Source: Maribacter dokdonensis DSW-8
GTDB lineage: Bacteria > Bacteroidota > Bacteroidia > Flavobacteriales > Flavobacteriaceae
DNA length: 64,000 bases
Reading direction: 5' to 3'
Assembly (NCBI RefSeq): GCF_001447995.1
Contig: NZ_LDPE01000001.1
Coordinates: 1,922,001-1,986,000, forward strand
Position 1 is the first letter of the stretch; each line of letters starts with the position of its first letter. The position numbers and the translations under genes are program-made. The notes below the pieces were generated by a model that was not told the DNA's origin, did not search any database, and worked only from the letters and a program-made list of their open reading frames with translations. Of this stretch, positions 1 through 64,000 are shown in pieces.

Positions 1-1830
1 CTGTCCGGACATACGCACAGCATAACCTTCCTCTAAAAGAGAACCATATGCCAATAATTCACCCATGGCCCAGTCCAAATTATCCGCTTCAAAATACATA
101 TTGTAGCGATCCTTGACTAGTTTTTCTACTTTACGTAAAAACTTTTTACCTTTTGGCAAAGCAGTTATCACCTTGGCAATTTTATCTAATTTGGTCTTGG
201 TGAACTTGGTATTCACCGGGTCCATCATTTCCCATTCACGAACATTTTCAAAACCTTTCCATTCATCTGCCATGAACGGGGTTATTACAGTTTTATCTTC
301 CTTACGTGAATCTTCAAGTTTTTCCTCTAATGAATCTTTATACTGTTTTTCCAATTCAGAAACATAGGTATCGTCAATAACACCTTCTTGAATTAGTCTT
401 TCAGCATAAATATCCCTTGGGTTCTTATGCTTGGAAATAGCTTTGTATAGTTTTGGCTGGGTAAATCTTGGCTCATCACCTTCATTATGCCCATACTTTC
501 TATACCCTAACAAATCTATAAATACATCGCTCTCAAATTGCATCCTATATTCCAATGCAAAAAGTGATGCGTGTACCACAGCCTCAGCATCATCAGCATT
601 AACATGCAATACTGGACTCAAAGTAACTTTGGCTACATCTGTACAATAGGTAGATGTTCTAGCATCTAGATAGTTAGTGGTAAATCCAATTTGATTGTTT
701 ACTACAATATGTATAGTACCTCCGGTTTTGTAACCATCAAGACCGGCCATTTGCACAACTTCATATACCAAACCTTGACCTGCTATGGCGGCGTCACCAT
801 GTACTACAATAGGAAGCACTTTTGAAATATCATCTTGATAGTCCGCATCTTGCTTTGCCCTTGCAATACCTTCAACCACTGCACCTACAGTCTCTAAGTG
901 AGAAGGGTTTGGTGCAATGCTCATGTTAATTTTATTTCCGTTATCAGATTTTCTATCTGAAGTCCAACCTAGGTGATACTTAACATCGCCATCAAAAATC
1001 TCTTGCTCATAATCCTTACCATCGAATTCACTAAAAATATCTTTAGCGGATTTTCCGAAAATATTGGTGAGAACATTTAATCTTCCACGGTGTGCCATAC
1101 CCATAACAAACTGCTTTACGCCCATTTCTGCGGCACGCTCAACAATTACGTCTAAGGCAGGTATCAATGATTCATTCCCTTCTAAGGAGAATCTTTTCTG
1201 ACCTACATATTTTGTATGCAAAAAAGTCTCGAAAGAAATGGCATGATTCAACTTTTTAAGAATATGCTTTTTTCTATCCGGCTCAAAATCAGGATGGTTG
1301 TCATTGACATTAATCCAGTCTTGAATCCATTTTACACGCTCTGGCTTTCGAATATACATATACTCAACACCAATAGCATCGCAATAGATACTTTGTAAAT
1401 GTCTAACAATTTCTTTGAGGGCACTTGGACCTATACCAATTATATCACCTGCATTAAAAACGGTTTCAAGATCAGACGATGAAAGTCCGAAATTTTCTAT
1501 TTCCAATGAAGGTTCATAATGTCTTCGCTCACGAACCGGGTTTGTTTTCGTAAATAAGTGACCTCTGCTTCTATAACCGTCAATAAGTCTGATTACCTGA
1601 AACTCTTTTTGCAAGGATTCTGGCATTTCACTCTTATTACCGTTTACTACAACAGTAGTTCTGTTCTCATCAATTTCAAGTTCATCTAATGAACTTTCCA
1701 TCCCAAAGTCGAATCCTTGAAAAAAGGCTCTCCAACTTGGTTCTACACTATCCGGATTTACTAAATACTTATCGTATAACTCTGAAAAAAAAGAGGTATG
1801 AGCGGTATTCAAAAAGGAATATTTATCCAT
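1..1830 (-). CDS. sucA: 2-oxoglutarate dehydrogenase E1 component (3' part missing)
   Basis: Thiamine-diphosphate-dependent E1 subunit of the 2-oxoglutarate dehydrogenase complex of the TCA cycle; cytosolic. The first 610 codons are present and the gene runs off the left edge (family length about 900-940). The N-terminus (MDKYSFLNTAHTSFFSELYD) is the E1 segment that contacts the other subunits; around residue 250 the MAHRGRLNVL motif is seen, and around residues 325-365 the thiamine-diphosphate binding stretch GDAAIAGQG...VNNQIGFTT. Start is the ATG at 1828-1830. A -7-like element TATTTTTG lies at 1866-1873 on the minus strand. Divergent from the small exported protein at 1948. Identification is secure; succinyltransferase E2 presumably follows outside the window. 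Confidence 0.96.
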   Translation of the reverse strand, partial: MDKYSFLNTAHTSFFSELYDKYLVNPDSVEPSWRAFFQGFDFGMESSLDELEIDENRTTVVVNGNKSEMPESLQKEFQVIRLIDGYRSRGHLFTKTNPVRERRHYEPSLEIENFGLSSSDLETVFNAGDIIGIGPSALKEIVRHLQSIYCDAIGVEYMYIRKPERVKWIQDWINVNDNHPDFEPDRKKHILKKLNHAISFETFLHTKYVGQKRFSLEGNESLIPALDVIVERAAEMGVKQFVMGMAHRGRLNVLTNIFGKSAKDIFSEFDGKDYEQEIFDGDVKYHLGWTSDRKSDNGNKINMSIAPNPSHLETVGAVVEGIARAKQDADYQDDISKVLPIVVHGDAAIAGQGLVYEVVQMAGLDGYKTGGTIHIVVNNQIGFTTNYLDARTSTYCTDVAKVTLSPVLHVNADDAEAVVHASLFALEYRMQFESDVFIDLLGYRKYGHNEGDEPRFTQPKLYKAISKHKNPRDIYAERLIQEGVIDDTYVSELEKQYKDSLEEKLEDSRKEDKTVITPFMADEWKGFENVREWEMMDPVNTKFTKTKLDKIAKVITALPKGKKFLRKVEKLVKDRYNMYFEADNLDWAMGELLAYGSLLEEGYAVRMSGQ

Positions 1831-1947
1831 GAATTACTTTCTGTATCTTTAGAATAAATTTCTAACAAAAATACAACATTTACAATATCTAACGATAGAA
1901 TGCCAAGTATTATTGAAAAAAATGAAACTTTAAAACAAAATCGCCCT

Positions 1948-2463
1948 ATGAGCTTAAAAAAAATGATATTCATTGGTTTTATCACATTAAATATCACCTT
2001 TTCACTGGCCCAAACCACTAGGAACAATTCTGATTTCTGGAATAACGTAAGATTTGGTGGAAGTATTGGATTAGGATTTACAAATAACGGATTCAATGGG
2101 TCTATTTCCCCAAGTGCCATTTATCAATTTAATGAGCAATTTGCTTCTGGTGCCAGTTTAAGTTTCAACTATGCCAAATTTGATGAAGACAAATTTCTAG
2201 CATACGGCGGGAGTGTTCTTACTCTCTTTAACCCTATTCCCCAACTTCAAATGTCCGCAGAATTTGAACAGCTTAGGATCAACAGAACAATTGCGACCTC
2301 AACTATAGATATTGAAGATAACTACTGGCTACCTGCATTTTTCATAGGTGCGGGTTACAGCACCCGAAACGTTACTATGGGATTGCGATATGATTTACTG
2401 TACGACGACAACAAAAGCATATACGGAAATGCACTAATGCCATTTGTACGCGTGTACTTCTAA
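1948..2463 (+). CDS. small exported protein, probable outer-membrane beta-barrel
   Basis: About 171 residues. I take the ATG at 1948 rather than 1900 because it begins a clean signal peptide (MSLKKMIFIGFITLNITFSLAQ) with likely cleavage before the Gln. The mature part is rich in alternating aromatic/polar strands, contains glycine-rich turns (GGSIGLGF, GAGYSTRN), and ends in Phe (VRVYF), as many outer-membrane barrels do; eight or so strands would fit the length. Proteins of this size next to sucA are sometimes labelled alpha-ketoglutarate decarboxylase in flavobacterial genomes; nothing in the sequence supports an enzyme, so the label probably came from the neighbour. Function unknown. Confidence 0.75.
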   Translation: MSLKKMIFIGFITLNITFSLAQTTRNNSDFWNNVRFGGSIGLGFTNNGFNGSISPSAIYQFNEQFASGASLSFNYAKFDEDKFLAYGGSVLTLFNPIPQLQMSAEFEQLRINRTIATSTIDIEDNYWLPAFFIGAGYSTRNVTMGLRYDLLYDDNKSIYGNALMPFVRVYF

Positions 2464-2493
2464 AAATTACTACCTTACCAATACCAAACCAAC

Positions 2494-3597
2494 ATGAATA
2501 CATTGAAAAACAGGTATCTTTCATTAGATGTCTTTAGAGGCATGGATGTCGCTTTAATGATCATTGTGAATTCCCCCGGAAATGGCGATACCAGTTTTGG
2601 CATTTTAAAACATGCGGTCTGGAACGGATTTACGTTAACGGATCTAGTATTTCCTACTTTCTTATTCGTAGTAGGAAACGCTATGAGCTTTAGCATGAAA
2701 AAATACCAAAATGTGGCAAGTTCTGAATTCTTAAAAAAGGTTTTTAAACGTTTTGCCATTATTTTCCTATTAGGGTTTTTAATGTATTGGTTCCCATTTT
2801 TTGAAAATGGGAGTTTAAAACCAATTGCAGAAACCAGAATTTTTGGTGTACTGCAGCGTATTGCCCTCTGTTACCTATTTGCATCGATCTTATTACATTA
2901 TTTCAAGACTAAATCTGTTTTGATCTTTAGCGCCATTGCTCTTATTGGTTATCATATTATCCTAATGGTATTCGGAGATTTATCATTAACCGGGAATGCC
3001 GTATTAAAACTTGACAAATACATTATTGGAGCAGACCATATGTACCACGGAAATGGCGGTGTTGCTTTTGACCCAGAAGGATTATTAAGCACATTGCCTG
3101 CCATTGTAAATGTTATAGCCGGATTCTTTACTGGTAAATTCATTCAAAAGAACGGTCAGAATTTTGAGACCATTGCCAAATTGATTATGGTTAGCGGACT
3201 TCTCATAATAGCAGGATTTGCATGGGACCTCACATTCCCTTTCAATAAAAAACTATGGTCCAGTTCTTTTGTTTTGCTAACCATTGGAATAGATATTTTT
3301 ATAATCTCCATTCTTATTTACTTATTAGATATGTCCAAACCTGGAAAATGGACTTATTTCTTTGAAGTATTTGGCAGAAATACACTGTTTATCTACCTAT
3401 TATCTGAACTTTTTATCATCAGTTTGGCAGAAATATCAATGAAGGGCACAACCGCCTACAACTGGATTGCAGATAACATCTTTATACATATAGCAGGTGA
3501 CTACTTTGGCTCGTTATTCTTTGCTTTATGGATAATGTTCACTTGTTGGTTAGTAGGTTATATCATGGATAAAAAAGGCATTTATATAAAGGTGTAA
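2494..3597 (+). CDS. HGSNAT/DUF5009-type membrane acyltransferase
   Basis: 367-residue integral membrane protein with about ten hydrophobic segments. The N-terminus (YLSLDVFRGMDVALMIIVN) and the TLTDLVFPTFLFVVG segment near residue 50 are hallmarks of the COG4299/DUF5009 family related to heparan-alpha-glucosaminide N-acetyltransferase (NagX in bacteria), which moves acyl groups across the membrane onto sugars. A conserved His in the loop after the first helix (LKHAVWNGF) could be the acetyl-carrying residue; that is inference. It starts 30 bp after the upstream exported protein on the same strand, so the two may be co-transcribed. The exact substrate cannot be told from sequence. Confidence 0.85.
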   Translation: MNTLKNRYLSLDVFRGMDVALMIIVNSPGNGDTSFGILKHAVWNGFTLTDLVFPTFLFVVGNAMSFSMKKYQNVASSEFLKKVFKRFAIIFLLGFLMYWFPFFENGSLKPIAETRIFGVLQRIALCYLFASILLHYFKTKSVLIFSAIALIGYHIILMVFGDLSLTGNAVLKLDKYIIGADHMYHGNGGVAFDPEGLLSTLPAIVNVIAGFFTGKFIQKNGQNFETIAKLIMVSGLLIIAGFAWDLTFPFNKKLWSSSFVLLTIGIDIFIISILIYLLDMSKPGKWTYFFEVFGRNTLFIYLLSELFIISLAEISMKGTTAYNWIADNIFIHIAGDYFGSLFFALWIMFTCWLVGYIMDKKGIYIKV

Positions 3598-3610
3598 TCT
3601 TGATATCATC

Positions 3611-3964
3611 TTATTGATACCTGTTACGGTACCACACTTTTTTATATTCCCTCTTTAAAATCAAAAAAGTAATTTGATCAGCTACATCTACAGTATCCGT
3701 AATTTGAATATGCTCAAACTCCTTTTCAGGAATATCTATGATATACATAAGATTAAGGTATTCTGCGAAATGCTCCATCATTAAGTAATAGATCTTTTCA
3801 CGAATAAGGGCAATGAAGCTAACGCCATCTATAGTTTTCGTGATTTTCAATGGATTATTGGCAAGAATGAAATCTTTCTCCACTTGTTTAACCAATTTTT
3901 CAAAAAGGGAGTCACCTAATGCTATTTGCACCAACTGCCTACTAGTATCAACATTGATTTTCAT
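3611..3964 (-). CDS. conserved hypothetical protein (117 aa)
   Basis: Soluble 117-residue protein with no recognised domain. It is mixed alpha/beta by eye: a helical first half (LVQIALGDSLFEKLVKQVEKDF), then a segment with MMEHFAEYLNLMYIIDIPEKEF and a basic C-terminus (KREYKKVWYRNRYQ). No signal peptide or membrane helix. It lies 41 bp downstream of the amidohydrolase on the same strand and may share its transcript; its 3' end converges on the acyltransferase gene with a 13-bp gap. Function unknown. Confidence 0.6.
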   Translation of the reverse strand: MKINVDTSRQLVQIALGDSLFEKLVKQVEKDFILANNPLKITKTIDGVSFIALIREKIYYLMMEHFAEYLNLMYIIDIPEKEFEHIQITDTVDVADQITFLILKREYKKVWYRNRYQ

Positions 3965-4005
3965 GCAAAGCTTATTTTCAAGAATTAGCCAAACCTTCTA
4001 TACCA

Positions 4006-5277
4006 TTATTGTTTATAAACGACCCCTTCTTTCATCACAAAAACTACATCTGTAAGGGTTTCCACATTATTTAAAGGGTTTTCATTTACAGCAACAATAT
4101 CAGCAATATACCCTTCTTTAATTTGTCCTAAATCAGCCTCGCCTAAAAGCATAGCATTGGTTATTGTAGCTGAACGTAATGTCTCAATAACGGGCATACC
4201 CGCCTTGTTCATATAAACAAATTCCTTAGCATTATCACCATGGGGAGACACCCCTGAATCTGTACCAAAGGCTATACTTACCCCTTTCTTATAAGCTTTT
4301 GCAAAAGTTTCATTGAGTTTAGGTCCTATTTCCAAGGCTTTCTTAGCCACTACCGGCGGCAAATAGTTAGGTATTTTGGCTAACCTAGCAGCCTCTTGAC
4401 CGGCAGAAATGGTAGGCACCATAAAAGTATTATGCTTGATCATAAGATCCATAGTTTCCTCAGACATTAATGTACCATGTTCAATAGTTTTAATTCCGCC
4501 TAAAATAGCTCTTTGCATACCTTCATCACCATGTGCATGTGCAGCGGTAAGCATACCATAATCTTTTGCAGTATCTGTAATCGCTTTTATTTCTTCAATA
4601 GTAAATTGTGGATTTTGACCACTTTTAGCTACACTTAAAACACCCCCAGTTGCGGTAATCTTAATAACATCTGCACCATCTTTATATCGTTGACGAACTG
4701 CTTTTCTGCCATCTTCCGGAGAATTGACCACCCCTTCTTTTGGTCCTGGATCACCCATTAATTCTTGACTTCTTCCGTTGGTAGGATCCGCATGTCCACC
4801 TGTAGAAGCAAGAGATTTTCCGGCGGTGAAAATTCTTGGACCAACTATTGTTCCTTTATTAATTGCTTTCTTGAGGGCAATGTTTACACCAGAACCACCT
4901 AAATCCCTAACTGTTGTAAAACCGGCCATTAAAGTCCGTTTAGCATACACCGTAGATTGAAATGCCACATCAGCTTCGTTCAAGGTAAATGCTTCTAAAT
5001 ATCTAGATGGGCTAGATTCGCTTTCTATATGCACATGCATATCTATAAAACCCGGTAATATGGTCTTGGATTTTAAATCTACCACCATATCCGTATCATT
5101 ACCCGATACATAACCATTTTTAATCTCCTTGATCTTATTACTCGATACTATAATTGTCTTTTCAGATAAAATTTTACCAGATTCAACGTCAACAATTTTA
5201 CCGCATTGTAAGTAAGTGTCCTGTGCATTAGCCAGACCTATAACAAACAGGAACAATACAAATAGAGAATTTTTCAT
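4006..5277 (-). CDS. secreted metal-dependent amidohydrolase (imidazolonepropionase/Xaa-Pro dipeptidase-like)
   Basis: 423 residues with signal peptide MKNSLFVLFLFVIGLANAQ, so exported to the periplasm. Amidohydrolase-superfamily ligands are all visible: the HxH pair in GFIDMHVHIES (about 75-85), the likely carboxylated Lys in VIKITATGG, His in AAHAHGDEG, His in TIEHGT and Asp in FGTDSG. This COG1228 group includes prolidase-like and imidazolone-hydrolase-like enzymes and often acts on dipeptides such as Xaa-Pro or on cyclic amides; the substrate here is unknown. It is separated from galE upstream by a strong hairpin terminator (5297-5332) and starts at the ATG 5275-5277. Confidence 0.88.
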   Translation of the reverse strand: MKNSLFVLFLFVIGLANAQDTYLQCGKIVDVESGKILSEKTIIVSSNKIKEIKNGYVSGNDTDMVVDLKSKTILPGFIDMHVHIESESSPSRYLEAFTLNEADVAFQSTVYAKRTLMAGFTTVRDLGGSGVNIALKKAINKGTIVGPRIFTAGKSLASTGGHADPTNGRSQELMGDPGPKEGVVNSPEDGRKAVRQRYKDGADVIKITATGGVLSVAKSGQNPQFTIEEIKAITDTAKDYGMLTAAHAHGDEGMQRAILGGIKTIEHGTLMSEETMDLMIKHNTFMVPTISAGQEAARLAKIPNYLPPVVAKKALEIGPKLNETFAKAYKKGVSIAFGTDSGVSPHGDNAKEFVYMNKAGMPVIETLRSATITNAMLLGEADLGQIKEGYIADIVAVNENPLNNVETLTDVVFVMKEGVVYKQ

Positions 5278-5296
5278 AAGAGGTGGTATTTAAATT

Positions 5297-5332
5297 AAAT
5301 AAGGGGAAATATAACCATATTTCCCCTTATTT
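5297..5332 (-). terminator. intrinsic terminator after galE
   Basis: Perfect 16-bp inverted repeat (AAATAAGGGGAAATAT / ATATTTCCCCTTATTT) around a 4-nt loop, between the galE stop and the amidohydrolase start. It is A/T-flanked on both sides and could work in both directions; the minus-strand arrangement suits the end of the DegT-galE transcript. Confidence 0.8.
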
Positions 5333-5352
5333 ATATTGATAGTATCGAAAAA

Positions 5353-6369
5353 TCAATCCCTAATTTTCTGCTCCCAGATCCAAGCGTAATTCATTGCCTC
5401 TTCTAAAGTATATTCAGCTTTCCAACCTAACACTTCATTTGCCTTGGTAGTATCTGCATATGCTGTTGTAATATCTCCAGGTCTTCTATCTACAATTTTA
5501 TAATTCAATTTTTTACCTGAAACCTTTTCAAAACTCTTAATAGCCTCTAAAACCGAGCTACCTTTACCCGTACCTACATTAAATACTTCGTAGTTAGATG
5601 CATTGTCACCATTAAGCAAGCGCTCTAAAGCTACCACATGTGCCTTGGCCAAGTCCACCACATAAATATAATCTCTAATACATGTGCCATCAGGAGTAGG
5701 GTAATCGTCTCCAAAAACAGATAACTCTTTTCTAAGTCCAATACCTGTTTGAGTAATGAAGGGCACCAAATTTTGTGGAACCCCTTTTGGCAATTCTCCA
5801 ATATTCGCACTTGGATGCGCTCCCATAGGATTAAAATATCGTAAGGCAATAGCATTAAGACCAGGAGTAACTTTACAGGTATCTGCAATAATTTCCTCAC
5901 CCATTTGTTTGGTATTGCCATATGGAGATTCTGCCACCTTGACCGGTGCATCTTCGGTAATTGGCATTTTATCTGCCTGTCCGTATACCGTACAAGAAGA
6001 ACTAAAAATAAAACTTGCCTTATTCTTTTTACAAAGCTCCTTTAATATGTATACCAAAGTACCAATGTTGTTTTCATAATACAATAATGGTTTCTCAACA
6101 CTCTCCCCCACCGCCTTAGACGCAGCAAAGTGTATAACTCCAGTAACATCTTGGTATTTTTGAAAAAAGTCCTCGACTTTTTGTTTTTCCTTAAGGTCCA
6201 GTTTTTCATAAAGTGGCTTTTTACCGGTAATGGCCTCAATACCCTCTAGCACACTTTCATCAGAGTTAGAACAATCATCAATAATGACCACTTCAAACCC
6301 TTTATTCTGTAATTCTACTACAGTATGTGAGCCAATAAAACCTAAACCTCCTGTTACTAATACTTTCAT
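5353..6369 (-). CDS. galE: UDP-glucose 4-epimerase
   Basis: 338 residues, the usual GalE length. Short-chain dehydrogenase/reductase fold: NAD-binding GGLGFIGS at 7-14, catalytic serine stretch SSSCTVYG (123-130), and Tyr150/Lys154 of the YxxxK motif in SPYGNTKQ. It interconverts UDP-glucose and UDP-galactose in the cytosol and supplies galactose-type sugars for surface polysaccharide. It follows the DegT-family aminotransferase by 43 bp on the same strand, which suggests a nucleotide-sugar operon. A UDP-GlcNAc/GalNAc preference cannot be excluded. Confidence 0.94.
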   Translation of the reverse strand: MKVLVTGGLGFIGSHTVVELQNKGFEVVIIDDCSNSDESVLEGIEAITGKKPLYEKLDLKEKQKVEDFFQKYQDVTGVIHFAASKAVGESVEKPLLYYENNIGTLVYILKELCKKNKASFIFSSSCTVYGQADKMPITEDAPVKVAESPYGNTKQMGEEIIADTCKVTPGLNAIALRYFNPMGAHPSANIGELPKGVPQNLVPFITQTGIGLRKELSVFGDDYPTPDGTCIRDYIYVVDLAKAHVVALERLLNGDNASNYEVFNVGTGKGSSVLEAIKSFEKVSGKKLNYKIVDRRPGDITTAYADTTKANEVLGWKAEYTLEEAMNYAWIWEQKIRD

Positions 6370-6412
6370 CTACTATATTATTTGAACGTTGCCAAATTAA
6401 AAAAACTTTGCA

Positions 6413-7567
6413 CTACCCATTAACAAACCCGATAACCAACTGCGTAATATGGTTAATCTGTTCTTCATCCAATTCCGTATGCATTGGTAAAGAAATTACT
6501 TCTTTCACCAATTGATTGGTCACAGGAAAATCTGCCTCATTGTACCTATCATCCAAATATGCCTTTTGTTTATGCAACGGGATAGGATAATATACACCAA
6601 AAGGAACTTCATTCTTTGCTAAAAATTGTCCCAGCTCATCTCTTTTGCCATTTGTTATTCTCAACGTATATTGATGAAACACGTGACAATCGCACACATC
6701 GCAAATTCCCTCACAATTATTCACGGTCACAGGGGTTATGATATGCTCTTGACCCTCAAACGCTTTGGAATATGCTCTTGCCGCATTTCTTCTTGCTTCG
6801 CAATAGCCATCTAATTTTGGCAATTTTGCCCTTAGTACCGCAGCCTGTATAGAATCTAGTCTAGAATTTACCCCAACCACATCATGATGGTAACGCTCAT
6901 ACATACCATGGTTAACAATACCACGAAGTGTATGTGCCAATTCATCATCATTAGTAAAAATAGCGCCGCCATCACCATAGCAGCCCAAATTTTTAGAAGG
7001 AAAAAAAGAAGTGGCACCAACATGCCCAATACTTCCGGCCATCTGCTTAGTACCATCTTTAGCATAATATCTGGCACCTATTGCCTGTGCATTATCTTCG
7101 ATAACAAATAAATCATGCTTTTTTGCCAAATCTAGAATTGCATCCATATTAGCACATTGCCCAAAAAGATGTACCGGCACTATAGCCTTTGTCTTAGGGG
7201 TAATCGCCTTTTCGATCGCTTCAATGTTAATATTAAAAGTATCTGGATATACATCTACCAAAACCGGCGTAAGTTGTAACAATGCAATTACCTCAACCGT
7301 AGCGGCAAAGGTAAAGTCGGCAGTAATCACCTCATCGCCAGGTTTTAGACCCAACCCCATCATTGCAATTTGCAAAGCGTCTGTACCATTTGCACAAGGA
7401 ATGACATGCTTTACCTGTAAATACTCCTCCAGTTCCTTTTGAAATGCATGAACTTCTGGACCATTAATAAATGCTGATGTCTCTAATATCTGAGAAATTG
7501 AGTTATTTACCTGTTCTTTAATTTCTTGGTATTGACCACCTAGGTCTACCATTTGTATCTTTTTCAT
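6413..7567 (-). CDS. DegT/DnrJ/EryC1/StrS-family sugar aminotransferase
   Basis: 384-residue PLP-dependent aminotransferase acting on nucleotide-linked keto-sugars. The internal-aldimine Lys192 sits in FFPSKNLGCYGDGGAIF, the Asp of VIEDNAQAIGA (about 158) contacts the pyridine nitrogen, and the C-terminal MHTELDEEQ is typical. Odd point: a Cys cluster (Cys285, Cys289, Cys292, Cys294, in NNCEGICDVCDCHVF) is placed just before the conserved VFHQYTLRI strand, where most family members have a short loop. Upstream of galE in the same likely operon and divergent from waaA. The exact amino sugar is unknown. Confidence 0.9.
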   Translation of the reverse strand: MKKIQMVDLGGQYQEIKEQVNNSISQILETSAFINGPEVHAFQKELEEYLQVKHVIPCANGTDALQIAMMGLGLKPGDEVITADFTFAATVEVIALLQLTPVLVDVYPDTFNINIEAIEKAITPKTKAIVPVHLFGQCANMDAILDLAKKHDLFVIEDNAQAIGARYYAKDGTKQMAGSIGHVGATSFFPSKNLGCYGDGGAIFTNDDELAHTLRGIVNHGMYERYHHDVVGVNSRLDSIQAAVLRAKLPKLDGYCEARRNAARAYSKAFEGQEHIITPVTVNNCEGICDVCDCHVFHQYTLRITNGKRDELGQFLAKNEVPFGVYYPIPLHKQKAYLDDRYNEADFPVTNQLVKEVISLPMHTELDEEQINHITQLVIGFVNG

Positions 7568-7657
7568 CTGTTGTAATTACATGAAGTGCAACAAAAATAC
7601 GAAACGGGCAACACTAATTTTATGGAAAGAAACGTAATTTAGCCCAAAAGCATCAGT

Positions 7658-8908
7658 TTGTATATTCTTTATAACTTCATAGCGGTAATTGCTTCTGTAA
7701 TTTTAAAAGGCTTGGCATTGGTAAACACTAAGCTTTCCCTTTTTGTAAATGGTAGAAAAAATTCGCTTTCCATAATTGAAAAGTCCATTTCTAAAGAAGA
7801 TAAAGTAATTTGGATCCATGCCGCCTCTTTAGGTGAATTTGAGCAAGGGTTACCAGTATTGGAGCAATTAAAATTATCATATCCACATTACAAAACCCTA
7901 CTTACTTTTTTCTCTCCTTCAGGGTACGAAGTAAAGAAAAACAGCAAAGTTGCCGATGTAATATGTTATCTACCGTTAGACACCAAAAACAATGTAAAAT
8001 CATTTATAAAAATGGCACACCCAGATATTGCCATTTTCATCAAATATGAAATTTGGCCTAATTACTTAGCCGCCCTTAAAAATTTGAATACCCCCACTTT
8101 TTTAATTTCTGCCTTATTCAAAAAGAAACAATCCTATTTCAAGTGGTACGGTCATTTTATGCGTAAAGCTTTAAAAAGTTTCACTCATATTTTTGTTCAG
8201 AATTCCATGTCTTCAGACTTACTAAAATCTATTGGTTTAAAAAATGTGACCGTTGCAGGAGATACTCGTTTTGATAGGGTGCTTGAAATAACAAAGCGCA
8301 ATAACGACCTGGAATTTATGAAGTTATTCAAAGATGAACAGTTCTGTTTTGTAGCAGGTAGCACTTGGCCAGAGGATGAAAGACTACTAATTGATTATAT
8401 CAACCAAAGTAAATATGCCATTAAGTATGTGATCGCGCCGCACACTATGAAAGCTGATCATATAAAAAATATAGTTTCATCTATTGATAAATCTGTTATA
8501 TGCTATTCTGATTTAAATGAAAAGGTCGTATTAAAAGACTACGATGTTATAATTATCGATACCATTGGGTTATTGACCAAAATATACAGTTATGCAGACA
8601 TTGCATATGTTGGCGGTGGTTTCGCTACAGGATTACACAATACATTAGAGCCTGCAGTTTTTGAGATACCCGTAATTATTGGAGAAAAATACGAAGGTTT
8701 TGCAGAAGCGGAAGAACTAGTAACATTAGGTGGTATTATTTCTGTAAATAGCTTTTTAGAATTAAAAAAGCAAGTAGACGAATTCTTCAACGACAACGAT
8801 AAACAGGAATTAACCGGACAAATCAATTCTAAATACATCAAAGAAAAGGCTGGGGCCACACCATGTATACTGAATGAATTAAATTCAGTTTTAGGGACAA
8901 AAAATTGA
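7658..8908 (+). CDS. waaA: 3-deoxy-D-manno-octulosonic acid (Kdo) transferase
   Basis: 416-residue glycosyltransferase (GT30) that adds Kdo to the lipid A precursor at the inner membrane. An N-terminal membrane anchor (LYNFIAVIASVILKGLALVN) precedes WIHAASLGEFEQ with the proposed catalytic base Glu60, then TFFSPSGYE, FIKYEIWPNYL, AGDTRFDRV, and the C-terminal nucleotide-binding GGGFATGLHNTLEPA with IIGEKYEGF. The only sensible start is TTG at 7658-7660; there is no in-frame ATG before the conserved LYN motif. It is divergent from the aminotransferase-galE pair, consistent with envelope sugar work on both sides. Confidence 0.94.
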   Translation: MYILYNFIAVIASVILKGLALVNTKLSLFVNGRKNSLSIIEKSISKEDKVIWIHAASLGEFEQGLPVLEQLKLSYPHYKTLLTFFSPSGYEVKKNSKVADVICYLPLDTKNNVKSFIKMAHPDIAIFIKYEIWPNYLAALKNLNTPTFLISALFKKKQSYFKWYGHFMRKALKSFTHIFVQNSMSSDLLKSIGLKNVTVAGDTRFDRVLEITKRNNDLEFMKLFKDEQFCFVAGSTWPEDERLLIDYINQSKYAIKYVIAPHTMKADHIKNIVSSIDKSVICYSDLNEKVVLKDYDVIIIDTIGLLTKIYSYADIAYVGGGFATGLHNTLEPAVFEIPVIIGEKYEGFAEAEELVTLGGIISVNSFLELKKQVDEFFNDNDKQELTGQINSKYIKEKAGATPCILNELNSVLGTKN

Positions 8909-9084
8909 AGTATTCACACCAACGAAACTTATAAACTACCGAATATTTAGCTCAAAAATTAGACTACTATAGACTCAATTTGGGTGCATTCCCCTGATTA
9001 TATGATACGTTAATCGATTTTACATCACTATATTACAGCACTTTACACTTCTAATACTTATATTGAGAACAGAACAATATAAGT
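8909..9084. other. intergenic stretch before the two sORFs
   Basis: About 175 bp of A/T-rich sequence after waaA. I see no terminator hairpin, tRNA or convincing TAnnTTTG element. Longer frames that overlap the next small gene on both strands look like chance openings with no family resemblance. Confidence 0.4.
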
Positions 9085-9222
9085 ATGATTATGGAACAAG
9101 AACTAACTTCTGGAGTAAAAATGCTCAACGGATTTCTCAAATTAATGATTACATGTTTAATTCTAATTCTTCTAGCAGTACCACTTGCAGGTATAGCAGA
9201 TTGGTTAGGACTGATCAAATAA
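9085..9222 (+). CDS. small single-span membrane protein (43-45 aa)
   Basis: Short reading frame starting at ATG 9085 or, two codons later, ATG 9091. It encodes a polar N-terminus (MEQELTSGVKMLNGF) and one strongly hydrophobic helix (LMITCLILILLAVPLAGIA), then ADWLGLIK and TAA at 9220-9222. The clean helix and acidic start suggest a real micro-protein, but there is no homology I recognise. Two overlapping frames of 65-71 codons have less protein-like composition. It is the first of two tandem small membrane genes next to the LytTR system. Confidence 0.45.
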   Translation: MIMEQELTSGVKMLNGFLKLMITCLILILLAVPLAGIADWLGLIK

Positions 9223-9348
9223 TTACAAGTAACATTTACATCAAAGCTTTTAAAAGTTGACTTCAAAACATTACTGATAGTTCAACATCGATGAAACACC
9301 AATTTTACGGTTAAAATGCATCTGTCAAGAACTATCAACCACAAATAA

Positions 9349-9381
9349 GTAAGGTTTTACGTTGTTTTTGTAAGGTTTTAC
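9349..9381 (+). promoter_or_regulatory. direct repeat pair, possible LytTR-regulator site
   Basis: GTAAGGTTTTAC occurs twice, at 9349-9360 and 9370-9381, a 21-bp pitch or two helical turns. LytTR-domain regulators typically bind such direct repeats on one DNA face, and a LytTR gene lies 300 bp away. The pair sits about 70 bp upstream of the 40-residue membrane protein at 9451. Two TAACTTTA elements (9415-9422, 9429-9436), each one base from the TAnnTTTG -7 consensus, lie in between. Confidence 0.4.
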
Positions 9382-9450
9382 AACAATTACTAGGTAAAAG
9401 TTGCTCATTTCAACTAACTTTAGTAGAGTAACTTTAAAGTAGGTAATGTT

Positions 9451-9573
9451 ATGAACAATTTATCATTTAAAACAGGGGTAGAAACTTATCTATCCGTACT
9501 TATTATAGCAATGAATGCTTTTTTGGCTGTTGTTGCGGTAGGTGCAATATTAACCCTTTTAGGGATTGTCTAA
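9451..9573 (+). CDS. small single-span membrane protein (40 aa)
   Basis: ATG at 9451, TAA at 9571-9573. The polar N-terminus (MNNLSFKTGVETY) is followed by one long hydrophobic stretch (LSVLIIAMNAFLAVVAVGAI and on to LTLLGIV). It is preceded by a purine-rich AAAGTAGGTAATGTT and followed 40 bp later by a perfect intrinsic terminator, so it looks like a genuine single-gene transcript. Not recognised; comparable in size and layout to the upstream 43-residue protein but not clearly homologous to it. It may be a target of the neighbouring LytTR regulator because of the 21-bp-pitch repeats upstream. Confidence 0.5.
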   Translation: MNNLSFKTGVETYLSVLIIAMNAFLAVVAVGAILTLLGIV

Positions 9574-9611
9574 TCTTTTAAATTAGAGCTTATTGCAAAA
9601 AATTACATTAT

Positions 9612-9638
9612 AAAAGCCCCTTTGAAAGGGGCTTTTTT
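9612..9638 (+). terminator. intrinsic terminator, probably bidirectional
   Basis: AAAAGCCCCTTT / AAAGGGGCTTTT hairpin with a very short loop and T-runs on both strands. It lies between the 40-residue ORF (plus) and the LytTR regulator stop (minus), and can end both. Confidence 0.9.
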
Positions 9639-9679
9639 ATATTTATCCGTCATTAGAGAAAAGCTTCTACCAACTACAT

Positions 9680-10384
9680 TTACTTTATAATGCTTTTCAT
9701 AAAATCCTCTTTATAGGCTCTACCAATAGGCACTCTCACATTCCTTTCCAATACTACATGATTTCCAATCACTTTTTTAATCTTGCTCATATTTACGATG
9801 TAAGATTTATGCACTCTTAAAAACTTAAGGTTATTTAGGTGCTCTTGCCAATATTTTAAGGTTTCTTGCGACAGGTATTTGTGTTTTATCAAATGAATCT
9901 CTGTATAGTCCGCATCGGATCTAATATGACTTATGTTCCTCACTTCAATCTTAACATGTTCATATCCAGATTTTACAAAAATCACATCAGGTAAAACATT
10001 ATCATTTTGAACTGTACCATCCATTAAAAAATTTTCTTTGGTTGGCACTTTATGGACCGCTTGTACAAATCGCTTAAATGAAAACGGTTTTAAAAGGTAG
10101 TCTACCACCCCATACTCATAACTTTCCAAGGCATAATCTGAAAATGCCGTGGTCAATATTACGCTAGGTTTTTGCTTTAAAACATTCAAAAATTCAATTC
10201 CTGAAATCTTAGGTAAATGAATATCTAGAAAAATAAGGTCTACATGCTCCGTTTTGAGATACTCCATTGCCAGAATTGCATCGGCAAACGTAGCTTTTAA
10301 CTGCAAGTTGCCTATGTCTGAAATATACTTCTTAAGCACTCTTTGCGCTGGCGGTTGATCTTCTATTATAATACACTGCATCAT
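9680..10384 (-). CDS. LytTR-family response regulator
   Basis: 234 residues: receiver domain 1-120 with acidic pair E8/D9, phosphoacceptor Asp54 in IFLDIHLPKISG, Thr in ILTTAFSDYA and Lys in LLKPF; LytTR DNA-binding domain from about 130 to the end (DYTEIHL, LRVHKSYIVNMSKIKK, VPIGRAYKEDF). It controls transcription in response to the partner histidine kinase, whose stop overlaps this start by 4 bp (ATGA), so the pair is translationally coupled. Candidate sites with 21-bp direct-repeat pitch lie upstream of the TonB-dependent receptor (11496-11530) and of the small gene at 9451. Confidence 0.93.
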   Translation of the reverse strand: MMQCIIIEDQPPAQRVLKKYISDIGNLQLKATFADAILAMEYLKTEHVDLIFLDIHLPKISGIEFLNVLKQKPSVILTTAFSDYALESYEYGVVDYLLKPFSFKRFVQAVHKVPTKENFLMDGTVQNDNVLPDVIFVKSGYEHVKIEVRNISHIRSDADYTEIHLIKHKYLSQETLKYWQEHLNNLKFLRVHKSYIVNMSKIKKVIGNHVVLERNVRVPIGRAYKEDFMKSIIK

Positions 10385-11409
10385 AAGCTTGCCTGTATCA
10401 ATTGTAATTTTAAATGTACATAATAAATATGCTGTTCCTTTTGAATATGTAATTTATGAGCGTTGGGATACAGTAATTCGAGTCTTTTCTTCACATTTTG
10501 CAAACCTATACCATTTGAGATACTTTGGGTATTAGATAGTTTTAAGAATGAATTTCTACATTCAAAATTTAAAACTCCCTTCTCATCCAATGACACATTT
10601 ACATCTATAAAAATACCATGAGACTGACTTGCCGTACTATGTTTAAAAGCGTTCTCTATAAAAACAGATAGAATTAAAGGGGCAATTAGATAGCCACTCT
10701 TAATATGTTCGGTTTTAAAGTTAACACTACCCCGTTCCTCTATCTGCATTTCATTTAGTTGCGTAAAGTTCTTTAAATGTTCCATTTCTTTGGGTAAGGC
10801 TACATACTTTTCCTTACAATCATACAGCATATATCTTAGCACTGCAGACAATTCAAGAATAATAGAAGGCGTTTTTGAGGATTCTTCTATGGCATAAGAG
10901 TAAAGGTTATTTAAATTGTTGAATAAAAAATGTGGATTGATCTGTGACTTTAAAAACAACAACTCACTTTCCTTTACGGAAGTACGCAACTCTTCTACCT
11001 CCAATTGTTTTTTAGAGGCATCCCAAGCAAATTTGAACCCTACTAAAATTAATATTACCGGCATTACATCTAACAGGCTATAGACCACTCCCGGAAAATA
11101 CACTGCACGTGTATTGGGATAAAAAATTTGCTCTAGAACCAACTCTTCAAAAGATATAATAGCACTAATTAGAATAATCAGAAAAAGAAAAAACTGCAAA
11201 TATCTTTTCCTATAGTAATATTTGGGCAACAATAGGTAATTGATTACAAAGGCACCTAAGGAGTAGTTTAAAAAAGCCAACACTTTAAAACCTTCAATTT
11301 CAGGTTCATTTCTATCGAACGTAAAAAAAAGAAAGACCACAATATGCAGTAGCACCTGAAAAATAATTTCTTTGGTTGTGCTATTATTAAATTTAGAATT
11401 CATGGTCAT
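10381..11409 (-). CDS. sensor histidine kinase, LytS/YehU type
   Basis: 342 residues. Four hydrophobic segments in the first 130 residues form a membrane sensor without a sizeable periplasmic domain; a short coiled coil then leads to the His_kinase domain with phosphoacceptor His160 in SQINPHFLFNNLNN and the ATPase part with IENAFKHS (N box) and GIGLQNVKKRLELLY (G box). It phosphorylates the LytTR regulator encoded immediately downstream. Start may be the ATG at 11409 or the next one at 11403. The gene is divergent from the TonB-dependent receptor across a 185-bp region with direct repeats. Confidence 0.93.
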   Translation of the reverse strand: MTMNSKFNNSTTKEIIFQVLLHIVVFLFFTFDRNEPEIEGFKVLAFLNYSLGAFVINYLLLPKYYYRKRYLQFFLFLIILISAIISFEELVLEQIFYPNTRAVYFPGVVYSLLDVMPVILILVGFKFAWDASKKQLEVEELRTSVKESELLFLKSQINPHFLFNNLNNLYSYAIEESSKTPSIILELSAVLRYMLYDCKEKYVALPKEMEHLKNFTQLNEMQIEERGSVNFKTEHIKSGYLIAPLILSVFIENAFKHSTASQSHGIFIDVNVSLDEKGVLNFECRNSFLKLSNTQSISNGIGLQNVKKRLELLYPNAHKLHIQKEQHIYYVHLKLQLIQASL

Positions 11410-11495
11410 TATTTAAAAATACTACATAATTGGATTACGCTATTTATTAAGGCTGTCATCGACATTATTTTACTGGTAAACGCCACGTCAAAAAG

Positions 11496-11530
11496 AAATG
11501 TCGTTTGCACTACAACAAATGTCGTTTGCA
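11496..11530 (+). promoter_or_regulatory. direct repeats upstream of the TonB-dependent receptor, predicted LytTR site
   Basis: AAATGTCGTTTGCA is repeated exactly at 11496-11509 and 11517-11530, 21 bp apart. The pitch is what a LytTR dimer needs, and each copy carries a GTT core as in known LytTR half-sites. The repeats lie 65 bp upstream of the receptor ATG and about 90-110 bp upstream of the kinase start, so they could drive the receptor and autoregulate the kinase operon. A weak -7-like TAGTTATG is at 11553-11560. Confidence 0.5.
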
Positions 11531-11594
11531 GAATTTAAGAATAAAACAAAATTAGTTATGTGCACTTTTACAGTTCAACTTATCAACCTTTAAC

Positions 11595-13973
11595 ATGTAC
11601 AAACCAATTTACTACTCATTTATAATATTAGTTTCAATGCTTTTTAGCCAAACAGCATTGGCACAAAATACAATTACGATCACTGGTAAAATTATAGAGA
11701 CCAATAATGACGAAGCCATAGAATTTGCCACAGTTTTGGTAGGCGATCCAGTTAACCAAAAGCCAATTGTTGGCACAACTACCCTACAGGATGGCAGTTT
11801 TGTTCTTGAAACTACGGCTTCTGATTTTTATATTGAAGTCAGTTTTATAGGGTTTACCACCCAAAGATTTGATAACCCTACTATTACCAATAACAAAATT
11901 GAATTAGGCACTGTTTCCATTTCAGAAGATTCACAACAATTAGATGAAGTTGTTGTAGAAGGAGAAATTAGCCAAACCGTATTTAAACTGGACAAACGTG
12001 TTTTTAATGTTGGGGCAGACTTAAGCAGTACCGGCGCTAGTGCATTAGAGGTTTTAAACAACGTACCATCTGTTAACGTTAATATAGAAGGAGCCGTAAG
12101 CTTACGTGGAAGTCAAGGTGTACAAATGTTGATCAACGGTAAACCTTCCGTAATTGCTAATGAGCAAGGGAACGCATTGGGAACCTTAACCGCAGATATG
12201 ATAGAACGCATTGAGGTAATTACGAACCCATCTGCAAAATATGATGCAGAAGGCACATCGGGCATTATAAACATCGTCTTAAAAAAAGAGGAAAAAAAAG
12301 GACTTAACGGTGCGGTTACCCTCAATACAGGTGTACCCAACAACCACAGTTTGGGCCTAAGCCTTAACAGACGAACAGAAAAATTCAATTTATTCAGTCA
12401 AGTTGGTTTTGGTCGTAGAACTTTTCCAAGTGATGAGGAAACTGAAAACAGAAATTTAGAAGATGGTACCTACATTAACAGTTTTGGAGAAAATGACAAA
12501 AACGAGACGTTTTTCAATCTCATCTTAGGAACCGATTATCATATAAACGATCTAAACGTCATTACCCTTTCAGGAAATTTTGCCTATGAATGGGAGAAAG
12601 AAAATGCAGATGCCATTTTTAGCACATTTGATGCAAGCAACTCGTTGACCGATGCTTTTAGAAGACAAGAATTAACCGAAGCAACCAACCCAAAATACTC
12701 GTATGAACTTCAATACAAAAAAGACTTTGAAGGTAATGAAGAACAATCTCTACTATTAAGCGCTACCGGAAATCTGTTTGCGAAAGATCAGACCAGTAAT
12801 TTCACGAATACTACAACTTTTGGTAATGAAGATGACATGCTTCAAAAAAGTAGAACAGATTTTAGCCAAGCAGAATACACGTTTAAAGCAGATTATACAC
12901 ATCCTTGGTCAGAAAAATTTACATTGGAAACCGGTGCACAATATCAAATTAATGATGTAGAAAACGATTTTGCCATAAGTAATTTCGACGGTACAAACTT
13001 TATAGAAGACCCAAACCTGACCAATATTTTTGAGTGGACCCAAAAGGTATTGGGCATTTATGGCACTACAGCTTACGAAGGCGATAAATGGGGTCTTAAA
13101 GTAGGGCTTCGCTTTGAAGATACCGATGTTGCCACACTATTGAGAAACACCAACGTTGCCAATGACAATAAGTATAACAACTTATTTCCTAGTGGGCACA
13201 CTTCTTATAAGATCAATGATGACCTTTCATTACAAGCAGGGTATTCTAAACGTATATTTAGACCACGACTATGGGATCTGAATCCGTTTTTCAATATTAG
13301 GAATAACTTTAGTATCAGTACCGGTAATGCTGATTTACAAGCTGAATTCACGGACAGTTTTGAGGTAACCAGTATCTATAAAATTGGTAAAATGTCTATG
13401 AACCTGGGCGTGTTTTACAGACATACTGAAGATGTTGTGGAACGGATCGTAGAATTTGAGGACAATGTAAGTATATCCAGACCAGAAAATGTGGGCACAA
13501 GCAACACTACTGGTATTGAATTCAATGCTAAATACATACCTGCAAACTGGGTGTCGTTTACAAATGATTTTAATTATAGCCACTTTGCCCGTGAAGGGGA
13601 TTTTGAAGGAAGCTCATTTGATTTTACTGGAGATCAATGGTCTACGCGACTTACAGGTAAGTTTAAATTACCTGCAGATATTGACATTGAACTTATAGGT
13701 AATTACCGATCAAATTATAGAACCTTGCAACAAGAAGTATCTGAAAATTTATTTATGGATTTTGGGGCAAGAAAAAAGATTTTAAAAGGTAAAGCGATTG
13801 TAAACTTGAGCGTACGTGATGTATTTGCGTCGCGTATAAGTGAAAGTATAACCACACAACCTACCTACTACCTAAGAGATTATAGTAAGCGCGGAAGATT
13901 TATTACATTGGGTATTAGTTTTGGTTTCGGTAAAGGAGAGGCTATGGAGTTTTCTGGCCAAAAACATTTTTAA
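11595..13973 (+). CDS. TonB-dependent receptor / outer-membrane beta-barrel family protein
   Basis: 792 residues. Signal peptide (MYKPIYYSFIILVSMLFSQTALAQ), then a carboxypeptidase-regulatory-like beta-sandwich (about 25-115, TITGKIIETNNDEAIEFATV), a plug-like domain (about 125-225, ALEVLNNVPSVNVN, GVQMLINGKPS, ERIEVITNPSAKYDAEGTSGIINIVLKK) and a long barrel ending in the glycine-rich LGISFGFGKG region. This is the OMP_b-brl_3 type, shorter than SusC proteins and without a SusD partner here. The substrate is unknown; such receptors are often linked to peptide or metal uptake or envelope signalling. Divergent from, and probably controlled by, the LytTR kinase pair. Confidence 0.92.
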   Translation: MYKPIYYSFIILVSMLFSQTALAQNTITITGKIIETNNDEAIEFATVLVGDPVNQKPIVGTTTLQDGSFVLETTASDFYIEVSFIGFTTQRFDNPTITNNKIELGTVSISEDSQQLDEVVVEGEISQTVFKLDKRVFNVGADLSSTGASALEVLNNVPSVNVNIEGAVSLRGSQGVQMLINGKPSVIANEQGNALGTLTADMIERIEVITNPSAKYDAEGTSGIINIVLKKEEKKGLNGAVTLNTGVPNNHSLGLSLNRRTEKFNLFSQVGFGRRTFPSDEETENRNLEDGTYINSFGENDKNETFFNLILGTDYHINDLNVITLSGNFAYEWEKENADAIFSTFDASNSLTDAFRRQELTEATNPKYSYELQYKKDFEGNEEQSLLLSATGNLFAKDQTSNFTNTTTFGNEDDMLQKSRTDFSQAEYTFKADYTHPWSEKFTLETGAQYQINDVENDFAISNFDGTNFIEDPNLTNIFEWTQKVLGIYGTTAYEGDKWGLKVGLRFEDTDVATLLRNTNVANDNKYNNLFPSGHTSYKINDDLSLQAGYSKRIFRPRLWDLNPFFNIRNNFSISTGNADLQAEFTDSFEVTSIYKIGKMSMNLGVFYRHTEDVVERIVEFEDNVSISRPENVGTSNTTGIEFNAKYIPANWVSFTNDFNYSHFAREGDFEGSSFDFTGDQWSTRLTGKFKLPADIDIELIGNYRSNYRTLQQEVSENLFMDFGARKKILKGKAIVNLSVRDVFASRISESITTQPTYYLRDYSKRGRFITLGISFGFGKGEAMEFSGQKHF

Positions 13974-14103
13974 GTCAAAATATATAAAGCACTCGTTCAG
14001 CTATTTTTAAACAATCTAAATACACACTACTGAACTACAGCTATTTAAATTGCTTCTAAACGTATGTGAATGTAAATTTATTAGGAACTTAAAATAGAAG
14101 ATT

Positions 14104-14352
14104 ATGTCGATAAGATTTGGAAATAGTTGTGTTAATTGTGATAATTTGGTTGAAGGCAACACGTGTAAAGTGCATGGCGTAAAAGTAGGAAATAGTTATA
14201 CGTGTGATAGTTTTGAAATGAAAGCTGCCTTAAAAGATGAGACTAATTGTGTAACCTGTGTAAAGTTTGAATCTAGCGATTGCGCTAACCCACAAAAAGC
14301 AGCTCCAGGTATGTCATGCAGTCACTGGGCACCACAGAATGCCACAGCATAG
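14104..14352 (+). CDS. Cys-rich mini-protein with duplicated four-Cys module
   Basis: 82 residues, cytosolic. Eight cysteines fall in two matching modules: Cys9-Cys12-Cys21-Cys34 and Cys49-Cys52-Cys60-Cys72 (CxxC-x8-C-x12-C then CxxC-x7-C-x11-C), with related flanks (SCVNCDNL / NCVTCVKF, and YTCDSF / MSCSHW). The layout suggests two zinc sites or two Fe-S clusters made by tandem duplication. I do not recognise a named family. It stands alone between the receptor gene and a bidirectional terminator at 14374-14400. ATG at 14104 is the only start. Confidence 0.75.
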   Translation: MSIRFGNSCVNCDNLVEGNTCKVHGVKVGNSYTCDSFEMKAALKDETNCVTCVKFESSDCANPQKAAPGMSCSHWAPQNATA

Positions 14353-14373
14353 ATAACAATACAAGCTTAAAAC

Positions 14374-14402
14374 AAAAGGACCGGTTATTCCGGTCCTTTT
14401 TA
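14374..14402. terminator. bidirectional intrinsic terminator
   Basis: AAAAGGACCGG / CCGGTCCTTTT, an 11-bp perfect stem with a 5-nt loop, between the convergent Cys-rich gene (plus) and the DUF427 gene (minus, stop at 14405). Confidence 0.9.
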
Positions 14403-14404
14403 TT

Positions 14405-14686
14405 TCACTTTACTTCTACCCCTTTCCAAAAAGCGATATACCCTTTAATACCTTTTGCCAATTCTGATACTTCTGGATAATACCATGCGGCATCTTTGTT
14501 GACATCACCATCAACCTCTATATCATAGTAAGATGCTACTCCTTTCCAGGGGCAACTTGTATGTGTATCCGTAGTTTTAAAATATTCTTTTTTAATTGTT
14601 GAAGGTGGAAAGTAATGATTGCCTTCAACCTGTACCGTAGCATCACTTTCTGCAATTACCGTATTATTCCATATAGCCTTTACCAT
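14405..14686 (-). CDS. DUF427 domain protein
   Basis: 93-residue protein matching the DUF427 fold in full: MVKAIWNNTVIAESDATVQVEGNHYFP at the start, the conserved CPWKG in TSCPWKGVASYYDI around residue 45, and AAWYYPEVSELAKGIKGYIAFW near the end. The biochemical role of the family is not established; a small-ligand-binding pseudo-barrel is assumed. It lies 16 bp downstream of the hydrolase-OsmC fusion on the same strand, so the two are probably co-transcribed; a role in coping with organic or oxidative stress would fit but is inference. Confidence 0.88.
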   Translation of the reverse strand: MVKAIWNNTVIAESDATVQVEGNHYFPPSTIKKEYFKTTDTHTSCPWKGVASYYDIEVDGDVNKDAAWYYPEVSELAKGIKGYIAFWKGVEVK

Positions 14687-14702
14687 ATTATTTTAGTTTA
14701 TT

Positions 14703-15908
14703 TTATTTAAGTTTTGTTATTATCACCGATGTTGCGGACAAGGTTTTATGTACAGGACATTTATCTGCAATTTCCATTAACCTATTCTTTTGACTATCGT
14801 CTAAATCACCGAACAATTCTATACTTCGTTTAAAAGTATCGATCTTTTTAATAGTCGAAGTATTTTGAGAATCAGGAGCATGTTCTTTACCGTGATCAAC
14901 ATGTACTATAACCTTTTGTAAGTCCCACTTTTTTCTTGAAGCATACATTCTCAACGTCATGGCCGTACAAGCACCTAATCCTGAAGAAACATAATCATAA
15001 GGGGAAGGACCAAAGTCATTACCGCCAAAATCCTTTGGCTCATCAGCAATCAACAAATGATTACCGGCCACTATTTCAGAGGTGAAACCCTCATTACCAA
15101 TACTTACTGCCACCTGGTGAGATGTTTTTAAAGGTGTACCTTTAGGAATATCCAAATACCGCTCTGCCCAACCTGCAATAACATTACCTACATAGGTAGA
15201 ATCTACACTATCCATTAAAAGATGATCGGCCTTATCAATAGAAATAAAACTCTTTGGATGATGAGCATATTGGTACAATTCTTTTGCATTTTCAATCCCT
15301 ACAACGGTATCTTGAGGAGAATGCAGCACCAAATACGGTTTTCTTAAATTCTTTAGGACCTCTTTCATGGGTTTAGATTCAATATCATCTATAAAATCCT
15401 TTTTAATGGTAAAATCGCGTCCTCCGATATTCACTTTTGCCTTACCTGTTGCATTTATTTCATCTACATTGGACTTAAATAAATGTTGTACATGAGCTGG
15501 TGAAGATGGCGCCCCAATGGTAGAAACTGCAGCAACGGAATCTAATTCAGACGCAGCAAATATTACGGCAGCACCACCTAAAGAATGACCAATTAATAAA
15601 GATGGAGCTTTATAATGCTGTTCTAAATATTTCGCAGCCTCAATAAGATCGGACACATTAGAGGAAAAGTTGGTCTCTTCAAATTCCCCTTCGCTCTCTC
15701 CAAGTCCGGTGAAATCAAATCTTAGCACGGCAATACCTTTACTCACCAATGCCCTTGATATATTACGAACCGCAGAAAAGTTCTTATTACAAGTAAAACA
15801 ATGCGCAAAAATAGCATAGCTATGAGGTTCTTGGTTATCAGGTCTTTCTAGACGTGCCGCTAATTTTTTTCCTTGAGAATTAATAAAAGATACTTTTTCA
15901 AAACCCAT
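14703..15908 (-). CDS. alpha/beta hydrolase-OsmC fusion protein
   Basis: 401-residue two-domain protein. Residues 1-255 are an alpha/beta hydrolase with nucleophile Ser109 (GHSLGG), Asp200 (HSPQDTVVG) and His229 (KADHLLM). Residues 270-401 are an OsmC/Ohr-like domain with the redox cysteines Cys314 (GLGACTAMT) and Cys384 (DKCPVHKTL). OsmC proteins reduce organic hydroperoxides through two cysteines; the fused hydrolase may release or handle the substrate acyl chain. The fusion recurs in Bacteroidota and Proteobacteria, so it is known rather than new. Cytosolic; in a likely operon with the DUF427 gene. Confidence 0.92.
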   Translation of the reverse strand: MGFEKVSFINSQGKKLAARLERPDNQEPHSYAIFAHCFTCNKNFSAVRNISRALVSKGIAVLRFDFTGLGESEGEFEETNFSSNVSDLIEAAKYLEQHYKAPSLLIGHSLGGAAVIFAASELDSVAAVSTIGAPSSPAHVQHLFKSNVDEINATGKAKVNIGGRDFTIKKDFIDDIESKPMKEVLKNLRKPYLVLHSPQDTVVGIENAKELYQYAHHPKSFISIDKADHLLMDSVDSTYVGNVIAGWAERYLDIPKGTPLKTSHQVAVSIGNEGFTSEIVAGNHLLIADEPKDFGGNDFGPSPYDYVSSGLGACTAMTLRMYASRKKWDLQKVIVHVDHGKEHAPDSQNTSTIKKIDTFKRSIELFGDLDDSQKNRLMEIADKCPVHKTLSATSVIITKLK

Positions 15909-16043
15909 AACTATTGTTTTAATTACAATTCAACCAATATTAAAGTATTAGAGGTGAATTCAACCAAAAACTTACAACACCTACTATACTTCTAAACCAT
16001 ATGATCTACACAAACCTACTCATAGTTATTATGAACCAACAGT

Positions 16044-16670
16044 TTATTTGGTACAGGTAATCATCCATAAACGTTGATTTAAAGCATTTTTCATACCCTT
16101 TACAGGCTCAATAATTTCTCTTACATCACTTATACCATAATCACTAAATTCCTTGTGAATAGAAGCGGTGTCATGAAAATATAATTCAATATGATGTTTG
16201 GATAAATAATGGTTTTTGGAAATCTTGGTTCCTTTACCAAATTGATGATCATTAGTAGACAACGTAACAAAAACCATAGAACCACCTATATTAAGCTGGT
16301 TATAACAATTTCTAATTAAGTTACTTCTTTGTACACTATTTAAAAGGTGCAATAACGAGTAGCAAAAAATACCATCATACAACTTTTGATCAAATGGCAT
16401 ATCGGTTACATTACCATTATAAATTTTGAATTTATCAGGCACCAAATTAGATGCAATAGCTATAGCTGTAGCCGAAATTTCTATTCCTGTAACATTCATT
16501 GCCATAGCAATAAAGGGCAAGGCATTTCTACCATAGCCACAGCCGGGTATTAAAATTTCATCGTAGCCTTTAACCTTAAAACTATTGGCTACCATAACCG
16601 CGGCATCGGCTGGTTCCTTTCCCCACATGACAGTGTTTCTCTTAAAACTAAGCTCCCAAAAATCATCCAT
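16044..16670 (-). CDS. class I SAM-dependent methyltransferase (TPMT/TehB-like)
   Basis: 208 residues. It starts with DFWELSFKRNTVMWGKEPADAAV, as thiopurine-methyltransferase/TehB-type enzymes do, followed by the SAM-binding motif ILIPGCGYGRNALPF (about 40-54), the acidic residue in VTGIEISATAI (about 65), and YDGIFCYSLLHLL (motif IV region). The substrate may be a small soft nucleophile such as a thiol or an oxyanion of Te/Se, but that is inference from family. It precedes neither an obvious operon partner nor a terminator; 115 bp separates it from the flavoprotein upstream on the same strand. Confidence 0.8.
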   Translation of the reverse strand: MDDFWELSFKRNTVMWGKEPADAAVMVANSFKVKGYDEILIPGCGYGRNALPFIAMAMNVTGIEISATAIAIASNLVPDKFKIYNGNVTDMPFDQKLYDGIFCYSLLHLLNSVQRSNLIRNCYNQLNIGGSMVFVTLSTNDHQFGKGTKISKNHYLSKHHIELYFHDTASIHKEFSDYGISDVREIIEPVKGMKNALNQRLWMITCTK

Positions 16671-16785
16671 GACAATCAGTTTTTAAGGCATACTTTATTA
16701 CAGAAAAATGACTTTGTTCACCACTAACCTTAATTATGATCTCACACATATTTTATTGAACGTTAGCAATAGCCTGTAATAGCAA

Positions 16786-17697
16786 TTATTTAAATTGCTC
16801 ATTGGCCAAATCTGCATTGACCTTGGCACCGGTAAAGTTTCCGGTATTAACTGCGTTTGCAACTGACCTTAACATATTTGAATTATCTCCACAGGCATAA
16901 ACACCTTTTATAGAGGTTTCTTGAAAAGGGGTAACATCAATATACCCGTCATCAGTAAAGGTACACCCTAGTTCTTGAGGTATTTGTGAATGCTGTTCAA
17001 ATGGTAACGATGCGTATAGAGCTTCAAAAGAATGTTTTTCTCCATTGCTAAAACCTATACTTTTTAAATTACCCAAATCATGTTCAATTGAAGTAATATC
17101 AGCAACTATTAACTTAACTTGATTATTCTTTAATATTTGAATTTCATCTTCTTTTAAATCGGTCATATTTTTTATGATCAATGTTAGGTTACCAGTAAGA
17201 TTCTTGATCAATGGAGCCAAATGTAAAGCTCTAGGTATACTGGCGTAAATAGCCGTTTTTTTACCTTTATTTTCAAAACCATGGCAATAAGGACAATGAA
17301 TGATAGAGATACCCCAACAATCAGAAAAACCCGGTATATCTGGCATAATATCTTTTATGCCGCTACTAAATATCAATTTATGGGCATTGAAAACTGTACC
17401 AGATAACGTCGTAATATTAAAACCTGATTCAGTTTTTTTGGCATTAAGGGCAATATCTTCAATGAACTCAACGGTATCATAGTTAAGCACTTGATCTTTT
17501 GCCAGTTCATTAATACGGCTCGGCTCTACACCGTCTTGTGTAATAAAATTATGTGAGTGTGGTGTTTGCCTATTGCAGGGCTTACCACCATCAATAATTA
17601 ATACGTTTCTCAATGACCTACCTAAGGACATTGCAGCTGATAAACCTGCATAACTACCTCCAATAATAATAACATCAAAAAATCTACTATCTACCAT
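16786..17697 (-). CDS. thioredoxin-reductase-like NAD(P)/FAD oxidoreductase
   Basis: 303 residues. FAD-binding Rossmann motif DVIIIGGSYAGLSAAM at 8-23, redox-active Cys135-Pro-Tyr-Cys138 in IIHCPYCHGFE, and the C-terminal FAD motif GVYACGDNSNM. It is thioredoxin-reductase-like, but the central pyridine-nucleotide region lacks an obvious GGGDSA-type motif, so the electron donor is uncertain. Proteins of this form are often next to redox-sensing regulators. It is divergent from a Fur/PerR-type gene with two facing operator copies between them, which suggests peroxide- or metal-responsive control. Confidence 0.87.
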   Translation of the reverse strand: MVDSRFFDVIIIGGSYAGLSAAMSLGRSLRNVLIIDGGKPCNRQTPHSHNFITQDGVEPSRINELAKDQVLNYDTVEFIEDIALNAKKTESGFNITTLSGTVFNAHKLIFSSGIKDIMPDIPGFSDCWGISIIHCPYCHGFENKGKKTAIYASIPRALHLAPLIKNLTGNLTLIIKNMTDLKEDEIQILKNNQVKLIVADITSIEHDLGNLKSIGFSNGEKHSFEALYASLPFEQHSQIPQELGCTFTDDGYIDVTPFQETSIKGVYACGDNSNMLRSVANAVNTGNFTGAKVNADLANEQFK

Positions 17698-17744
17698 ATA
17701 AGTGTATTTTAAATATTGATTTAAAACAAAACATTTTCATTAAT

Positions 17745-17808
17745 GCGATTATGTCGCTTTAATACAATGCAAATGTAATGAAATTTTAGTATATTGCAAC
17801 ATAGTCGC
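17745..17808. promoter_or_regulatory. paired inverted operator boxes between flavoprotein and Fur-family gene
   Basis: GCGATTATGTCGC at 17745-17757 and, in opposite orientation, GCAACATAGTCGC at 17796-17808; flanks also match (TTAAT outside GCGA in both). Each box is itself a near-palindrome (GCGA-N5-TCGC). Box centres are 51 bp apart, close to five helical turns. Box 2 lies 10 bp before the regulator ATG and box 1 lies 48 bp before the flavoprotein start, so one regulator could repress both and itself. Confidence 0.65.
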
Positions 17809-17817
17809 ATTAAAACC

Positions 17818-18204
17818 ATGAAGAGAAGAAAAACACCATCTAAAACCGAAATTTTGCAAGTACTTAAATCTTCGGGGAACGCCTTGAGTCATGATATGAT
17901 ACAAGCCAATATTGAATCTGATATTGATAGAGCTACCATTTATAGAGTTCTAAACAGATTCTGTGAAGACGGTAAAGTACACAAAATTGTTGGCGACGAT
18001 GGTAAACAATACTTTGCCCTATGTTCCAATTGTGGAGAAGAAAAGCAGCTACATTCTCACAGCCACATGCATTTTAGATGTTTAGAATGTGGAAAAGTGG
18101 AATGTTTAGAACGAGATATATCTGTACCATTGCCTGATGGTTATGTGGCAAAAGTCCACAATCTAATTATATCTGGGTTTTGCAATAATTGCTCACAAAT
18201 ATAA
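17818..18204 (+). CDS. Fur/PerR-family metalloregulator
   Basis: 128 residues from the ATG at 17818; a longer TTG-started frame from 17794 would run through an operator box. Winged-helix N-terminal domain (ILQVLKSSGNALSHDMIQAN, DRATIYRVLNRFCEDG) is followed by the dimerisation/metal domain with CSNCGEEKQLHSHSHMHFRCLECGKVE and C-terminal GFCNNC, giving three CxxC pairs and a His-rich loop, so a structural Zn site is likely and a second His/Asp metal site possible. Which metal or oxidant it senses (Fe, Zn, peroxide) cannot be settled from sequence. It is probably autoregulated through the adjacent boxes and controls the divergent flavoprotein. Confidence 0.9.
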   Translation: MKRRKTPSKTEILQVLKSSGNALSHDMIQANIESDIDRATIYRVLNRFCEDGKVHKIVGDDGKQYFALCSNCGEEKQLHSHSHMHFRCLECGKVECLERDISVPLPDGYVAKVHNLIISGFCNNCSQI

Positions 18205-18274
18205 TCTCTTGTTGTAGCAACCTGATAGAATTCAACTGATGAAGTATCAGAAAGAAAACATTCAAAGTATCAAT

Positions 18275-18308
18275 AAAAAAAGCCTCTCAGTTTCCTGAAA
18301 GGCTTTCG
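18275..18308 (-). terminator. terminator of tRNA-Leu
   Basis: Read on the minus strand: AAAGCCTTTCAG, a 4-nt GAAA loop, CTGAGAGGCTTT, then a T-run. The stem of about 12 bp includes one G-U pair. It lies just after the tRNA 3' end. Confidence 0.85.
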
Positions 18309-18311
18309 TTG

Positions 18312-18393
18312 TACAGGCGGAGAGACTCGAACTCTCACACCTCGCGGCACTAGATCCTAAGTCTAGCGTGTCTACCAATTCCACCACGCCTGC
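18312..18393 (-). tRNA. tRNA-Leu, anticodon UAG
   Basis: 82-nt class II tRNA on the minus strand. Acceptor arms GCAGGCG and CGCCTGT pair over seven positions with a G-U at the end, discriminator A. D-loop TGGTGGAATTGGTAGACAC, anticodon stem-loop CTAGA-CTTAGGA-TCTAG giving UAG, long variable arm, T-arm GAGAGTTCGAGTCTCTC. CCA is not encoded. A TATATTTG element (18431-18438, minus strand) upstream fits the -7 consensus TAnnTTTG. Confidence 0.97.
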
Positions 18394-18430
18394 ATACTTT
18401 CCAAAATCACGATATGTGATTATCGGGGTG

Positions 18431-18438
18431 CAAATATA
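18431..18438 (-). promoter_or_regulatory. -7 promoter element of tRNA-Leu
   Basis: TATATTTG on the minus strand, 38 bp upstream of the tRNA 5' end, matches the Bacteroidota -7 consensus. No good -33 TTG at standard spacing was seen. Confidence 0.5.
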
Positions 18439-18521
18439 ATGCAAAAAATCAATTCTCTAAATTTTAGCTATTTAAAAATTACGCTTTTTGTACTTTTATC
18501 AAAAGTCAGATAAAAAATTGC

Positions 18522-19913
18522 ATGAAAAACGTAAAGAATTATATCTCCGAAAACAAGGACCGATTTCTAAATGAAATCATAGAACTACTTAAAATACCGT
18601 CTGTTAGCGCAGATCCTGCCTTCTCTCAAGATGTTTTAAACGCTGCGGAAATGGTAAAATCAAAACTAGAAGATGCAGGTTGCGATATTGTTGAAATTCA
18701 TGAAACAGCCGGTTACCCTATAGTTTATGGTGAAAAAATCATAAACAAAGACCTACCAACGGTACTAGTATACGGCCATTATGATGTACAACCGGCCGAA
18801 CCATTGGAATTATGGACTTCCCCACCTTATGAACCGGTAATCAAAAAAACCGATTTACACCCAGAAGGAGCCATTTTTGCACGTGGTGCTTGCGATGACA
18901 AAGGGCAAATGTACATGCATGTAAAGGCATTGGAATTAATGGTAAAAACCGATCAACTGCCGTGTAATGTAAAATTCATGATTGAAGGCGAAGAGGAAGT
19001 TGGGAGTAATAACTTAAGTATTTATGTTGCCGAGAATAAAGAAAAATTGGCAAACGATGTTATTTTAATATCGGACACGGGCATGATCGCCAATGATGTA
19101 CCTTCTATAACCACTGGTTTACGCGGACTTAGTTATGTTGAAGTGGAAGTTACGGGTCCTAATCGTGATTTGCATTCTGGTTTGTATGGTGGTGCCGTAG
19201 CAAATCCGATCAACATTTTAACAAAAATGATCGCTAGTTTACATGACGAAAATAACCATATTACCATTCCAGGGTTTTATGACAAGGTAGAGGAACTTTC
19301 CGCCGAAGAACGTGCAGAAATGGCAAAAGCACCGTTCAGCATAGAAAAATATCAAAAAGCTTTGGATATTGATTCGGTGTATGGTGAAGCAGGTTATTCT
19401 ACAAACGAACGTAACTCCATTAGACCTACCTTAGATGTCAATGGCATTTGGGGCGGTTATATTGGGGAAGGAGCCAAAACGGTTATAGCAAGTAAAGCAT
19501 ATGCTAAAATATCTATGAGATTGGTACCCAACCAAGATTGGAGAGAAATTACCGAGCTATTTAAAACTCATTTTGAATCTATTGCACCTAAAGGTGTTAC
19601 CGTAGTAGTAAAACCTCATCATGGTGGTCAAGGTTATGTAACGCCAATAGATACTGATGCATACCAAGCAGCATCAAAAGCATACGAAACCACATTTGGA
19701 AAAAAACCGATACCACAACGTAGTGGTGGTAGTATTCCTATAGTCTCTCTATTTGAAAAAGAACTAAAGAGTAAAACTATTCTTATGGGCTTTGGTTTAG
19801 ATAGTGATGCCATACACTCCCCTAACGAACATTTTGGGGTATGGAACTACTTAAAAGGCATTGAAACCATCCCTTATTTCTATCAATATTTTACTGAAAT
19901 GACCAAAAAGTAG
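18522..19913 (+). CDS. M20-family dipeptidase
   Basis: 463-residue cytosolic metallopeptidase of the CNDP/PepV-like M20 branch. Zinc ligands and catalytic residues: His in YGHYDVQPAEP (about 85), bridging Asp in RGACDDKGQM, catalytic Glu-Glu in IEGEEEVGS, Asp in LISDTGM, and the C-terminal His in DAIHSPNEHFG. A lid/dimerisation domain lies in the middle (about 210-370, HSGLYGGAV to MRLVPNQ). It cleaves dipeptides with broad specificity. ATG at 18522 is supported by the conserved N-terminus. A duplicated TTGACAG heptamer begins at its stop codon, followed by a strong terminator. Confidence 0.92.
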   Translation: MKNVKNYISENKDRFLNEIIELLKIPSVSADPAFSQDVLNAAEMVKSKLEDAGCDIVEIHETAGYPIVYGEKIINKDLPTVLVYGHYDVQPAEPLELWTSPPYEPVIKKTDLHPEGAIFARGACDDKGQMYMHVKALELMVKTDQLPCNVKFMIEGEEEVGSNNLSIYVAENKEKLANDVILISDTGMIANDVPSITTGLRGLSYVEVEVTGPNRDLHSGLYGGAVANPINILTKMIASLHDENNHITIPGFYDKVEELSAEERAEMAKAPFSIEKYQKALDIDSVYGEAGYSTNERNSIRPTLDVNGIWGGYIGEGAKTVIASKAYAKISMRLVPNQDWREITELFKTHFESIAPKGVTVVVKPHHGGQGYVTPIDTDAYQAASKAYETTFGKKPIPQRSGGSIPIVSLFEKELKSKTILMGFGLDSDAIHSPNEHFGVWNYLKGIETIPYFYQYFTEMTKK

Positions 19914-19933
19914 TTGACAGTTGACAGTAAATT

Positions 19934-19966
19934 AAAAAACGTCTTTGCTTACAAAGACGTTTTTTA
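19934..19966 (+). terminator. intrinsic terminator after the M20 dipeptidase
   Basis: AAAAAACGTCTTTG, loop CTTA, CAAAGACGTTTTTT: 14-bp perfect stem with T-run, 20 bp after the stop codon. Confidence 0.92.
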
Positions 19967-20022
19967 TTGTAGAAGTATGTTTTGTTGATGATAAATTGAT
20001 ACCGAGAACCAATAATGTACAA

Positions 20023-20601
20023 CTATATTTTTTTCACGTATTTAGTGATGATTACGGTAAGGGTAGGTCCTACTTTGCCTTCAATATATTCAGCATTTTC
20101 CCTATCTAACGAAATTCGCCTTACTGCAGTACCTTGTTTGGCTACTTGACTAGAACCTTTAATCTTTAGGTCTTTCACCAATACAACACTATCACCATTT
20201 TGTAAGATTACACCATTGACATCACGGTGAATTATCTTCTCACTTTCTGCCAAACCTTCTCCCGTAGCCTTTGCCCAATCTAAAACCTCAGGTTCCAAAT
20301 ACATCATATCCAGCAAATCTTTGGGCCAACCTTCAGATTTTAATCTAGAAAGCATTCTCCATGCCACAACTTTTACAGAATCATACTCGCTCCACATACT
20401 GTCATTTAAACAACGCCAGTGATTAGCATCCATTTTTTCCGGGTCTTCAATTTGAGTACGACATGTTTCACACGCCAAAATACTAGAATCAACTCCACTT
20501 ATAGAAACCGGTTCAACTTCAAAAACCTCTAAGTTATTGGTTGCGGTACATAATTCACATGTGGAACCACTACGTGCTTCTAAATCATCTTTTACGCTCA
20601 T
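20023..20601 (-). CDS. PhnA/YjdM-type zinc-ribbon protein
   Basis: 192 residues. The N-terminal zinc ribbon carries CELCTATNNL (Cys16/Cys19 region) and ACETCRTQ; the C-terminal SH3-like PhnA domain contains DVNGVILQNGDSVVLVKDLKIKGSSQVAKQGT. PhnA/YjdM sits in or near phosphonate operons in enterics but is not itself shown to degrade phosphonate in most bacteria, and there is no phosphonate gene here. Cytosolic, function unclear. Single gene between the dipeptidase (convergent) and the divergent GldL-like gene. Confidence 0.88.
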   Translation of the reverse strand: MSVKDDLEARSGSTCELCTATNNLEVFEVEPVSISGVDSSILACETCRTQIEDPEKMDANHWRCLNDSMWSEYDSVKVVAWRMLSRLKSEGWPKDLLDMMYLEPEVLDWAKATGEGLAESEKIIHRDVNGVILQNGDSVVLVKDLKIKGSSQVAKQGTAVRRISLDRENAEYIEGKVGPTLTVIITKYVKKI

Positions 20602-20725
20602 TCTAGGTTGCTTTTAGGCTGCAAATTTAATCTTTTAAAAAGGGAACAAATCACACCAAAGCCTATTTGAAAACACTTAAAACTTTTATTCGTCGTTCTA
20701 CATAGAAACCAAAGAAGTAAAACTT

Positions 20726-21271
20726 TTGATTACCAAGGAAAAAAGCAACAGATTTCTAAGACTAAGCATTGCCTTGGCATTAATTGCCATACTCTTTAAA
20801 ATAATGCATTGGCCCTATGCTGAAATATTATTGATTTCAGCCGTTGGTGGTATCGCTATTTTCTTCATTATAGGGTTTTATAAGAAACCAATCAAAAACT
20901 GGTTAGATTATGCCAAGTTATTTTTATTAATTTCCTTTTTACTTCATTACTTATTTAGAGTTCTGCATTTAAATTATGGATATATATTTTCCTATATTTT
21001 TAGAATGGCCTTGATATTTTTCATCATTGCCTATATAAAAGATGTATTTTTTTCAAATGATAATTCCTCCAAATTAGAGGAGCAGCCCACTACTTCAAAA
21101 AAGAAAATCATCAACATAGTATTATATTCAACTGCGGTAATTTGTATTATTATTGGTGCTCAATTTAAAATTCTACACTGGAAATTTGGATTCATAAACG
21201 GAAACCTTCTGCTAGCCGTAGGACTTATAGCTACTGCCCTTTCTATTATATTAGGTTTTAAAAAATCTTAG
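20726..21271 (+). CDS. GldL-related membrane protein
   Basis: 181 residues with about five to six hydrophobic helices. Two copies of a motif typical of GldL N-termini are seen: LFKIMHWPYAEILL near residue 20 and QFKILHWKFGFINGNLL near 150. GldL is the membrane core of the type IX secretion/gliding motor, but this protein lacks the long cytoplasmic GldL tail, so it is a relative and not the motor subunit. Start is the TTG at 20726-20728; no in-frame ATG precedes the first helix. Function unknown. The BlaI-M56 operon follows with its own promoter. Confidence 0.7.
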   Translation: MITKEKSNRFLRLSIALALIAILFKIMHWPYAEILLISAVGGIAIFFIIGFYKKPIKNWLDYAKLFLLISFLLHYLFRVLHLNYGYIFSYIFRMALIFFIIAYIKDVFFSNDNSSKLEEQPTTSKKKIINIVLYSTAVICIIIGAQFKILHWKFGFINGNLLLAVGLIATALSIILGFKKS

Positions 21272-21292
21272 TACACCCAAAACGCATTTAAC

Positions 21293-21356
21293 CTCTACAC
21301 TTGTAGAATCAAATTATTTATTCTATGTTTGTAGAACAAATTCTAAACTTGTAGAA
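21293..21356 (+). promoter_or_regulatory. BlaI-type operator-promoter with three palindromes (system 1)
   Basis: Three 16-bp palindromes TTCTA-N6-TAGAA at 21293-21308 (one mismatch, CTCTA), 21321-21336 and 21341-21356; centres 28 and 20 bp apart. The third ends one base before the blaI ATG. The -7 element TATGTTTG (21324-21331) lies in palindrome 2 and the -33 TTG (21301-21303) in palindrome 1, with 20-nt spacing. So both core promoter elements would be covered when repressor binds. Confidence 0.8.
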
Positions 21357-21357
21357 A

Positions 21358-21723
21358 ATGCAGCTATCCAAATCGGAAGAAGAATTAATGAATATACTTT
21401 GGAAGCAAAAGAAAGCTTTCATGAAAGACTTATTGGATGCTTACCCAGAACCAAAACCCGCTACCACTACTGTAGCCACCTTATTAAAAAGGATGACCGA
21501 TAAAAAGTTTATTGACTATAAAAGTTATGGCAGAAGCAGAGAATATTATCCGCTAGTTAAGAAAAAAGACTATTTCTCTAAACATGTAAACGGACTCATT
21601 AAAAATTTCTTCAACGATAGCGCCAGTCAGTTTGCGTCATTTTTTACGCAAGAAACCAATTTAAGCAAAGCTGAATTGGAGGAATTGAAGAAATTAATAG
21701 ACGTTGAAATAGAAAAGAAGTAA
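21358..21723 (+). CDS. BlaI/MecI/CopY-family repressor (system 1)
   Basis: 121 residues. N-terminal winged helix (LSKSEEELMNILWKQKKAFMKDLLDAYPEPKPATTTVATLLKRMTDKKFI), followed by a helical dimerisation part (HVNGLIKNFFNDSASQFASFF). It represses its own operon until cleaved by, or through, the M56 sensor protease encoded 2 bp downstream. Three matching palindromes overlie the promoter. In Bacteroidota such pairs are widespread and usually not tied to beta-lactamase, and none is present here; the inducing signal is unknown. Confidence 0.92.
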   Translation: MQLSKSEEELMNILWKQKKAFMKDLLDAYPEPKPATTTVATLLKRMTDKKFIDYKSYGRSREYYPLVKKKDYFSKHVNGLIKNFFNDSASQFASFFTQETNLSKAELEELKKLIDVEIEKK

Positions 21724-21725
21724 TT

Positions 21726-23954
21726 ATGGAGATTTATCTTTTAAAATCTACGGCATGCATGGGCATTTTTTTAGTGTTCTATAAACTTTTGCTTGAAAGG
21801 GAAAGTATGCACCATTTTAAAAGATTCTTTCTATTAACTGCGCTTATTATTTCTCTAATAATTCCACAAATTGTTTTTACCGAATATATACAAGCAGAAC
21901 CAACCCCTGCTATCACTCAAGTTTTGACCATAAATGAACAACCAGAAATAACACCAATAGTTCATGAAATGGAAGAATCGCCCATGAATTGGACCTTGAT
22001 TCTTTATACTCTTTATGGTTTGGGAGTTGCAATTTTTGGATTTCGTTTTCTTTACAACATTGCCAAATTATGGATCCGTGTTAGGCGCAATACCCAAATT
22101 AAATTTAACTTCTTGGTAAAAGTCTTGTTAAAAGAAGAACTACCGCCACATACATTTCTTCGCTATATATTTCTGAACAAGCAAAAATTTGAATCTAAGA
22201 GTATACCAGCTGCTGTACTATTACATGAAGAAACCCATGCTAAGGAGTGGCATAGTTTAGATGTTCTTTTTATTGAATTGCTACAAGTTCTATTCTGGTT
22301 TAATCCGCTAATTTATGTTTTCAAAAAAAGTATCAAACTCAATCATGAATTTCTAGCCGATAGTGCCGTAATTAAAGGGCAAGAAAATCAATTATACTAT
22401 CAAAACACGTTACTGTCGTACTTATCAAACGACAAATTTCACACGCATCAATCCGTTGGCATCGCAAATGCCATAAATTATTCATCAATCAAAAAACGAA
22501 TCATCATCATGAAAAAACAAACATCAAAAAGAGGTATTTTAATTCGAAGTCTTTTTATTCTGCCCGTATTGACCATCATGCTTTATAGCTTCTCAAACAG
22601 AAAAGAAAAATTCATAAGCGATACCCATGCTTACCCCATAAATGGAGAATGGTTAAATGAAGAAAATGAATTAGAAATATTAAAAATTACCGCAGAAAAT
22701 AAAAATTTGCTTTGGGGTAATTATCAAAATAACATTTTAAAATTTGAAAAAATAAATGGGCAATTTTATTACTCTGAGTTTGACAAAGAAAAACTCTTAG
22801 TCAAAACAAACCAGGAAGAAAAAACGATTCAATTTAATGGAAAAAAGTTTATCCGTAAAAAAAATAGTTTAAGAAATCAATTAAATGGCAAATGGTTAAG
22901 TGAACAAAACAATATACAATTAATTGTTTCAGAATACGATATTTATATGGTTTTTGATCTTATAGAAGGAAAGAAAAAAGCTGTACGTTATTACCCTAAG
23001 AAACGTTCCAATAGTTATTATTTTACTTATGGTTATGAAGATTGGTCGTTTAAAATTGAAAACAACAAATTAGTTGACTCAAGAGGTAATTACTATAACC
23101 GACTTAGAGAAAATGAACAGTCAACGATACCTAAGATAACCGTAAATATAAATAAAGGAGGGCAGTTGCTTGTACAAGATGAGTTAGTTGAATTAGAAGA
23201 TTTGCAGAAACATTTATCTGAAATAAATTCTCATTTAACTATTAACCAGAGAAAACAAATTGTAAAAACAATAATAAAGGTTGTACCGGACAGCCCCAAA
23301 GAAGTAGTGATGAAAGTAGAGCAAGAATTACTTGCATACGGAGCAGCAACTATTGACATTCAAGAATACAACCCTAAAATCGATAAAAGAAAAAAAAGAG
23401 CAACATCTGTTCAAATGTCAAAATATGATGAGCTTGCAAAAAAATACAACCGTATGATAGCCGATGGTGGCAATATCCGCATCCTGAAATCTGATATAGA
23501 TCAATTAAAACATATTTACGGATTAATGTCTAAAGAGCAAAAAGAGCATGCCGAACCATTTCCTGATTTTCCAGAACCACCACCAGCACCCAAAGCTCCT
23601 AATGTACCGAATTCTTCAGATTATGCAGATAATCAAATTAAAGAAATCATTGAAAATCAAGACCCCTATGACCATTTGAACTTAGACATCAATGGAATAA
23701 AAGGAACATCCTCAAAAACGACTATGGAACTTACTAGTACCACGGCACCCACTCCTCCTACTCCACCCTCTCCTCTTGACTACGCTATAGACATGGCAAA
23801 AAAAGGAGCAATATTTTATTTTGAAGGCGAAAAAATAACGTCTGATAAAGCGATCGACTTACTTAAAAAGAACAAAGAATTGAATATGGAATCTCGTAAG
23901 AAACTTGGAAAGACCGAAGTAAGAATCACTACCGCACCTGTAACAATACGATAG
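21726..23954 (+). CDS. BlaR1-like M56 metallopeptidase sensor (system 1)
   Basis: 742 residues. Helices near 5-20, 36-52 and 90-112 surround the M56 gluzincin site: His167-Glu-Glu-Thr-His171 and Glu208 in NHEFLAD; a further helix follows around 270 (LIRSLFILPVLTIMLYSFSN). The C-terminal half (about 290-742) is exported and not a penicillin-binding domain: it holds two similar NGEWL/NGKWLSEQNN beta segments (about 305-460) and a proline-rich linker (PEPPPAPKAPN). So it senses something other than a beta-lactam. Start ATG is 2 bp after blaI; the operon ends at a strong terminator. Confidence 0.9.
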   Translation: MEIYLLKSTACMGIFLVFYKLLLERESMHHFKRFFLLTALIISLIIPQIVFTEYIQAEPTPAITQVLTINEQPEITPIVHEMEESPMNWTLILYTLYGLGVAIFGFRFLYNIAKLWIRVRRNTQIKFNFLVKVLLKEELPPHTFLRYIFLNKQKFESKSIPAAVLLHEETHAKEWHSLDVLFIELLQVLFWFNPLIYVFKKSIKLNHEFLADSAVIKGQENQLYYQNTLLSYLSNDKFHTHQSVGIANAINYSSIKKRIIIMKKQTSKRGILIRSLFILPVLTIMLYSFSNRKEKFISDTHAYPINGEWLNEENELEILKITAENKNLLWGNYQNNILKFEKINGQFYYSEFDKEKLLVKTNQEEKTIQFNGKKFIRKKNSLRNQLNGKWLSEQNNIQLIVSEYDIYMVFDLIEGKKKAVRYYPKKRSNSYYFTYGYEDWSFKIENNKLVDSRGNYYNRLRENEQSTIPKITVNINKGGQLLVQDELVELEDLQKHLSEINSHLTINQRKQIVKTIIKVVPDSPKEVVMKVEQELLAYGAATIDIQEYNPKIDKRKKRATSVQMSKYDELAKKYNRMIADGGNIRILKSDIDQLKHIYGLMSKEQKEHAEPFPDFPEPPPAPKAPNVPNSSDYADNQIKEIIENQDPYDHLNLDINGIKGTSSKTTMELTSTTAPTPPTPPSPLDYAIDMAKKGAIFYFEGEKITSDKAIDLLKKNKELNMESRKKLGKTEVRITTAPVTIR

Positions 23955-23975
23955 ACACAACGTCAAACATATGTT

Positions 23976-24001
23976 AAAGCCCTCTTTTGGAGGGCTTTTT
24001 A
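23976..24001 (+). terminator. intrinsic terminator after the first M56 gene
   Basis: AAAGCCCTC, TTTTG, GAGGGCTTTTT hairpin 22 bp after the stop. It argues against the extended N-terminus of the following frame, which would read through it. Confidence 0.85.
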
Positions 24002-24090
24002 CGTACCAAAAACAAAATAGTTACGTTCACCCAGTATACATCATCATCAACTTGCCAGCCGTATGGATGGTCAAAAAACGAATTTTCATC

Positions 24091-25194
24091 ATGATTCAAA
24101 ATTTCTTCATTCTTTGTTCTGGCGCCGACTCAGAACTTTTAAAAACATGCTCTAAAGGCGAACAAAACAAATATGCAGGTATTGGTGCTACAGTTTTCTT
24201 TACTGCGGTAATGGCATTTATAGCAAGTAGCTATGCTCTGTATACCGTATTTGACAATATGTATACCGCCGTATTTTTCGGACTCATTTGGGGACTCCTA
24301 ATTTTTAACTTGGACCGTTTTATAGTATCGACCATAAAAAAACGAGGCAATTTTGGGCAAGAGTTTTTACAGGCAGTACCACGAATAGTTCTTGCCGTTA
24401 TCATTGCTATCGTAATTTCAAAACCTTTGGAAATGAAGATTTTTGAAAAAGAGATCAATCAGGTTTTATTAGAGCAAAAGAATGACCTTACCCTTGCCAA
24501 TAAAGATCAACTTGCCTTGCAGTACACACCTAAGATAACGCAGTTAAATACCGACATCACCAACTTAAAATCTGAAATAGCAGAAAAAGAAAAAGAAACC
24601 AATACCCTTTATGATATTTATATCAATGAAGCAGAAGGCACGGCCGGTACAAAGCTATTGGGCAAAGGACCTGTATATGCGGAGAAGCGGGAAAAACATG
24701 ATGCCGCACTTGCTGAACTACAGGCATTAAAGACCACTAATGCAGAAAAAATTACAGATTTAGAAGCCCAAATAACGGCATTGAATACTGAATATGCAGA
24801 CGTGGTGAAAAACTCACAACCGATTATTGATGGTTTCGACGGATTAATGGCAAGAATTACGGCTCTAAATGAATTGCCATGGATGCCATCATTTTTTATA
24901 TTTCTACTGTTCTTAGCTATTGAAACTTCGCCCATAATTGCGAAATTACTGGCTCCAAAAGGTGAGTACGACATTAAATTGGAAGAAGAAGAAAGTGTTT
25001 TAGCGACATGGGTTGCCCAAAAATTGGCGCAACGTAAATTAATAGTTGCTACAGATGGAGAAATCAACCAAACAATTTATGAAGATTTAAAGGGCGAAGA
25101 AGAGCTATACGGATACAAAAAGAAAAAAGCGGAAGAATTGTTACGCTTACAGGCAGATAGTTTCCATAATGTTCAAACCAAGGGATTAAAATAG
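24091..25194 (+). CDS. DUF4407 membrane protein
   Basis: 367 residues from the ATG at 24091. The family starts with this exact type of N-terminus (MIQNFFILCSGADSELLKTC); the frame is open back to 23971 but that part overlaps the terminator and has no family match. Helices at about 30-55, 60-75, 95-115 and 270-295; between the third and fourth lies a long coiled coil (about 125-255, DQLALQYTPKITQLNTDITN and on). The C-terminal tail is charged and cytosolic. Function of the family is not known. Expressed separately from the BlaI operon. Confidence 0.88.
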   Translation: MIQNFFILCSGADSELLKTCSKGEQNKYAGIGATVFFTAVMAFIASSYALYTVFDNMYTAVFFGLIWGLLIFNLDRFIVSTIKKRGNFGQEFLQAVPRIVLAVIIAIVISKPLEMKIFEKEINQVLLEQKNDLTLANKDQLALQYTPKITQLNTDITNLKSEIAEKEKETNTLYDIYINEAEGTAGTKLLGKGPVYAEKREKHDAALAELQALKTTNAEKITDLEAQITALNTEYADVVKNSQPIIDGFDGLMARITALNELPWMPSFFIFLLFLAIETSPIIAKLLAPKGEYDIKLEEEESVLATWVAQKLAQRKLIVATDGEINQTIYEDLKGEEELYGYKKKKAEELLRLQADSFHNVQTKGLK

Positions 25195-25197
25195 AAA

Positions 25198-25224
25198 AAG
25201 ACCAATATTTCTATTGGCCTTCTT
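25198..25224 (+). terminator. probable terminator after DUF4407 gene
   Basis: CCAATA-TTTC-TATTGG hairpin flanked by AAAAAGA and CCTTCTT; modest stem, no long T-run. Confidence 0.45.
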
Positions 25225-25254
25225 CGGTTTGGGGGAACTACCTGAACAACTTCT

Positions 25255-25383
25255 TTACACGGTCATAGCCTCTAAGATCAATTCTGAATTTGTAACGTTA
25301 TAGGTACATATTTCATAAATTTCCTCTTGGTTGGCAGTTTCAAAATAACCTAAGCATCTATTTGTGTTAATTACTGTTTTCAT
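25255..25383 (-). CDS. small ORF (42 aa), soluble
   Basis: ATG at 25381-25383 on the minus strand, TAA at 25255-25257. Encodes MKTVINTNRCLGYFETANQE followed by EIYEICTYNVTNSELILEAM and TV. An A-rich leader (ACTAAAAAAT) precedes the ATG, as is usual for this phylum, and a perfect -7 element TACCTTTG lies at 25430-25437 on the same strand. Not recognised; two cysteines. Its composition is protein-like, but with no homolog in sight it stays a candidate. Confidence 0.4.
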   Translation of the reverse strand: MKTVINTNRCLGYFETANQEEIYEICTYNVTNSELILEAMTV

Positions 25384-25644
25384 ATTTTTTAGTATTGGTG
25401 ATTTTTTGAGTTAGTCATTAATTACACTCCAAAGGTACCTCATCAATTCAGCTTAGATCTTTGATTTCTGACCGGGGCAATCTAAGTATAGGCCAATGGA
25501 CGATAAGTGTAGACGAACCTGTTTTTCTTAAGCTATCCTTTGATAAATCAAAAACAGTAATCAACTCTCAACATGTTCTATACCGATAATCTTCTTAGTA
25601 AATAAGCTAATTTTATATATTGGTAATCTTAACTTTGCATTTTA

Positions 25645-25758
25645 ATGGCATCATTGAAAGAAACCAAGAAAAAGAAGAGAAGGTTTTATAACCTTATGAT
25701 CATCATAGTTCTACTAATTATAATTGCTACAGGTTTTATGGCACAGCTGGGATCGTAA
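25645..25758 (+). CDS. small single-span membrane protein (37 aa)
   Basis: ATG at 25645, TAA at 25756-25758. Very basic N-terminus (MASLKETKKKKRRFYN) and one hydrophobic helix (LMIIIVLLIIIATGFMAQLG), the positive-inside pattern of a real membrane anchor. TAACTTTG at 25630-25637 fits the -7 consensus and would place the transcript start within a few bases of the ATG, so the mRNA may be leaderless. It ends 54 bp before tamB and could be its first cistron. Not recognised. Confidence 0.5.
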   Translation: MASLKETKKKKRRFYNLMIIIVLLIIIATGFMAQLGS

Positions 25759-25812
25759 CAGGTTTGAGCTTAAAAATTGAATGACTGTATTCAATATTAT
25801 ATTGTTTTCCTT

Positions 25813-28800
25813 ATGGCCAACGAAAATCTGAAATTCAAAAAATACCTAAAGCGCATTGGAAAAATTCTCCTTGGACTAATTTTGCTATTTTTTGTTTTAG
25901 TCCTGATAGTACGGACACCTTGGGCACAAAATGCCATTGTATCTAAGGTTACCAATTATATTTCTAGCAAAACACATACTAAAGTAGAAGTTGGCAAATT
26001 GTACATTACCTTTTCTGGTGATATACAAATAGAAGGTGTTTATCTGGAAGATGTTAAGGGAGATACCCTATTCTATTCAAAATCGTTACAAGCGGACATT
26101 CCAATATACCCTGCCATTTTTAAAAATGAAATTTCAATTGATGATGTTATATCTAAAGGTGTTGTTGCCAAAATAAATAGGGAGAACAACCCAGATGTTT
26201 TCAACTTTACGTTCTTAATAGATGCACTGACTACTACGACAGATACGACCGCTACTACTGGTGAACCCATGAATATAAATGTTGGCAGCTTAGATATCAC
26301 TGATTGGAAATTGAATTATTCCGATGCCTATCTTGGAACAGATATCAACCTTATACTTGGCCAATTAGATATTGACGTATCGGAATTCGACTTGAATTCC
26401 ATGAAATTCTCTTTGGATAATTTTAAGTTGAGCAATACCCAACTCCAGTACGTTCAATCTCATGAATTCCCAATAACCGAAGACACCACAAGTACAGCTC
26501 TACCACATATTGAGGTGGAAGATTTCAATGTAAATAACGTAAATATCACCTACAACAGTCAGCCAGGCGGTTTACATACCCAGTTAAAACTTGGTACCAT
26601 TGAACTTACAGAAATACTGGCAGATGTATCCAAAAATAGATATGAGACAGATGACCTTGTTCTTCATGATTCAGAAATAGATGTAAAACTAAGGAGTGAA
26701 GAAACTAAAATAACTACCACCAATACAGCTGAATATGAATGGCCGGAATTCATCATTGCAGCTAACGATATAGACCTTGCCAAGAACACATTCAGTTATT
26801 CCATAAATGGCAAACAGCAAAGCACGGAAAGCTTCAACCCCAATGCATTTAAAATTGAGCAGTTACAACTACTTTCCAAAAATTTAGAATATCGCCCAGA
26901 GCAGTTCAATTTAGATGTTTCTAAATTCTCCTTCTCAGAACCTAGCGGTATACATTTAAATCAATTGGCCTTTAAAGCTGGCTTAAACAATACCAAGGCA
27001 TCACTGTCAGATGTCGTTTTTCAAATAAACAATAGTTCTGCAAATGCAGATATTAATGTTCAGTTCAATTCGTTGAAAGATGCATTGGAAAATCCTGAAA
27101 AAAGCACCCTAACCGCAAACATTGCCGATCTAAATTTAGAGCTTGGCGACCTCTTAAAAATTCAACCGGAGCTTGCCCAAAATCAATATCTAGATTCCTT
27201 ATCAAAACATCCGTTTACCGGTCATTTAAAAGCAAGAGGAAACCTAAGAAAAGTTGATGATCTCAGTACAGAAATACAATGGGGGCCAGACACACATCTT
27301 GTGGTAAAAGGCAGTATTGAAAATCTTACCCAAACAGATTCACTTTTTTATAATTTGAACAATATTAGCTTTAGAAGCAATAAAACCGCTATAGACAAAT
27401 TAATATCCTCCAAGGAACTAGGAATTTCTGTACCTAAAACCATTGTAGCCGAAGGCAGCTTATCTGGTGGAACTAGCTGGGTAAAACCAAACATGGTCCT
27501 AAAAATTCCAGAAGGGAATGCTAGTATAAATGCCCTTGTTGACTTTGGGGAAATCATGAAATTTGATGGTACCGTTTCTATAGACAGTCTTCAACTAGGG
27601 CAACTGTTACAGAACGATCAGTTAGGTGAAATTTCATTGCAAATAAATGCTAATGGCTCTGGTAACGAAGCAAGCAATTTAGATGCCAACATAACCGGTA
27701 ACATTTCGCAATTTCAATACGGCGGTTACAGTTATAAAGCGATTGATATTGACGGTATTCTAAATAATGGCAAGGGTAACATATCCGCAAATATCAACGA
27801 CCCCAATTTGAATATGAATGCAGGTGCAACTTTGCTTCTTACATCCAATGACAATGATATTCAATTTACTTCAAACATCATTGGGGCAGATTTAAAAGAG
27901 CTTGGACTTACAAAGGAAAACATTAAAGTTGCCGCTAATATAAATGGTGATTATTCCGGCACGCCATCCAATTTTACGATTAACACCGTTATTGATGATG
28001 GTATTGCGGTGGCTGATAACGAGCAATACCAAGTGTCAACCATCATTCTAAAGGCACATGTTGAAGATACCATAACCGACGTTTCCGTACAAAGTAATTT
28101 CTTGAACGGGCAGTTGGCATCCAATGCATCGCCTAATCGTATTACCAACGCATTAAAAAAACAATTGGAACACTATTTCTCAACAGACGACACCGTCTAT
28201 GAGGTCGAAGATACTATTGAAGCAAAACTGGCGATTGCCATAATACCAACACCGGTATTGTCTAAAGTGTTTTTTAACGGAGTAGAAGATTTAGATTCCT
28301 TGAATATAGATGCCAGTTTTAATTCTAAAAAGAGAAAAATTTCCGCTCAAGTGAAAGTACCGCACATATCGTATGCGGATAGTTCTGTAGATAGTTTAAA
28401 TGCCTATGTAAAAGGAGATTCTGTAGACCTAAAATTCTCTGCAGGCCTTGCAGATTTAATTTACGAACCCATTCATCTTAAACAAACCTATTTAGAAGGT
28501 AGTTTAAAGAATAAAGAATTATTACTTGATTTCAATTCAAAAAATGACACGGTACAGGTCATGCACATAGCATCTGGTCTAGTATTCCAGAAAGACACTT
28601 TAAAACTCCATATTGATCCAGAAGATTTAATCCTTAATAAAAAGCAATGGGAAATTCCAGAAGATAATTCTATAGTGATCAGTGAATCATTTTCAGATTT
28701 TGAAAAAGTAATCTTTACTCGAAATTCTCAAAAGATGGAAATATCCAATACGTTTCCAAAGATGGATACGGAACATATTGGAATCCTGTTCGAGAATTTT

Positions 28801-30789
28801 CAGTTACAGACATTTCTCAGTTTTTTCAATCCTGATGAAGCCTTGGCAAAAGGTAAGGTAGAAGGCGATTTTGTAATCATCAATCCCTACACCGCGTCTG
28901 GGCTTGTTGCCAATTTAGATATCAAAGATTTTCAGGTACTTCAAAATCCGTTAGGCACCCTTACCCTAGATGCAACTTCCAAATCGTTATCAGAATATGA
29001 CTTTGACCTTGCCCTAAAAGACGGTAGTGCAAAGCTTAATTTAACCGGAGATTATACCGCAAAACAAAATACCGCCTACCTGAATATGGAACTGGATATT
29101 CAAAAGCTGGAAGCCAGTATAATAGAAGGATTCTCTAACGAACAATTAACGAATGCCAAGGGTTATCTAGACGGAAGCTTATTGGTAAAGGGCACCCTGG
29201 CAGAACCAAAATACTCCGGCAGAATAAACTTTAATGAATTTAGCTTAGCATTGGCGGCCTATAAGTCTACGTTTACCATAGATGATCAATTCATAGATAT
29301 TGATCAAGACGAAGTAAGCTTTAATTCCTTTGCCATAAAGGACATTAATCAAGGTACATTGACTATAGATGGTACGGTTTACACAGAGAGTTTTGTCAAC
29401 CCAAGTTTTGACCTAACGGTGAAAACAGATCAATTTAGAGTGTTAGATTCCAAAAAAGGAGATGATGAATTGGTCTATGGAATTGCAAGTATAAAAGCAG
29501 ATGTAAAAGTACTGGGAGATTTAGAACTACCCGTTATAGATGGCAGGTTACGCATTCGCGATATTACCGATCTAACTTATGTTGTACCTCAAGACCAATT
29601 GGACATTCAGGAGCGAGACGGTGTTGTTATTTTTGTAAACAGGGAAAACCCTGATGCCATACTTACCAGATCAGATGAAGAAACCACGAATTCCTTTTTT
29701 GCCGGTATGGATATCAATACGGTTCTAGAAATAGGGAACGAGGCTAAATTTACCATTGTACTTGATGAAAAAACCCAAGACAAGTTGCAGGCATCCGGTA
29801 ACGCTACATTGAATTTGAACATAGATCCAAATCAAGACATAAGACTATCGGGCAGGCTAGAATTGAACTCGGGCTTTTACAGAACCAGTTTATACAACTT
29901 GGTAAGTCGCGAATTTCAATTACAAAAAGGTAGCAGTATTGTATGGAGCGGTGACCCATTCGATGCCAAAATGGACGTAACCGCTATTTATGAAATAGAA
30001 ACATCTGCTTCTTCATTAATGTCTTCCATTAGTTACGGAACGGACAGCAGTGTTTCTGGCTCCTATGCACAGTCTACACCATTCTTGGTATATTTAAACA
30101 TAGACGGGCAGCTTATGCAGCCAGAACTCTCCTTTGCCCTGGACATGCCAGAAAATGCGCAAGGTAACTTTGGTGGTGCCGTGTACAGTCGTATTCAACA
30201 ATTGAACGAGCAAGAATCCGAATTGAACAAACAGGTATTCTCGCTCTTGGCACTGAACCGTTTTTATCCTACCACAGGAAGTGATGGTAGTAGTGGAGGC
30301 GCTGTGACTATTGCCAGAAACAACGTAAACAAAGTACTGTCTAACGAACTTACTTCCATTTCCAATAAATTACTGGGCAATACCGGTTTTGAGCTCGGTT
30401 TTGATTTGGATAGTTTTGAGGATTACGAAAGCGGAAGCGCCCAAAGTCGTACCCAATTGAATATCAATGCCAGCAAAAGACTATTTAACGATCGGTTGAT
30501 CGTTACCGCAGGTAGCGCAGTAGATGTTGAAGGAAGTGCATATTCCAGCGAAAGTGAAACACCATTGATCGGTAACGTAACCTTGGAGTACCTATTAAGT
30601 GAAGAAGGCACGTACAGACTAAAGGGGTTTAGAAAACAAGAGTATCAAAATATTATTGACGGTCAACTTATAGTAACGGGTTTAGCTTTTATCTTTAATC
30701 GCGAGTTCAATAAATTCAGTCAATTGTTCAGTCCGCTGAAAAAAGAGAATAAACCGTCTAAAAAAGACGCGAACAAAAAAGAAGAATAA
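25813..30789 (+). CDS. tamB: translocation and assembly module protein TamB (DUF490)
   Basis: About 1658 residues from the ATG at 25813 (MANENLKFKKYLKRIGKILL); a longer frame from TTG 25777 adds only 12 residues. One N-terminal inner-membrane helix (about 18-40), then a very long repetitive beta-rich region, and the C-terminal DUF490 domain (about 1290-1640) with GRLELNSGFYRTSLYNLVSREF and the typical LLALNRFYP and KVLSNELTSISNKLL segments. TamB spans the periplasm as a hydrophobic beta-taco that helps move lipids or outer-membrane proteins. The tamA-like gene starts 7 bp downstream, confirming the pair. Confidence 0.94.
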   Translation: MANENLKFKKYLKRIGKILLGLILLFFVLVLIVRTPWAQNAIVSKVTNYISSKTHTKVEVGKLYITFSGDIQIEGVYLEDVKGDTLFYSKSLQADIPIYPAIFKNEISIDDVISKGVVAKINRENNPDVFNFTFLIDALTTTTDTTATTGEPMNINVGSLDITDWKLNYSDAYLGTDINLILGQLDIDVSEFDLNSMKFSLDNFKLSNTQLQYVQSHEFPITEDTTSTALPHIEVEDFNVNNVNITYNSQPGGLHTQLKLGTIELTEILADVSKNRYETDDLVLHDSEIDVKLRSEETKITTTNTAEYEWPEFIIAANDIDLAKNTFSYSINGKQQSTESFNPNAFKIEQLQLLSKNLEYRPEQFNLDVSKFSFSEPSGIHLNQLAFKAGLNNTKASLSDVVFQINNSSANADINVQFNSLKDALENPEKSTLTANIADLNLELGDLLKIQPELAQNQYLDSLSKHPFTGHLKARGNLRKVDDLSTEIQWGPDTHLVVKGSIENLTQTDSLFYNLNNISFRSNKTAIDKLISSKELGISVPKTIVAEGSLSGGTSWVKPNMVLKIPEGNASINALVDFGEIMKFDGTVSIDSLQLGQLLQNDQLGEISLQINANGSGNEASNLDANITGNISQFQYGGYSYKAIDIDGILNNGKGNISANINDPNLNMNAGATLLLTSNDNDIQFTSNIIGADLKELGLTKENIKVAANINGDYSGTPSNFTINTVIDDGIAVADNEQYQVSTIILKAHVEDTITDVSVQSNFLNGQLASNASPNRITNALKKQLEHYFSTDDTVYEVEDTIEAKLAIAIIPTPVLSKVFFNGVEDLDSLNIDASFNSKKRKISAQVKVPHISYADSSVDSLNAYVKGDSVDLKFSAGLADLIYEPIHLKQTYLEGSLKNKELLLDFNSKNDTVQVMHIASGLVFQKDTLKLHIDPEDLILNKKQWEIPEDNSIVISESFSDFEKVIFTRNSQKMEISNTFPKMDTEHIGILFENFQLQTFLSFFNPDEALAKGKVEGDFVIINPYTASGLVANLDIKDFQVLQNPLGTLTLDATSKSLSEYDFDLALKDGSAKLNLTGDYTAKQNTAYLNMELDIQKLEASIIEGFSNEQLTNAKGYLDGSLLVKGTLAEPKYSGRINFNEFSLALAAYKSTFTIDDQFIDIDQDEVSFNSFAIKDINQGTLTIDGTVYTESFVNPSFDLTVKTDQFRVLDSKKGDDELVYGIASIKADVKVLGDLELPVIDGRLRIRDITDLTYVVPQDQLDIQERDGVVIFVNRENPDAILTRSDEETTNSFFAGMDINTVLEIGNEAKFTIVLDEKTQDKLQASGNATLNLNIDPNQDIRLSGRLELNSGFYRTSLYNLVSREFQLQKGSSIVWSGDPFDAKMDVTAIYEIETSASSLMSSISYGTDSSVSGSYAQSTPFLVYLNIDGQLMQPELSFALDMPENAQGNFGGAVYSRIQQLNEQESELNKQVFSLLALNRFYPTTGSDGSSGGAVTIARNNVNKVLSNELTSISNKLLGNTGFELGFDLDSFEDYESGSAQSRTQLNINASKRLFNDRLIVTAGSAVDVEGSAYSSESETPLIGNVTLEYLLSEEGTYRLKGFRKQEYQNIIDGQLIVTGLAFIFNREFNKFSQLFSPLKKENKPSKKDANKKEE

Positions 30790-30796
30790 CGGTACA

Positions 30797-33121
30797 TTGA
30801 AAACGAACAACTGCACATATAGAACTTTAATTTGTTTGGCATTTTTGCTGATATATTCATGTGGCATTGAAAAATATATTCCTGAAGGAGAGCAACTGTA
30901 CACCGGTGCCGAGCTTGAGTTACTTTCCGAAGGTGAGATACATGACAGTAAAGAGGTAAAGGCCGAATTATTAAATCTTATTGAACCTAACCCGAATACC
31001 ACATTTTTAGGCATGAAGCCTGCCCTATTTTTTCATTACAAGGCGCAGCGAGAAAAACCAGGGTTTCTATATAAATTTCTGAATAAATCTTTTGGGGAAG
31101 AACCGGTATATTTTTCTGAAGTAAATACAGACCGTGTAGAAGAATTGATTTTAAACCGCTTGGACAATAATGGATTCTTCTATAGCAAATCATCTTCTGA
31201 AGTAGTCAACAACGATAAATTCGCTTCGGTCAATTATACGGCCAGTATGCCGCAGCCCTATGTTTTGGAAAACTATCATCTTGAATCTGACTCATTGCCT
31301 ATTTATAAAGAAATAGAAAAAATGCTCCCGGAAACCTCTTTGGCAAAGGGAGATAGATTTGATTTAGATTTACTGAAGGCCGAAAGAGCAAGATTAAACA
31401 ATGGATTAAAACAAAAAGGGTTTTACAACAGTCAAGAAGATCTACTCATTTTTGAGGCAGATACCAATCAATATAAAAACAGAAAATTTGACCTTTTTCT
31501 TAGACTAAAAAAAGATGTTCCAGCGCGGGCATCAATTCCGTACACTATTGATTCCATTACCGTTTACCCCAATTACACCATTGAAGGTGACACACTGCCC
31601 TTAACTGAAGAAAATGTAACCCAAATAGACAGTATTGATTTTGTACAGAATGAGCTATACTTTAAACCAAAGCTTTTGGAATCCTATCTATTATTCAATG
31701 AGGGCGACCTGTACAATGCCGATGTTTCCAAACAAACAAGCAATAGGTTATCTGCATTGGGCAGTTACAAATATGTAAACATACAATACACGGAACTGGA
31801 TACTACGGCTACCGATGGTAATGGCGGTTCATTGGCAGCAAGCATTTATTTGGCACCATTGACCAAACGCTCTATTAGGGCAGAAATACAGGCCGTATCA
31901 AAATCTAACGGATTCACCGGTCCCGGTATTCTTCTGAGCCATACCAATAGAAATGTGTTCAACGGTGGTGAGACCTTTAGTGTTTCTGCCAATTTTAGTT
32001 ATGAATCCCAATTATCAAGCGGCAGTAATTCCAGTTTAAGCAGTATAGCAGGTGGTATAAGTGCCGATCTAGTAATACCCAGGTCTATACCGTTTTCACC
32101 CAGTAGATTTCAGTATGCCGTACCAAAAACAAAAATATCTTTAGGTTACGATTTTTTACAGCGTAGCCAATTGTTTACCTTAAGTTCTGTAAATGCATCT
32201 TTTGGCTATACCTGGCAAGAAAACCAATACGTATACCACACCCTAGACCCTATCAGTATAAATTACTCAAGGCTATCAAATGTAACCGATGAGTTTCAGG
32301 CAATTTTAGACGACAATGAATATTTGAGTCAAAGTTTTGAGCAGCGTTTTATAGCAGGATTGCTCTATAGTTTCACCTATGACGAAGTATCCAAGCTTAG
32401 CAAAGAGGCTCCTATTTACTTTTCAACCAACTTAGATATTGCCGGTAATATGCTAAATCTTATTAGCGGTGGTTCAGAAACTATTTTTGGCTCTACATAC
32501 GCCCAATATGCAAAAGCCGATGCAGATTTAAGACTGTACCTACGTTGGAAAAAGGAGCGCACCTTGGTATCCCGTATTTATGCAGGTTGGGGCGTTCCAT
32601 ACGGCAATAGTTCAACATTACCCTTTGTTAAACAGTTTTATTCCGGCGGTCCATATAGCGTTAGAGCGTTTAACATCCGTTCTTTAGGACCCGGTAATTT
32701 TAATGCGGAAACAGAAAATGCCACTACCGATTATTTTGACCAATCCGGTAACCTTAAGCTAGAAGCTAATGTAGAATATCGTTTTCCACTTTTTTCCTAT
32801 TTAAAAGGCGCTTTTTTTGTTGATGCAGGTAATGTGTGGCTGACCGGTGACTACTCTGAACTAGAAGAAAACCAACTGAACAGCAGTTTTTCCGAAACAC
32901 TTTTTACAGATGGTAAATTTGAAAAAGACTGGCTTACCGAGGTTGCTGCGGGAGTAGGGTTTGGTTTACGATTAGATGTTCAAAATTTTGTTATCCGTCT
33001 TGATCTTGCGTCTCCATTAAGAATTCCGTACGAAGCTAAAAACGAACGATGGAACGTACCTTTCTTTGGAAATGCCGATAATAACATGACCTTAAACTTT
33101 GCTATTGGCTATCCTTTTTAA
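30797..33121 (+). CDS. tamA: BamA/TamA-family outer-membrane protein, lipoprotein form
   Basis: 774 residues. N-terminal lipoprotein signal (LICLAFLLIYSC, lipid-bearing Cys at about 22) followed by IEKYIPEGEQLYTGAELEL, POTRA-like repeats (about 35-380) and a 16-stranded-type barrel with the diagnostic motif FYSGGPYSVRAFNIRSLGPG near 620 and a C-terminus ending in GYPF. The lipid anchor is typical of Bacteroidota members. It works with TamB in envelope assembly. The start is the TTG at 30797-30799: no in-frame ATG exists upstream of the signal peptide, and the gap from the tamB stop is 7 bp. Confidence 0.93.
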   Translation: MKTNNCTYRTLICLAFLLIYSCGIEKYIPEGEQLYTGAELELLSEGEIHDSKEVKAELLNLIEPNPNTTFLGMKPALFFHYKAQREKPGFLYKFLNKSFGEEPVYFSEVNTDRVEELILNRLDNNGFFYSKSSSEVVNNDKFASVNYTASMPQPYVLENYHLESDSLPIYKEIEKMLPETSLAKGDRFDLDLLKAERARLNNGLKQKGFYNSQEDLLIFEADTNQYKNRKFDLFLRLKKDVPARASIPYTIDSITVYPNYTIEGDTLPLTEENVTQIDSIDFVQNELYFKPKLLESYLLFNEGDLYNADVSKQTSNRLSALGSYKYVNIQYTELDTTATDGNGGSLAASIYLAPLTKRSIRAEIQAVSKSNGFTGPGILLSHTNRNVFNGGETFSVSANFSYESQLSSGSNSSLSSIAGGISADLVIPRSIPFSPSRFQYAVPKTKISLGYDFLQRSQLFTLSSVNASFGYTWQENQYVYHTLDPISINYSRLSNVTDEFQAILDDNEYLSQSFEQRFIAGLLYSFTYDEVSKLSKEAPIYFSTNLDIAGNMLNLISGGSETIFGSTYAQYAKADADLRLYLRWKKERTLVSRIYAGWGVPYGNSSTLPFVKQFYSGGPYSVRAFNIRSLGPGNFNAETENATTDYFDQSGNLKLEANVEYRFPLFSYLKGAFFVDAGNVWLTGDYSELEENQLNSSFSETLFTDGKFEKDWLTEVAAGVGFGLRLDVQNFVIRLDLASPLRIPYEAKNERWNVPFFGNADNNMTLNFAIGYPF

Positions 33122-33124
33122 CAC

Positions 33125-34126
33125 CTAATTTCCCCACATACGCTTCCAAAGGGCAGTCATCAGTCGTTTTGCATCCCGTTTAAATTTAGGTCTTTCTTCC
33201 ACAATGAGATCTTCCCCATTGGGCACCAGTTTATAACTGAAGGCAAATTGGGTTTCGTTTTCATCTAAACTTATGAGTCCAAATCTTAAATCATTGAAAT
33301 AAAGGTCCCCTTCTCTTTCGGTAATCGTATACCAGCCTTCTGTTATTTTAATAAGTCGTACTATCTTATCATTATCCGCCCATTTACCCAACAGTTCATG
33401 ATTCTTTGGAAATGCAGAAAATGAAACATCCTTAGTATCAAAAAAAGAATAATCTCCCATCAAATACGCATCTTCAATATCTATATTCGCCATCCATAAT
33501 ACCGTATTCAATGGCGCCGGGCGTGTATTCATATCACTGTAAACAATACCTTGTTCCATCAAGGCATTCTCAAATCTTTGAAAAGCGATTCCTTTTAAAA
33601 CAAGGGTAAATAGCAAATATGCTGTACTAATAACAAGCCCTAAATGAACATATTTTTGACGTTTAACGGAAGTTCTTTTTTTGAATATTGCCATAATCAA
33701 AAAAATGATAAAAGGAACAGTGTATAACGGGTCTATTACAAAAATGCTTTGAAATGCCAACCGCGTTTTAAAGGGCCAGAACAGTTGTGTTCCCCAAGTG
33801 GTAAAAGCATCTAATAATGGGTGAGTGAACAATCCCCAGAACATTAACCATGACCATTCTCTCCAGGTAGCAGATTCTTTCCTGTTTATCTTCCAGACCA
33901 ACCACCCGAACACAGGAGCAAAAAGCACAGAAAAGAATATGGAGTGACTAAAACCCCTATGCCATTCCGTTGCTGTAACCGTATCAAGGAAATAACGCGT
34001 AATAACATCCAAATCTGGTATGGTACCGGCAATAGCTCCATACAACATTGCCTTATTACCCACTTTTTTACCAAGCACGGCTTCACCAACGGCTGCCCCT
34101 AGTACTATTTGTGTTAATGAATCCAT
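33125..34126 (-). CDS. YdjM/YbcI-type membrane-bound metal-dependent hydrolase
   Basis: 333 residues. The N-terminus (MDSLTQIVLGAAVGEAVLGK) and His/Asp pattern (GTIPDLDVI, EWHRGFSHSIFF, LFTHPLLDAFTTWGTQLFWPF) define the YdjM/DUF457 family of multi-span membrane proteins; at least five helices in the first 200 residues, then a soluble C-terminal domain (about 200-333). YdjM in E. coli is LexA-regulated; no LexA site is visible here. Substrate unknown. Convergent with tamA (3-bp gap) and 8 bp downstream of the MG2/plug-like paralog on the same strand. Confidence 0.88.
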   Translation of the reverse strand: MDSLTQIVLGAAVGEAVLGKKVGNKAMLYGAIAGTIPDLDVITRYFLDTVTATEWHRGFSHSIFFSVLFAPVFGWLVWKINRKESATWREWSWLMFWGLFTHPLLDAFTTWGTQLFWPFKTRLAFQSIFVIDPLYTVPFIIFLIMAIFKKRTSVKRQKYVHLGLVISTAYLLFTLVLKGIAFQRFENALMEQGIVYSDMNTRPAPLNTVLWMANIDIEDAYLMGDYSFFDTKDVSFSAFPKNHELLGKWADNDKIVRLIKITEGWYTITEREGDLYFNDLRFGLISLDENETQFAFSYKLVPNGEDLIVEERPKFKRDAKRLMTALWKRMWGN

Positions 34127-34134
34127 TTAGTATA

Positions 34135-36531
34135 TCATTCAATTATGAGATTTCTCTCAGCAGAAATTAATTGACCTTTCGCCCCCATACCCTCAATAAA
34201 AAAAGTGACATTAGATTGAAACGTATTTAAAATTTTAAAGGTCGCAATACCGTTTTCATTAGTAATTAACTCAGGAACCCAGTGTATAGTTCCAAAATTT
34301 TCAAATTCATTGGAAAAGTATGACGTGTATTTAGGAGCATAAAACTTCTTTACTTTTTCAAACCCTTCTTTAAACTCATACTTAAAAATAGTATTATCTG
34401 AACTACCTTGATCCGTATACCCCCTTGGTAACCTGCGCGTATATATTCTTATAACACCTCCAGAACCCCTTACACCTTCACCAGCTCCTGTTTTATCAAT
34501 TAAAAAACTTTCCACTTCGTTAGTTGGCATTCTATATAAAAGGTCAAAAGTATTTAACCGTACATTATTCAAATAAATAGCAGGTACAGGCATTGCCCTT
34601 TTAGATTCAAACGACTGTACGGTACGTATTCTAATAATGACACGATCTGTACTACCAAAACTTAGCTCTTCTCTTACATAGTAACCTCTAGACCTAATTA
34701 TATCACTTACTAACGGAAAATTTTCTTCTATATCTTCTGTTACTTCGGTCATTTTGCCTTTTAGGTATTTAGGGATAAAAACATTGTTTTCTACCGTTGT
34801 TTTCATCCTTTCTTCAACCACGGTAACCTCATTTAAATTAATTGTATTATCGGCAGAAATTAAACCGGACATCTTAATATTTTCGTTAAAATCTTCAGGT
34901 TTAGGAATAACTTTCTCATTCCAAATTTGATTTAATTTTTCAGGCAGTTCAGCCGTCACCATATTTATCCCAACAGTTGGCTTTCTTAATGTTTTGTTAT
35001 TTATTAAAGTGAATTCCAACATGTCTCCTTTCTCAGGAAAATATTTTGGAATAAGAAATTTATTATCTAAAATATCCAAATACCTACTTCTATTATCAGG
35101 ATAACTAACCAACAGTTTATCATTAGAAGAAACTTCTTGTCCATAAAGAGTACCTTCCAAATCAATTCCATTTTCAAATTCATAAAATTGATTTGGAGGT
35201 CCTCTAAAAATATCATTCCAATCGTACCGAGACCAACCTTGTGTCATTAACAAAAGGTCTAGCTCATTCTGTTTTTTTGTAGTTATATCTTCAAAGTAAT
35301 ATTTAGGATTTTCTATAAAACCTTTTATATAGGGTTTTAAATAAAAGGTGCTATAAATAGAGTTTTTTTGATTGTGAGAAATCGTGTTACCCGGTAAAAC
35401 AGAGACACTTAAGTTTTGCTGTACTACATCAGTATCAAGCAATTTTACTTGTATTTTCAATGAATCGGTTTCTAAAGCCAATTTGCTTACTTCTAATTTA
35501 GCATCAAAAAGATCTGCATAATTAAAAATTAATCGTTCAGCTATGGGCTTACCGTCAGAATTAAACAAGGTCAAGATATTCATTCCCTTATTAAGCACTT
35601 CCTTGTTTAAAACCTTAGATACAAACAGGCTATTTTTAGGAAAAGCTAGCGGTATTCTATTTGCGTGGCCATCTTTATGCACCAACAAATAAAACTGTTG
35701 GTTATTAGTAATCTCCTTAGTGGTTTCATTTGTAGTCAAGGTAATTATAAACCTATCGTCATCAATATGCTTAACCCCAAAAGCAACACCCTTTTTCATA
35801 GGTTTTTGCAGTGTCACTGTCTGTACGTTGCCATTGCTAAATTCTAATTTAGCGATATAGTTTTTACCAACTTTTGGAATAAAATTAAATTTGCCCAAAC
35901 CAAAAATTGAGGTGTAAAATCTTGCCACTTGAGCATTGTCATCATCAAAAACGGAACCTTCTATAATTCTTACACCATAACCATTGCCATCCGTAACCTT
36001 AACCCCCATAGTACTTGGAGTGCCTTCAATTAAATTACCTCCTTCCGGCAAAAATTGGATATCATAATCACTAACAGCAGATTCTTTTTTTAAAGGCTTC
36101 TCATTTAAGATGGTAATCTTTTGTATATGAGAATCATCTTCCTTAAAATTCTTCATCCAATTGGTACTGGAACGTAAATAATACTCACCACTTACCAGCA
36201 TAGAATCTACTACTATATTCCCTTTAAAATAACCATCTTTAGCTTTAAAATGATAATTTTTGAAATTCTCTCCTTTGGCATTAAACAAACCTACATGAAC
36301 CGTTGTAGTTTGATGAAATGGTTTTTGAAGATGTCTGTTATATACATATCCTTTTAACCATACTTCTTCATTAACTATATACGTTGTTTTATTAGTGTGA
36401 AGAAATACAGACTCTCGTGGTAATTCAAAATAATTTAAGAATTTATCCTTGACCAATTTATGACCTACATCATTTTGGGCTACAACATTACTTGATACAA
36501 ATAGTACGATTAATAGCAAAAATCTATGCAT
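34135..36531 (-). CDS. secreted MG2/plug-like protein, copy A
   Basis: 798 residues. Signal peptide (MHRFLLLIVLFVSSNVVAQ), then an MG2-like macroglobulin segment (ESVFLHTNKTTYIVNEEVWL, about 40-100) and further beta-sandwich domains. Near the C-terminus (about 625-720) is a TonB-receptor plug-like stretch ending in RGSGGVIRIYTRR, but no barrel follows; the last 70 residues are another beta domain. In known flavobacterial relatives this layout occurs in surface or periplasmic proteins of unknown role. It is a tandem duplicate of the gene at 36729, with the first 75 mature residues almost identical. Confidence 0.8.
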   Translation of the reverse strand: MHRFLLLIVLFVSSNVVAQNDVGHKLVKDKFLNYFELPRESVFLHTNKTTYIVNEEVWLKGYVYNRHLQKPFHQTTTVHVGLFNAKGENFKNYHFKAKDGYFKGNIVVDSMLVSGEYYLRSSTNWMKNFKEDDSHIQKITILNEKPLKKESAVSDYDIQFLPEGGNLIEGTPSTMGVKVTDGNGYGVRIIEGSVFDDDNAQVARFYTSIFGLGKFNFIPKVGKNYIAKLEFSNGNVQTVTLQKPMKKGVAFGVKHIDDDRFIITLTTNETTKEITNNQQFYLLVHKDGHANRIPLAFPKNSLFVSKVLNKEVLNKGMNILTLFNSDGKPIAERLIFNYADLFDAKLEVSKLALETDSLKIQVKLLDTDVVQQNLSVSVLPGNTISHNQKNSIYSTFYLKPYIKGFIENPKYYFEDITTKKQNELDLLLMTQGWSRYDWNDIFRGPPNQFYEFENGIDLEGTLYGQEVSSNDKLLVSYPDNRSRYLDILDNKFLIPKYFPEKGDMLEFTLINNKTLRKPTVGINMVTAELPEKLNQIWNEKVIPKPEDFNENIKMSGLISADNTINLNEVTVVEERMKTTVENNVFIPKYLKGKMTEVTEDIEENFPLVSDIIRSRGYYVREELSFGSTDRVIIRIRTVQSFESKRAMPVPAIYLNNVRLNTFDLLYRMPTNEVESFLIDKTGAGEGVRGSGGVIRIYTRRLPRGYTDQGSSDNTIFKYEFKEGFEKVKKFYAPKYTSYFSNEFENFGTIHWVPELITNENGIATFKILNTFQSNVTFFIEGMGAKGQLISAERNLIIE

Positions 36532-36581
36532 AAATGTCGGTGGAAAATTTTAAAACCGTTAAATCTATGAATAAAAAAGTG

Positions 36582-36632
36582 CTATTCTATAATCCGCATC
36601 TCTTTTAATAAGAAAGAAGCATTCATATTCTC
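36582..36632 (-). pseudogene. remnant of the 3' end of the MutS-like gene
   Basis: On the minus strand, 17 codons read ENMNASFLLKEMRIIE-stop, matching the C-terminus of the intact MutS-like gene at 39178 (QNMNASFLLKKMGIIE-stop) at 13 of 16 residues. The downstream flank is also duplicated: 22 bp (ACCGTTAAATCTATGAATAA plus AA) are identical at 36555-36576 and 39151-39172. Similarity fades upstream of about 36660. It marks the breakpoint of the duplication that made the two MG2/plug-like genes. Confidence 0.85.
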
Positions 36633-36728
36633 ATAAATATCTACTTAAGAAGTATAGTGATTTTTGAAACATGGTGTTAATCGTCCACTTTGCAAACAAT
36701 AGATTTTGCTATGTTATCAAATTTAAAA

Positions 36729-39128
36729 TCATTCAACCACAAGAGTCTGTTCAGCAGAAATTAATTGACCTTCTGACCCCATACCCTCAATAAAAAAAGA
36801 GACATTAGATTGAAACGTATTTAAGATTTTAAAAGTAGCGAAACCATTTTCATTGGTCTGTAATTCAGGAACCCAATGTATGGTGCCAAAATTTTCAAAT
36901 TCGTTAGAAAGGTATGATGTGTATTTAGGGGTATAGAACTTCTTAACAGGCTCAAACCCTTCTTTAAGTTCGTACTTAAAAACATTTTCATCCCTACTAT
37001 ACTGATTATTGTAATCTCTTGGTAATCTTCTAGTATAAATTCGAATTACACCACCCGCTCCTCTTGCTCCTTCAAATGACCCAGTCTTATCAATCATAAA
37101 ACTTTCTATTTCGGTTGTGGGCATTTTATATAAAATATCAAAATTTGGTAAACGGGCATTATCTAGGTATATAATTGGAACAGGATAAATATTACCTCCA
37201 AGAAAGGAAGATGGAATAATTGACCTAATAATAACACGGCTTGTACTACCAAACTGAAGCCCCTCCAGCACATTATAACCCCTAGACCTAATAATATCAG
37301 TAACATACGGTAAGCTAAATTCTAGATTTTCAGTTACTTCTGTCATTTTTCTCGACAAGTACCTAGGAATTAAAGTGTTTTTTTCAACAGTAGTTTTAAG
37401 CTTTTCTTCAATTACAGTCACCTCATTTAGGTTTATCGTGTTATCGGCATAAGTTATGCTAGGTACAATTACATCTTCAGAATCATTATCGTTGATAAAA
37501 TCTGTCTTTTCTTTCCATGTGGTTTCAATTTCATTGGGTATACCCCCCAACCTTATATTTAAATCAATATTAACTTTCGCTAATTTTCTATTCTCCCTGA
37601 TCAAAGTAAATTCTAAAGTCTCACCTTTAACCGGAAAGTTCCTTTGAATTAAAAATCTATTGTCCAAAATATCCAAATACCTACTACGGTTATCTGGGAA
37701 ACTAACTAAAAGTTTATCATTTGAAGTAACACCTTTATTATAAATAGATCCTTCCAAATCAATTCCATTTTCAAATTCAAAAAACCGGTTTGGTGCACCT
37801 TTAAAAATATTGGTCCAATCATATCTAGACCAACCCTGGGTCATCAATAAAAGATCAAGATCTTTCTCTTTCTTAGGGGTAACATCCTTAAAATAATATT
37901 TAGGGTTTTCAATGAATCCTTTTACATAAGGCTTTAAATAAAAGGTACTATAGATAGAGTTTTTTTGATTGTAAGAAATTGTATTACCGGGTAAAACAGA
38001 GACACTTAAATTTTGTAGTGCTTTAGCAGTATCAAGTAGCTTAACTTGAATATTCAATGAATCTGATGCTGTAGACATTTTGCTGATCTCTAATTCGGCA
38101 TCTAAAAGATCAGCATGGTTAAAGATTAACCGTTCAGCAATAGGCTTACCATCTGGATTAAATAGGGTCAATATATTCATCCCTTTATTAAGCACTTCTT
38201 TATTTAAAACCTTTGACACGTATAGTTTATTCTTTGGGAAAATTATTGGAATTCTATTTGCGTGGCCGTCTTTATGTACCAACAAATAAAACTGTTTTTC
38301 ATTAATAATCTCTTTTGTTGCAACGTTTGTAGTAAGACTTATAACGAACTGATCATTATTAACACTCTTTACGGTAAAAGAGATACCAACCTTAGAAGGC
38401 TTTTGTATTTTGGTCGTTTTTGTACTACCATCGTCAAATTTTATTTTAGCCACATATTCAATACCCACCTTTGGATTAAAATTAAATTTCCCTAAACCAA
38501 AAATTGATGTATAAAATCTAGCAACTTGCGTATCATTAGTATCGAATACCGACCCTTCTACTATTTTTACACCATAGCCATTAGCATCAGTCACCTTTAC
38601 ACCTATAACACCGGGTGCATCTTCAATTAAATTACCGCCCTCAGGCAGAAATTGAATATCATATTCCCTAACTGATTTAGCCTTTTCAATTAGCTTCTCA
38701 TTTAATATGGTAATCTTCTGAACAAATGAATCATCTTCTATAAAATTCTTCATCCAATTGGTACTTGAACGAAGATAATATTCGCCACTCGCAAGCATTG
38801 AATCTACAGCGATATTACCTTTAAAATAACCATTGCTTGCTTTAAAATGATAGTCATCAAGTTTCTTGCCGTCAACATTATACAACCCTACGTGAACCGT
38901 TGTAGTTTCACTGAACGGTTTACCATTATGCCTATCATACACATAACCTTTTAACCATACTTCTTCATTGACTATGTACGTTGTTTTATTAGTATGTAGA
39001 AATACAGACTCTCGTGGTAATTCAAAATACTTTAAGAATTTATCCTTGACCAATTTGTTACCAATTTCATTTTGGGCCAAAAGAATATTTGAAATCAGAA
39101 TAAGAAATAAAAGCGTTATTCTATGCAT
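36729..39128 (-). CDS. secreted MG2/plug-like protein, copy B
   Basis: 799 residues, same architecture as copy A: signal peptide (MHRITLLFLILISNILLAQ), MG2-like N-terminal beta domains with FLHTNKTTYIVNEEVWLKGY, middle beta domains, a plug-like region (about 625-720, ending RGAGGVIRIYTRR) and a final beta domain (FGTIHWVPEL...GFATFKILNTFQSN). It lacks a barrel, thioester motif or protease site. Being next to the MutS-like gene, with the usual spacing and a shared flank, it is likely the ancestral position; copy A arose by tandem duplication. Cell-surface or periplasmic role unknown. Confidence 0.8.
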   Translation of the reverse strand: MHRITLLFLILISNILLAQNEIGNKLVKDKFLKYFELPRESVFLHTNKTTYIVNEEVWLKGYVYDRHNGKPFSETTTVHVGLYNVDGKKLDDYHFKASNGYFKGNIAVDSMLASGEYYLRSSTNWMKNFIEDDSFVQKITILNEKLIEKAKSVREYDIQFLPEGGNLIEDAPGVIGVKVTDANGYGVKIVEGSVFDTNDTQVARFYTSIFGLGKFNFNPKVGIEYVAKIKFDDGSTKTTKIQKPSKVGISFTVKSVNNDQFVISLTTNVATKEIINEKQFYLLVHKDGHANRIPIIFPKNKLYVSKVLNKEVLNKGMNILTLFNPDGKPIAERLIFNHADLLDAELEISKMSTASDSLNIQVKLLDTAKALQNLSVSVLPGNTISYNQKNSIYSTFYLKPYVKGFIENPKYYFKDVTPKKEKDLDLLLMTQGWSRYDWTNIFKGAPNRFFEFENGIDLEGSIYNKGVTSNDKLLVSFPDNRSRYLDILDNRFLIQRNFPVKGETLEFTLIRENRKLAKVNIDLNIRLGGIPNEIETTWKEKTDFINDNDSEDVIVPSITYADNTINLNEVTVIEEKLKTTVEKNTLIPRYLSRKMTEVTENLEFSLPYVTDIIRSRGYNVLEGLQFGSTSRVIIRSIIPSSFLGGNIYPVPIIYLDNARLPNFDILYKMPTTEIESFMIDKTGSFEGARGAGGVIRIYTRRLPRDYNNQYSRDENVFKYELKEGFEPVKKFYTPKYTSYLSNEFENFGTIHWVPELQTNENGFATFKILNTFQSNVSFFIEGMGSEGQLISAEQTLVVE

Positions 39129-39177
39129 AAAAAAGACGGAAAAATATTACACCGTTAAATCTATGAATAAAATATTC

Positions 39178-40950
39178 TTACTCAATAATCCCCATCTTTT
39201 TTAACAGAAAAGAAGCGTTCATATTTTGGCATATACCATCTTTGAACGTATAATCAAAATGCAATTCGTTATCTATGATTTCAGCATCAAAATAATGGTT
39301 TTTAACCGCATTATATTCATTGGCGACTTCACATAGACTAAGGTCGTGAGTGGCTATAATCCCGGTAGATTTACTTTTCACCAAGCGTTCCACAAACTTT
39401 CGTGATCCTAATGCCTTATCAGTACTATTGGTTCCTTTTAAGATTTCATCCAGTACAATGAAGTAACGATCAACTTGTATTTCATCTACTATATAACGTA
39501 AGCGTTTTAACTCAGAAAAGAAGTAAGACTCATCATCTGTCAATGAATCTGTAGTACGCATACTCGTTATTAATTTTATAGGGGAATAACTGACCTCTTG
39601 GGCACATACGGGCAAACCAACATTCGCCATCATAATCTGCAAGGATACCGTTCTTAAAAACGTACTCTTACCTGCCATGTTAGCTCCTGTGATAATAAAG
39701 AACTGTCCGCCCTCTATAGTAATATCATTCAAGATACTTTTCTTGGGATCCAATAAGGGGTGACCTGCGTTTTTAGAATTCAACACCACCTCATCATCAG
39801 TAATTGTAGGATACGTAAAATTTGGATGGTTAAAAGCAAAGTTCCCTAAACTGTTATAAGCATCAAAAAATGCGATAGTATTGAACCAGGTTTCCACGCT
39901 TTTACCGTGTTCTTCGATCCATTTTTCAACTGCCAGACAATCGGTTAACGAACGAAGAAAAAATCCGTTAGCAAATATTAAATACAATAGATTATTATTA
40001 CGGTCTAGATTGCTCAATAACGAAGCAAATTTCTTTAACACCTTAGAATTTTGCTCCCCATTACTTAAAATATTCGCCTTCTGCCTCTTTAATAAATTTG
40101 ATGTGAATTCAGTCTCTTCAATCATAGCCAATAGCTGATTGTACTGATCAAAGGTAGACTTCATTTTTGTGGCACTTTGACCTAAATTGGTTACTTTTTT
40201 AGTAAACAAACCAACAATGACCATCCCTAAAACCAGCCATGTTATCAACACTGATTCTGGTAGGTAATCCAAAAAGTACGCTATGAATATAACTACTGAA
40301 ATAATAGAAAATACGGAAGGAATAAATTTCATCGCCTTTGGCACAAAGGGCTTATAGTTCTTTAACCAAGTAGCGATAGTATGTGTAGAAGTTTCTGTTT
40401 TCGTCAATGCTGCCATGGCTGAAAACTCTTGCCTCCAATCTACTTTCTCCGCTATCTTGGCAATAGCTTCTTGTTTTTCCTTTATCTCATTTATGGAATT
40501 TTCCTTATAGATATCTGCCAACAACAAGCTACCCTCGGCAAGTTTTGTTCTGTTGGAAACTTGATAAAAAGAACCTTCGCCAAAAAGATCAATATCTTGA
40601 CTGAAATAATGAATATCGTCAGCAAATTCCTTTCCGTTGGGAAGGTTAGAATAATCCCTATTCAACACCTGTAACTCTACCGCATTAATTTCCTTTAATG
40701 CCTCTAATTTTGATTTTTGATGTTTAAGATTAGTGTATTTGCTCACCAAATACAAGAACAACGGTATACCCACACATAATACACCAATGACATATTTAGC
40801 ATCTACAGATGCGAAATATATGGCAACAATGGTCCCAAGAAATATAAGCAAACGAAGTATACTGAACGTATATAACTGTTTGGTCAGTGCCTCGATCTGT
40901 TTTTCAAAACCGTTTACTTTAGTGGTATAAAACTCTTCTAAATTATTCAT
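39178..40950 (-). CDS. membrane-anchored MutS-like ATPase
   Basis: 590 residues. Two helices near 30-70 and two near 215-250 anchor it in the membrane, which true MutS lacks. The C-terminal MutS domain V is intact: Walker A GANMAGKST (422-430), signature-like TDDESYFFSELKRL, Walker B YFIVLDEILKGTNSTDK and ATHDLSLCE. The mismatch-recognition domain I is absent, so it is not a mismatch-repair MutS; the family is common in Bacteroidota with unknown role. Its last 16 codons have a decayed copy at 36582-36632. Confidence 0.88.
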   Translation of the reverse strand: MNNLEEFYTTKVNGFEKQIEALTKQLYTFSILRLLIFLGTIVAIYFASVDAKYVIGVLCVGIPLFLYLVSKYTNLKHQKSKLEALKEINAVELQVLNRDYSNLPNGKEFADDIHYFSQDIDLFGEGSFYQVSNRTKLAEGSLLLADIYKENSINEIKEKQEAIAKIAEKVDWRQEFSAMAALTKTETSTHTIATWLKNYKPFVPKAMKFIPSVFSIISVVIFIAYFLDYLPESVLITWLVLGMVIVGLFTKKVTNLGQSATKMKSTFDQYNQLLAMIEETEFTSNLLKRQKANILSNGEQNSKVLKKFASLLSNLDRNNNLLYLIFANGFFLRSLTDCLAVEKWIEEHGKSVETWFNTIAFFDAYNSLGNFAFNHPNFTYPTITDDEVVLNSKNAGHPLLDPKKSILNDITIEGGQFFIITGANMAGKSTFLRTVSLQIMMANVGLPVCAQEVSYSPIKLITSMRTTDSLTDDESYFFSELKRLRYIVDEIQVDRYFIVLDEILKGTNSTDKALGSRKFVERLVKSKSTGIIATHDLSLCEVANEYNAVKNHYFDAEIIDNELHFDYTFKDGICQNMNASFLLKKMGIIE

Positions 40951-41035
40951 TCAAATAAACCCTTTAAAAAGGTAAAGATAACCTTAGAAAATGGTTTCTA
41001 TAAATGGAAAGTAGTTTAATAATACTCATTTCTTG

Positions 41036-41518
41036 CTATAGATTATCTGTAACGGCGCCCTCATAAGTAGTGTAATTTATTTTCAGAAGATTCACCATAC
41101 GTAGTTGACTTTTCAAATCTTCTATAATACCCATTTTAACTCCTACATCAGCTTTTATAGAAACTGTTGCCACACTTCTTAAATGCTGTGGCATTGACGA
41201 TAAAGCTTGTAGCGCATAATCACCAACTTCATCTACGGTAATAAATTTATTATCCATTTGAATTTTTGGTTCATCACCTAAATTGGTCTTGGCTTCTGAA
41301 GTAGGTTTACCTACATAAATTTCAATCACCCGATCTTTCTTATCCAATTTTTCCGTTTCGGTTGCCGTTGGCAGCGTATTCTCAACCAATAAATTTTGAT
41401 TCTTCATAACGGTAACCGTCATAAAGAAAAAGAGCAGGATAAAAACAATATCTGGCAATGATGCTGTTGATACTGGAGGTAAGCTTTTACTAGATCTGTA
41501 TTTGTTAAATTTTATCAT
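41036..41518 (-). CDS. exbD: ExbD/TolR-family biopolymer transport protein (second)
   Basis: 160 residues. Short cytosolic N-terminus, one transmembrane helix with the conserved Asp (STASLPDIVFILLFFFMTV, Asp about 24) and a periplasmic domain. With ExbB it forms the proton-driven motor that energises TonB for outer-membrane receptors. It follows the first exbD by 4 bp, the usual paired arrangement in Flavobacteriia. No exbB or tonB is in this operon as seen in the window, so the partner is encoded elsewhere. Confidence 0.92.
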   Translation of the reverse strand: MIKFNKYRSSKSLPPVSTASLPDIVFILLFFFMTVTVMKNQNLLVENTLPTATETEKLDKKDRVIEIYVGKPTSEAKTNLGDEPKIQMDNKFITVDEVGDYALQALSSMPQHLRSVATVSIKADVGVKMGIIEDLKSQLRMVNLLKINYTTYEGAVTDNL

Positions 41519-41522
41519 GGTC

Positions 41523-42140
41523 TTAGTTATTTACGGTTTCTGGTTCTAAAATTTTCTGCGGATAGAGCGCTCTAATAACTTCAAGTCGTTCTTTTAAAAT
41601 CTTCTTTTGATCTTCACTAATTTCATCATTGTAATAATCAGAATAAATGGTTTCATAAGTGGTATTGAACAAACGAAGACTTTCTCTATTACGAAGAAAA
41701 TTATAAGCCCCTATTACTTCATTTTGCACCGACACATAGACAGGATAGCTACTATTACGTTGCGTTTTAATGGAAATGATAGCCTTATCCGGATTCTCTG
41801 ATGAATTTGCAAGCCTATTACCTTTACAATGCGCACAGAACGCTTCATTTCCATTTGAGATTCCGCCATTATCAATAAAGGCAATTACTTTGTCTCTAAG
41901 ATTTTTAGAATCTACAATATCATCTTCCGCCATTATTTTATCGGCATTATTTATACTGATTTCAAAAAGGTTTTTTTCTTTTATATCAACGATATTATCA
42001 GACACATCTGGAGGCAGAGATCGATTGAGCCCAGTATCATTTTCTATAGATGTGGTAACCAAGAAAAAAATCAATAATAGAAAAGCGATGTCAGCCATTG
42101 ACCCGGCATTAACTTCTTGTGGTGATCTGTGGTTTTTCAT
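41523..42140 (-). CDS. exbD: ExbD/TolR-family biopolymer transport protein (first)
   Basis: 205 residues. Transmembrane helix with conserved Asp in GSMADIAFLLLIFFLVTTSI (Asp about 18), then a periplasmic domain larger than usual, including a CxxC in FCAHCKGNR (about 100-106) that could form a disulfide, and a C-terminal helical extension (QKKILKERLEVIRALYP). First gene of the exbD pair; the 150 bp upstream shows no clear promoter motif. Proton-motor subunit for TonB. Confidence 0.92.
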   Translation of the reverse strand: MKNHRSPQEVNAGSMADIAFLLLIFFLVTTSIENDTGLNRSLPPDVSDNIVDIKEKNLFEISINNADKIMAEDDIVDSKNLRDKVIAFIDNGGISNGNEAFCAHCKGNRLANSSENPDKAIISIKTQRNSSYPVYVSVQNEVIGAYNFLRNRESLRLFNTTYETIYSDYYNDEISEDQKKILKERLEVIRALYPQKILEPETVNN

Positions 42141-42292
42141 AAATAGTGGTTTTAAACACTATTAAGTACAGCAAATCAATAAGTATTAAAAAGTAAGAAT
42201 GAGCGAATGGTGGTTTTGGGTGAGGGAATGGCCTATTTATGTTATTAAAAAGTTTTAAATAAATGCCTTTCCAACATCCGCTAAAAAAAGTA

Positions 42293-42742
42293 TTATTCTA
42301 CCATGAATTTAGCATAGTTATTTCGAATGTATTTAATTCTGAAATCTTCTATTCCCTCTAAGTCATAAAAATCATCATCAAGCGAATCAAAATCAGGGTT
42401 TCTTTTCTTTTGAAATTCATCATTTTGATTTTTAAATACTTCTATAGCTTTTTTGGTAACAACAAGATAATCTTCCGCCTTTATACGGCTAAGTCCATTT
42501 ACCGCGTTAAACCCATAATCAAGTCCATTATTATGGAAAAACTGATCAAATCCGCCATTATGCACTTCAGATTCCAGAACCCAAGTAGCTAATAATTCTG
42601 CCATTGCAGAATCTGCGCTATCTAAAGTCTCTCCAAAAGTCCCTAAATACAATTCAGTTACTTTACCGTAAACCAAAGTAATTAATTCATCGTCCTTCGA
42701 GCTTTGTAAATCCTTGAGTGTATATTTAACTTTCTCTATCAT
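42293..42742 (-). CDS. DUF4375/DMP19-like protein
   Basis: 149 residues, soluble. Contains the family core TWVLESEVHNGGFDQFFHNNG and NGLSRIKAEDYLVVTKKA. The C-terminus (DDDFYDLEGIEDFRIKYIRNNYAKFM) is acidic, and the DMP19 name refers to a DNA-mimic protein in Neisseria; mimicry here is not shown. Last gene in a run of seven on the same strand with short gaps. Function unknown. Confidence 0.8.
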   Translation of the reverse strand: MIEKVKYTLKDLQSSKDDELITLVYGKVTELYLGTFGETLDSADSAMAELLATWVLESEVHNGGFDQFFHNNGLDYGFNAVNGLSRIKAEDYLVVTKKAIEVFKNQNDEFQKKRNPDFDSLDDDFYDLEGIEDFRIKYIRNNYAKFMVE

Positions 42743-42765
42743 TTTTTAAATGTAATATCAAACAA

Positions 42766-43119
42766 TTACAACCCCTCCAACTCCGCCTTCACCTTCCTAG
42801 TCAATTTAGAAACCACTAAATCATAAGAATGGTCTATTAGTTCTTTTGTAAGATCTTTAGATATTTTGTCTAGATAAACGGTATTCCAATGCTTTTTGCT
42901 CATGTGCCAGCCTTCTATAATACCATCATGTTCTTCACGAAGTTCTATAGCCCTATCAGGATCACATTTTAGGTTAATACGCAAAGGCACATGATCCAAA
43001 CCACATAAGGCGAACATCTTGCCCATTACTTTGAATACCAGGGTGACCTCATCAAAAGGAAAGGATTCTGTAACACCCTTTTTCGCTATGCAGTACTCCC
43101 GGTATTCTTCAACATTCAT
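42766..43119 (-). CDS. MmcQ/YjbR-family protein
   Basis: 117 residues covering the YjbR fold: YREYCIAKKGVTESFPFDEVTLVFKV at the start, RINLKCDPDRAIELRE in the middle, HMSKKHWNTVYLD and the C-terminal helix YDLVVSKLTRKVKAEL. Structures of the family resemble DNA-binding CyaY-like folds, but function is unproven. It ends 23 bp before the DUF4375 gene and starts 1 bp after the GNAT stop, so it is co-transcribed. Confidence 0.9.
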   Translation of the reverse strand: MNVEEYREYCIAKKGVTESFPFDEVTLVFKVMGKMFALCGLDHVPLRINLKCDPDRAIELREEHDGIIEGWHMSKKHWNTVYLDKISKDLTKELIDHSYDLVVSKLTRKVKAELEGL

Positions 43120-43120
43120 T

Positions 43121-43663
43121 TTATGATTTTTTGGCTTTTACCTTTTCTAAAAACGCTGAGGCATTTTGCCAATAATATCTGATTTTCAAAAAAGTCTTAT
43201 CTCCAATATCATTAGACTCAACAGTTTCCATAGCAACGCCACCTATTTTTTCATAATAGGAAATCGCAGCGGCGTTGGTATCTAAAACCCATAGGTAAAA
43301 ACCATTTTCACTATTCCGCGTTAGGATTTCTTCCGCTAAAGCGGCCATTAATTTTGTACCTACACCTTTTCCTTGAGTATGTAAGCTTACATGTAAATTA
43401 TCCAGTAAGGTACCGTATTGGGCATCATGATTGAAATAGGCACACATAAAACCCAAAAACTTGTCATCTTCCTCCGCAATAACAACAAATTGATTATCTG
43501 ACGGATTTTCAAAGCGCTTTTTCCATTCAATCAATCTATTATCGAATGCTAGGTGATCTAAAAAATGATTACTAAAGGAGTCTCTATAATTTTGCTGCCA
43601 GCTTACGGAATGTAACGTTGCAATGTGCTCAACATCAACTTTAGTAGCCTTTCTAAAAACCAT
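43121..43663 (-). CDS. GNAT-family N-acetyltransferase
   Basis: 180 residues with the GNAT fold; the acetyl-CoA binding motif is in LHVSLHTQGKGVGTKLMAAL (Q/R-x-x-G-x-G), and the final YEKIGGVAME segment is typical. Substrate (amine of a small molecule or protein) unknown. Middle of the seven-gene operon; 1 bp separates it from the YjbR gene. Confidence 0.9.
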   Translation of the reverse strand: MVFRKATKVDVEHIATLHSVSWQQNYRDSFSNHFLDHLAFDNRLIEWKKRFENPSDNQFVVIAEEDDKFLGFMCAYFNHDAQYGTLLDNLHVSLHTQGKGVGTKLMAALAEEILTRNSENGFYLWVLDTNAAAISYYEKIGGVAMETVESNDIGDKTFLKIRYYWQNASAFLEKVKAKKS

Positions 43664-43673
43664 AATATCGTTC

Positions 43674-44081
43674 TTAGATTCCTGTGGAATCGTAAACGAT
43701 TACCTTAGACCATAGCTTTTCCGACTCTTCTATAAACAGTTTATGAGGAGCCTCATCTTGATAGGCTTGTTGAGATTCCGCAGAATCAAAACTTACGATC
43801 AATGAATAGGTAAAAGAACCATCTACTACATCTCTACTAGCCTTTGGAGGAGTGCCAATAAATTTTGTCTTCGCATAACCAGAGTTATCTAAAAATTTAC
43901 GCAAAGAAGTTTCAAAAGCGGTTCTGTCTGCTTGATTATCAGGATTTTTCAACCAAAAAAATACAGTATGGGAAAAATTAGCATCAAATTCTCTCATTTT
44001 ATCATCATTTTGACCAAAAGTTACAGTGGTCATTAGTGTTATTACAAGGATACAAATTACGTTTTTCATTTTAAAATTCAT
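43674..44081 (-). CDS. exported Dabb-domain protein
   Basis: 135 residues. Signal peptide (MKNVICILVITLMTTVTFGQ from the second Met at 44069; the frame opens at 44081) followed by one dimeric alpha-beta barrel domain (ANFSHTVFFWLKNPDNQADR...VDGSFTYSLIVSFDSAESQQ). Dabb proteins bind or transform small molecules and are often stress-inducible in plants; in bacteria the role varies. Export is unusual for the fold but common in Bacteroidota relatives. Confidence 0.85.
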   Translation of the reverse strand: MNFKMKNVICILVITLMTTVTFGQNDDKMREFDANFSHTVFFWLKNPDNQADRTAFETSLRKFLDNSGYAKTKFIGTPPKASRDVVDGSFTYSLIVSFDSAESQQAYQDEAPHKLFIEESEKLWSKVIVYDSTGI

Positions 44082-44087
44082 TTTTAA

Positions 44088-44714
44088 TTACTGTTTTTCT
44101 TCTAATAGTTCTATTTGTTTTTGTGGAATTTTTAGGGCCGTATAATCAAGTGTCCACCCAATAGTTTCCACAATTTTTTCCATGATCAAAACGGTTTGCA
44201 AGGCTTCTTTTCTGGCCGTATCCATCAATCCGCTTTCCGGTATTTTCTCTCTAATGTGACTCTTGGCTTCTGCGTTCAACTTTGTAAGATCATCAGGAGC
44301 AAAGAAGTTGAAAAATCCGCTTTTAATATCATAAAATTCCAATTCTGGTTCAATACTCAATACTTCTGGTTGAGGAAAATTATCAAGAATAATTGTTTTT
44401 TTACCCTCATCTGCATGCATTAGTATTTTACTTAGATCATAACCAATATGGGCCTTCGCTTTTATAACAACAAGTGCTTTCTTTTTACTGCTTACTAAAC
44501 TCATGAAATCCTTTACATTTTCATATTTGTAGATTTCGGCAAATTCGCCTTCTACAGAAATCAATTTGCAAACGCTTTTCATTTTTTCTAACAACACGGT
44601 AGATTGGTGTGTTGTTATCTCTTTACTTTTCTTGCCCTTAAAAAAATTAAAGAGCCAATACATACCAATGGCCCCTAGAACCAGACCTAGAATCGTATCA
44701 AAAATATTATCCAT
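44088..44714 (-). CDS. DUF4230 protein
   Basis: 208 residues: an N-terminal membrane helix (FDTILGLVLGAIGMYWLFNFF) and a DUF4230 domain with KSVCKLISVEGEFAEIYKYE and AKAHIGYDLSKI, ending in a helical tail. The family is common in Bacteroidota and Firmicutes without known function. Its start overlaps the stop of the DUF4260 gene by 8 bp, so the two are translationally coupled. Confidence 0.85.
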   Translation of the reverse strand: MDNIFDTILGLVLGAIGMYWLFNFFKGKKSKEITTHQSTVLLEKMKSVCKLISVEGEFAEIYKYENVKDFMSLVSSKKKALVVIKAKAHIGYDLSKILMHADEGKKTIILDNFPQPEVLSIEPELEFYDIKSGFFNFFAPDDLTKLNAEAKSHIREKIPESGLMDTARKEALQTVLIMEKIVETIGWTLDYTALKIPQKQIELLEEKQ

Positions 44715-45066
44715 TTTTATTTCCTATTTCGCCTAAATGCGTAAACTTAAACCCTTTATCGTATTTAAGTCCGTAACCAAAGATACGGTCCATAGCCGTA
44801 TGTATAAAAAGAATTGTACCTATTAATTGAACAATGGGTAGCATAAAGTAAATACCCACAAAATACAAAAGCACGGCAAAACCCCTGTGATGAAATAGGT
44901 TATAGGACATTGCCCCAATTTTAGCACCCAATAAATACCCTAACATAGAAACATCTGGAGTAAGTATCAAAACCGGCAACCACCACCATTGATAACCTAA
45001 TAGACCAAACATAAAAATACCAAGAACCATTAAGGCGAGTTCCTCTAATTTCAGTAGATTTTTCAT
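44707..45066 (-). CDS. DUF4260 membrane protein
   Basis: 119 residues with three to four helices; the DUF4260 signature GYQWWWLPVLILTPDVSMLGYLLG and YNLFHHRGFAV is clear. Small integral membrane protein of unknown role. It overlaps the cyclase-family gene upstream by 4 bp and the DUF4230 gene downstream by 8 bp. Confidence 0.87.
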   Translation of the reverse strand: MKNLLKLEELALMVLGIFMFGLLGYQWWWLPVLILTPDVSMLGYLLGAKIGAMSYNLFHHRGFAVLLYFVGIYFMLPIVQLIGTILFIHTAMDRIFGYGLKYDKGFKFTHLGEIGNKNG

Positions 45067-45815
45067 AATAATTCAATTTTATAAAGCACAGGTCTGCTTG
45101 GGCTGGCATCATTTTCAAAAGGTGCCACCTGTAGATTTAAAAAGTACGAACCGTCAATAATCGATTCGGGAACATAAATAAATTCTGTAATCGTTGCGTT
45201 TAATCTTACTTCCCCATTAAAATTCCAAAAGGCTTTATGTGCCAAAAGAGCACCGTTATCCTTTTCCTTATCTACAGATGGTAAATCTATCAGTAAATGT
45301 TCAATACCAAGTTCTCTTAAAAACACCATGGCATCTTCTAAAATGTATGGCGGATTGCTATTGGAGTACTGCTGGGTTAATTTCATAGCTGTATTTGGTA
45401 AGGTTCTTATCACCAATGCGCTAAGAGCTGTTCCACCTAAGGCTTTTTGTAACTGTTCTTTAGTAATGACCAAATCTTGGTTTTCTTTCGAAGGTGAAAT
45501 AGTAATGACCTCAGCCAGAAAGAAAAACTGTTGTAAATATTTGTTTACAGATTGATGCTCTCTTGATATATGCCCTACACATTCGGTATGTGTACCATGC
45601 GAATGCGGATTAAACCAAATATCATAAAAGTTAGTACTGGCACCTGCAGGAATACTACCAACAAAATCCTTATCCCGATGCGGTTCTATTATGGGAGCAT
45701 CAATATACCATGCGTTGACATTATCCTTTTTATTGGTTATGGCAATAGAAATATCCAATGGTTTAGTCAGGTCTATTTGATATTGGTTAGCATTGTGGGT
45801 AATGGTAGTTTTCAT
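45063..45815 (-). CDS. cyclase/kynurenine-formamidase-like family protein
   Basis: 250 residues from the ATG at 45815; the frame also opens at a TTG (45830), but the ATG is better placed. The metal motif of the family is seen as HSHGTHTECVGH (about 77-88), where the usual Asp of HGTHxDxPxH is Glu, with ALVIRTLPN and LLIDLPSVDKE further on. Family members are Mn- or Zn-dependent hydrolases acting on N-formylkynurenine or cyclic amides; the substrate is not known. First gene of the seven-gene run, facing the repeat array. Confidence 0.85.
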   Translation of the reverse strand: MKTTITHNANQYQIDLTKPLDISIAITNKKDNVNAWYIDAPIIEPHRDKDFVGSIPAGASTNFYDIWFNPHSHGTHTECVGHISREHQSVNKYLQQFFFLAEVITISPSKENQDLVITKEQLQKALGGTALSALVIRTLPNTAMKLTQQYSNSNPPYILEDAMVFLRELGIEHLLIDLPSVDKEKDNGALLAHKAFWNFNGEVRLNATITEFIYVPESIIDGSYFLNLQVAPFENDASPSRPVLYKIELL

Positions 45816-46238
45816 TTTAATTATGCTCAAATTACAAGGTTGTTTTGAGATAAGAAATTTACGACTTTTTGTGCGGTTATGATTAAAGCATATAGATCAG
45901 ATAAGTATTCGCGTTCCGGACCCGTTCTCGATACAATTTTTCATTTCCGTTTTACTCCAATAAAAAATCACTCGAACTGACAGTACATTTTACTTTTACC
46001 TTTACAAACGGATTATTCAACCACTAATGTCACTTCGAGTGAATTTACGAGGCACGAGTAAATTTGCATCGAGAAGCTCTCGTGTTCCGAACCTGTTCTC
46101 GATACAATTTTTTATTTCCGTTTCACTTCAATAAAAAACCACTCGAACTGACAGTTCATTTTATTTCAACCATTACAAACAGTTTATTTCAAGCACCAAT
46201 GTCTCTTCGAGTGAATTTACGAGGTACGAGGAAATTTG

Positions 46239-46260
46239 CCTGCCCGCCGTTGAGGAGGGT
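46239..46260. repeat. G+C-rich 21-22 bp insert inside A' arm 2
   Basis: TGCCCGCCGTTGAGGAGGG and flanking bases interrupt A' between AAATTTG and TATCGAG. The same insert, with one change at its left end, is in A' arm 4 (46937-46957) but is absent from arms 1 and 3. It explains the 193/192-bp pitches versus 171. Confidence 0.85.
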
Positions 46261-46474
46261 ATCGAGAAGCTCTCGTGTTCCGAACCTGTTCTCGATACAA
46301 TTTTTGATTTCCGTTTTACTCCAATAAAAAATCACTCGAACTGACAGTACGTTTTATTTCAACCATTATAATCAGGTTATTTGAAGCACCGATGTCACTT
46401 CGAGTGAATTTCGAGGCACGAGGAAATTTGTATCGAGAACTTTTTTGTTACTATCTAAATCGTATATTGAAAAT

Positions 46475-46765
46475 GTGATTACTTACTATGTTTATATATT
46501 AGAATGTGCTGACAACAGCTTTTATACCGGAATAACATCTAACCTAATTCAAAGATTAGAATGTCATCAATCTGGAAAATATAAGAATAGTTACACAAGC
46601 AAAAGACGACCTGTAATACTCGCTTTTTATTGTGAATTTACTGATCCTAACTTGGCTATAGAGACCGAAAAACGAATAAAAAAATGGTCTCAAGCGAAGA
46701 AGAATGCCTTGATAGCTGGGGAATATGAAAAATTACCGAATCTTGCGAAAAAGAAATTTCGGTAA
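46475..46765 (+). CDS. GIY-YIG nuclease inserted in the repeat array
   Basis: 96 residues from GTG at 46475; the frame opens at TTG 46445, but the earlier part has no family match. GIY-YIG residues: YYVYILECADNSFYTGITSN, the Arg in LIQRLECHQ, and the conserved Glu in AIETEKRIKKWSQAKKNAL. It is a single-domain UvrC-like endonuclease of the YhbQ type. It lies between A' arm 3 and the linker of unit 4. The hexamer CGAGAA stands on both sides (46434-46439, 46768-46773), and removing the 334 bp between their starts restores the 171-bp pitch exactly. It may be what moves the repeats; that is inference. Confidence 0.88.
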   Translation: MITYYVYILECADNSFYTGITSNLIQRLECHQSGKYKNSYTSKRRPVILAFYCEFTDPNLAIETEKRIKKWSQAKKNALIAGEYEKLPNLAKKKFR

Positions 46766-47038
46766 AACGAGAAACTTTCATGTTCCAAACCTGTTCTCGA
46801 TACAATTTTTCATTTCCGTTTCACTCCAATAAAAAATCACTCGAACTGACAGTTCATTGCACTTCAACCTTTTCAATCGAATTATTTCAAGCACCAATGT
46901 CACTACGAGTAAATTTCGAGGCACGAGGAAATTTGCTTGCCCGCCGTTGAGGAGGGTATCGAGAAGCCCGCGTGTTCCAAAACTCTTCCTCGATACGTTT
47001 TCTTGTAGAAATCACTCGAACTGACAGCATATTTTGTA

Positions 47039-48172
47039 CTATTTCAAATTCACCATAAACAGATCTGCCGCAATACCATCGGCTAAAAACATGCCTTTTT
47101 TAGTGGTTTTCAAAATATCACCATCCACAAACAGCAAGTGTTCTGCTATAAATTTATCAGCTTGCAATAAAACGTACTCTTTGTATTTAAGTCCGAATTC
47201 GGTTGAAATTCTAGATAAGGAAACTCCCCATATAGTACGCAAGCCTGTCATCACATACTCGTTATACTTATCGGTCGAAGAAAGTACCTCAACCTCCATA
47301 GGCAATATGTTCTGTGCTATGGATTTTATGTATTTGGGGTTGTTATTGATATTCCACCCACGTTGCACACCGTCAAAAGAATGTGCGGAAGGACCAACAC
47401 CTATATACTTTTTCTGTTGCCAGTAGGCAGAATTGTTTTGGGAGTAATAACCGGGTTTCCCAAAGTTGGAAATTTCGTAGCAATCAAATCCTGCTGACAA
47501 TAAGGTTTCATTCAATACGTTGAAATGCTCTTGAGTTTCTTCGTCGGTAGCGGGTGTAATCAACCCGTCTTCAACAAATTTCGCCAATGCCGTTTTTGGC
47601 TCAACTGTTAAGGCATAACTTGAAATATGAGGAATACCGAAACTTAGTGCTTTATCAATATTTTGTTTCCACCGATCTAAGGTCATATTAGGCATTCCGT
47701 AAATAAGGTCAATTGAAATATTATCGAAATGTGCGCTTGCCAATTGCAAACACTTTTCAGCTTCCAGAGCGTTATGCGCACGGTTCATCAACTTTAAATC
47801 CTCCTCAAAAAAAGATTGAATGCCAATACTCAATCTATTAATTGGGCTAGCTGCTAATTGTAGTATTTTCTCTTCGGATAAATCATCAGGATTCGCTTCT
47901 AAGGTAATTTCCGGGTTATCCACAACATCATAATATTCCCGAACCGCAGCAATCAGTTGTTCAATCTCTTCCGTCTCTAAGACCGAAGGTGTACCACCAC
48001 CAAAATAAATAGTAGCTACCTGTTCACCTAAAAATTCGGCTTTGCGCAATTCCAGCTCTTTACACAATGCCTTCACCATTGCTTCTTTCTTCCCCATTGT
48101 AGTAGAAAAATGAAAATCGCAATAATGGCAAGCCTGCTTGCAAAATGGGATGTGGATGTAGATTCCGCTCAT
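47039..48172 (-). CDS. hemW: radical SAM heme chaperone HemW
   Basis: 377 residues from the ATG at 48172 (the frame opens five codons earlier at a TTG inside the inverted repeat). Radical-SAM cluster Cys11-x3-Cys15-x2-Cys18 in IPFCKQACHYCDF, followed by the HemW-type GGGTPSVL and the C-terminal HemN_C domain (GVSLSRISTEFG). It inserts heme into respiratory proteins and is distinct from coproporphyrinogen oxidase HemN. The repeat array ends right at the stop codon, and the left inverted repeat of the IVP element lies 5 bp upstream of the ATG. Confidence 0.93.
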   Translation of the reverse strand: MSGIYIHIPFCKQACHYCDFHFSTTMGKKEAMVKALCKELELRKAEFLGEQVATIYFGGGTPSVLETEEIEQLIAAVREYYDVVDNPEITLEANPDDLSEEKILQLAASPINRLSIGIQSFFEEDLKLMNRAHNALEAEKCLQLASAHFDNISIDLIYGMPNMTLDRWKQNIDKALSFGIPHISSYALTVEPKTALAKFVEDGLITPATDEETQEHFNVLNETLLSAGFDCYEISNFGKPGYYSQNNSAYWQQKKYIGVGPSAHSFDGVQRGWNINNNPKYIKSIAQNILPMEVEVLSSTDKYNEYVMTGLRTIWGVSLSRISTEFGLKYKEYVLLQADKFIAEHLLFVDGDILKTTKKGMFLADGIAADLFMVNLK

Positions 48173-48177
48173 TTGTT

Positions 48178-48662
48178 CAATTAACAATTAGCAATAAGCA
48201 ATTATCAGTTTGCAATAAAAAATTACATATTAGCTGTTTTCTAATAATCATCTAATTCTCACTTATTTTTAATTCTTGTAGATTTAAGTATAGCGAACAT
48301 AATTTTAGAAAGCTCATCAGCTTTTTCAATTAACCCATTCGCAATTGACAATTCAATATATTCTGAATCCTTTAAAAGGCTTAACCAATATTTAGTCTCT
48401 AGGCTTTCTTTATAAGCTATTGAAATCTTAGAAGAAAAATCTGGTTTTGAAATTGCTCCGTTAGCTTCTGCAATATTAGCTCCAATAGATGTCCCTGCTC
48501 TTAAAAGTTGTTTAGATAAAACATATTCCCTCTTTTTCTTAGTAAGTTCTTGATATAGTTTGACAATTTTTAAAGCAAAATCATAAGACTTACTCAAAAG
48601 AGGATTTTCATTATTCATTGCCAATTAATTATTGTTAACTGCTTATTGCTAATTGTTAATTG
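48178..48662. mobile_element. inverted-repeat-bounded element carrying a four-helix-bundle gene
   Basis: A perfect 23-bp inverted repeat begins CAATTAACAATTAGCAATAA at 48178-48200 and is mirrored at 48640-48662. It is a run of CAATTAR-like heptamers. Inside is only the four-helix-bundle gene. The element sits between ruvC and hemW, both on the minus strand. 23S rRNA intervening sequences have terminal inverted repeats around the same gene family, so this resembles an IVS outside rRNA. Boundaries are clear; mobility is inferred. Confidence 0.75.
48259..48618 (-). CDS. four-helix-bundle protein (23S rRNA-IVS family)
   Basis: 119 residues from ATG at 48618 (the frame opens two codons earlier at TTG). 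Family hallmarks: SYDFALKIVKLYQELTKK, LSKQLLRAGTSIGANIAEANGA, and KESLETKYWLSLLKDSEYI. All-helical, pentameric in solved relatives, often encoded within 23S rRNA intervening sequences and also scattered in Bacteroidota chromosomes; molecular role not settled. It is enclosed by the 23-bp inverted repeats. Confidence 0.9.
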   Translation of the reverse strand: MNNENPLLSKSYDFALKIVKLYQELTKKKREYVLSKQLLRAGTSIGANIAEANGAISKPDFSSKISIAYKESLETKYWLSLLKDSEYIELSIANGLIEKADELSKIMFAILKSTRIKNK

Positions 48663-48666
48663 AAGA

Positions 48667-49224
48667 TTACTTCTTAACACGTTTCTCATTCTGCTTCACG
48701 AATGCATCCCAGCCAGAGTAGCTTTTACCGACAACATCAATTCTGCTTTCATTATAAAAATGACAAACGGCAGCAGCTAGTCCGTCCGTGCTATCTAGGT
48801 TTTTAGGGAGTGTTTTAAGTCCTAATACACTTTGCAGCATTCTTGCCACTTGTTCTTTACTTGCGTTACCATTACCGGTAATGGCCATTTTTATTTTTTT
48901 GGGAAGATATTCCGTAATAGGAATTTGACGTGAGAGTCCGGCTGCCATGGCAACACCTTGTGCTCTACCAAGCTTTAACATTGACTGTACGTTCTTACCA
49001 AAGAAAGGAGCTTCGATCGCAATTTCGTCTGGGTGATAGGTATCTATAAGTTCTATGGTTCGTTCAAAAATCAGCTTCAATTTGGTATATGGGTCGTTAT
49101 ACTTTTGTAGAAGCAATTCGTTCATTTGAACAAACTCCATTTTTTTACCCACCACTTTAATGAGACCAAAACCCATAATGGTAGTACCAGGGTCAATACC
49201 CAAAATTATTTTTTCGTTCGCCAA
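48667..49224 (-). CDS. ruvC: Holliday junction resolvase RuvC
   Basis: 185 residues, usual RuvC size. Catalytic acidic residues are in place: Asp11 (ILGIDPGTT), Glu71 (AIEAPFFGKN), Asp144 and Asp147 (LDSTDGLAAAVCH). It cuts Holliday junctions with RuvAB (encoded elsewhere). Start is the TTG at 49224; no ATG is available before the first active-site Asp. Placed 5 bp after the lipoprotein gene, so part of the M56 operon transcript or translationally coupled to it. Confidence 0.95.
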   Translation of the reverse strand: MANEKIILGIDPGTTIMGFGLIKVVGKKMEFVQMNELLLQKYNDPYTKLKLIFERTIELIDTYHPDEIAIEAPFFGKNVQSMLKLGRAQGVAMAAGLSRQIPITEYLPKKIKMAITGNGNASKEQVARMLQSVLGLKTLPKNLDSTDGLAAAVCHFYNESRIDVVGKSYSGWDAFVKQNEKRVKK

Positions 49225-49229
49225 AATGC

Positions 49230-49706
49230 TTAGTTTGTTTTTAATTGAATGGGTATACGGTATTTGGTATTTACCGGAATTCCCCTTTTTATAGCGGGTG
49301 CAAGTTTAGGAAGATTCTTTAAGCTTTGGGTAACCACACCGTCAAATTCTGGCATTTGATCTAGTACCAATACATTCTTTTCTATGTTGGACACTCTTAT
49401 CCTTCCCAAAGTATCTATTACAAAGATGACATCAACGGTTTCACTTTCCTTATCCGTTAAGGTAAATTCAAAATCATTTAATGTTTCTTGAAAATGGGAA
49501 ATCAAGGTTTCTTCAAAGCAAATTTTCTGTTGGTCTTTGGTTACTGCCTCATCACAGCTATAGAAAAAAGGATAAGAATCTACACTGTTCCAATCTATAT
49601 GGCGTAATTCTTCATTAATAAGTTCTTGCGTTCTTTTTTGTTTAGAATCAAAGAACGAACAAGAACTTATAAGAATTAACACAAGAAAATAGATAACTCG
49701 TTTCAT
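49230..49706 (-). CDS. lipoprotein with TonB-C-like domain
   Basis: 158 residues. Lipoprotein signal MKRVIYFLVLILISSC with the lipid Cys at 16. The mature protein resembles the repeated domain at the C-terminus of the adjacent M56 protein: SCDEAVTKDQQKICFEETL matches its GCEDVDDKRACFNEKI, and LPKLAPAIKRGIPVNTKYRI matches its RLPQMTPGKQSGKAVNVPFS. It is thus a stand-alone, lipid-anchored, divergent copy of that module. Probably in the periplasm. Downstream of the TPR gene by 42 bp. Confidence 0.72.
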   Translation of the reverse strand: MKRVIYFLVLILISSCSFFDSKQKRTQELINEELRHIDWNSVDSYPFFYSCDEAVTKDQQKICFEETLISHFQETLNDFEFTLTDKESETVDVIFVIDTLGRIRVSNIEKNVLVLDQMPEFDGVVTQSLKNLPKLAPAIKRGIPVNTKYRIPIQLKTN

Positions 49707-49748
49707 TACACCTGTTCTACGGGTGAAATTACGATTTTTTTGAGGAGT

Positions 49749-50888
49749 TTAATCTTTCGTAAAATGGATTTCTGACTTTAATTCAGAAATACGCTTTCTG
49801 ACCATTTCATAGTAATATGGATGTTCGTTTGGATATCGCTTTAAGAAAATTTGATAATAGGCTAGTTTCTTTTGTAAGTCGGCACCAAATTGATCGTAGG
49901 TAGTGACTAAATTGTAATAAATTCGAACGTTAGCCCTATCTTCATGGTGAGCCTTTTCATAAAGTTCAAAAGCAGATTTAATATCTTTTTGCTCGCGTGC
50001 TATTTCTGCCAATCGATTGTAACCATTAGCAAAAATCGGTTTTTGAACTTCCATTGCTTTGTTAATATAAATTTTAGCGCTGTCTAATTTGCTTTCTTTC
50101 TGATAAACACTCGCAAGGTCAAAATACGTCTGTGAATTGGTATCGTCTCTTTTTATCAAAATATGATAAGCTTTTTTTGCTTTACTAAATTCCCAATTTC
50201 TGTTATACGAAAAAGCTAATTTCTCGTACACATAATCTTTGTCCTCCCCTAATTCTAAAACCTTTTCAAACCATGGAATAGCCTTTTCATATTGATAATC
50301 GTTAAAGAGAACCAACGCATGTAAATTAATGAGCGAGACATCATTCTCATAATAACGCAATCCTTGTAAAATATACTTTAAAGCATTGTCTCGCTCTTGC
50401 TTTATTGTGTAATGTTTTGCAAGTTGAAAAAGACTTCTTAGATGTGTACTATCTAATTTAATTGCTTTTTTGTATTGCTTTATACTTACATCCGTTACCT
50501 CTAAATGACGGTTGACTTCCCCCAAATAAAATTGAAATTCCGGATTAGTTGTATTGAGATTGGACAAATTTGTAAACACTGATTTTGCCTCTTCAAACCT
50601 ATTTACTTTCAGCAATAATTTCCCAAGTTCAAATTGTGCGAGTTGATTTTCAACATCTTCCTCAACTACATATTGATACTGTGTAATAGCTTTCTCATAA
50701 TTTCCAACGGCATTGTAACTTCTTGCAATCTGTAGCGCAGCAGAAAGTCCGCCAACTTTAGAATACTCGTTAATTGCCTTAGAATAATTACCTATTGAAT
50801 ATAAACTATCGGCAAGAGTTAAGACCGAAGATTGGGCTTCGACTTTAGCAATTAGCATCAATAGAATTACTATAAAAAGTCGATTCAT
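49749..50888 (-). CDS. exported tetratricopeptide-repeat protein
   Basis: 379 residues. Signal peptide MNRLFIVILLMLIAKVEAQ; then about nine TPR motifs across 25-360 (SIGNYSKAINEYSKV, AVGNYEKAITQYQYVVEE, KVNRFEEAKSVFTNLSNLN, and so on). A likely periplasmic scaffold. It begins 12 bp after the M56 gene's stop on the same strand, so it belongs to the BlaI-M56 operon and may bind the exported sensor part. Confidence 0.9.
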   Translation of the reverse strand: MNRLFIVILLMLIAKVEAQSSVLTLADSLYSIGNYSKAINEYSKVGGLSAALQIARSYNAVGNYEKAITQYQYVVEEDVENQLAQFELGKLLLKVNRFEEAKSVFTNLSNLNTTNPEFQFYLGEVNRHLEVTDVSIKQYKKAIKLDSTHLRSLFQLAKHYTIKQERDNALKYILQGLRYYENDVSLINLHALVLFNDYQYEKAIPWFEKVLELGEDKDYVYEKLAFSYNRNWEFSKAKKAYHILIKRDDTNSQTYFDLASVYQKESKLDSAKIYINKAMEVQKPIFANGYNRLAEIAREQKDIKSAFELYEKAHHEDRANVRIYYNLVTTYDQFGADLQKKLAYYQIFLKRYPNEHPYYYEMVRKRISELKSEIHFTKD

Positions 50889-50900
50889 TTAATTAGATTT

Positions 50901-53135
50901 TTATTGCAACTTAAAATTTACAGGAATTGAAAAAGGTACATTAACTGCTTTCCCTGATTGCTTTCCCGGAGTCATTTGTGGCAACCTTTTTATGATACGT
51001 TCTACCTCATCTTCTAATAATTTATCAGGACCGCGCATTTTTATGTTCTCTATAGTTCCCTCTGAAGAAATCATAAACATAGAACTTACCCTACCCTCAA
51101 TATTAGCATCTATAGCTGCTTTGGGATAGTTAAAATGCTTACTGATGTGTTTTTGAATTTTCTCATTAAAGCAAGCGCGCTTATCGTCTACATCTTCACA
51201 GCCAGGGAAAATTGGAACTTCATCAACTACACTGAAAGGTACATCATTATCATAAATGTATTTTTTATCATCAACATTAGCACTATCACTATCCTCTTGT
51301 AGTTTAAATTGAACCGGAATCGAAAAAGGTACATTCACAGGTTTACCCGATTGCTTTCCTGGAGTCATCTGTGGTAATCTTTTTATAATACGCTCCACCT
51401 CATCTTCCAATAACTTATCTGGACCTCGCATTTTAATATTCTCTATAGTTCCTTCTGAAGAAATGGTGAACAATGTACTTACTCGCCCCTCAATATTAGC
51501 ATCTATAGCAGCTTGCGGATAGTTAAAATGCTTACTAATGTGTTTTTGAATTTTCTCATTAAAGCAAGCTCGTTTGTCATCTGCATTTTCACAACCGGGA
51601 AAAACAGGAACTTCCTCTACTATTGCAAAAGCAACATTGACATTATCCATATCTTCAAATTCTTCTTCGCTTACAATCTCCACACTTCGAGACTCAATAC
51701 TTCCCCTTAAATCTTTAATTTCGGTCTTTATTAAAAAAACATTTGAGTCATCAGAAAGAATGATATTCGTTAAATAATCAGGTTCATTTTCTAAACTAAC
51801 TAACAATTCATTGAATTTTTGCAATTCATTTGAACTAAGCTTCGATGTATTACTTACTTTATATTCAAGAAAATCTGATGGATAAGCCCCTAAACCGTTA
51901 TCATAAAAAGCAATATCCTTTCCAAATGCTTTAACCGATGATTTTAAGTCATTATCTAATAATTTATATGCTTTTCTTTGACTTACAAAATTATTATACC
52001 GTTCTGTAGATGGTAACATAAAAGCAATATTAAGAGCTTCCTCTTCCGGATGATCTTTTGCCCATCCTTCCTGAACGTTTTTTAACATTGTACTTTGCAA
52101 TACCCCATATTGAAAAAATTCATATTTAGATATGGTTGTTTCTGGGTCATTGTATTTTTCTAATAACCCAGAGGTGGTTATATAATTTATATCCAAATTA
52201 TTCTTTTCTATCTCCGCCTTTACCTCTGCCATTAACAGTTCATCACTTTTAGTTAAACCTTGACCATCCGTTGTGGTCTTATCCATTTCGCAACTAGTAT
52301 ATAGAAGCATTCCAAACACCATTGGTACTAGTAGCAAATACTTCAACTGCCATACTTTCTTTGATTTTGATTTTTGTAACATGACGATTCGTTTTTTGAT
52401 TAATGATTTAGTAAAAAATTGATTGATGAATGATATATGTTCGGTTTGAAAAACCTGAGCCAATAACTGCTCATAATGTTCTGATTGGTGCTCTTTTGAT
52501 ACTTGAGCATCGGCAATAAATTCATGCAATTCTGAAATACGATTTTGATATACGTACACCAGCGGATTAAACCAGCCTACAACTCGCATAAACTCAAAGA
52601 ACAATAAATCATACGTGTGCCCTTGTTTTATATGTACCAATTCATGGGCAATTATGGTATCATGTTTCATTTTCAACACCTTGTCTCCAATAAAAATCGA
52701 TGTAAAGAATGAAAAAGCTATGCTACTATTTGTGATTATAATTTGAGTAAATAATGGAAAAACAACCCTCTCTCCGCTCCTTCTTAAAAGGTATAATTGT
52801 CTAATTTTTAATCCAAATAACACCATTGCTACAAGCATTCCACCATAAAGAATACCTTCTTGCCAAGTAATATTCCAGCCCGATGATTCTTGAACCTGCG
52901 CTACAACAGCTTCATTTTGCAATTTCCATAAATACTCAGGATATGGAGCAAATGTTTGTGGAACCTGTTGCTTAAAAGCTTCTATTTTTACCCAAGGCAG
53001 AATCAAAGACAATGCAAACGTTCCTAACAGATATAACCTGTTCCACTGAAAAAAGGTTTCCTTCTTCAAGTAAAAATCATAAACAACCAAGAAAAGAAGT
53101 TGAAAGGCGATGCACTCCAAAATATACTGTATCAT
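50901..53135 (-). CDS. M56 metallopeptidase with duplicated TonB-C-like domains (system 2)
   Basis: 744 residues. Helices near 5-20, 35-50 and 95-112 and the M56 site His164-Glu-Leu-Val-His168 with Glu in LHEFIADAQV. An extra helix follows (LLLVPMVFGMLLYTSC, about 275). The C-terminus holds two near-identical 113-residue modules, 501-613 and 632-744 (100 of 113 identical by eye), each with PGCE...DDKRACFNEKI and ending VNVPFSIPV. These match TonB C-terminal-like domains often fused to M56 proteins in Bacteroidota. The DNA repeat (51297-51635 and 50904-51242) is recent. It overlaps blaI by 4 bp. Confidence 0.9.
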   Translation of the reverse strand: MIQYILECIAFQLLFLVVYDFYLKKETFFQWNRLYLLGTFALSLILPWVKIEAFKQQVPQTFAPYPEYLWKLQNEAVVAQVQESSGWNITWQEGILYGGMLVAMVLFGLKIRQLYLLRRSGERVVFPLFTQIIITNSSIAFSFFTSIFIGDKVLKMKHDTIIAHELVHIKQGHTYDLLFFEFMRVVGWFNPLVYVYQNRISELHEFIADAQVSKEHQSEHYEQLLAQVFQTEHISFINQFFTKSLIKKRIVMLQKSKSKKVWQLKYLLLVPMVFGMLLYTSCEMDKTTTDGQGLTKSDELLMAEVKAEIEKNNLDINYITTSGLLEKYNDPETTISKYEFFQYGVLQSTMLKNVQEGWAKDHPEEEALNIAFMLPSTERYNNFVSQRKAYKLLDNDLKSSVKAFGKDIAFYDNGLGAYPSDFLEYKVSNTSKLSSNELQKFNELLVSLENEPDYLTNIILSDDSNVFLIKTEIKDLRGSIESRSVEIVSEEEFEDMDNVNVAFAIVEEVPVFPGCENADDKRACFNEKIQKHISKHFNYPQAAIDANIEGRVSTLFTISSEGTIENIKMRGPDKLLEDEVERIIKRLPQMTPGKQSGKPVNVPFSIPVQFKLQEDSDSANVDDKKYIYDNDVPFSVVDEVPIFPGCEDVDDKRACFNEKIQKHISKHFNYPKAAIDANIEGRVSSMFMISSEGTIENIKMRGPDKLLEDEVERIIKRLPQMTPGKQSGKAVNVPFSIPVNFKLQ

Positions 53136-53494
53136 GGTTTTTCCTTTTTAATTTCATTCAATACCGATTCCAATTCAGACAGGCTCATATCATTCTTCTT
53201 CATAAAAAATGACACCATACTTTTAAAAGAACCTTGAAAATAGCCGTCTACCAATTTGTTGATGGACTGATTGCTATAGTCCGATTTCTTAACCAAAGGA
53301 AAATACAAATAGCCTTTACCCAGTTGTTCGTGATCAACAAAACCCTTACTCTCCAGTATTCTTACAATGGTAGAAACGGTATTGTAAGCGGGTTTTGGTT
53401 CCGGTAATTTTTCAATGATCGATGCTACGTTACATTTCTGCAAGTCCCACAATACGATCATTACTTCCTCTTCTGCTTTCGTCAATTGTTTCAT
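53132..53494 (-). CDS. BlaI/MecI/CopY-family repressor (system 2)
   Basis: 120 residues: winged helix LTKAEEEVMIVLWDLQKCNVASIIEKLPEPKPAYNTVSTIVRILESKGFV and a helical tail. It is a paralog of the repressor at 21358. It overlaps the M56 gene start by 4 bp (ATGA), so the two are coupled. Its promoter region has three palindromes of AACTA-N6-TAGTT, different from those of system 1, which implies separate specificities. Confidence 0.93.
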   Translation of the reverse strand: MKQLTKAEEEVMIVLWDLQKCNVASIIEKLPEPKPAYNTVSTIVRILESKGFVDHEQLGKGYLYFPLVKKSDYSNQSINKLVDGYFQGSFKSMVSFFMKKNDMSLSELESVLNEIKKEKP

Positions 53495-53496
53495 TC

Positions 53497-53560
53497 AACT
53501 AATCTTTTAGTTCTATAACCAAATATAACTAAATATTTAGTTTAAACTAATTTTATAGTT
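53497..53560 (-). promoter_or_regulatory. BlaI-type operator-promoter with three palindromes (system 2)
   Basis: Three 16-bp palindromes AACTA-N6-TAGTT at 53497-53512, 53527-53542 and 53545-53560; centre spacings 30 and 18 bp. The nearest is 2 bp before the blaI ATG. The -7 element TATATTTG (53520-53527, minus strand) lies between the first and second palindromes; 20 nt upstream is TTA rather than TTG. Same geometry as system 1, different half-site. Confidence 0.8.
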
Positions 53561-53638
53561 GAAAAATTTTATTATGATTACCACACATGTAACAAATGCA
53601 CCCTATATTAGTCTTATAGGCAACACTAATTATATGCA

Positions 53639-54154
53639 ATGGATATTTTTTTATTAGTTCTTGGGTTTGTTTTAATGCTCGTAGGCATTCTGGGCAGTTT
53701 TTTACCTGTACTACCAGGACCTCCAATTAGTTGGGTAGGTCTACTTTTACTCTACTCTACTAGCGCTATAGCCATGAACTGGACCTTCTTGGGCATTACC
53801 TTGGCGATTGCATTGATTGTTTTTGGGTTAGATTATGTAATACCAGCCATGGGCACCAAAAAATTTGGGGGTACTAAAGCCGGAGTTATTGGTACGACCA
53901 TAGGTTTATTGGTTGCCTTATTTTTCCCAGTTCTAGGACCTTTTGGAATAATTATCTGGCCCTTTGTAGGTGCCTTGGTAGGAGAGCTATTAAATAAGGC
54001 GGATAAAAAAACCGCTACGAAAGCGGCTCTTGGTTCTTTTCTAGGTTTTTTAACGGGGACATTTTTGAAATTCATGGTCGCCATAGTTTATTTGGGACTC
54101 TTCATTTCAAAAGCATGGGAGCATAGTAATGCGTTGTTTCCTTTCTTCAACTAA
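53639..54154 (+). CDS. DUF456 membrane protein
   Basis: 171 residues with about five helices. The family motif LPVLPGPPISWVGLLLLY is near residue 25, and the glycine-rich LGPFGIIIWPFVGALVGELL and AALGSFLGFLTGTFLK segments recur as in DUF456. Integral membrane protein, role unknown. Single gene; its 3' end faces the nitroreductase with a 9-bp gap. Confidence 0.9.
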   Translation: MDIFLLVLGFVLMLVGILGSFLPVLPGPPISWVGLLLLYSTSAIAMNWTFLGITLAIALIVFGLDYVIPAMGTKKFGGTKAGVIGTTIGLLVALFFPVLGPFGIIIWPFVGALVGELLNKADKKTATKAALGSFLGFLTGTFLKFMVAIVYLGLFISKAWEHSNALFPFFN

Positions 54155-54163
54155 AGAAAGGAA

Positions 54164-54721
54164 TTACTCGGTAATCCACTCGGTTTTTGCTTTAATAGAC
54201 CCCCGTTTACCCTCACTTAACTCTCCATCAAAATTGCCCATGTAGAAGAAACCTAAGCATTTTTCACCATCGGCTAAACTTAAAAACTCGCCCATGTGTT
54301 TTATAAGCCCTGGTGAGGACCAATAGGACCCAATGCCCATTTCCGTGCACTGCAACCACATATTCTGCACAGCCATAGCAACTGCTGCTATTTCTTCCCA
54401 TTCAGGTAAAGATTCTTTAGGATCTCTTTGCATGCAAATAGCAATAATAGCAGCTGCCTTTTTTGGGTTCTCCTGTAACTTTTTAATCTTGGATGTCTTT
54501 GGCTTTGGGTCTAACTCCTCATACTTTTTTGCCAAAAACGCCCCAAGTCTGTCCTTGGCATCACCCTGAATGACTTTAAATCGCCAAGGCTCTGTACATT
54601 TATGGTTTGGCGCCCAGTTTGCAGCTTCCAAAACCTTCTCTATATCCGCTTTCTTAATGGGCGTACCATTATATTGTACCGGAAATACCGATCGTCTCTT
54701 CTTTATTATATCTAATATCAT
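54164..54721 (-). CDS. nitroreductase-family FMN protein
   Basis: 185 residues from the ATG at 54721 (MILDIIKKRRSVFP); an extension to 54757 would add a poorly conserved start. FMN-binding RRSVFPVQY and ANWAPNHKCTEPWRF near the N-terminus, and GIGSYWSSPG in the C-terminal half. It reduces nitro- or quinone-type substrates using NAD(P)H; actual substrate unknown. It lies between DUF456 and the hut regulator. Confidence 0.9.
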   Translation of the reverse strand: MILDIIKKRRSVFPVQYNGTPIKKADIEKVLEAANWAPNHKCTEPWRFKVIQGDAKDRLGAFLAKKYEELDPKPKTSKIKKLQENPKKAAAIIAICMQRDPKESLPEWEEIAAVAMAVQNMWLQCTEMGIGSYWSSPGLIKHMGEFLSLADGEKCLGFFYMGNFDGELSEGKRGSIKAKTEWITE

Positions 54722-54853
54722 AATGTTCGTTATTTGTTTGTTCGCCAAGCGCAGCACGCTCTATTTTCTCTATTCTATTTTCTAATCTCTTTTATTAATC
54801 AAAGTAAAATTAAGATTTGAAAACCTCATTCTATGTTAGATTAGTATTAAAAC

Positions 54854-55741
54854 TTATCCTTCCAATAGCAACTCCATACAATTCTTAAGAACAGGATTGG
54901 TATGTTCCTTTTTCCAAATGACGGACAAATTAGCTCTTTGGGGTATCTCCTTCAACTCAATAAACTTTACCCGCATTTGAAAGCCATTTTGTAAAGATGT
55001 GGGCACAATAGCTATGCCCATATGATTCTCTACCAATTTAAATATGGTATGCGCGTGAACCGATTTATGAGAAATTTTTGGAGCAAATCCCGCATCTTTA
55101 CATATACTGATAATAGTATCATAATACAGCGGACTATAAGCCTGACTAAATAATATAAAATCTTCATTCGCAAATCGATTCATACCATCAAACTCCCTGG
55201 TCAACATAGGATATCTTTCTGGCAATACCAGAGAAAAAGTATCGGTAAATACCGTTTTCATTTCCAAAGTGTTGGGCACCCTACTCACACGGACAAAACC
55301 CATATCTAACTTATCCTTTAAAACCGCATCTACCTGGGCAAAATTAGAAAGCTCTTCTAAAGATGTTTTTACTTTAGGATATTTATCTTTTATCCGTAAA
55401 AGCATTTTTGGAATTACCTGTTGCATAGCAGATCCCAAAAAACCTATCCGTAACTCGCCACTATCACCATCTCCTACCAATTTCAACTGACGCTCTACTT
55501 TTTCCATGTGACTGAATATGTATTCAACCTCTTTTTTTAAATAGTGCCCCGCAGGTGTTAAACCCACTTTTTTCTTGTTTCTTTCAAACAATTGGGTCTC
55601 AAGAATTTCTTCCATTTGCTTTATTTGCCTGCTGAGACCGGGTTGGGAAATAAATAATTTTTCCGCGGCCTTTCTAAAGTGTAATTCTTGGGCTACCGCT
55701 AAGAAATACGTTAGGTGCCGCAATTCTATTTGATTACTCAT
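54854..55741 (-). CDS. LysR-family regulator, probably of the hut genes
   Basis: 295 residues. N-terminal helix-turn-helix (LRHLTYFLAVAQELHFRKAAEKLFISQPGLSRQIKQ) and substrate-binding domain (about 90-295). It is divergent from hutH over an 84-bp gap, the usual position of a LysR regulator facing its target. hut operons are more often controlled by HutC (GntR) or by CbrAB; the LysR position here suggests control by histidine or urocanate, which is inference. No single T-N11-A box stands out in the A/T-rich gap. Confidence 0.9.
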   Translation of the reverse strand: MSNQIELRHLTYFLAVAQELHFRKAAEKLFISQPGLSRQIKQMEEILETQLFERNKKKVGLTPAGHYLKKEVEYIFSHMEKVERQLKLVGDGDSGELRIGFLGSAMQQVIPKMLLRIKDKYPKVKTSLEELSNFAQVDAVLKDKLDMGFVRVSRVPNTLEMKTVFTDTFSLVLPERYPMLTREFDGMNRFANEDFILFSQAYSPLYYDTIISICKDAGFAPKISHKSVHAHTIFKLVENHMGIAIVPTSLQNGFQMRVKFIELKEIPQRANLSVIWKKEHTNPVLKNCMELLLEG

Positions 55742-55825
55742 AGTTATGAATTGATGATAAAATTGATATTACCAAGTATTAAAAATAGATATTAATTTTA
55801 ATAAAATTCTTGAAAAGCAAAAGCT

Positions 55826-57400
55826 ATGGGTAAACAGACCTTTAAATTAGGAGAAGATTGGCTTACGGCGGGCAAAGCCATGCAGATCGTAAACAATGAA
55901 TACGCGGTAACACTTTCCAGAACTACAGAACAAAAAATAGCCGATAGCTGGAAAATAGTTCAAAACATTGTAGATAAAGGTCTTCCAGTTTACGGTATAA
56001 ATACTGGCTTTGGCCCGCTCTGTACGACCAAAATATCAAAGTCCGAAACCAATATTCTACAGACCAACATACTTCAAAGTCATAGCGTTGGTGTTGGTGA
56101 ACCCGTAGACAATGACATCGCTAAACTAATGCTGATCCTTAAAGCCCAGTCACTGGCCAAGGGATATTCGGGCATAGCCATTGAAACCTTAAACCGTATA
56201 ATCTGGCACATTGAAAACAATGCCACACCTGTGGTCCCCTCCCAAGGATCTGTTGGTGCTTCTGGGGATCTAGCTCCGTTATCCCATTTATTTTTACCAT
56301 TAATTGGTTTAGGTAAAGTGCAATACCAAGGTGAAATAATTTCAACAGCATCACTTTTCAAAAAAACAGGGTTAGCCCCTATTGCCTTAGGACCAAAAGA
56401 AGGGTTGGCACTTATAAACGGTACTCAATTTATAGCGGCACATGCCGTAAAAGTGGTAGTACAATTACATGCTATTTTAGCTCAGGCAGATGTTATTGGC
56501 GCTATGATGATAGAAGGTCTACAAGGGTCAGTAAAACCATTTTACAATGAACTACATGCGCTACGCCCATTTAAAGGAAATGTTCATGTTGCAAAAAGAG
56601 TTAAAAAATTACTGAAGGGTTCAGAAATTATGGAAGCCCATGTAGATTGCGAAAAAGTACAAGACCCCTACTCTATTCGCTGTATACCACAAGTTCACGG
56701 TGCCTCAAGAACAGCATGGTTACATCTAAAAGAATTATTGGAAGTAGAATTAAATTCGGTTACGGACAACCCTGTTATCATCAATGAAGAATTGACCATA
56801 AGCGGTGGTAATTTTCATGGTCAGCCTCTAGCAATGGCATTGGATTATGCATGTTTGGCCGCATCGGAAATCGGTAATATTTCAGACCGTCGAATTTATC
56901 TTTCACTGGAAGGAAATAGTCCCGGTGTACCCAAATTGCTCATGAACGATACAGGTATCAATTCCGGATATATGATCTTACAATACACCACTGCGGCTTT
57001 GGCAAGTGAAAACAAAGGACTATGTTTTCCGTCGAGCGCGGATAGTATTCCTACTTCACTTGGTCAAGAAGACCATGTTAGTATGGGCTCCATTGGCGGT
57101 AGAAAAGCATTGCAGGTAATTGGCAATGTTGAAAAAATATTGGCTATTGAGTTGTTGACAGCCGCCCAAGCTTTTGAATTTAGAAAACCATTGAAATCGG
57201 GTATTTATTTAGAAGAGGTTCATAATGCCGTTCGTGAGCGTGTTGCCTTTGCCAGTAAAGACCGTGTATTTGCAGATGATATTGAAAAGGGTATTGCAAT
57301 GATCAAGGATCGGACAATACTAAACGTTATAGACCGCGTACAAGCAGAACATAACATATCTTTAAAAACAAAACACTCAGAAGAGTTCGAAAATTACTAG
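55826..57400 (+). CDS. hutH: histidine ammonia-lyase
   Basis: 524 residues. The MIO prosthetic group forms from Ala145-Ser146-Gly147 in GSVGASGDLAPLSH; Tyr56 (YGINTGFGPL) and QDPYSIRCIPQVHGA region are also as in HAL. Converts L-histidine to trans-urocanate and ammonia; cytosolic. First gene of the hut operon: hutI starts 5 bp after its stop. A tyrosine- or phenylalanine-lyase is less likely given the context. Confidence 0.96.
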   Translation: MGKQTFKLGEDWLTAGKAMQIVNNEYAVTLSRTTEQKIADSWKIVQNIVDKGLPVYGINTGFGPLCTTKISKSETNILQTNILQSHSVGVGEPVDNDIAKLMLILKAQSLAKGYSGIAIETLNRIIWHIENNATPVVPSQGSVGASGDLAPLSHLFLPLIGLGKVQYQGEIISTASLFKKTGLAPIALGPKEGLALINGTQFIAAHAVKVVVQLHAILAQADVIGAMMIEGLQGSVKPFYNELHALRPFKGNVHVAKRVKKLLKGSEIMEAHVDCEKVQDPYSIRCIPQVHGASRTAWLHLKELLEVELNSVTDNPVIINEELTISGGNFHGQPLAMALDYACLAASEIGNISDRRIYLSLEGNSPGVPKLLMNDTGINSGYMILQYTTAALASENKGLCFPSSADSIPTSLGQEDHVSMGSIGGRKALQVIGNVEKILAIELLTAAQAFEFRKPLKSGIYLEEVHNAVRERVAFASKDRVFADDIEKGIAMIKDRTILNVIDRVQAEHNISLKTKHSEEFENY

Positions 57401-57404
57401 TTGC

Positions 57405-58652
57405 ATGACACAGAGAACACTCATAGGTCCGTTTAAACAGATTATTCCCATGACGGGGCTAAAACTAAAAGGCGCCATTTTAGACAATGAACTAAACGTC
57501 ATTGATGATGGCGGTATGGTAATAGAAAATGAACAGATTTTGGCAATAGGCAATTTTGAAGATTTAAAATTGAAATTCCCAGAAATAGCTATTCACCAAC
57601 TAAAAGGAAATCATGTTTGCTTACCCGGTTTTATAGATGCTCATACCCACATCTGCTTTGGCGGATCACGCGCTAAAGATTATGCCATGCGAAATGCCGG
57701 AAAATCATACTTAGAAATTGCTCATGCAGGTGGTGGTATTTGGGATACCGTTACCCAAACCAGAAAAGCGAGTATAAAAGAATTGACCAAAAACACCATA
57801 AAAAGAGCCAATAGACATCTTAAAAATGGCACAACAACTATAGAGGTCAAAAGTGGCTACGGAATAACAGTAGATGAGGAACTGAAAATGCTCCGCGCTA
57901 TTAAAGAAGCCGATAAAGTGGCATTGCCTGAATTGATAACTACATGTCTTGCCGCACATATGTTACCCAAAGATTTTGAGGGAACCGAAACAGCGTACTT
58001 AAAAATGATCAGCGAAGAGTTATTCCCAGTTCTCAAAAAAGAAAATCTAACAAATAGAATTGACGCTTTTATAGAACAGAGCGCTTTTTCTTCGGAAGAT
58101 ATAAAAGCATATTTCTTGAAAGCGAACGACCTGAATTTTGACATCACCGTACATGCAGACCAGTTTTCAACAAGTGGAAGCAAGGTAGCGGTAGATTATA
58201 ATGCTATTAGCGCGGATCATCTTGAAGCTAGTACGGACAACGAAATTGATCTTTTGGCAAACAGTGATGTCATAGCCGTAGCCTTACCAGGTGCTTCAAT
58301 AGGACTTGGGTGCAATTTTACGCCCGCAAGAAAATTATTAGATGCCGGTGCAGCACTCGCCATAGCCAGTGACCACAACCCAGGTTCTGCCCCCATGGGC
58401 GATTTATTGACTCAAGCCAGTATATTGGGAACTTTTGAAAAATTGACCAATGCCGAAGTCTTGGCAGGAATCACTTTTAGAGCCGCAGCCGCTTTAAAAT
58501 TAGAAGACCGCGGTAAATTGGAAGTGGGACATTTAGCTGACCTGGCCGTTTTTCACTCAGATAATTATCAAGATATTCTTTATAACCAAGGAAATTTAAA
58601 GCCCTGTATGATATGGAAAAATGGGGTGTTGGTTTTTGATAGGCATAAGTAG
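57405..58652 (+). CDS. hutI: imidazolonepropionase
   Basis: 415 residues, amidohydrolase superfamily. Metal site His-x-His in PGFIDAHTHICFGGSR (about 77-79), His in HADQFSTSGS and Asp in ASDHNPGSAP. Hydrolyses 4-imidazolone-5-propionate to N-formimidoyl-L-glutamate, third step in histidine degradation. Starts 4 bp after hutH; a (TTGTTGG)7 tract follows its stop. Confidence 0.96.
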   Translation: MTQRTLIGPFKQIIPMTGLKLKGAILDNELNVIDDGGMVIENEQILAIGNFEDLKLKFPEIAIHQLKGNHVCLPGFIDAHTHICFGGSRAKDYAMRNAGKSYLEIAHAGGGIWDTVTQTRKASIKELTKNTIKRANRHLKNGTTTIEVKSGYGITVDEELKMLRAIKEADKVALPELITTCLAAHMLPKDFEGTETAYLKMISEELFPVLKKENLTNRIDAFIEQSAFSSEDIKAYFLKANDLNFDITVHADQFSTSGSKVAVDYNAISADHLEASTDNEIDLLANSDVIAVALPGASIGLGCNFTPARKLLDAGAALAIASDHNPGSAPMGDLLTQASILGTFEKLTNAEVLAGITFRAAAALKLEDRGKLEVGHLADLAVFHSDNYQDILYNQGNLKPCMIWKNGVLVFDRHK

Positions 58653-58701
58653 TTGTTGGTTGTTGGTTGTTGGTTGTTGGTTGTTGGTTGTTGGTTGTTG
58701 G
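58653..58701 (+). repeat. (TTGTTGG)x7 heptamer tract
   Basis: Seven exact tandem copies of TTGTTGG immediately after the hutI stop codon (TAG at 58650-58652), within the 99-bp gap before hutU. Non-coding here, so slippage would alter only the hutI-hutU spacing. Confidence 0.97.
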
Positions 58702-58751
58702 AAAATAAACTTCTATATCCAAAATCAAATTAATTTATTTAAAAATTAAAA

Positions 58752-60752
58752 ATGGATTTTAAAGAACAGATTCAAATAGGAATACCTACAGAATTACCTC
58801 CAAGAAAGGAGCGTTCTTCAACGGTAAGCCATGCTCCTAACCGAAAGCAAATACTCTCAAAAGAAGAGAAAAAATTGGCGATCAGAAATGCGCTACGCTA
58901 TTTTCCGGCAGACTGGCATGCCGTTCTCGCACCTGAATTTGCAGAAGAATTGCAAAAATATGGTAGAATATACATGTATCGTTTTCAGCCAGATTATGAT
59001 ATGCATGCAAGAGCTATTTCAGCATATCCGGCACGGATTAGTCATGCTGCAGCGATCATGTTAATGATCCAGAATAATTTAGATCCAGCGGTAGCCCAGC
59101 ATCCACAAGAACTCATTACCTATGGTGGCAATGGTGCCGTTTTTCAGAATTGGGCACAATACCTGTTGACCATGCAGTACTTATCTGAAATGACCAATGA
59201 GCAAACCTTGCATATCTATTCTGGTCATCCTATGGGTTTGTTTCCTTCATCAGCAGATGCCCCAAGAGTTGTCGTTACCAACGGAATGATGATTCCCAAT
59301 TACTCTAAACAAGACGATTGGGAAAAATACAATGCGCTTGGTGTAACCCAATATGGTCAAATGACCGCGGGTTCATATATGTACATTGGTCCGCAAGGCA
59401 TAGTGCACGGCACCGCAATTACCGTAATGAATGCATTTAGAAAAGTACTGAAGGTGGATGAAAATACCAACGGAAAAATATTCTTAACTGCAGGTTTAGG
59501 CGGAATGAGCGGCGCACAACCAAAAGCCGGCAACATTGCCGGATGCATCACCATTTGTGCAGAAGTGAATGCACTTGCAGCAAAGAAAAGACACGAACAA
59601 GGCTGGGTAGACGAATTAATAGACAACCTTGATGATTTAGTAGAAAGAACCAAAGAAGCCAAGAATAAACAAGAAATAGTATCATTGGCTTTTATTGGCA
59701 ATGTTGTAGACGTATGGGAACGTTTTTTTGCAGAAGAATTATTCATTCACCTAGGATCTGACCAAACCTCTTTACATAACCCATGGGCAGGAGGGTACTA
59801 CCCAGTTGGGTTAACTTTTGAGGCGTCTAACGAAATGATGAATAAGCAACCTGAGGTATTTAAAACGAAAGTGCAAGATTCGCTACGTAGACATGCCAAT
59901 GCTATAAACCTACACACCAAAAAAGGCACTTACTTTTTTGATTATGGAAATGCCTTTTTACTCGAAGCCTCAAGAGCAGGTGCAGAAGTAATGGCAGAGA
60001 ACAATATAGATTTTAAGTATCCGTCATACGTACAGGATATATTAGGACCCATGTGTTTTGATTATGGTTTTGGACCGTTCAGATGGGTTTGCTCCTCTGG
60101 TACATTGGAAGACTTAAGAAAAACAGATACCATTGCCTTACAAGTGCTAAAAGAGATTAAAAAAGACGCTCCATCAGAAATACAACAACAATTAGAAGAT
60201 AATATTAAATGGATTTCTGAAGCAGAGCAAAACCGGTTAGTGGTAGGTTCCAAAGCTCGAATTTTATATGCCGATGCCGAAGGAAGGGCAAAAATAGCCT
60301 TGGCTTTTAACGAAGCAATTGAAAATGGAGAATTAAGTGCTCCGGTAATTTTAGGACGCGACCATCATGATGTAAGCGGCACCGATTCTCCATACCGAGA
60401 AACTAGTAATATTTACGACGGCAGTAAATTCACAGCAGATATGGCCATACACAATGTCATTGGCGATAGCTTTAGAGGTGCAACCTGGGTATCTATACAC
60501 AACGGTGGTGGCGTAGGCTGGGGCGAAGTCACCAACGGCGGATTCGGTATGGTACTAGATGGCTCTACAGATGCAGAGCGCAAATTGAAAAACATGTTGT
60601 TTTATGATGTCAACAATGGTATTGCAAGACGAAGCTGGGCAAGAAACAAAGAAGCAATGTTTGCATTACAACGAGAAATGGAAAGAACGAAATTATTTAA
60701 AGTAACATTCCCTACCTTAGTAAAAGACCAACTTATTGATAAATTATTCTAA
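58752..60752 (+). CDS. hutU: urocanate hydratase
   Basis: 666 residues, the longer form (the proteobacterial enzyme is about 555). NAD-binding and active-site motifs are present: GLGGMSGAQPKAGNIAG (about 245-262), VDVWERFF, HLGSDQTSLHNPWAGGYYPVG and GRDHHDVSGTDSPYRET. Converts urocanate to imidazolonepropionate using tightly bound NAD+ as electrophile; second pathway step. Third gene in the operon, 99 bp after hutI and 6 bp before hutG. Confidence 0.96.
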   Translation: MDFKEQIQIGIPTELPPRKERSSTVSHAPNRKQILSKEEKKLAIRNALRYFPADWHAVLAPEFAEELQKYGRIYMYRFQPDYDMHARAISAYPARISHAAAIMLMIQNNLDPAVAQHPQELITYGGNGAVFQNWAQYLLTMQYLSEMTNEQTLHIYSGHPMGLFPSSADAPRVVVTNGMMIPNYSKQDDWEKYNALGVTQYGQMTAGSYMYIGPQGIVHGTAITVMNAFRKVLKVDENTNGKIFLTAGLGGMSGAQPKAGNIAGCITICAEVNALAAKKRHEQGWVDELIDNLDDLVERTKEAKNKQEIVSLAFIGNVVDVWERFFAEELFIHLGSDQTSLHNPWAGGYYPVGLTFEASNEMMNKQPEVFKTKVQDSLRRHANAINLHTKKGTYFFDYGNAFLLEASRAGAEVMAENNIDFKYPSYVQDILGPMCFDYGFGPFRWVCSSGTLEDLRKTDTIALQVLKEIKKDAPSEIQQQLEDNIKWISEAEQNRLVVGSKARILYADAEGRAKIALAFNEAIENGELSAPVILGRDHHDVSGTDSPYRETSNIYDGSKFTADMAIHNVIGDSFRGATWVSIHNGGGVGWGEVTNGGFGMVLDGSTDAERKLKNMLFYDVNNGIARRSWARNKEAMFALQREMERTKLFKVTFPTLVKDQLIDKLF

Positions 60753-60758
60753 CAATAT

Positions 60759-61715
60759 ATGTCACATTATACTATAGCAAATAAAGAAAATTGGTTTGGT
60801 CGAGTATCTGGTGAAGAACTCTATTTACATGAGAAAATTAGATTCTCAAGTATAAAAGATCCTATCATTACACCAGAGCACAAAACCATTGCCATACTAG
60901 GTTATAGTAGTGATGAAGGTGTTAAACGTAATTTAGGAAGAATTGGTGCTGCATTTGGACCCAACGCTATTCGGAAACAGTTGGGTAAAATGACCAATCA
61001 TTTAAAAGAAAACTCACAATTATTAGATTTTGGAAATTTAGAATGTGAAGAGGATGACCTTGAGGCTTTACAAGAAGATTTATCCAATACGATCACCTCT
61101 TTACTTGATAAAGGTGCTAAACCAATAGTACTTGGTGGCAGCCATGATCTTGCCTATGGCCATTACAACGGACTAGAAAAATATCTAAAGCCAGATAAGA
61201 AATTAGGTATTATCAATTTTGATGCACATTTTGATTTGAGAGCCAACACTGACGGTAACAATTCTGGCACTCCATTCTATCAAATTGCGATAGAGCAAGA
61301 GGCTAAGAACGAATCTATAAAATATATGGCCTTAGGTATTCGAAAAGATGCAAATACCAGAGTCCTTTTTGATTTTGCAGAATCGCGCAATGTCAACTAT
61401 CTACTTCAAGAGCATTTTAACATTAATTATTTAGAACATGTTCAACTAAGGCTTATTCAGTTCATGGAGGATGTAGATTATATCTATACTACCATTGATC
61501 TTGATGGATTCTCTTCTGCCTATGCACCAGGTGTAAGCGCGGCATCACCTATGGGCTTTTCTCCAGACATTGTGCTAGAAAGCTTAAAGTTGATTATTGA
61601 ATCTGGCAAACTATTGGGATTGGATGTTGTAGAGCTAAACCCCAATTACGATATAGACGACCAAACTGCAAAACTTGCTGCGTCTTTAGTACACTATGTT
61701 ATTCATAAAATTTAG
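60759..61715 (+). CDS. hutG: formimidoylglutamase (arginase family)
   Basis: 318 residues, Mn-dependent ureohydrolase fold: GGSHDLAYGHYNG (about 127), INFDAHFDLRAN (about 150), TTIDLDGFSSAYAPGVSA (about 245) give the metal-ligating His and Asp residues. Splits N-formimidoyl-L-glutamate to glutamate and formamide, completing hut degradation without a HutF/deiminase branch. Last gene in the operon. Confidence 0.94.
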   Translation: MSHYTIANKENWFGRVSGEELYLHEKIRFSSIKDPIITPEHKTIAILGYSSDEGVKRNLGRIGAAFGPNAIRKQLGKMTNHLKENSQLLDFGNLECEEDDLEALQEDLSNTITSLLDKGAKPIVLGGSHDLAYGHYNGLEKYLKPDKKLGIINFDAHFDLRANTDGNNSGTPFYQIAIEQEAKNESIKYMALGIRKDANTRVLFDFAESRNVNYLLQEHFNINYLEHVQLRLIQFMEDVDYIYTTIDLDGFSSAYAPGVSAASPMGFSPDIVLESLKLIIESGKLLGLDVVELNPNYDIDDQTAKLAASLVHYVIHKI

Positions 61716-61721
61716 GATAAA

Positions 61722-61820
61722 AACAAAAAAAGCCTCCCTTAATGGAAAGCCTTTCATTGGGTTCTATCGGTTAAATCCGATAAACACAATTGCCTCAAAT
61801 ATTCTTTGAGACACAACACA
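61722..61820 (-). ncRNA. possible small RNA with two hairpins and a terminator
   Basis: Read on the minus strand from about 61820: hairpin CTCAAA...TTTGAG (61794-61810), hairpin TATCGG-ATTTAA-CCGATA (61765-61782), then a G-U-containing terminator stem AAAGGCTTTCC / GGGAGGCTTT with a T-run (61722-61754). A -7-like TACCTTTA (one base off TAnnTTTG) lies at 61827-61834. It could instead be the 3' UTR of the gene starting at 62254. I cannot assign a known RNA family. Confidence 0.4.
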
Positions 61821-61900
61821 ACGCCGTAAAGGTAATAAAGCTTTTTAAATAAAAATAACGGTCTGTACAATTCTTGTAAAAACTAAGATCTATACACCTA

Positions 61901-62254
61901 TTATTGATCTTCATCACCCTTAAAAAGCTTATAAATATATTGCTTCTCTTTCAAGGTAAATTGTTTGTTCTCAAACCAGTCATGCACCTTGATCTTTTCA
62001 TTTTCTATCTGGGCATTTCTAATGGCTTTTAAAGACACAATGTGCCAATGAGTACCCTTGTTACGAGAAACGGAATACCCAACATCTTCCATAATATAAG
62101 ACTGTTTAGGTCTATTTATTAATCGGACTCCGTTTTTTAGAACGGCTAATGTTTCTGTTAATCGTACAACTTCAGAAAAAGAATATCTGGCAAAATCGTT
62201 GAAACCATTCTGTTCTACATTATATAATTTATCTCCAATTTTAAGGGTATCCAT
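61901..62254 (-). CDS. conserved hypothetical protein (117 aa)
   Basis: 117 residues, basic and soluble, with a beta-rich N-terminal half (LKIGDKLYNVEQNG...VRLINRPKQSYIMEDVGYSV) and a helical charged end (FTLKEKQYIYKLFKGDEDQ). No recognised domain. Single gene; its transcript probably runs to the terminator at 61722-61754. Confidence 0.6.
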   Translation of the reverse strand: MDTLKIGDKLYNVEQNGFNDFARYSFSEVVRLTETLAVLKNGVRLINRPKQSYIMEDVGYSVSRNKGTHWHIVSLKAIRNAQIENEKIKVHDWFENKQFTLKEKQYIYKLFKGDEDQ

Positions 62255-62359
62255 AACTTAAAAAAGGTGCAAATTTAAAATACCTGTTAGGGTAATGGAA
62301 TAATTAACGAGTATAGTTATCCACAAAATAAATGAATAAAAAACATAACCAAGTAAATG

Positions 62360-62818
62360 TTACGCCATACCCTTCATGGTCAACAGGGTAGTTGCCCAAA
62401 CGATAACCGAAGATAAAAAGATGCCTATGGTATTCGCTAAAAAAGCTTTCTTTCTTTCAATTTTAAATAAGTAACTAGCAATGCTGCCTGCATAAACACC
62501 TGTACCCGGTACTGGTAGCATTACAAAGAATATAAGTCCGTAAAACCCATACTTTTTAATTTTATCACCAGATCCCGTTTTTGCCCGTCTTGCCACAAAC
62601 AACGCATTCTTTTTATAGAAATGCCATCTTAATAAATATCGATTAACGGTATTTAAAAAAAACATCATGATAGGAAATACCAGAACATTCGCTAAAAAAC
62701 AAACTGCCAATACCACGTAAATATTTACTCCATGAAGTAGACCATAGGGTATACCAACTTTAGCCTCTCCTAAAGGGGAGATACTCCAAAGTGCTGCTAT
62801 AAGTATATCTTTCAACAA
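62360..62818 (-). CDS. small multidrug-export-like membrane protein (PF06695 type)
   Basis: About 150 residues if started at TTG 62816-62818; the frame opens at 62902, but a perfect -7 element TAATTTTG (62840-62847, minus strand) lies inside that longer version. Three to four helices; family motif SPLGEAKVGIPYGLLHGVN near the start and FVMLPVPGTGVYAGSIASYL in the second half. Called small multidrug export protein, though transport is not proven. No in-frame ATG near either start. Confidence 0.75.
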   Translation of the reverse strand: MLKDILIAALWSISPLGEAKVGIPYGLLHGVNIYVVLAVCFLANVLVFPIMMFFLNTVNRYLLRWHFYKKNALFVARRAKTGSGDKIKKYGFYGLIFFVMLPVPGTGVYAGSIASYLFKIERKKAFLANTIGIFLSSVIVWATTLLTMKGMA

Positions 62819-63046
62819 AACGTTCTTTTTAAGCGAATGCAAAATTACGTTGTTCTTGAAAAATTGTTTGCCATTTATATCATAAATGTTATCAATTACC
62901 AATTTATATAGATAAACTACTTAAGTTGAAAAATTGTTAGCGCTTAAAATCATGTATTCTCAAATTATCCAATCATGATAACCTAGCAACATCATTTATT
63001 TGGTATTTTTAATAGCTAACAACAACTAATATCAACACAAAACAAC

Positions 63047-64000
63047 ATGGATCAAAAGAATTCCAGAAGATCATTTTTAAGACAAGCATCTTTAACCACT
63101 GCTGCACTTGGCACCGCCCCCTATTTATTATCCGCATCAACAAATAAAGTACAACTACTACATAGAGAATATTCGTTTGATCAGTATGGTAGTAACGACC
63201 ATATAAATATTGCACTAATTGGCACAGGAATTCAAGGCATATATGATACACAAGCCGCCTTAATGGTAGATGGTGTAAAAATTGTAGCTGCTTGTGACCT
63301 ATATACGGGCAGACTTGATCGCGCCAAAGAATTATGGGGCAATGATATTTTTGTAACAAGAGATTATCGAGAAATATTAAGTAGAAAAGATATTGATGTC
63401 GTGTTGATTGCCACACCAGACCATTGGCACCAAACCATTACAGTAGCAGCATTGAAAGCTGGAAAACATGTGTATTGTGAAAAACCAATGGTTCAAAATT
63501 TCAACCAAGGCCAAGAAATTATAAAGGCGCAAAAAGATTCAGGTAAAATCTGTCAAATAGGTAGCCAAGGCATGGCTTCCCTTGGTAATGAAAAGGCAAA
63601 AGAACTATATGAAGATGGTGCCATTGGTGATATTGTAATGCTAGATATGTACAATGATAGATATTCAGCCGAAGGTGCTTGGCAATATCCCATACCAACG
63701 GATGCCAATAACAACACCGTAGATTTTGACACTTTTTTAGGAAACGCACCAAAGGTACCTTTTGACAATAACCGCTTTTTTAGATGGAGAAATTATCAAG
63801 ATTATGGGACCGGAGTAGCCGGTGATTTATTTGTTCATGCCTTCTCTACCTTAAATTATGTAATTAGCTCAGATGGTCCTAACAGAGCCATGGCTACAGG
63901 CGGGCTACGCTATTGGAAAGACGGCAGAGATGTTCCAGATGTTTCCATTACATTATATGACTACCCAAAAACAGAAACACATTCGCCTTTTAATGCGGCA
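63047..64000 (+). CDS. Tat-exported Gfo/Idh/MocA-family oxidoreductase (3' end missing)
   Basis: 318 codons present, cut by the right edge (family about 440-480). Tat signal with twin Arg in SRRSFLRQASLTTAALGTAP; NAD(P)-binding INIALIGTGIQGIYDTQAAL (about 55-74), and the family's EKPMVQNFNQG (about 146) with the catalytic-region Lys, plus HAFSTLNYVI further on. Exported members act on sugars or glycosides in the periplasm with tightly bound cofactor. Starts at ATG 63047. Confidence 0.92.
   Translation, partial: MDQKNSRRSFLRQASLTTAALGTAPYLLSASTNKVQLLHREYSFDQYGSNDHINIALIGTGIQGIYDTQAALMVDGVKIVAACDLYTGRLDRAKELWGNDIFVTRDYREILSRKDIDVVLIATPDHWHQTITVAALKAGKHVYCEKPMVQNFNQGQEIIKAQKDSGKICQIGSQGMASLGNEKAKELYEDGAIGDIVMLDMYNDRYSAEGAWQYPIPTDANNNTVDFDTFLGNAPKVPFDNNRFFRWRNYQDYGTGVAGDLFVHAFSTLNYVISSDGPNRAMATGGLRYWKDGRDVPDVSITLYDYPKTETHSPFNAA

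Follow-up and report, generated by a model that had tools for sequence, protein, structure and literature searches.

A proposed REPtron-like family of GTC-tagged palindromic repeats and a single-domain GIY-YIG nuclease, seen from a locus in Maribacter dokdonensis

REPs are widespread bacterial repeats, most of which split into the GTAG and CGTC superfamilies (Di Nocera et al. 2013, PMC3733652). In the parts of that survey drawn on here, GTAG-class REPs are tied to RAYTs, their proposed enzyme, and the CGTC class was left without one in 2013: CGTC-REPs 'apparently lack a dedicated transposase', and in CGTC-positive species no tyrosine transposase gene was flanked by CGTC sequences (PMC3733652). 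CGTC repeats were recorded there in five phyla including Bacteroidetes, mostly in Alphaproteobacteria, with A. lipoferum and S. meliloti among the species named. The RAYT REPtrons, in which GTAG-REPs are joined to the RAYT Y1 tyrosine transposase, offer a functional analogue to what we describe below (PMC2817692, in the portion used here).

Among the papers listed by searches of PMC literature, there was no report tying a GIY-YIG nuclease to REPs. Another kind of system to which the present locus can be compared is the free-standing GIY-YIG homing endonuclease, to which I-TevI and I-BmoI belong.

The locus lies in Maribacter dokdonensis DSW-8 (genome G000), within a stretch of 64,000 bp (C1:1922001-1986000) that we call the window. 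Between a putative cyclase gene and a hemW-like gene, the window carries an array in which four palindromic units, all with the arm order A-B-B'-A', are followed by a closing half unit; a small nuclease gene stands between the third and fourth units (Table 1). The repeat copies start at window positions 45899, 46070, 46263 and 46768, giving spacings of 171, 193 and 505 bp, and the longer 193-bp pitch is mostly due to 21 extra bases within the A' half of unit 2. Chance does not account for the array: with at most two mismatches allowed, arm TTCTCGATACAATTT matches six times in the window against 0.36 expected, a number that none of 100 shuffles reached, and unit 3 (46275-46440) folded as single-stranded DNA with a z of -4.67, none of 200 shuffles folding as well. 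At Rfam gathering scores a tRNA was the sole match in the window. We also observed that the 21-base stretches in the A' halves of units 2 and 4 are nearly the same (CCTGCCCGCCGTTGAGGAGGG and CTTGCCCGCCGTTGAGGAGGG); similar stretches occur in the arrays of G021, G022 and G026, as if a second small element sat in the loop. Beyond the array, close to hemW and to a ruvC-like ORF, lies a 121-aa ORF (48259-48624, minus strand), which we take to resemble the four-helix-bundle protein of the 23S rRNA intervening-sequence kind.

Table 1. Features of the array and its flanking genes, in window coordinates
Feature	Position	Strand	Basis or remark
Palindromic unit 1 (arms A-B-B'-A')	45924..46076	.	Repeat spacing and arm matches
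Palindromic unit 2; extra 21 bases 46239-46259 in A' half	46095..46269	.	Repeat spacing
Palindromic unit 3	46288..46440	.	Repeat spacing and fold
Left junction: CGAGAA ending the A' arm, and leader up to the nuclease start; like a decayed linker copy	46434..46474	+	
GIY-YIG nuclease gene, 96 aa from GTG 46475 (TTG 46445, 106 aa, also possible)	46475..46765	+	
Right junction: linker CGAGAAACTTTCATGTTCCAAACCT, then unit 4	46768..46792	+	
Palindromic unit 4; similar 21-base stretch 46936-46956 in A' half	46793..46966	.	
Linker and half unit (A-B only); array end just past the hemW stop codon	46967..47035	.	
Putative cyclase gene (PF04199), flanking	45063..45830	-	Next to hemW in 29/30 Maribacter loci read
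HemW-like radical SAM gene (PF04055, PF06969), flanking	47039..48187	-	

The repeats of the window are a divergent form of CGTC-type REPs, with the same tag and a different stem start and loop. Where the CGTC-REP tag is CGTC or its TGTC or CCTC variant, the B' arms start with TGTCACT in three of four cases and with TGTCTCT in the other. The described stem of 8-9 bp starting with AT, the loop of 4-5 bases and the CCA tail are not found here: the stem begins with CTT or similar, the loop is long and the tail is other than CCA. Two repeats from relatives of the nuclease locus do, by eye, fit the description in the consulted parts of PMC3733652, namely CGTC-ATCCCCGC-GAAG-GCGGGGAT-CCA at the Azospirillum locus L197 and TGTC-ATTCCCGC-GCAA-GCGGGAAT-CCA at loci L268 and L269 of the Bacteroidota genome G132. 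In common with CGTC-REPs are the GTC tag at one end, the short imperfect palindrome and the oppositely oriented pairs; unlike them, a GIY-YIG nuclease lies between the repeats, and the window's own repeats are longer-looped with another stem start.

A REPtron resembles the locus in being a small single-gene element whose flanking short palindromes are also dispersed in the genome. In contrast to REPtrons, the enzyme here is GIY-YIG and not HUH/Y1, G000 has no Y1_Tnp match and the tag is GTC, not GTAG. With the I-TevI and I-BmoI kind the nuclease shares its catalytic domain, the existence of alleles with and without the gene, and signs of exchange. However, it is a single domain without a separate DNA-binding domain, it sits in palindromic arrays and its insertion point is variable. 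We propose a REPtron-like system with a GIY-YIG nuclease in place of the Y1 transposase, for which we infer the cleavage, the target and the copying mechanism. The locus would be a member, we think probably, of a family that combines GTC-tagged palindromic repeats with a cognate single-domain GIY-YIG nuclease.

The earlier note on this DNA had named the inserted gene as a GIY-YIG nuclease, and its match to PF01541 bears this out (E 3.8e-17, 62.8 bits against a curated cut-off of 22.6). Translation likely begins at GTG 46475, where the homologues also start, giving 96 aa, and not at TTG 46445. In an alignment of the window's protein with 34 of the 120 homologues among the matches listed (389 found), Y7, Y17, R27, E65 and N89 are invariant in 35/35 sequences; these are presumably the conserved catalytic positions of the GIY-YIG fold (two Tyr, Arg, Glu, Asn). 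The nearest among the named homologues are Maribacter proteins. dN/dS was 0.04-0.26 in nine of ten pairs computed, with a dS of about 1.8 or more, near saturation, in three, and an undefined dS in the tenth pair. These ratios show a nuclease under purifying selection, its conserved residues intact in the alignment.

In fold comparisons the protein matched UPF0213 first and then, weakly, the Slx1 branched-DNA nucleases. Structure-dependent cutting would be predicted from three features taken together, namely a single domain that lacks a separate DNA-binding part, the weak match to Slx1 and the strong tendency of the repeats to form hairpins. The fold matches and the purifying selection would also suit a pair that is useful to its host, in which an Slx1-like structure-specific resolvase trims the cruciforms of palindromes that serve as terminators or mRNA stabilisers, and a palindrome arm does often start no more than a few bases from the nuclease stop codon. 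We consider a host function of this sort quite unlikely. The gene is patchy (present at 8/30 cyc-hemW loci read), its tree has the phyla intermixed and many genomes hold several such genes, all of which a mobile element fits better.

The earlier note had taken the array to record a target-specific insertion, marked by a duplicated hexamer. That reading was right in spirit and is partly supported: the observation is sound, with the hexamer detail over-read. CGAGAA is present at 46434-46439 and 46768-46773, and removing 334 bp does turn the 505-bp distance into the 171-bp pitch (505-334=171). The hexamer is no special duplication, as it ends A' arms and opens linkers at 46070, 46263, 46434, 46768 and 46960, and its 21 occurrences in the window are within chance (at least 21 in 17/100 shuffles). 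In G026 a longer stretch of 14 bp, CGAGAAGCTCGCGT, is identical at both nuclease junctions; the left-junction linker is decayed in other relatives. At 27 family loci with a similar empty spacer nearby, no target duplication emerged from an ungapped overlap test. This negative is weak: the test is insensitive, failing at one of the 27, L112, which is the window's locus in G008, so that decayed copies are missed. As a general signature, hexamer target duplication found no support (0/27 loci in this weak ungapped test).

Insertion 'exactly at one point' holds for ten nuclease copies in eight Maribacter genomes at this locus and does not extend to the family. The arms flanking the nuclease could be classified in 70 of 80 family loci, being A'/A in 40, A'/B' in 12, B/B' in 9 and of other kinds in 9, with 10 loci unclassified. 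A fixed insertion point therefore found no support across the family.

A hemW piece is found in 35/36 Maribacter genomes, and the cyc-hemW interval was read in 30 of the 35 matching loci. Array and nuclease are together in eight of the 30 (G000, G021, G035, G018, G022, G008, G026 and G025). For G021, the array (L113) contains a run of N, and the stretch L084 ends before the cyclase gene, which a further stretch of the same genome, L053, shows beside hemW. The comparison of arrays with and without the gene, suggested in the earlier note, revealed an array allele without the nuclease at the same place in G033, consisting of one and a half units with the linker intact. The note had held that nuclease copies away from repeats combined with a lack of empty-site alleles would speak against its idea; this combination does not occur, because the G033 allele is such an empty site. 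Partial palindromic units are present at cyc-hemW in G017, G003, G028 and G012, and BLAST found no palindromic unit in the other 17 of the 30 loci read.

Two nuclease copies, 506-508 bp apart, are present in G035 and likewise in G022. Placed on the hemW tree, the nuclease state needs four changes, with G025 clustering with two array-free genomes, and the group that hemW forms of G026, G000, G021 and G035 is rejected by the nuclease tree (AU p 0.0014, for a group picked on the hemW tree once identities were known). The conflict between the trees would indicate exchange, via homing or via ordinary recombination through the flanks; both the conflict and the tandem copies can also come from ordinary recombination. 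The two trees, the tandem copies in G035 and G022 and the occurrence of nuclease-bearing and nuclease-free alleles at one locus are also consistent with a plain free-standing homing endonuclease that copies only itself into palindrome junctions, the palindromes being passive landing sites multiplied by other means. We regard homing alone as unlikely, since the position varies between A'/A, A'/B' and B/B' junctions, the duplicated block of G132 described below takes in flanking REP sequence, and nuclease subclades each stand among different palindromes, enzyme and repeat apparently being paired.

Arm cores outside nuclease arrays had a median of 3.0 in 14 nuclease-positive Maribacter genomes vs 1.5 in 22 others (p 0.016, in a comparison that ignores kinship), a modest surplus. 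Here 'positive' means a nuclease match better than about E 1e-37, and the array share of G018 was estimated from sequence. Contig C1 of G033 has eighteen exact TGTCACTTCGAGTG cores, several in arrays and densest at about 1.20-1.33 Mb. Despite these 18 exact arm cores G033 gave no nuclease match at E<=1e-10; the nuclease may have been lost there, or movement may be in trans. These cores and the small size of the surplus both speak against a simple form of the proposed system.

The palindromes could also have been moved in trans by a RAYT or another transposase, with the GIY-YIG gene trapped among the repeats as a passenger. At E<=1e-5, 9/36 Maribacter genomes do have Y1_Tnp matches, and GTAG-class REPs are linked to RAYTs in the parts of PMC3733652 cited above. 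We nevertheless consider this very improbable. No Y1_Tnp match was found at that threshold in 27/36 Maribacter genomes, G000 included, nor in six of the eight nuclease-bearing genomes at cyc-hemW (G025 and G026 have some), which makes RAYTs an unlikely driver here. A passenger would hardly be of the same family in 79/80 loci, and in the same parts of the survey CGTC never flanks tyrosine transposase genes in CGTC-positive species. Movement by a RAYT in trans found no support in the Y1_Tnp comparison.

The 80 loci are the best of 477 confirmed loci, and form a close family in Flavobacteriia. The association of nuclease and palindromes noted earlier holds throughout this family, the palindrome core GTCANTTCGAG (at most one mismatch) lying within 500 bp of the gene in 79/80 loci; the single core-negative locus, L180, has A arms. 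The 100.7 kb lying no more than 500 bp from the gene held 432 cores and the remaining 658 kb of the same loci held 195, or 4.3/kb near the nuclease vs 0.3/kb elsewhere. The stems of the palindromes in these members covary, as comparison of their paired positions shows. Over all half units found, triplets were complementary in 392/461, with a mean of 169 and a maximum of 199 in shuffles; the bases that follow GTCA and TCGAGAA paired as C-G in 169 and as G-C in 201 of 406. The total counts are inflated by kinship, which the shuffles ignore; taken as a majority per locus, triplets were complementary in 67/74. More distant cousins of the nuclease (L068-L081, 43-52% identity) often have tagged palindromes of other sequence around them, TGTCAGGTCGAGCGCAGTCGAGACC and TGTCAGTCTGAGTGCAGTCGAAGACC for example. 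That different nuclease subclades stand among different palindrome sequences would suggest that enzyme and repeat travel as pairs.

To describe the flanks more widely we scored the 300 bp upstream of each gene against the reverse complement of the 300 bp downstream, with a threshold of at least 14; the comparison does not register arms that run in the same direction. The threshold was reached in 50/79 close-family loci and in 0/118 distal controls. It was also reached in 4/8 of loci L060-L067, 7/14 cousins, 14/27 Bacteroidota loci (L206-L234, the best-scoring and thus non-random matches), 5/9 alphaproteobacterial plasmid loci (from 21 hand-chosen matches in 69 records) and 1/1 Planktothrix locus; the scoring left out 1/80, 2/29 and 1/11 loci. 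Proteins of the UPF0213, YhbQ and YazA type are like the nuclease in size and fold (PDB 1zg2, 1ywl). Unlike it, these and other GIY-YIG proteins outside its clade had no flanking inverted repeat at the loci sampled (0/10 for yhbQ, yazA, Neisseria, Vibrio, Cupriavidus and similar loci).

In the protein tree, from which 10 loci dropped for length are omitted, one clade (SH-aLRT 98, 50 rows) joins Bacteroidota, alphaproteobacterial and cyanobacterial genes with the phyla intermixed, and the yhbQ-type rows fall outside it (on a short alignment with many forks open). The inverted-repeat score was at least 14 in 33/50 rows of this clade and lower in 17/50. A pattern of tag plus core, picked after seeing examples and therefore controlled by reversed and scrambled patterns, was then counted in 49 rows, one locus occurring twice, that comprise 42 clade rows and seven length-dropped rows added by similarity (L062/L156, L065/L137, L067/L210 and L188/L208 are loci under two ids). 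In the 48 distinct clade loci its density was 4.63/kb within 200 bp of the gene vs 0.15/kb at 0.7-1.3 kb, and it occurred at least once in 32/48 and on both sides in 23/48. With the close family removed the densities were 4.40 vs 0.11/kb (at least once in 25/40, both sides in 18/40). The pattern is missing in 16/48 loci, some of which show variant tags or cores by eye and others none. No comparable excess was seen for the reversed or scrambled patterns, for a tRNA-side clade (8 loci, see below) or for 13 yhbQ-type and other loci, the latter group also including L198, L206 and L215. A stricter search for tagged hairpins, which asked for 6 of 7 pairs in a 7-bp stem, gave a weak signal, in 18/49 rows and at 1.80 vs 0.48 per kb, because stems mismatch after the third or fourth pair, and the tag-plus-core test took its place. 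Together these flank tests show one nuclease clade enriched for flanking GTC-tagged imperfect palindromes. Chance neighbourhood or an assembly artefact seems a negligible explanation, given a structure common to eight Maribacter genomes at the same locus and distal controls that stay flat in the core, inverted-repeat and tag-plus-core tests.

Filled and empty sites exist beyond Maribacter, and the genome comparisons show nuclease genes that have been duplicated inside a genome along with palindrome sequence from their flanks. In Azospirillum lipoferum the 617-bp gap between sufB and sufC holds a nuclease gene with an inverted REP pair on each side, tags outward; without an insert the gap is 91 bp in A. 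ramasamyi, 87 bp in A. oryzae and 129 bp in B510. In the eleven Azospirillum rows listed besides A. lipoferum, coverage of the filled stretch is 66-69%, and the exact boundaries of the insert are unreadable because the gaps have diverged. G132 carries the same nuclease gene twice, in REP arrays separated by about 6.4 kb, as an identical 385-bp block of palindrome, gene and palindrome. The left end of the block is inside a REP and its right end just after a REP tag; past this right edge one copy continues in its array and the other enters a different sequence. The G132 gene is inside the multi-phylum clade, beside Sinorhizobium and Azospirillum genes.

For the REPtron-like system we suggest the following course. 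The nuclease would recognise its cognate palindrome, probably once this is extruded as a hairpin or cruciform, and would nick or cut it at the tail or linker end. Repair from another copy could then multiply the palindromes, and the nuclease gene as well when the template carries it. This would be homing by recombination and not cut-and-paste, and would be in keeping with the arrays in tandem, with a position that varies and with the lack of a clear general target duplication. On a broader view, the single-domain GIY-YIG clade may be the dedicated mobilising enzyme of CGTC-type REPs in Bacteroidota, Alphaproteobacteria and Cyanobacteria, a counterpart of RAYT and REP of independent origin that copies hairpin repeats by structure-specific cleavage and recombination; our own judgement on this wider claim is evenly divided.

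What most deserves pursuit is the link between GTC-tagged palindromes and a nuclease clade found in three phyla. A single-domain nuclease of 96 aa that accompanies such repeats is a concrete, testable candidate, and it may supply the enzyme hitherto lacking for the spread of a common kind of bacterial DNA repeat. Such a candidate would open to experiment the question of how a large class of intergenic DNA arose. It may also partly explain the many small GIY-YIG genes in Bacteroidota, where all 80 genomes have PF01541 matches, up to 23 in one (all GIY-YIG kinds mixed).

The earlier note had also suggested looking for other GIY-YIG genes of the strain at repeat junctions; other such genes of G000 do lie elsewhere. 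G000 has nine PF01541 matches, and we scored the flanks of five others besides the nuclease, leaving aside L004, L007 and L008, which lie in frames of 459-601 aa. The inverted-repeat score was at least 14 in four of the five. Of the five, three lie at tRNA genes (L003 and L005 at C1:2030601 and 2031003, L006 at C2:381899), L002 has an inverted repeat, and L009 has neither.

The protein tree also contains a second GIY-YIG clade (support 97, 8 rows), outside the main one, in which a tRNA gene lies just upstream in 8/8 loci. Five of the eight rows scored at least 14, through terminator-like or tRNA repeats. In other Bacteroidota, tRNA-side loci are L216, L218, L219, L223, L225 and L272-L274. A further cyanobacterial observation concerns L204 on plasmid p1 of Planktothrix agardhii (801-1085), where a REP-flanked GIY-YIG gene, which pairs with a Bacteroidota gene in the protein tree, stands between an MmeI-type restriction gene and DISARM drmA. 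At the tRNA-side loci of G000 and in three arrays elsewhere, the gene is accompanied by repeated partial copies of a tRNA 3' half with its terminator, as tandem units at a pitch of about 345-402 bp. This second clade looks as though it pursued the same strategy with tRNA genes as its target.
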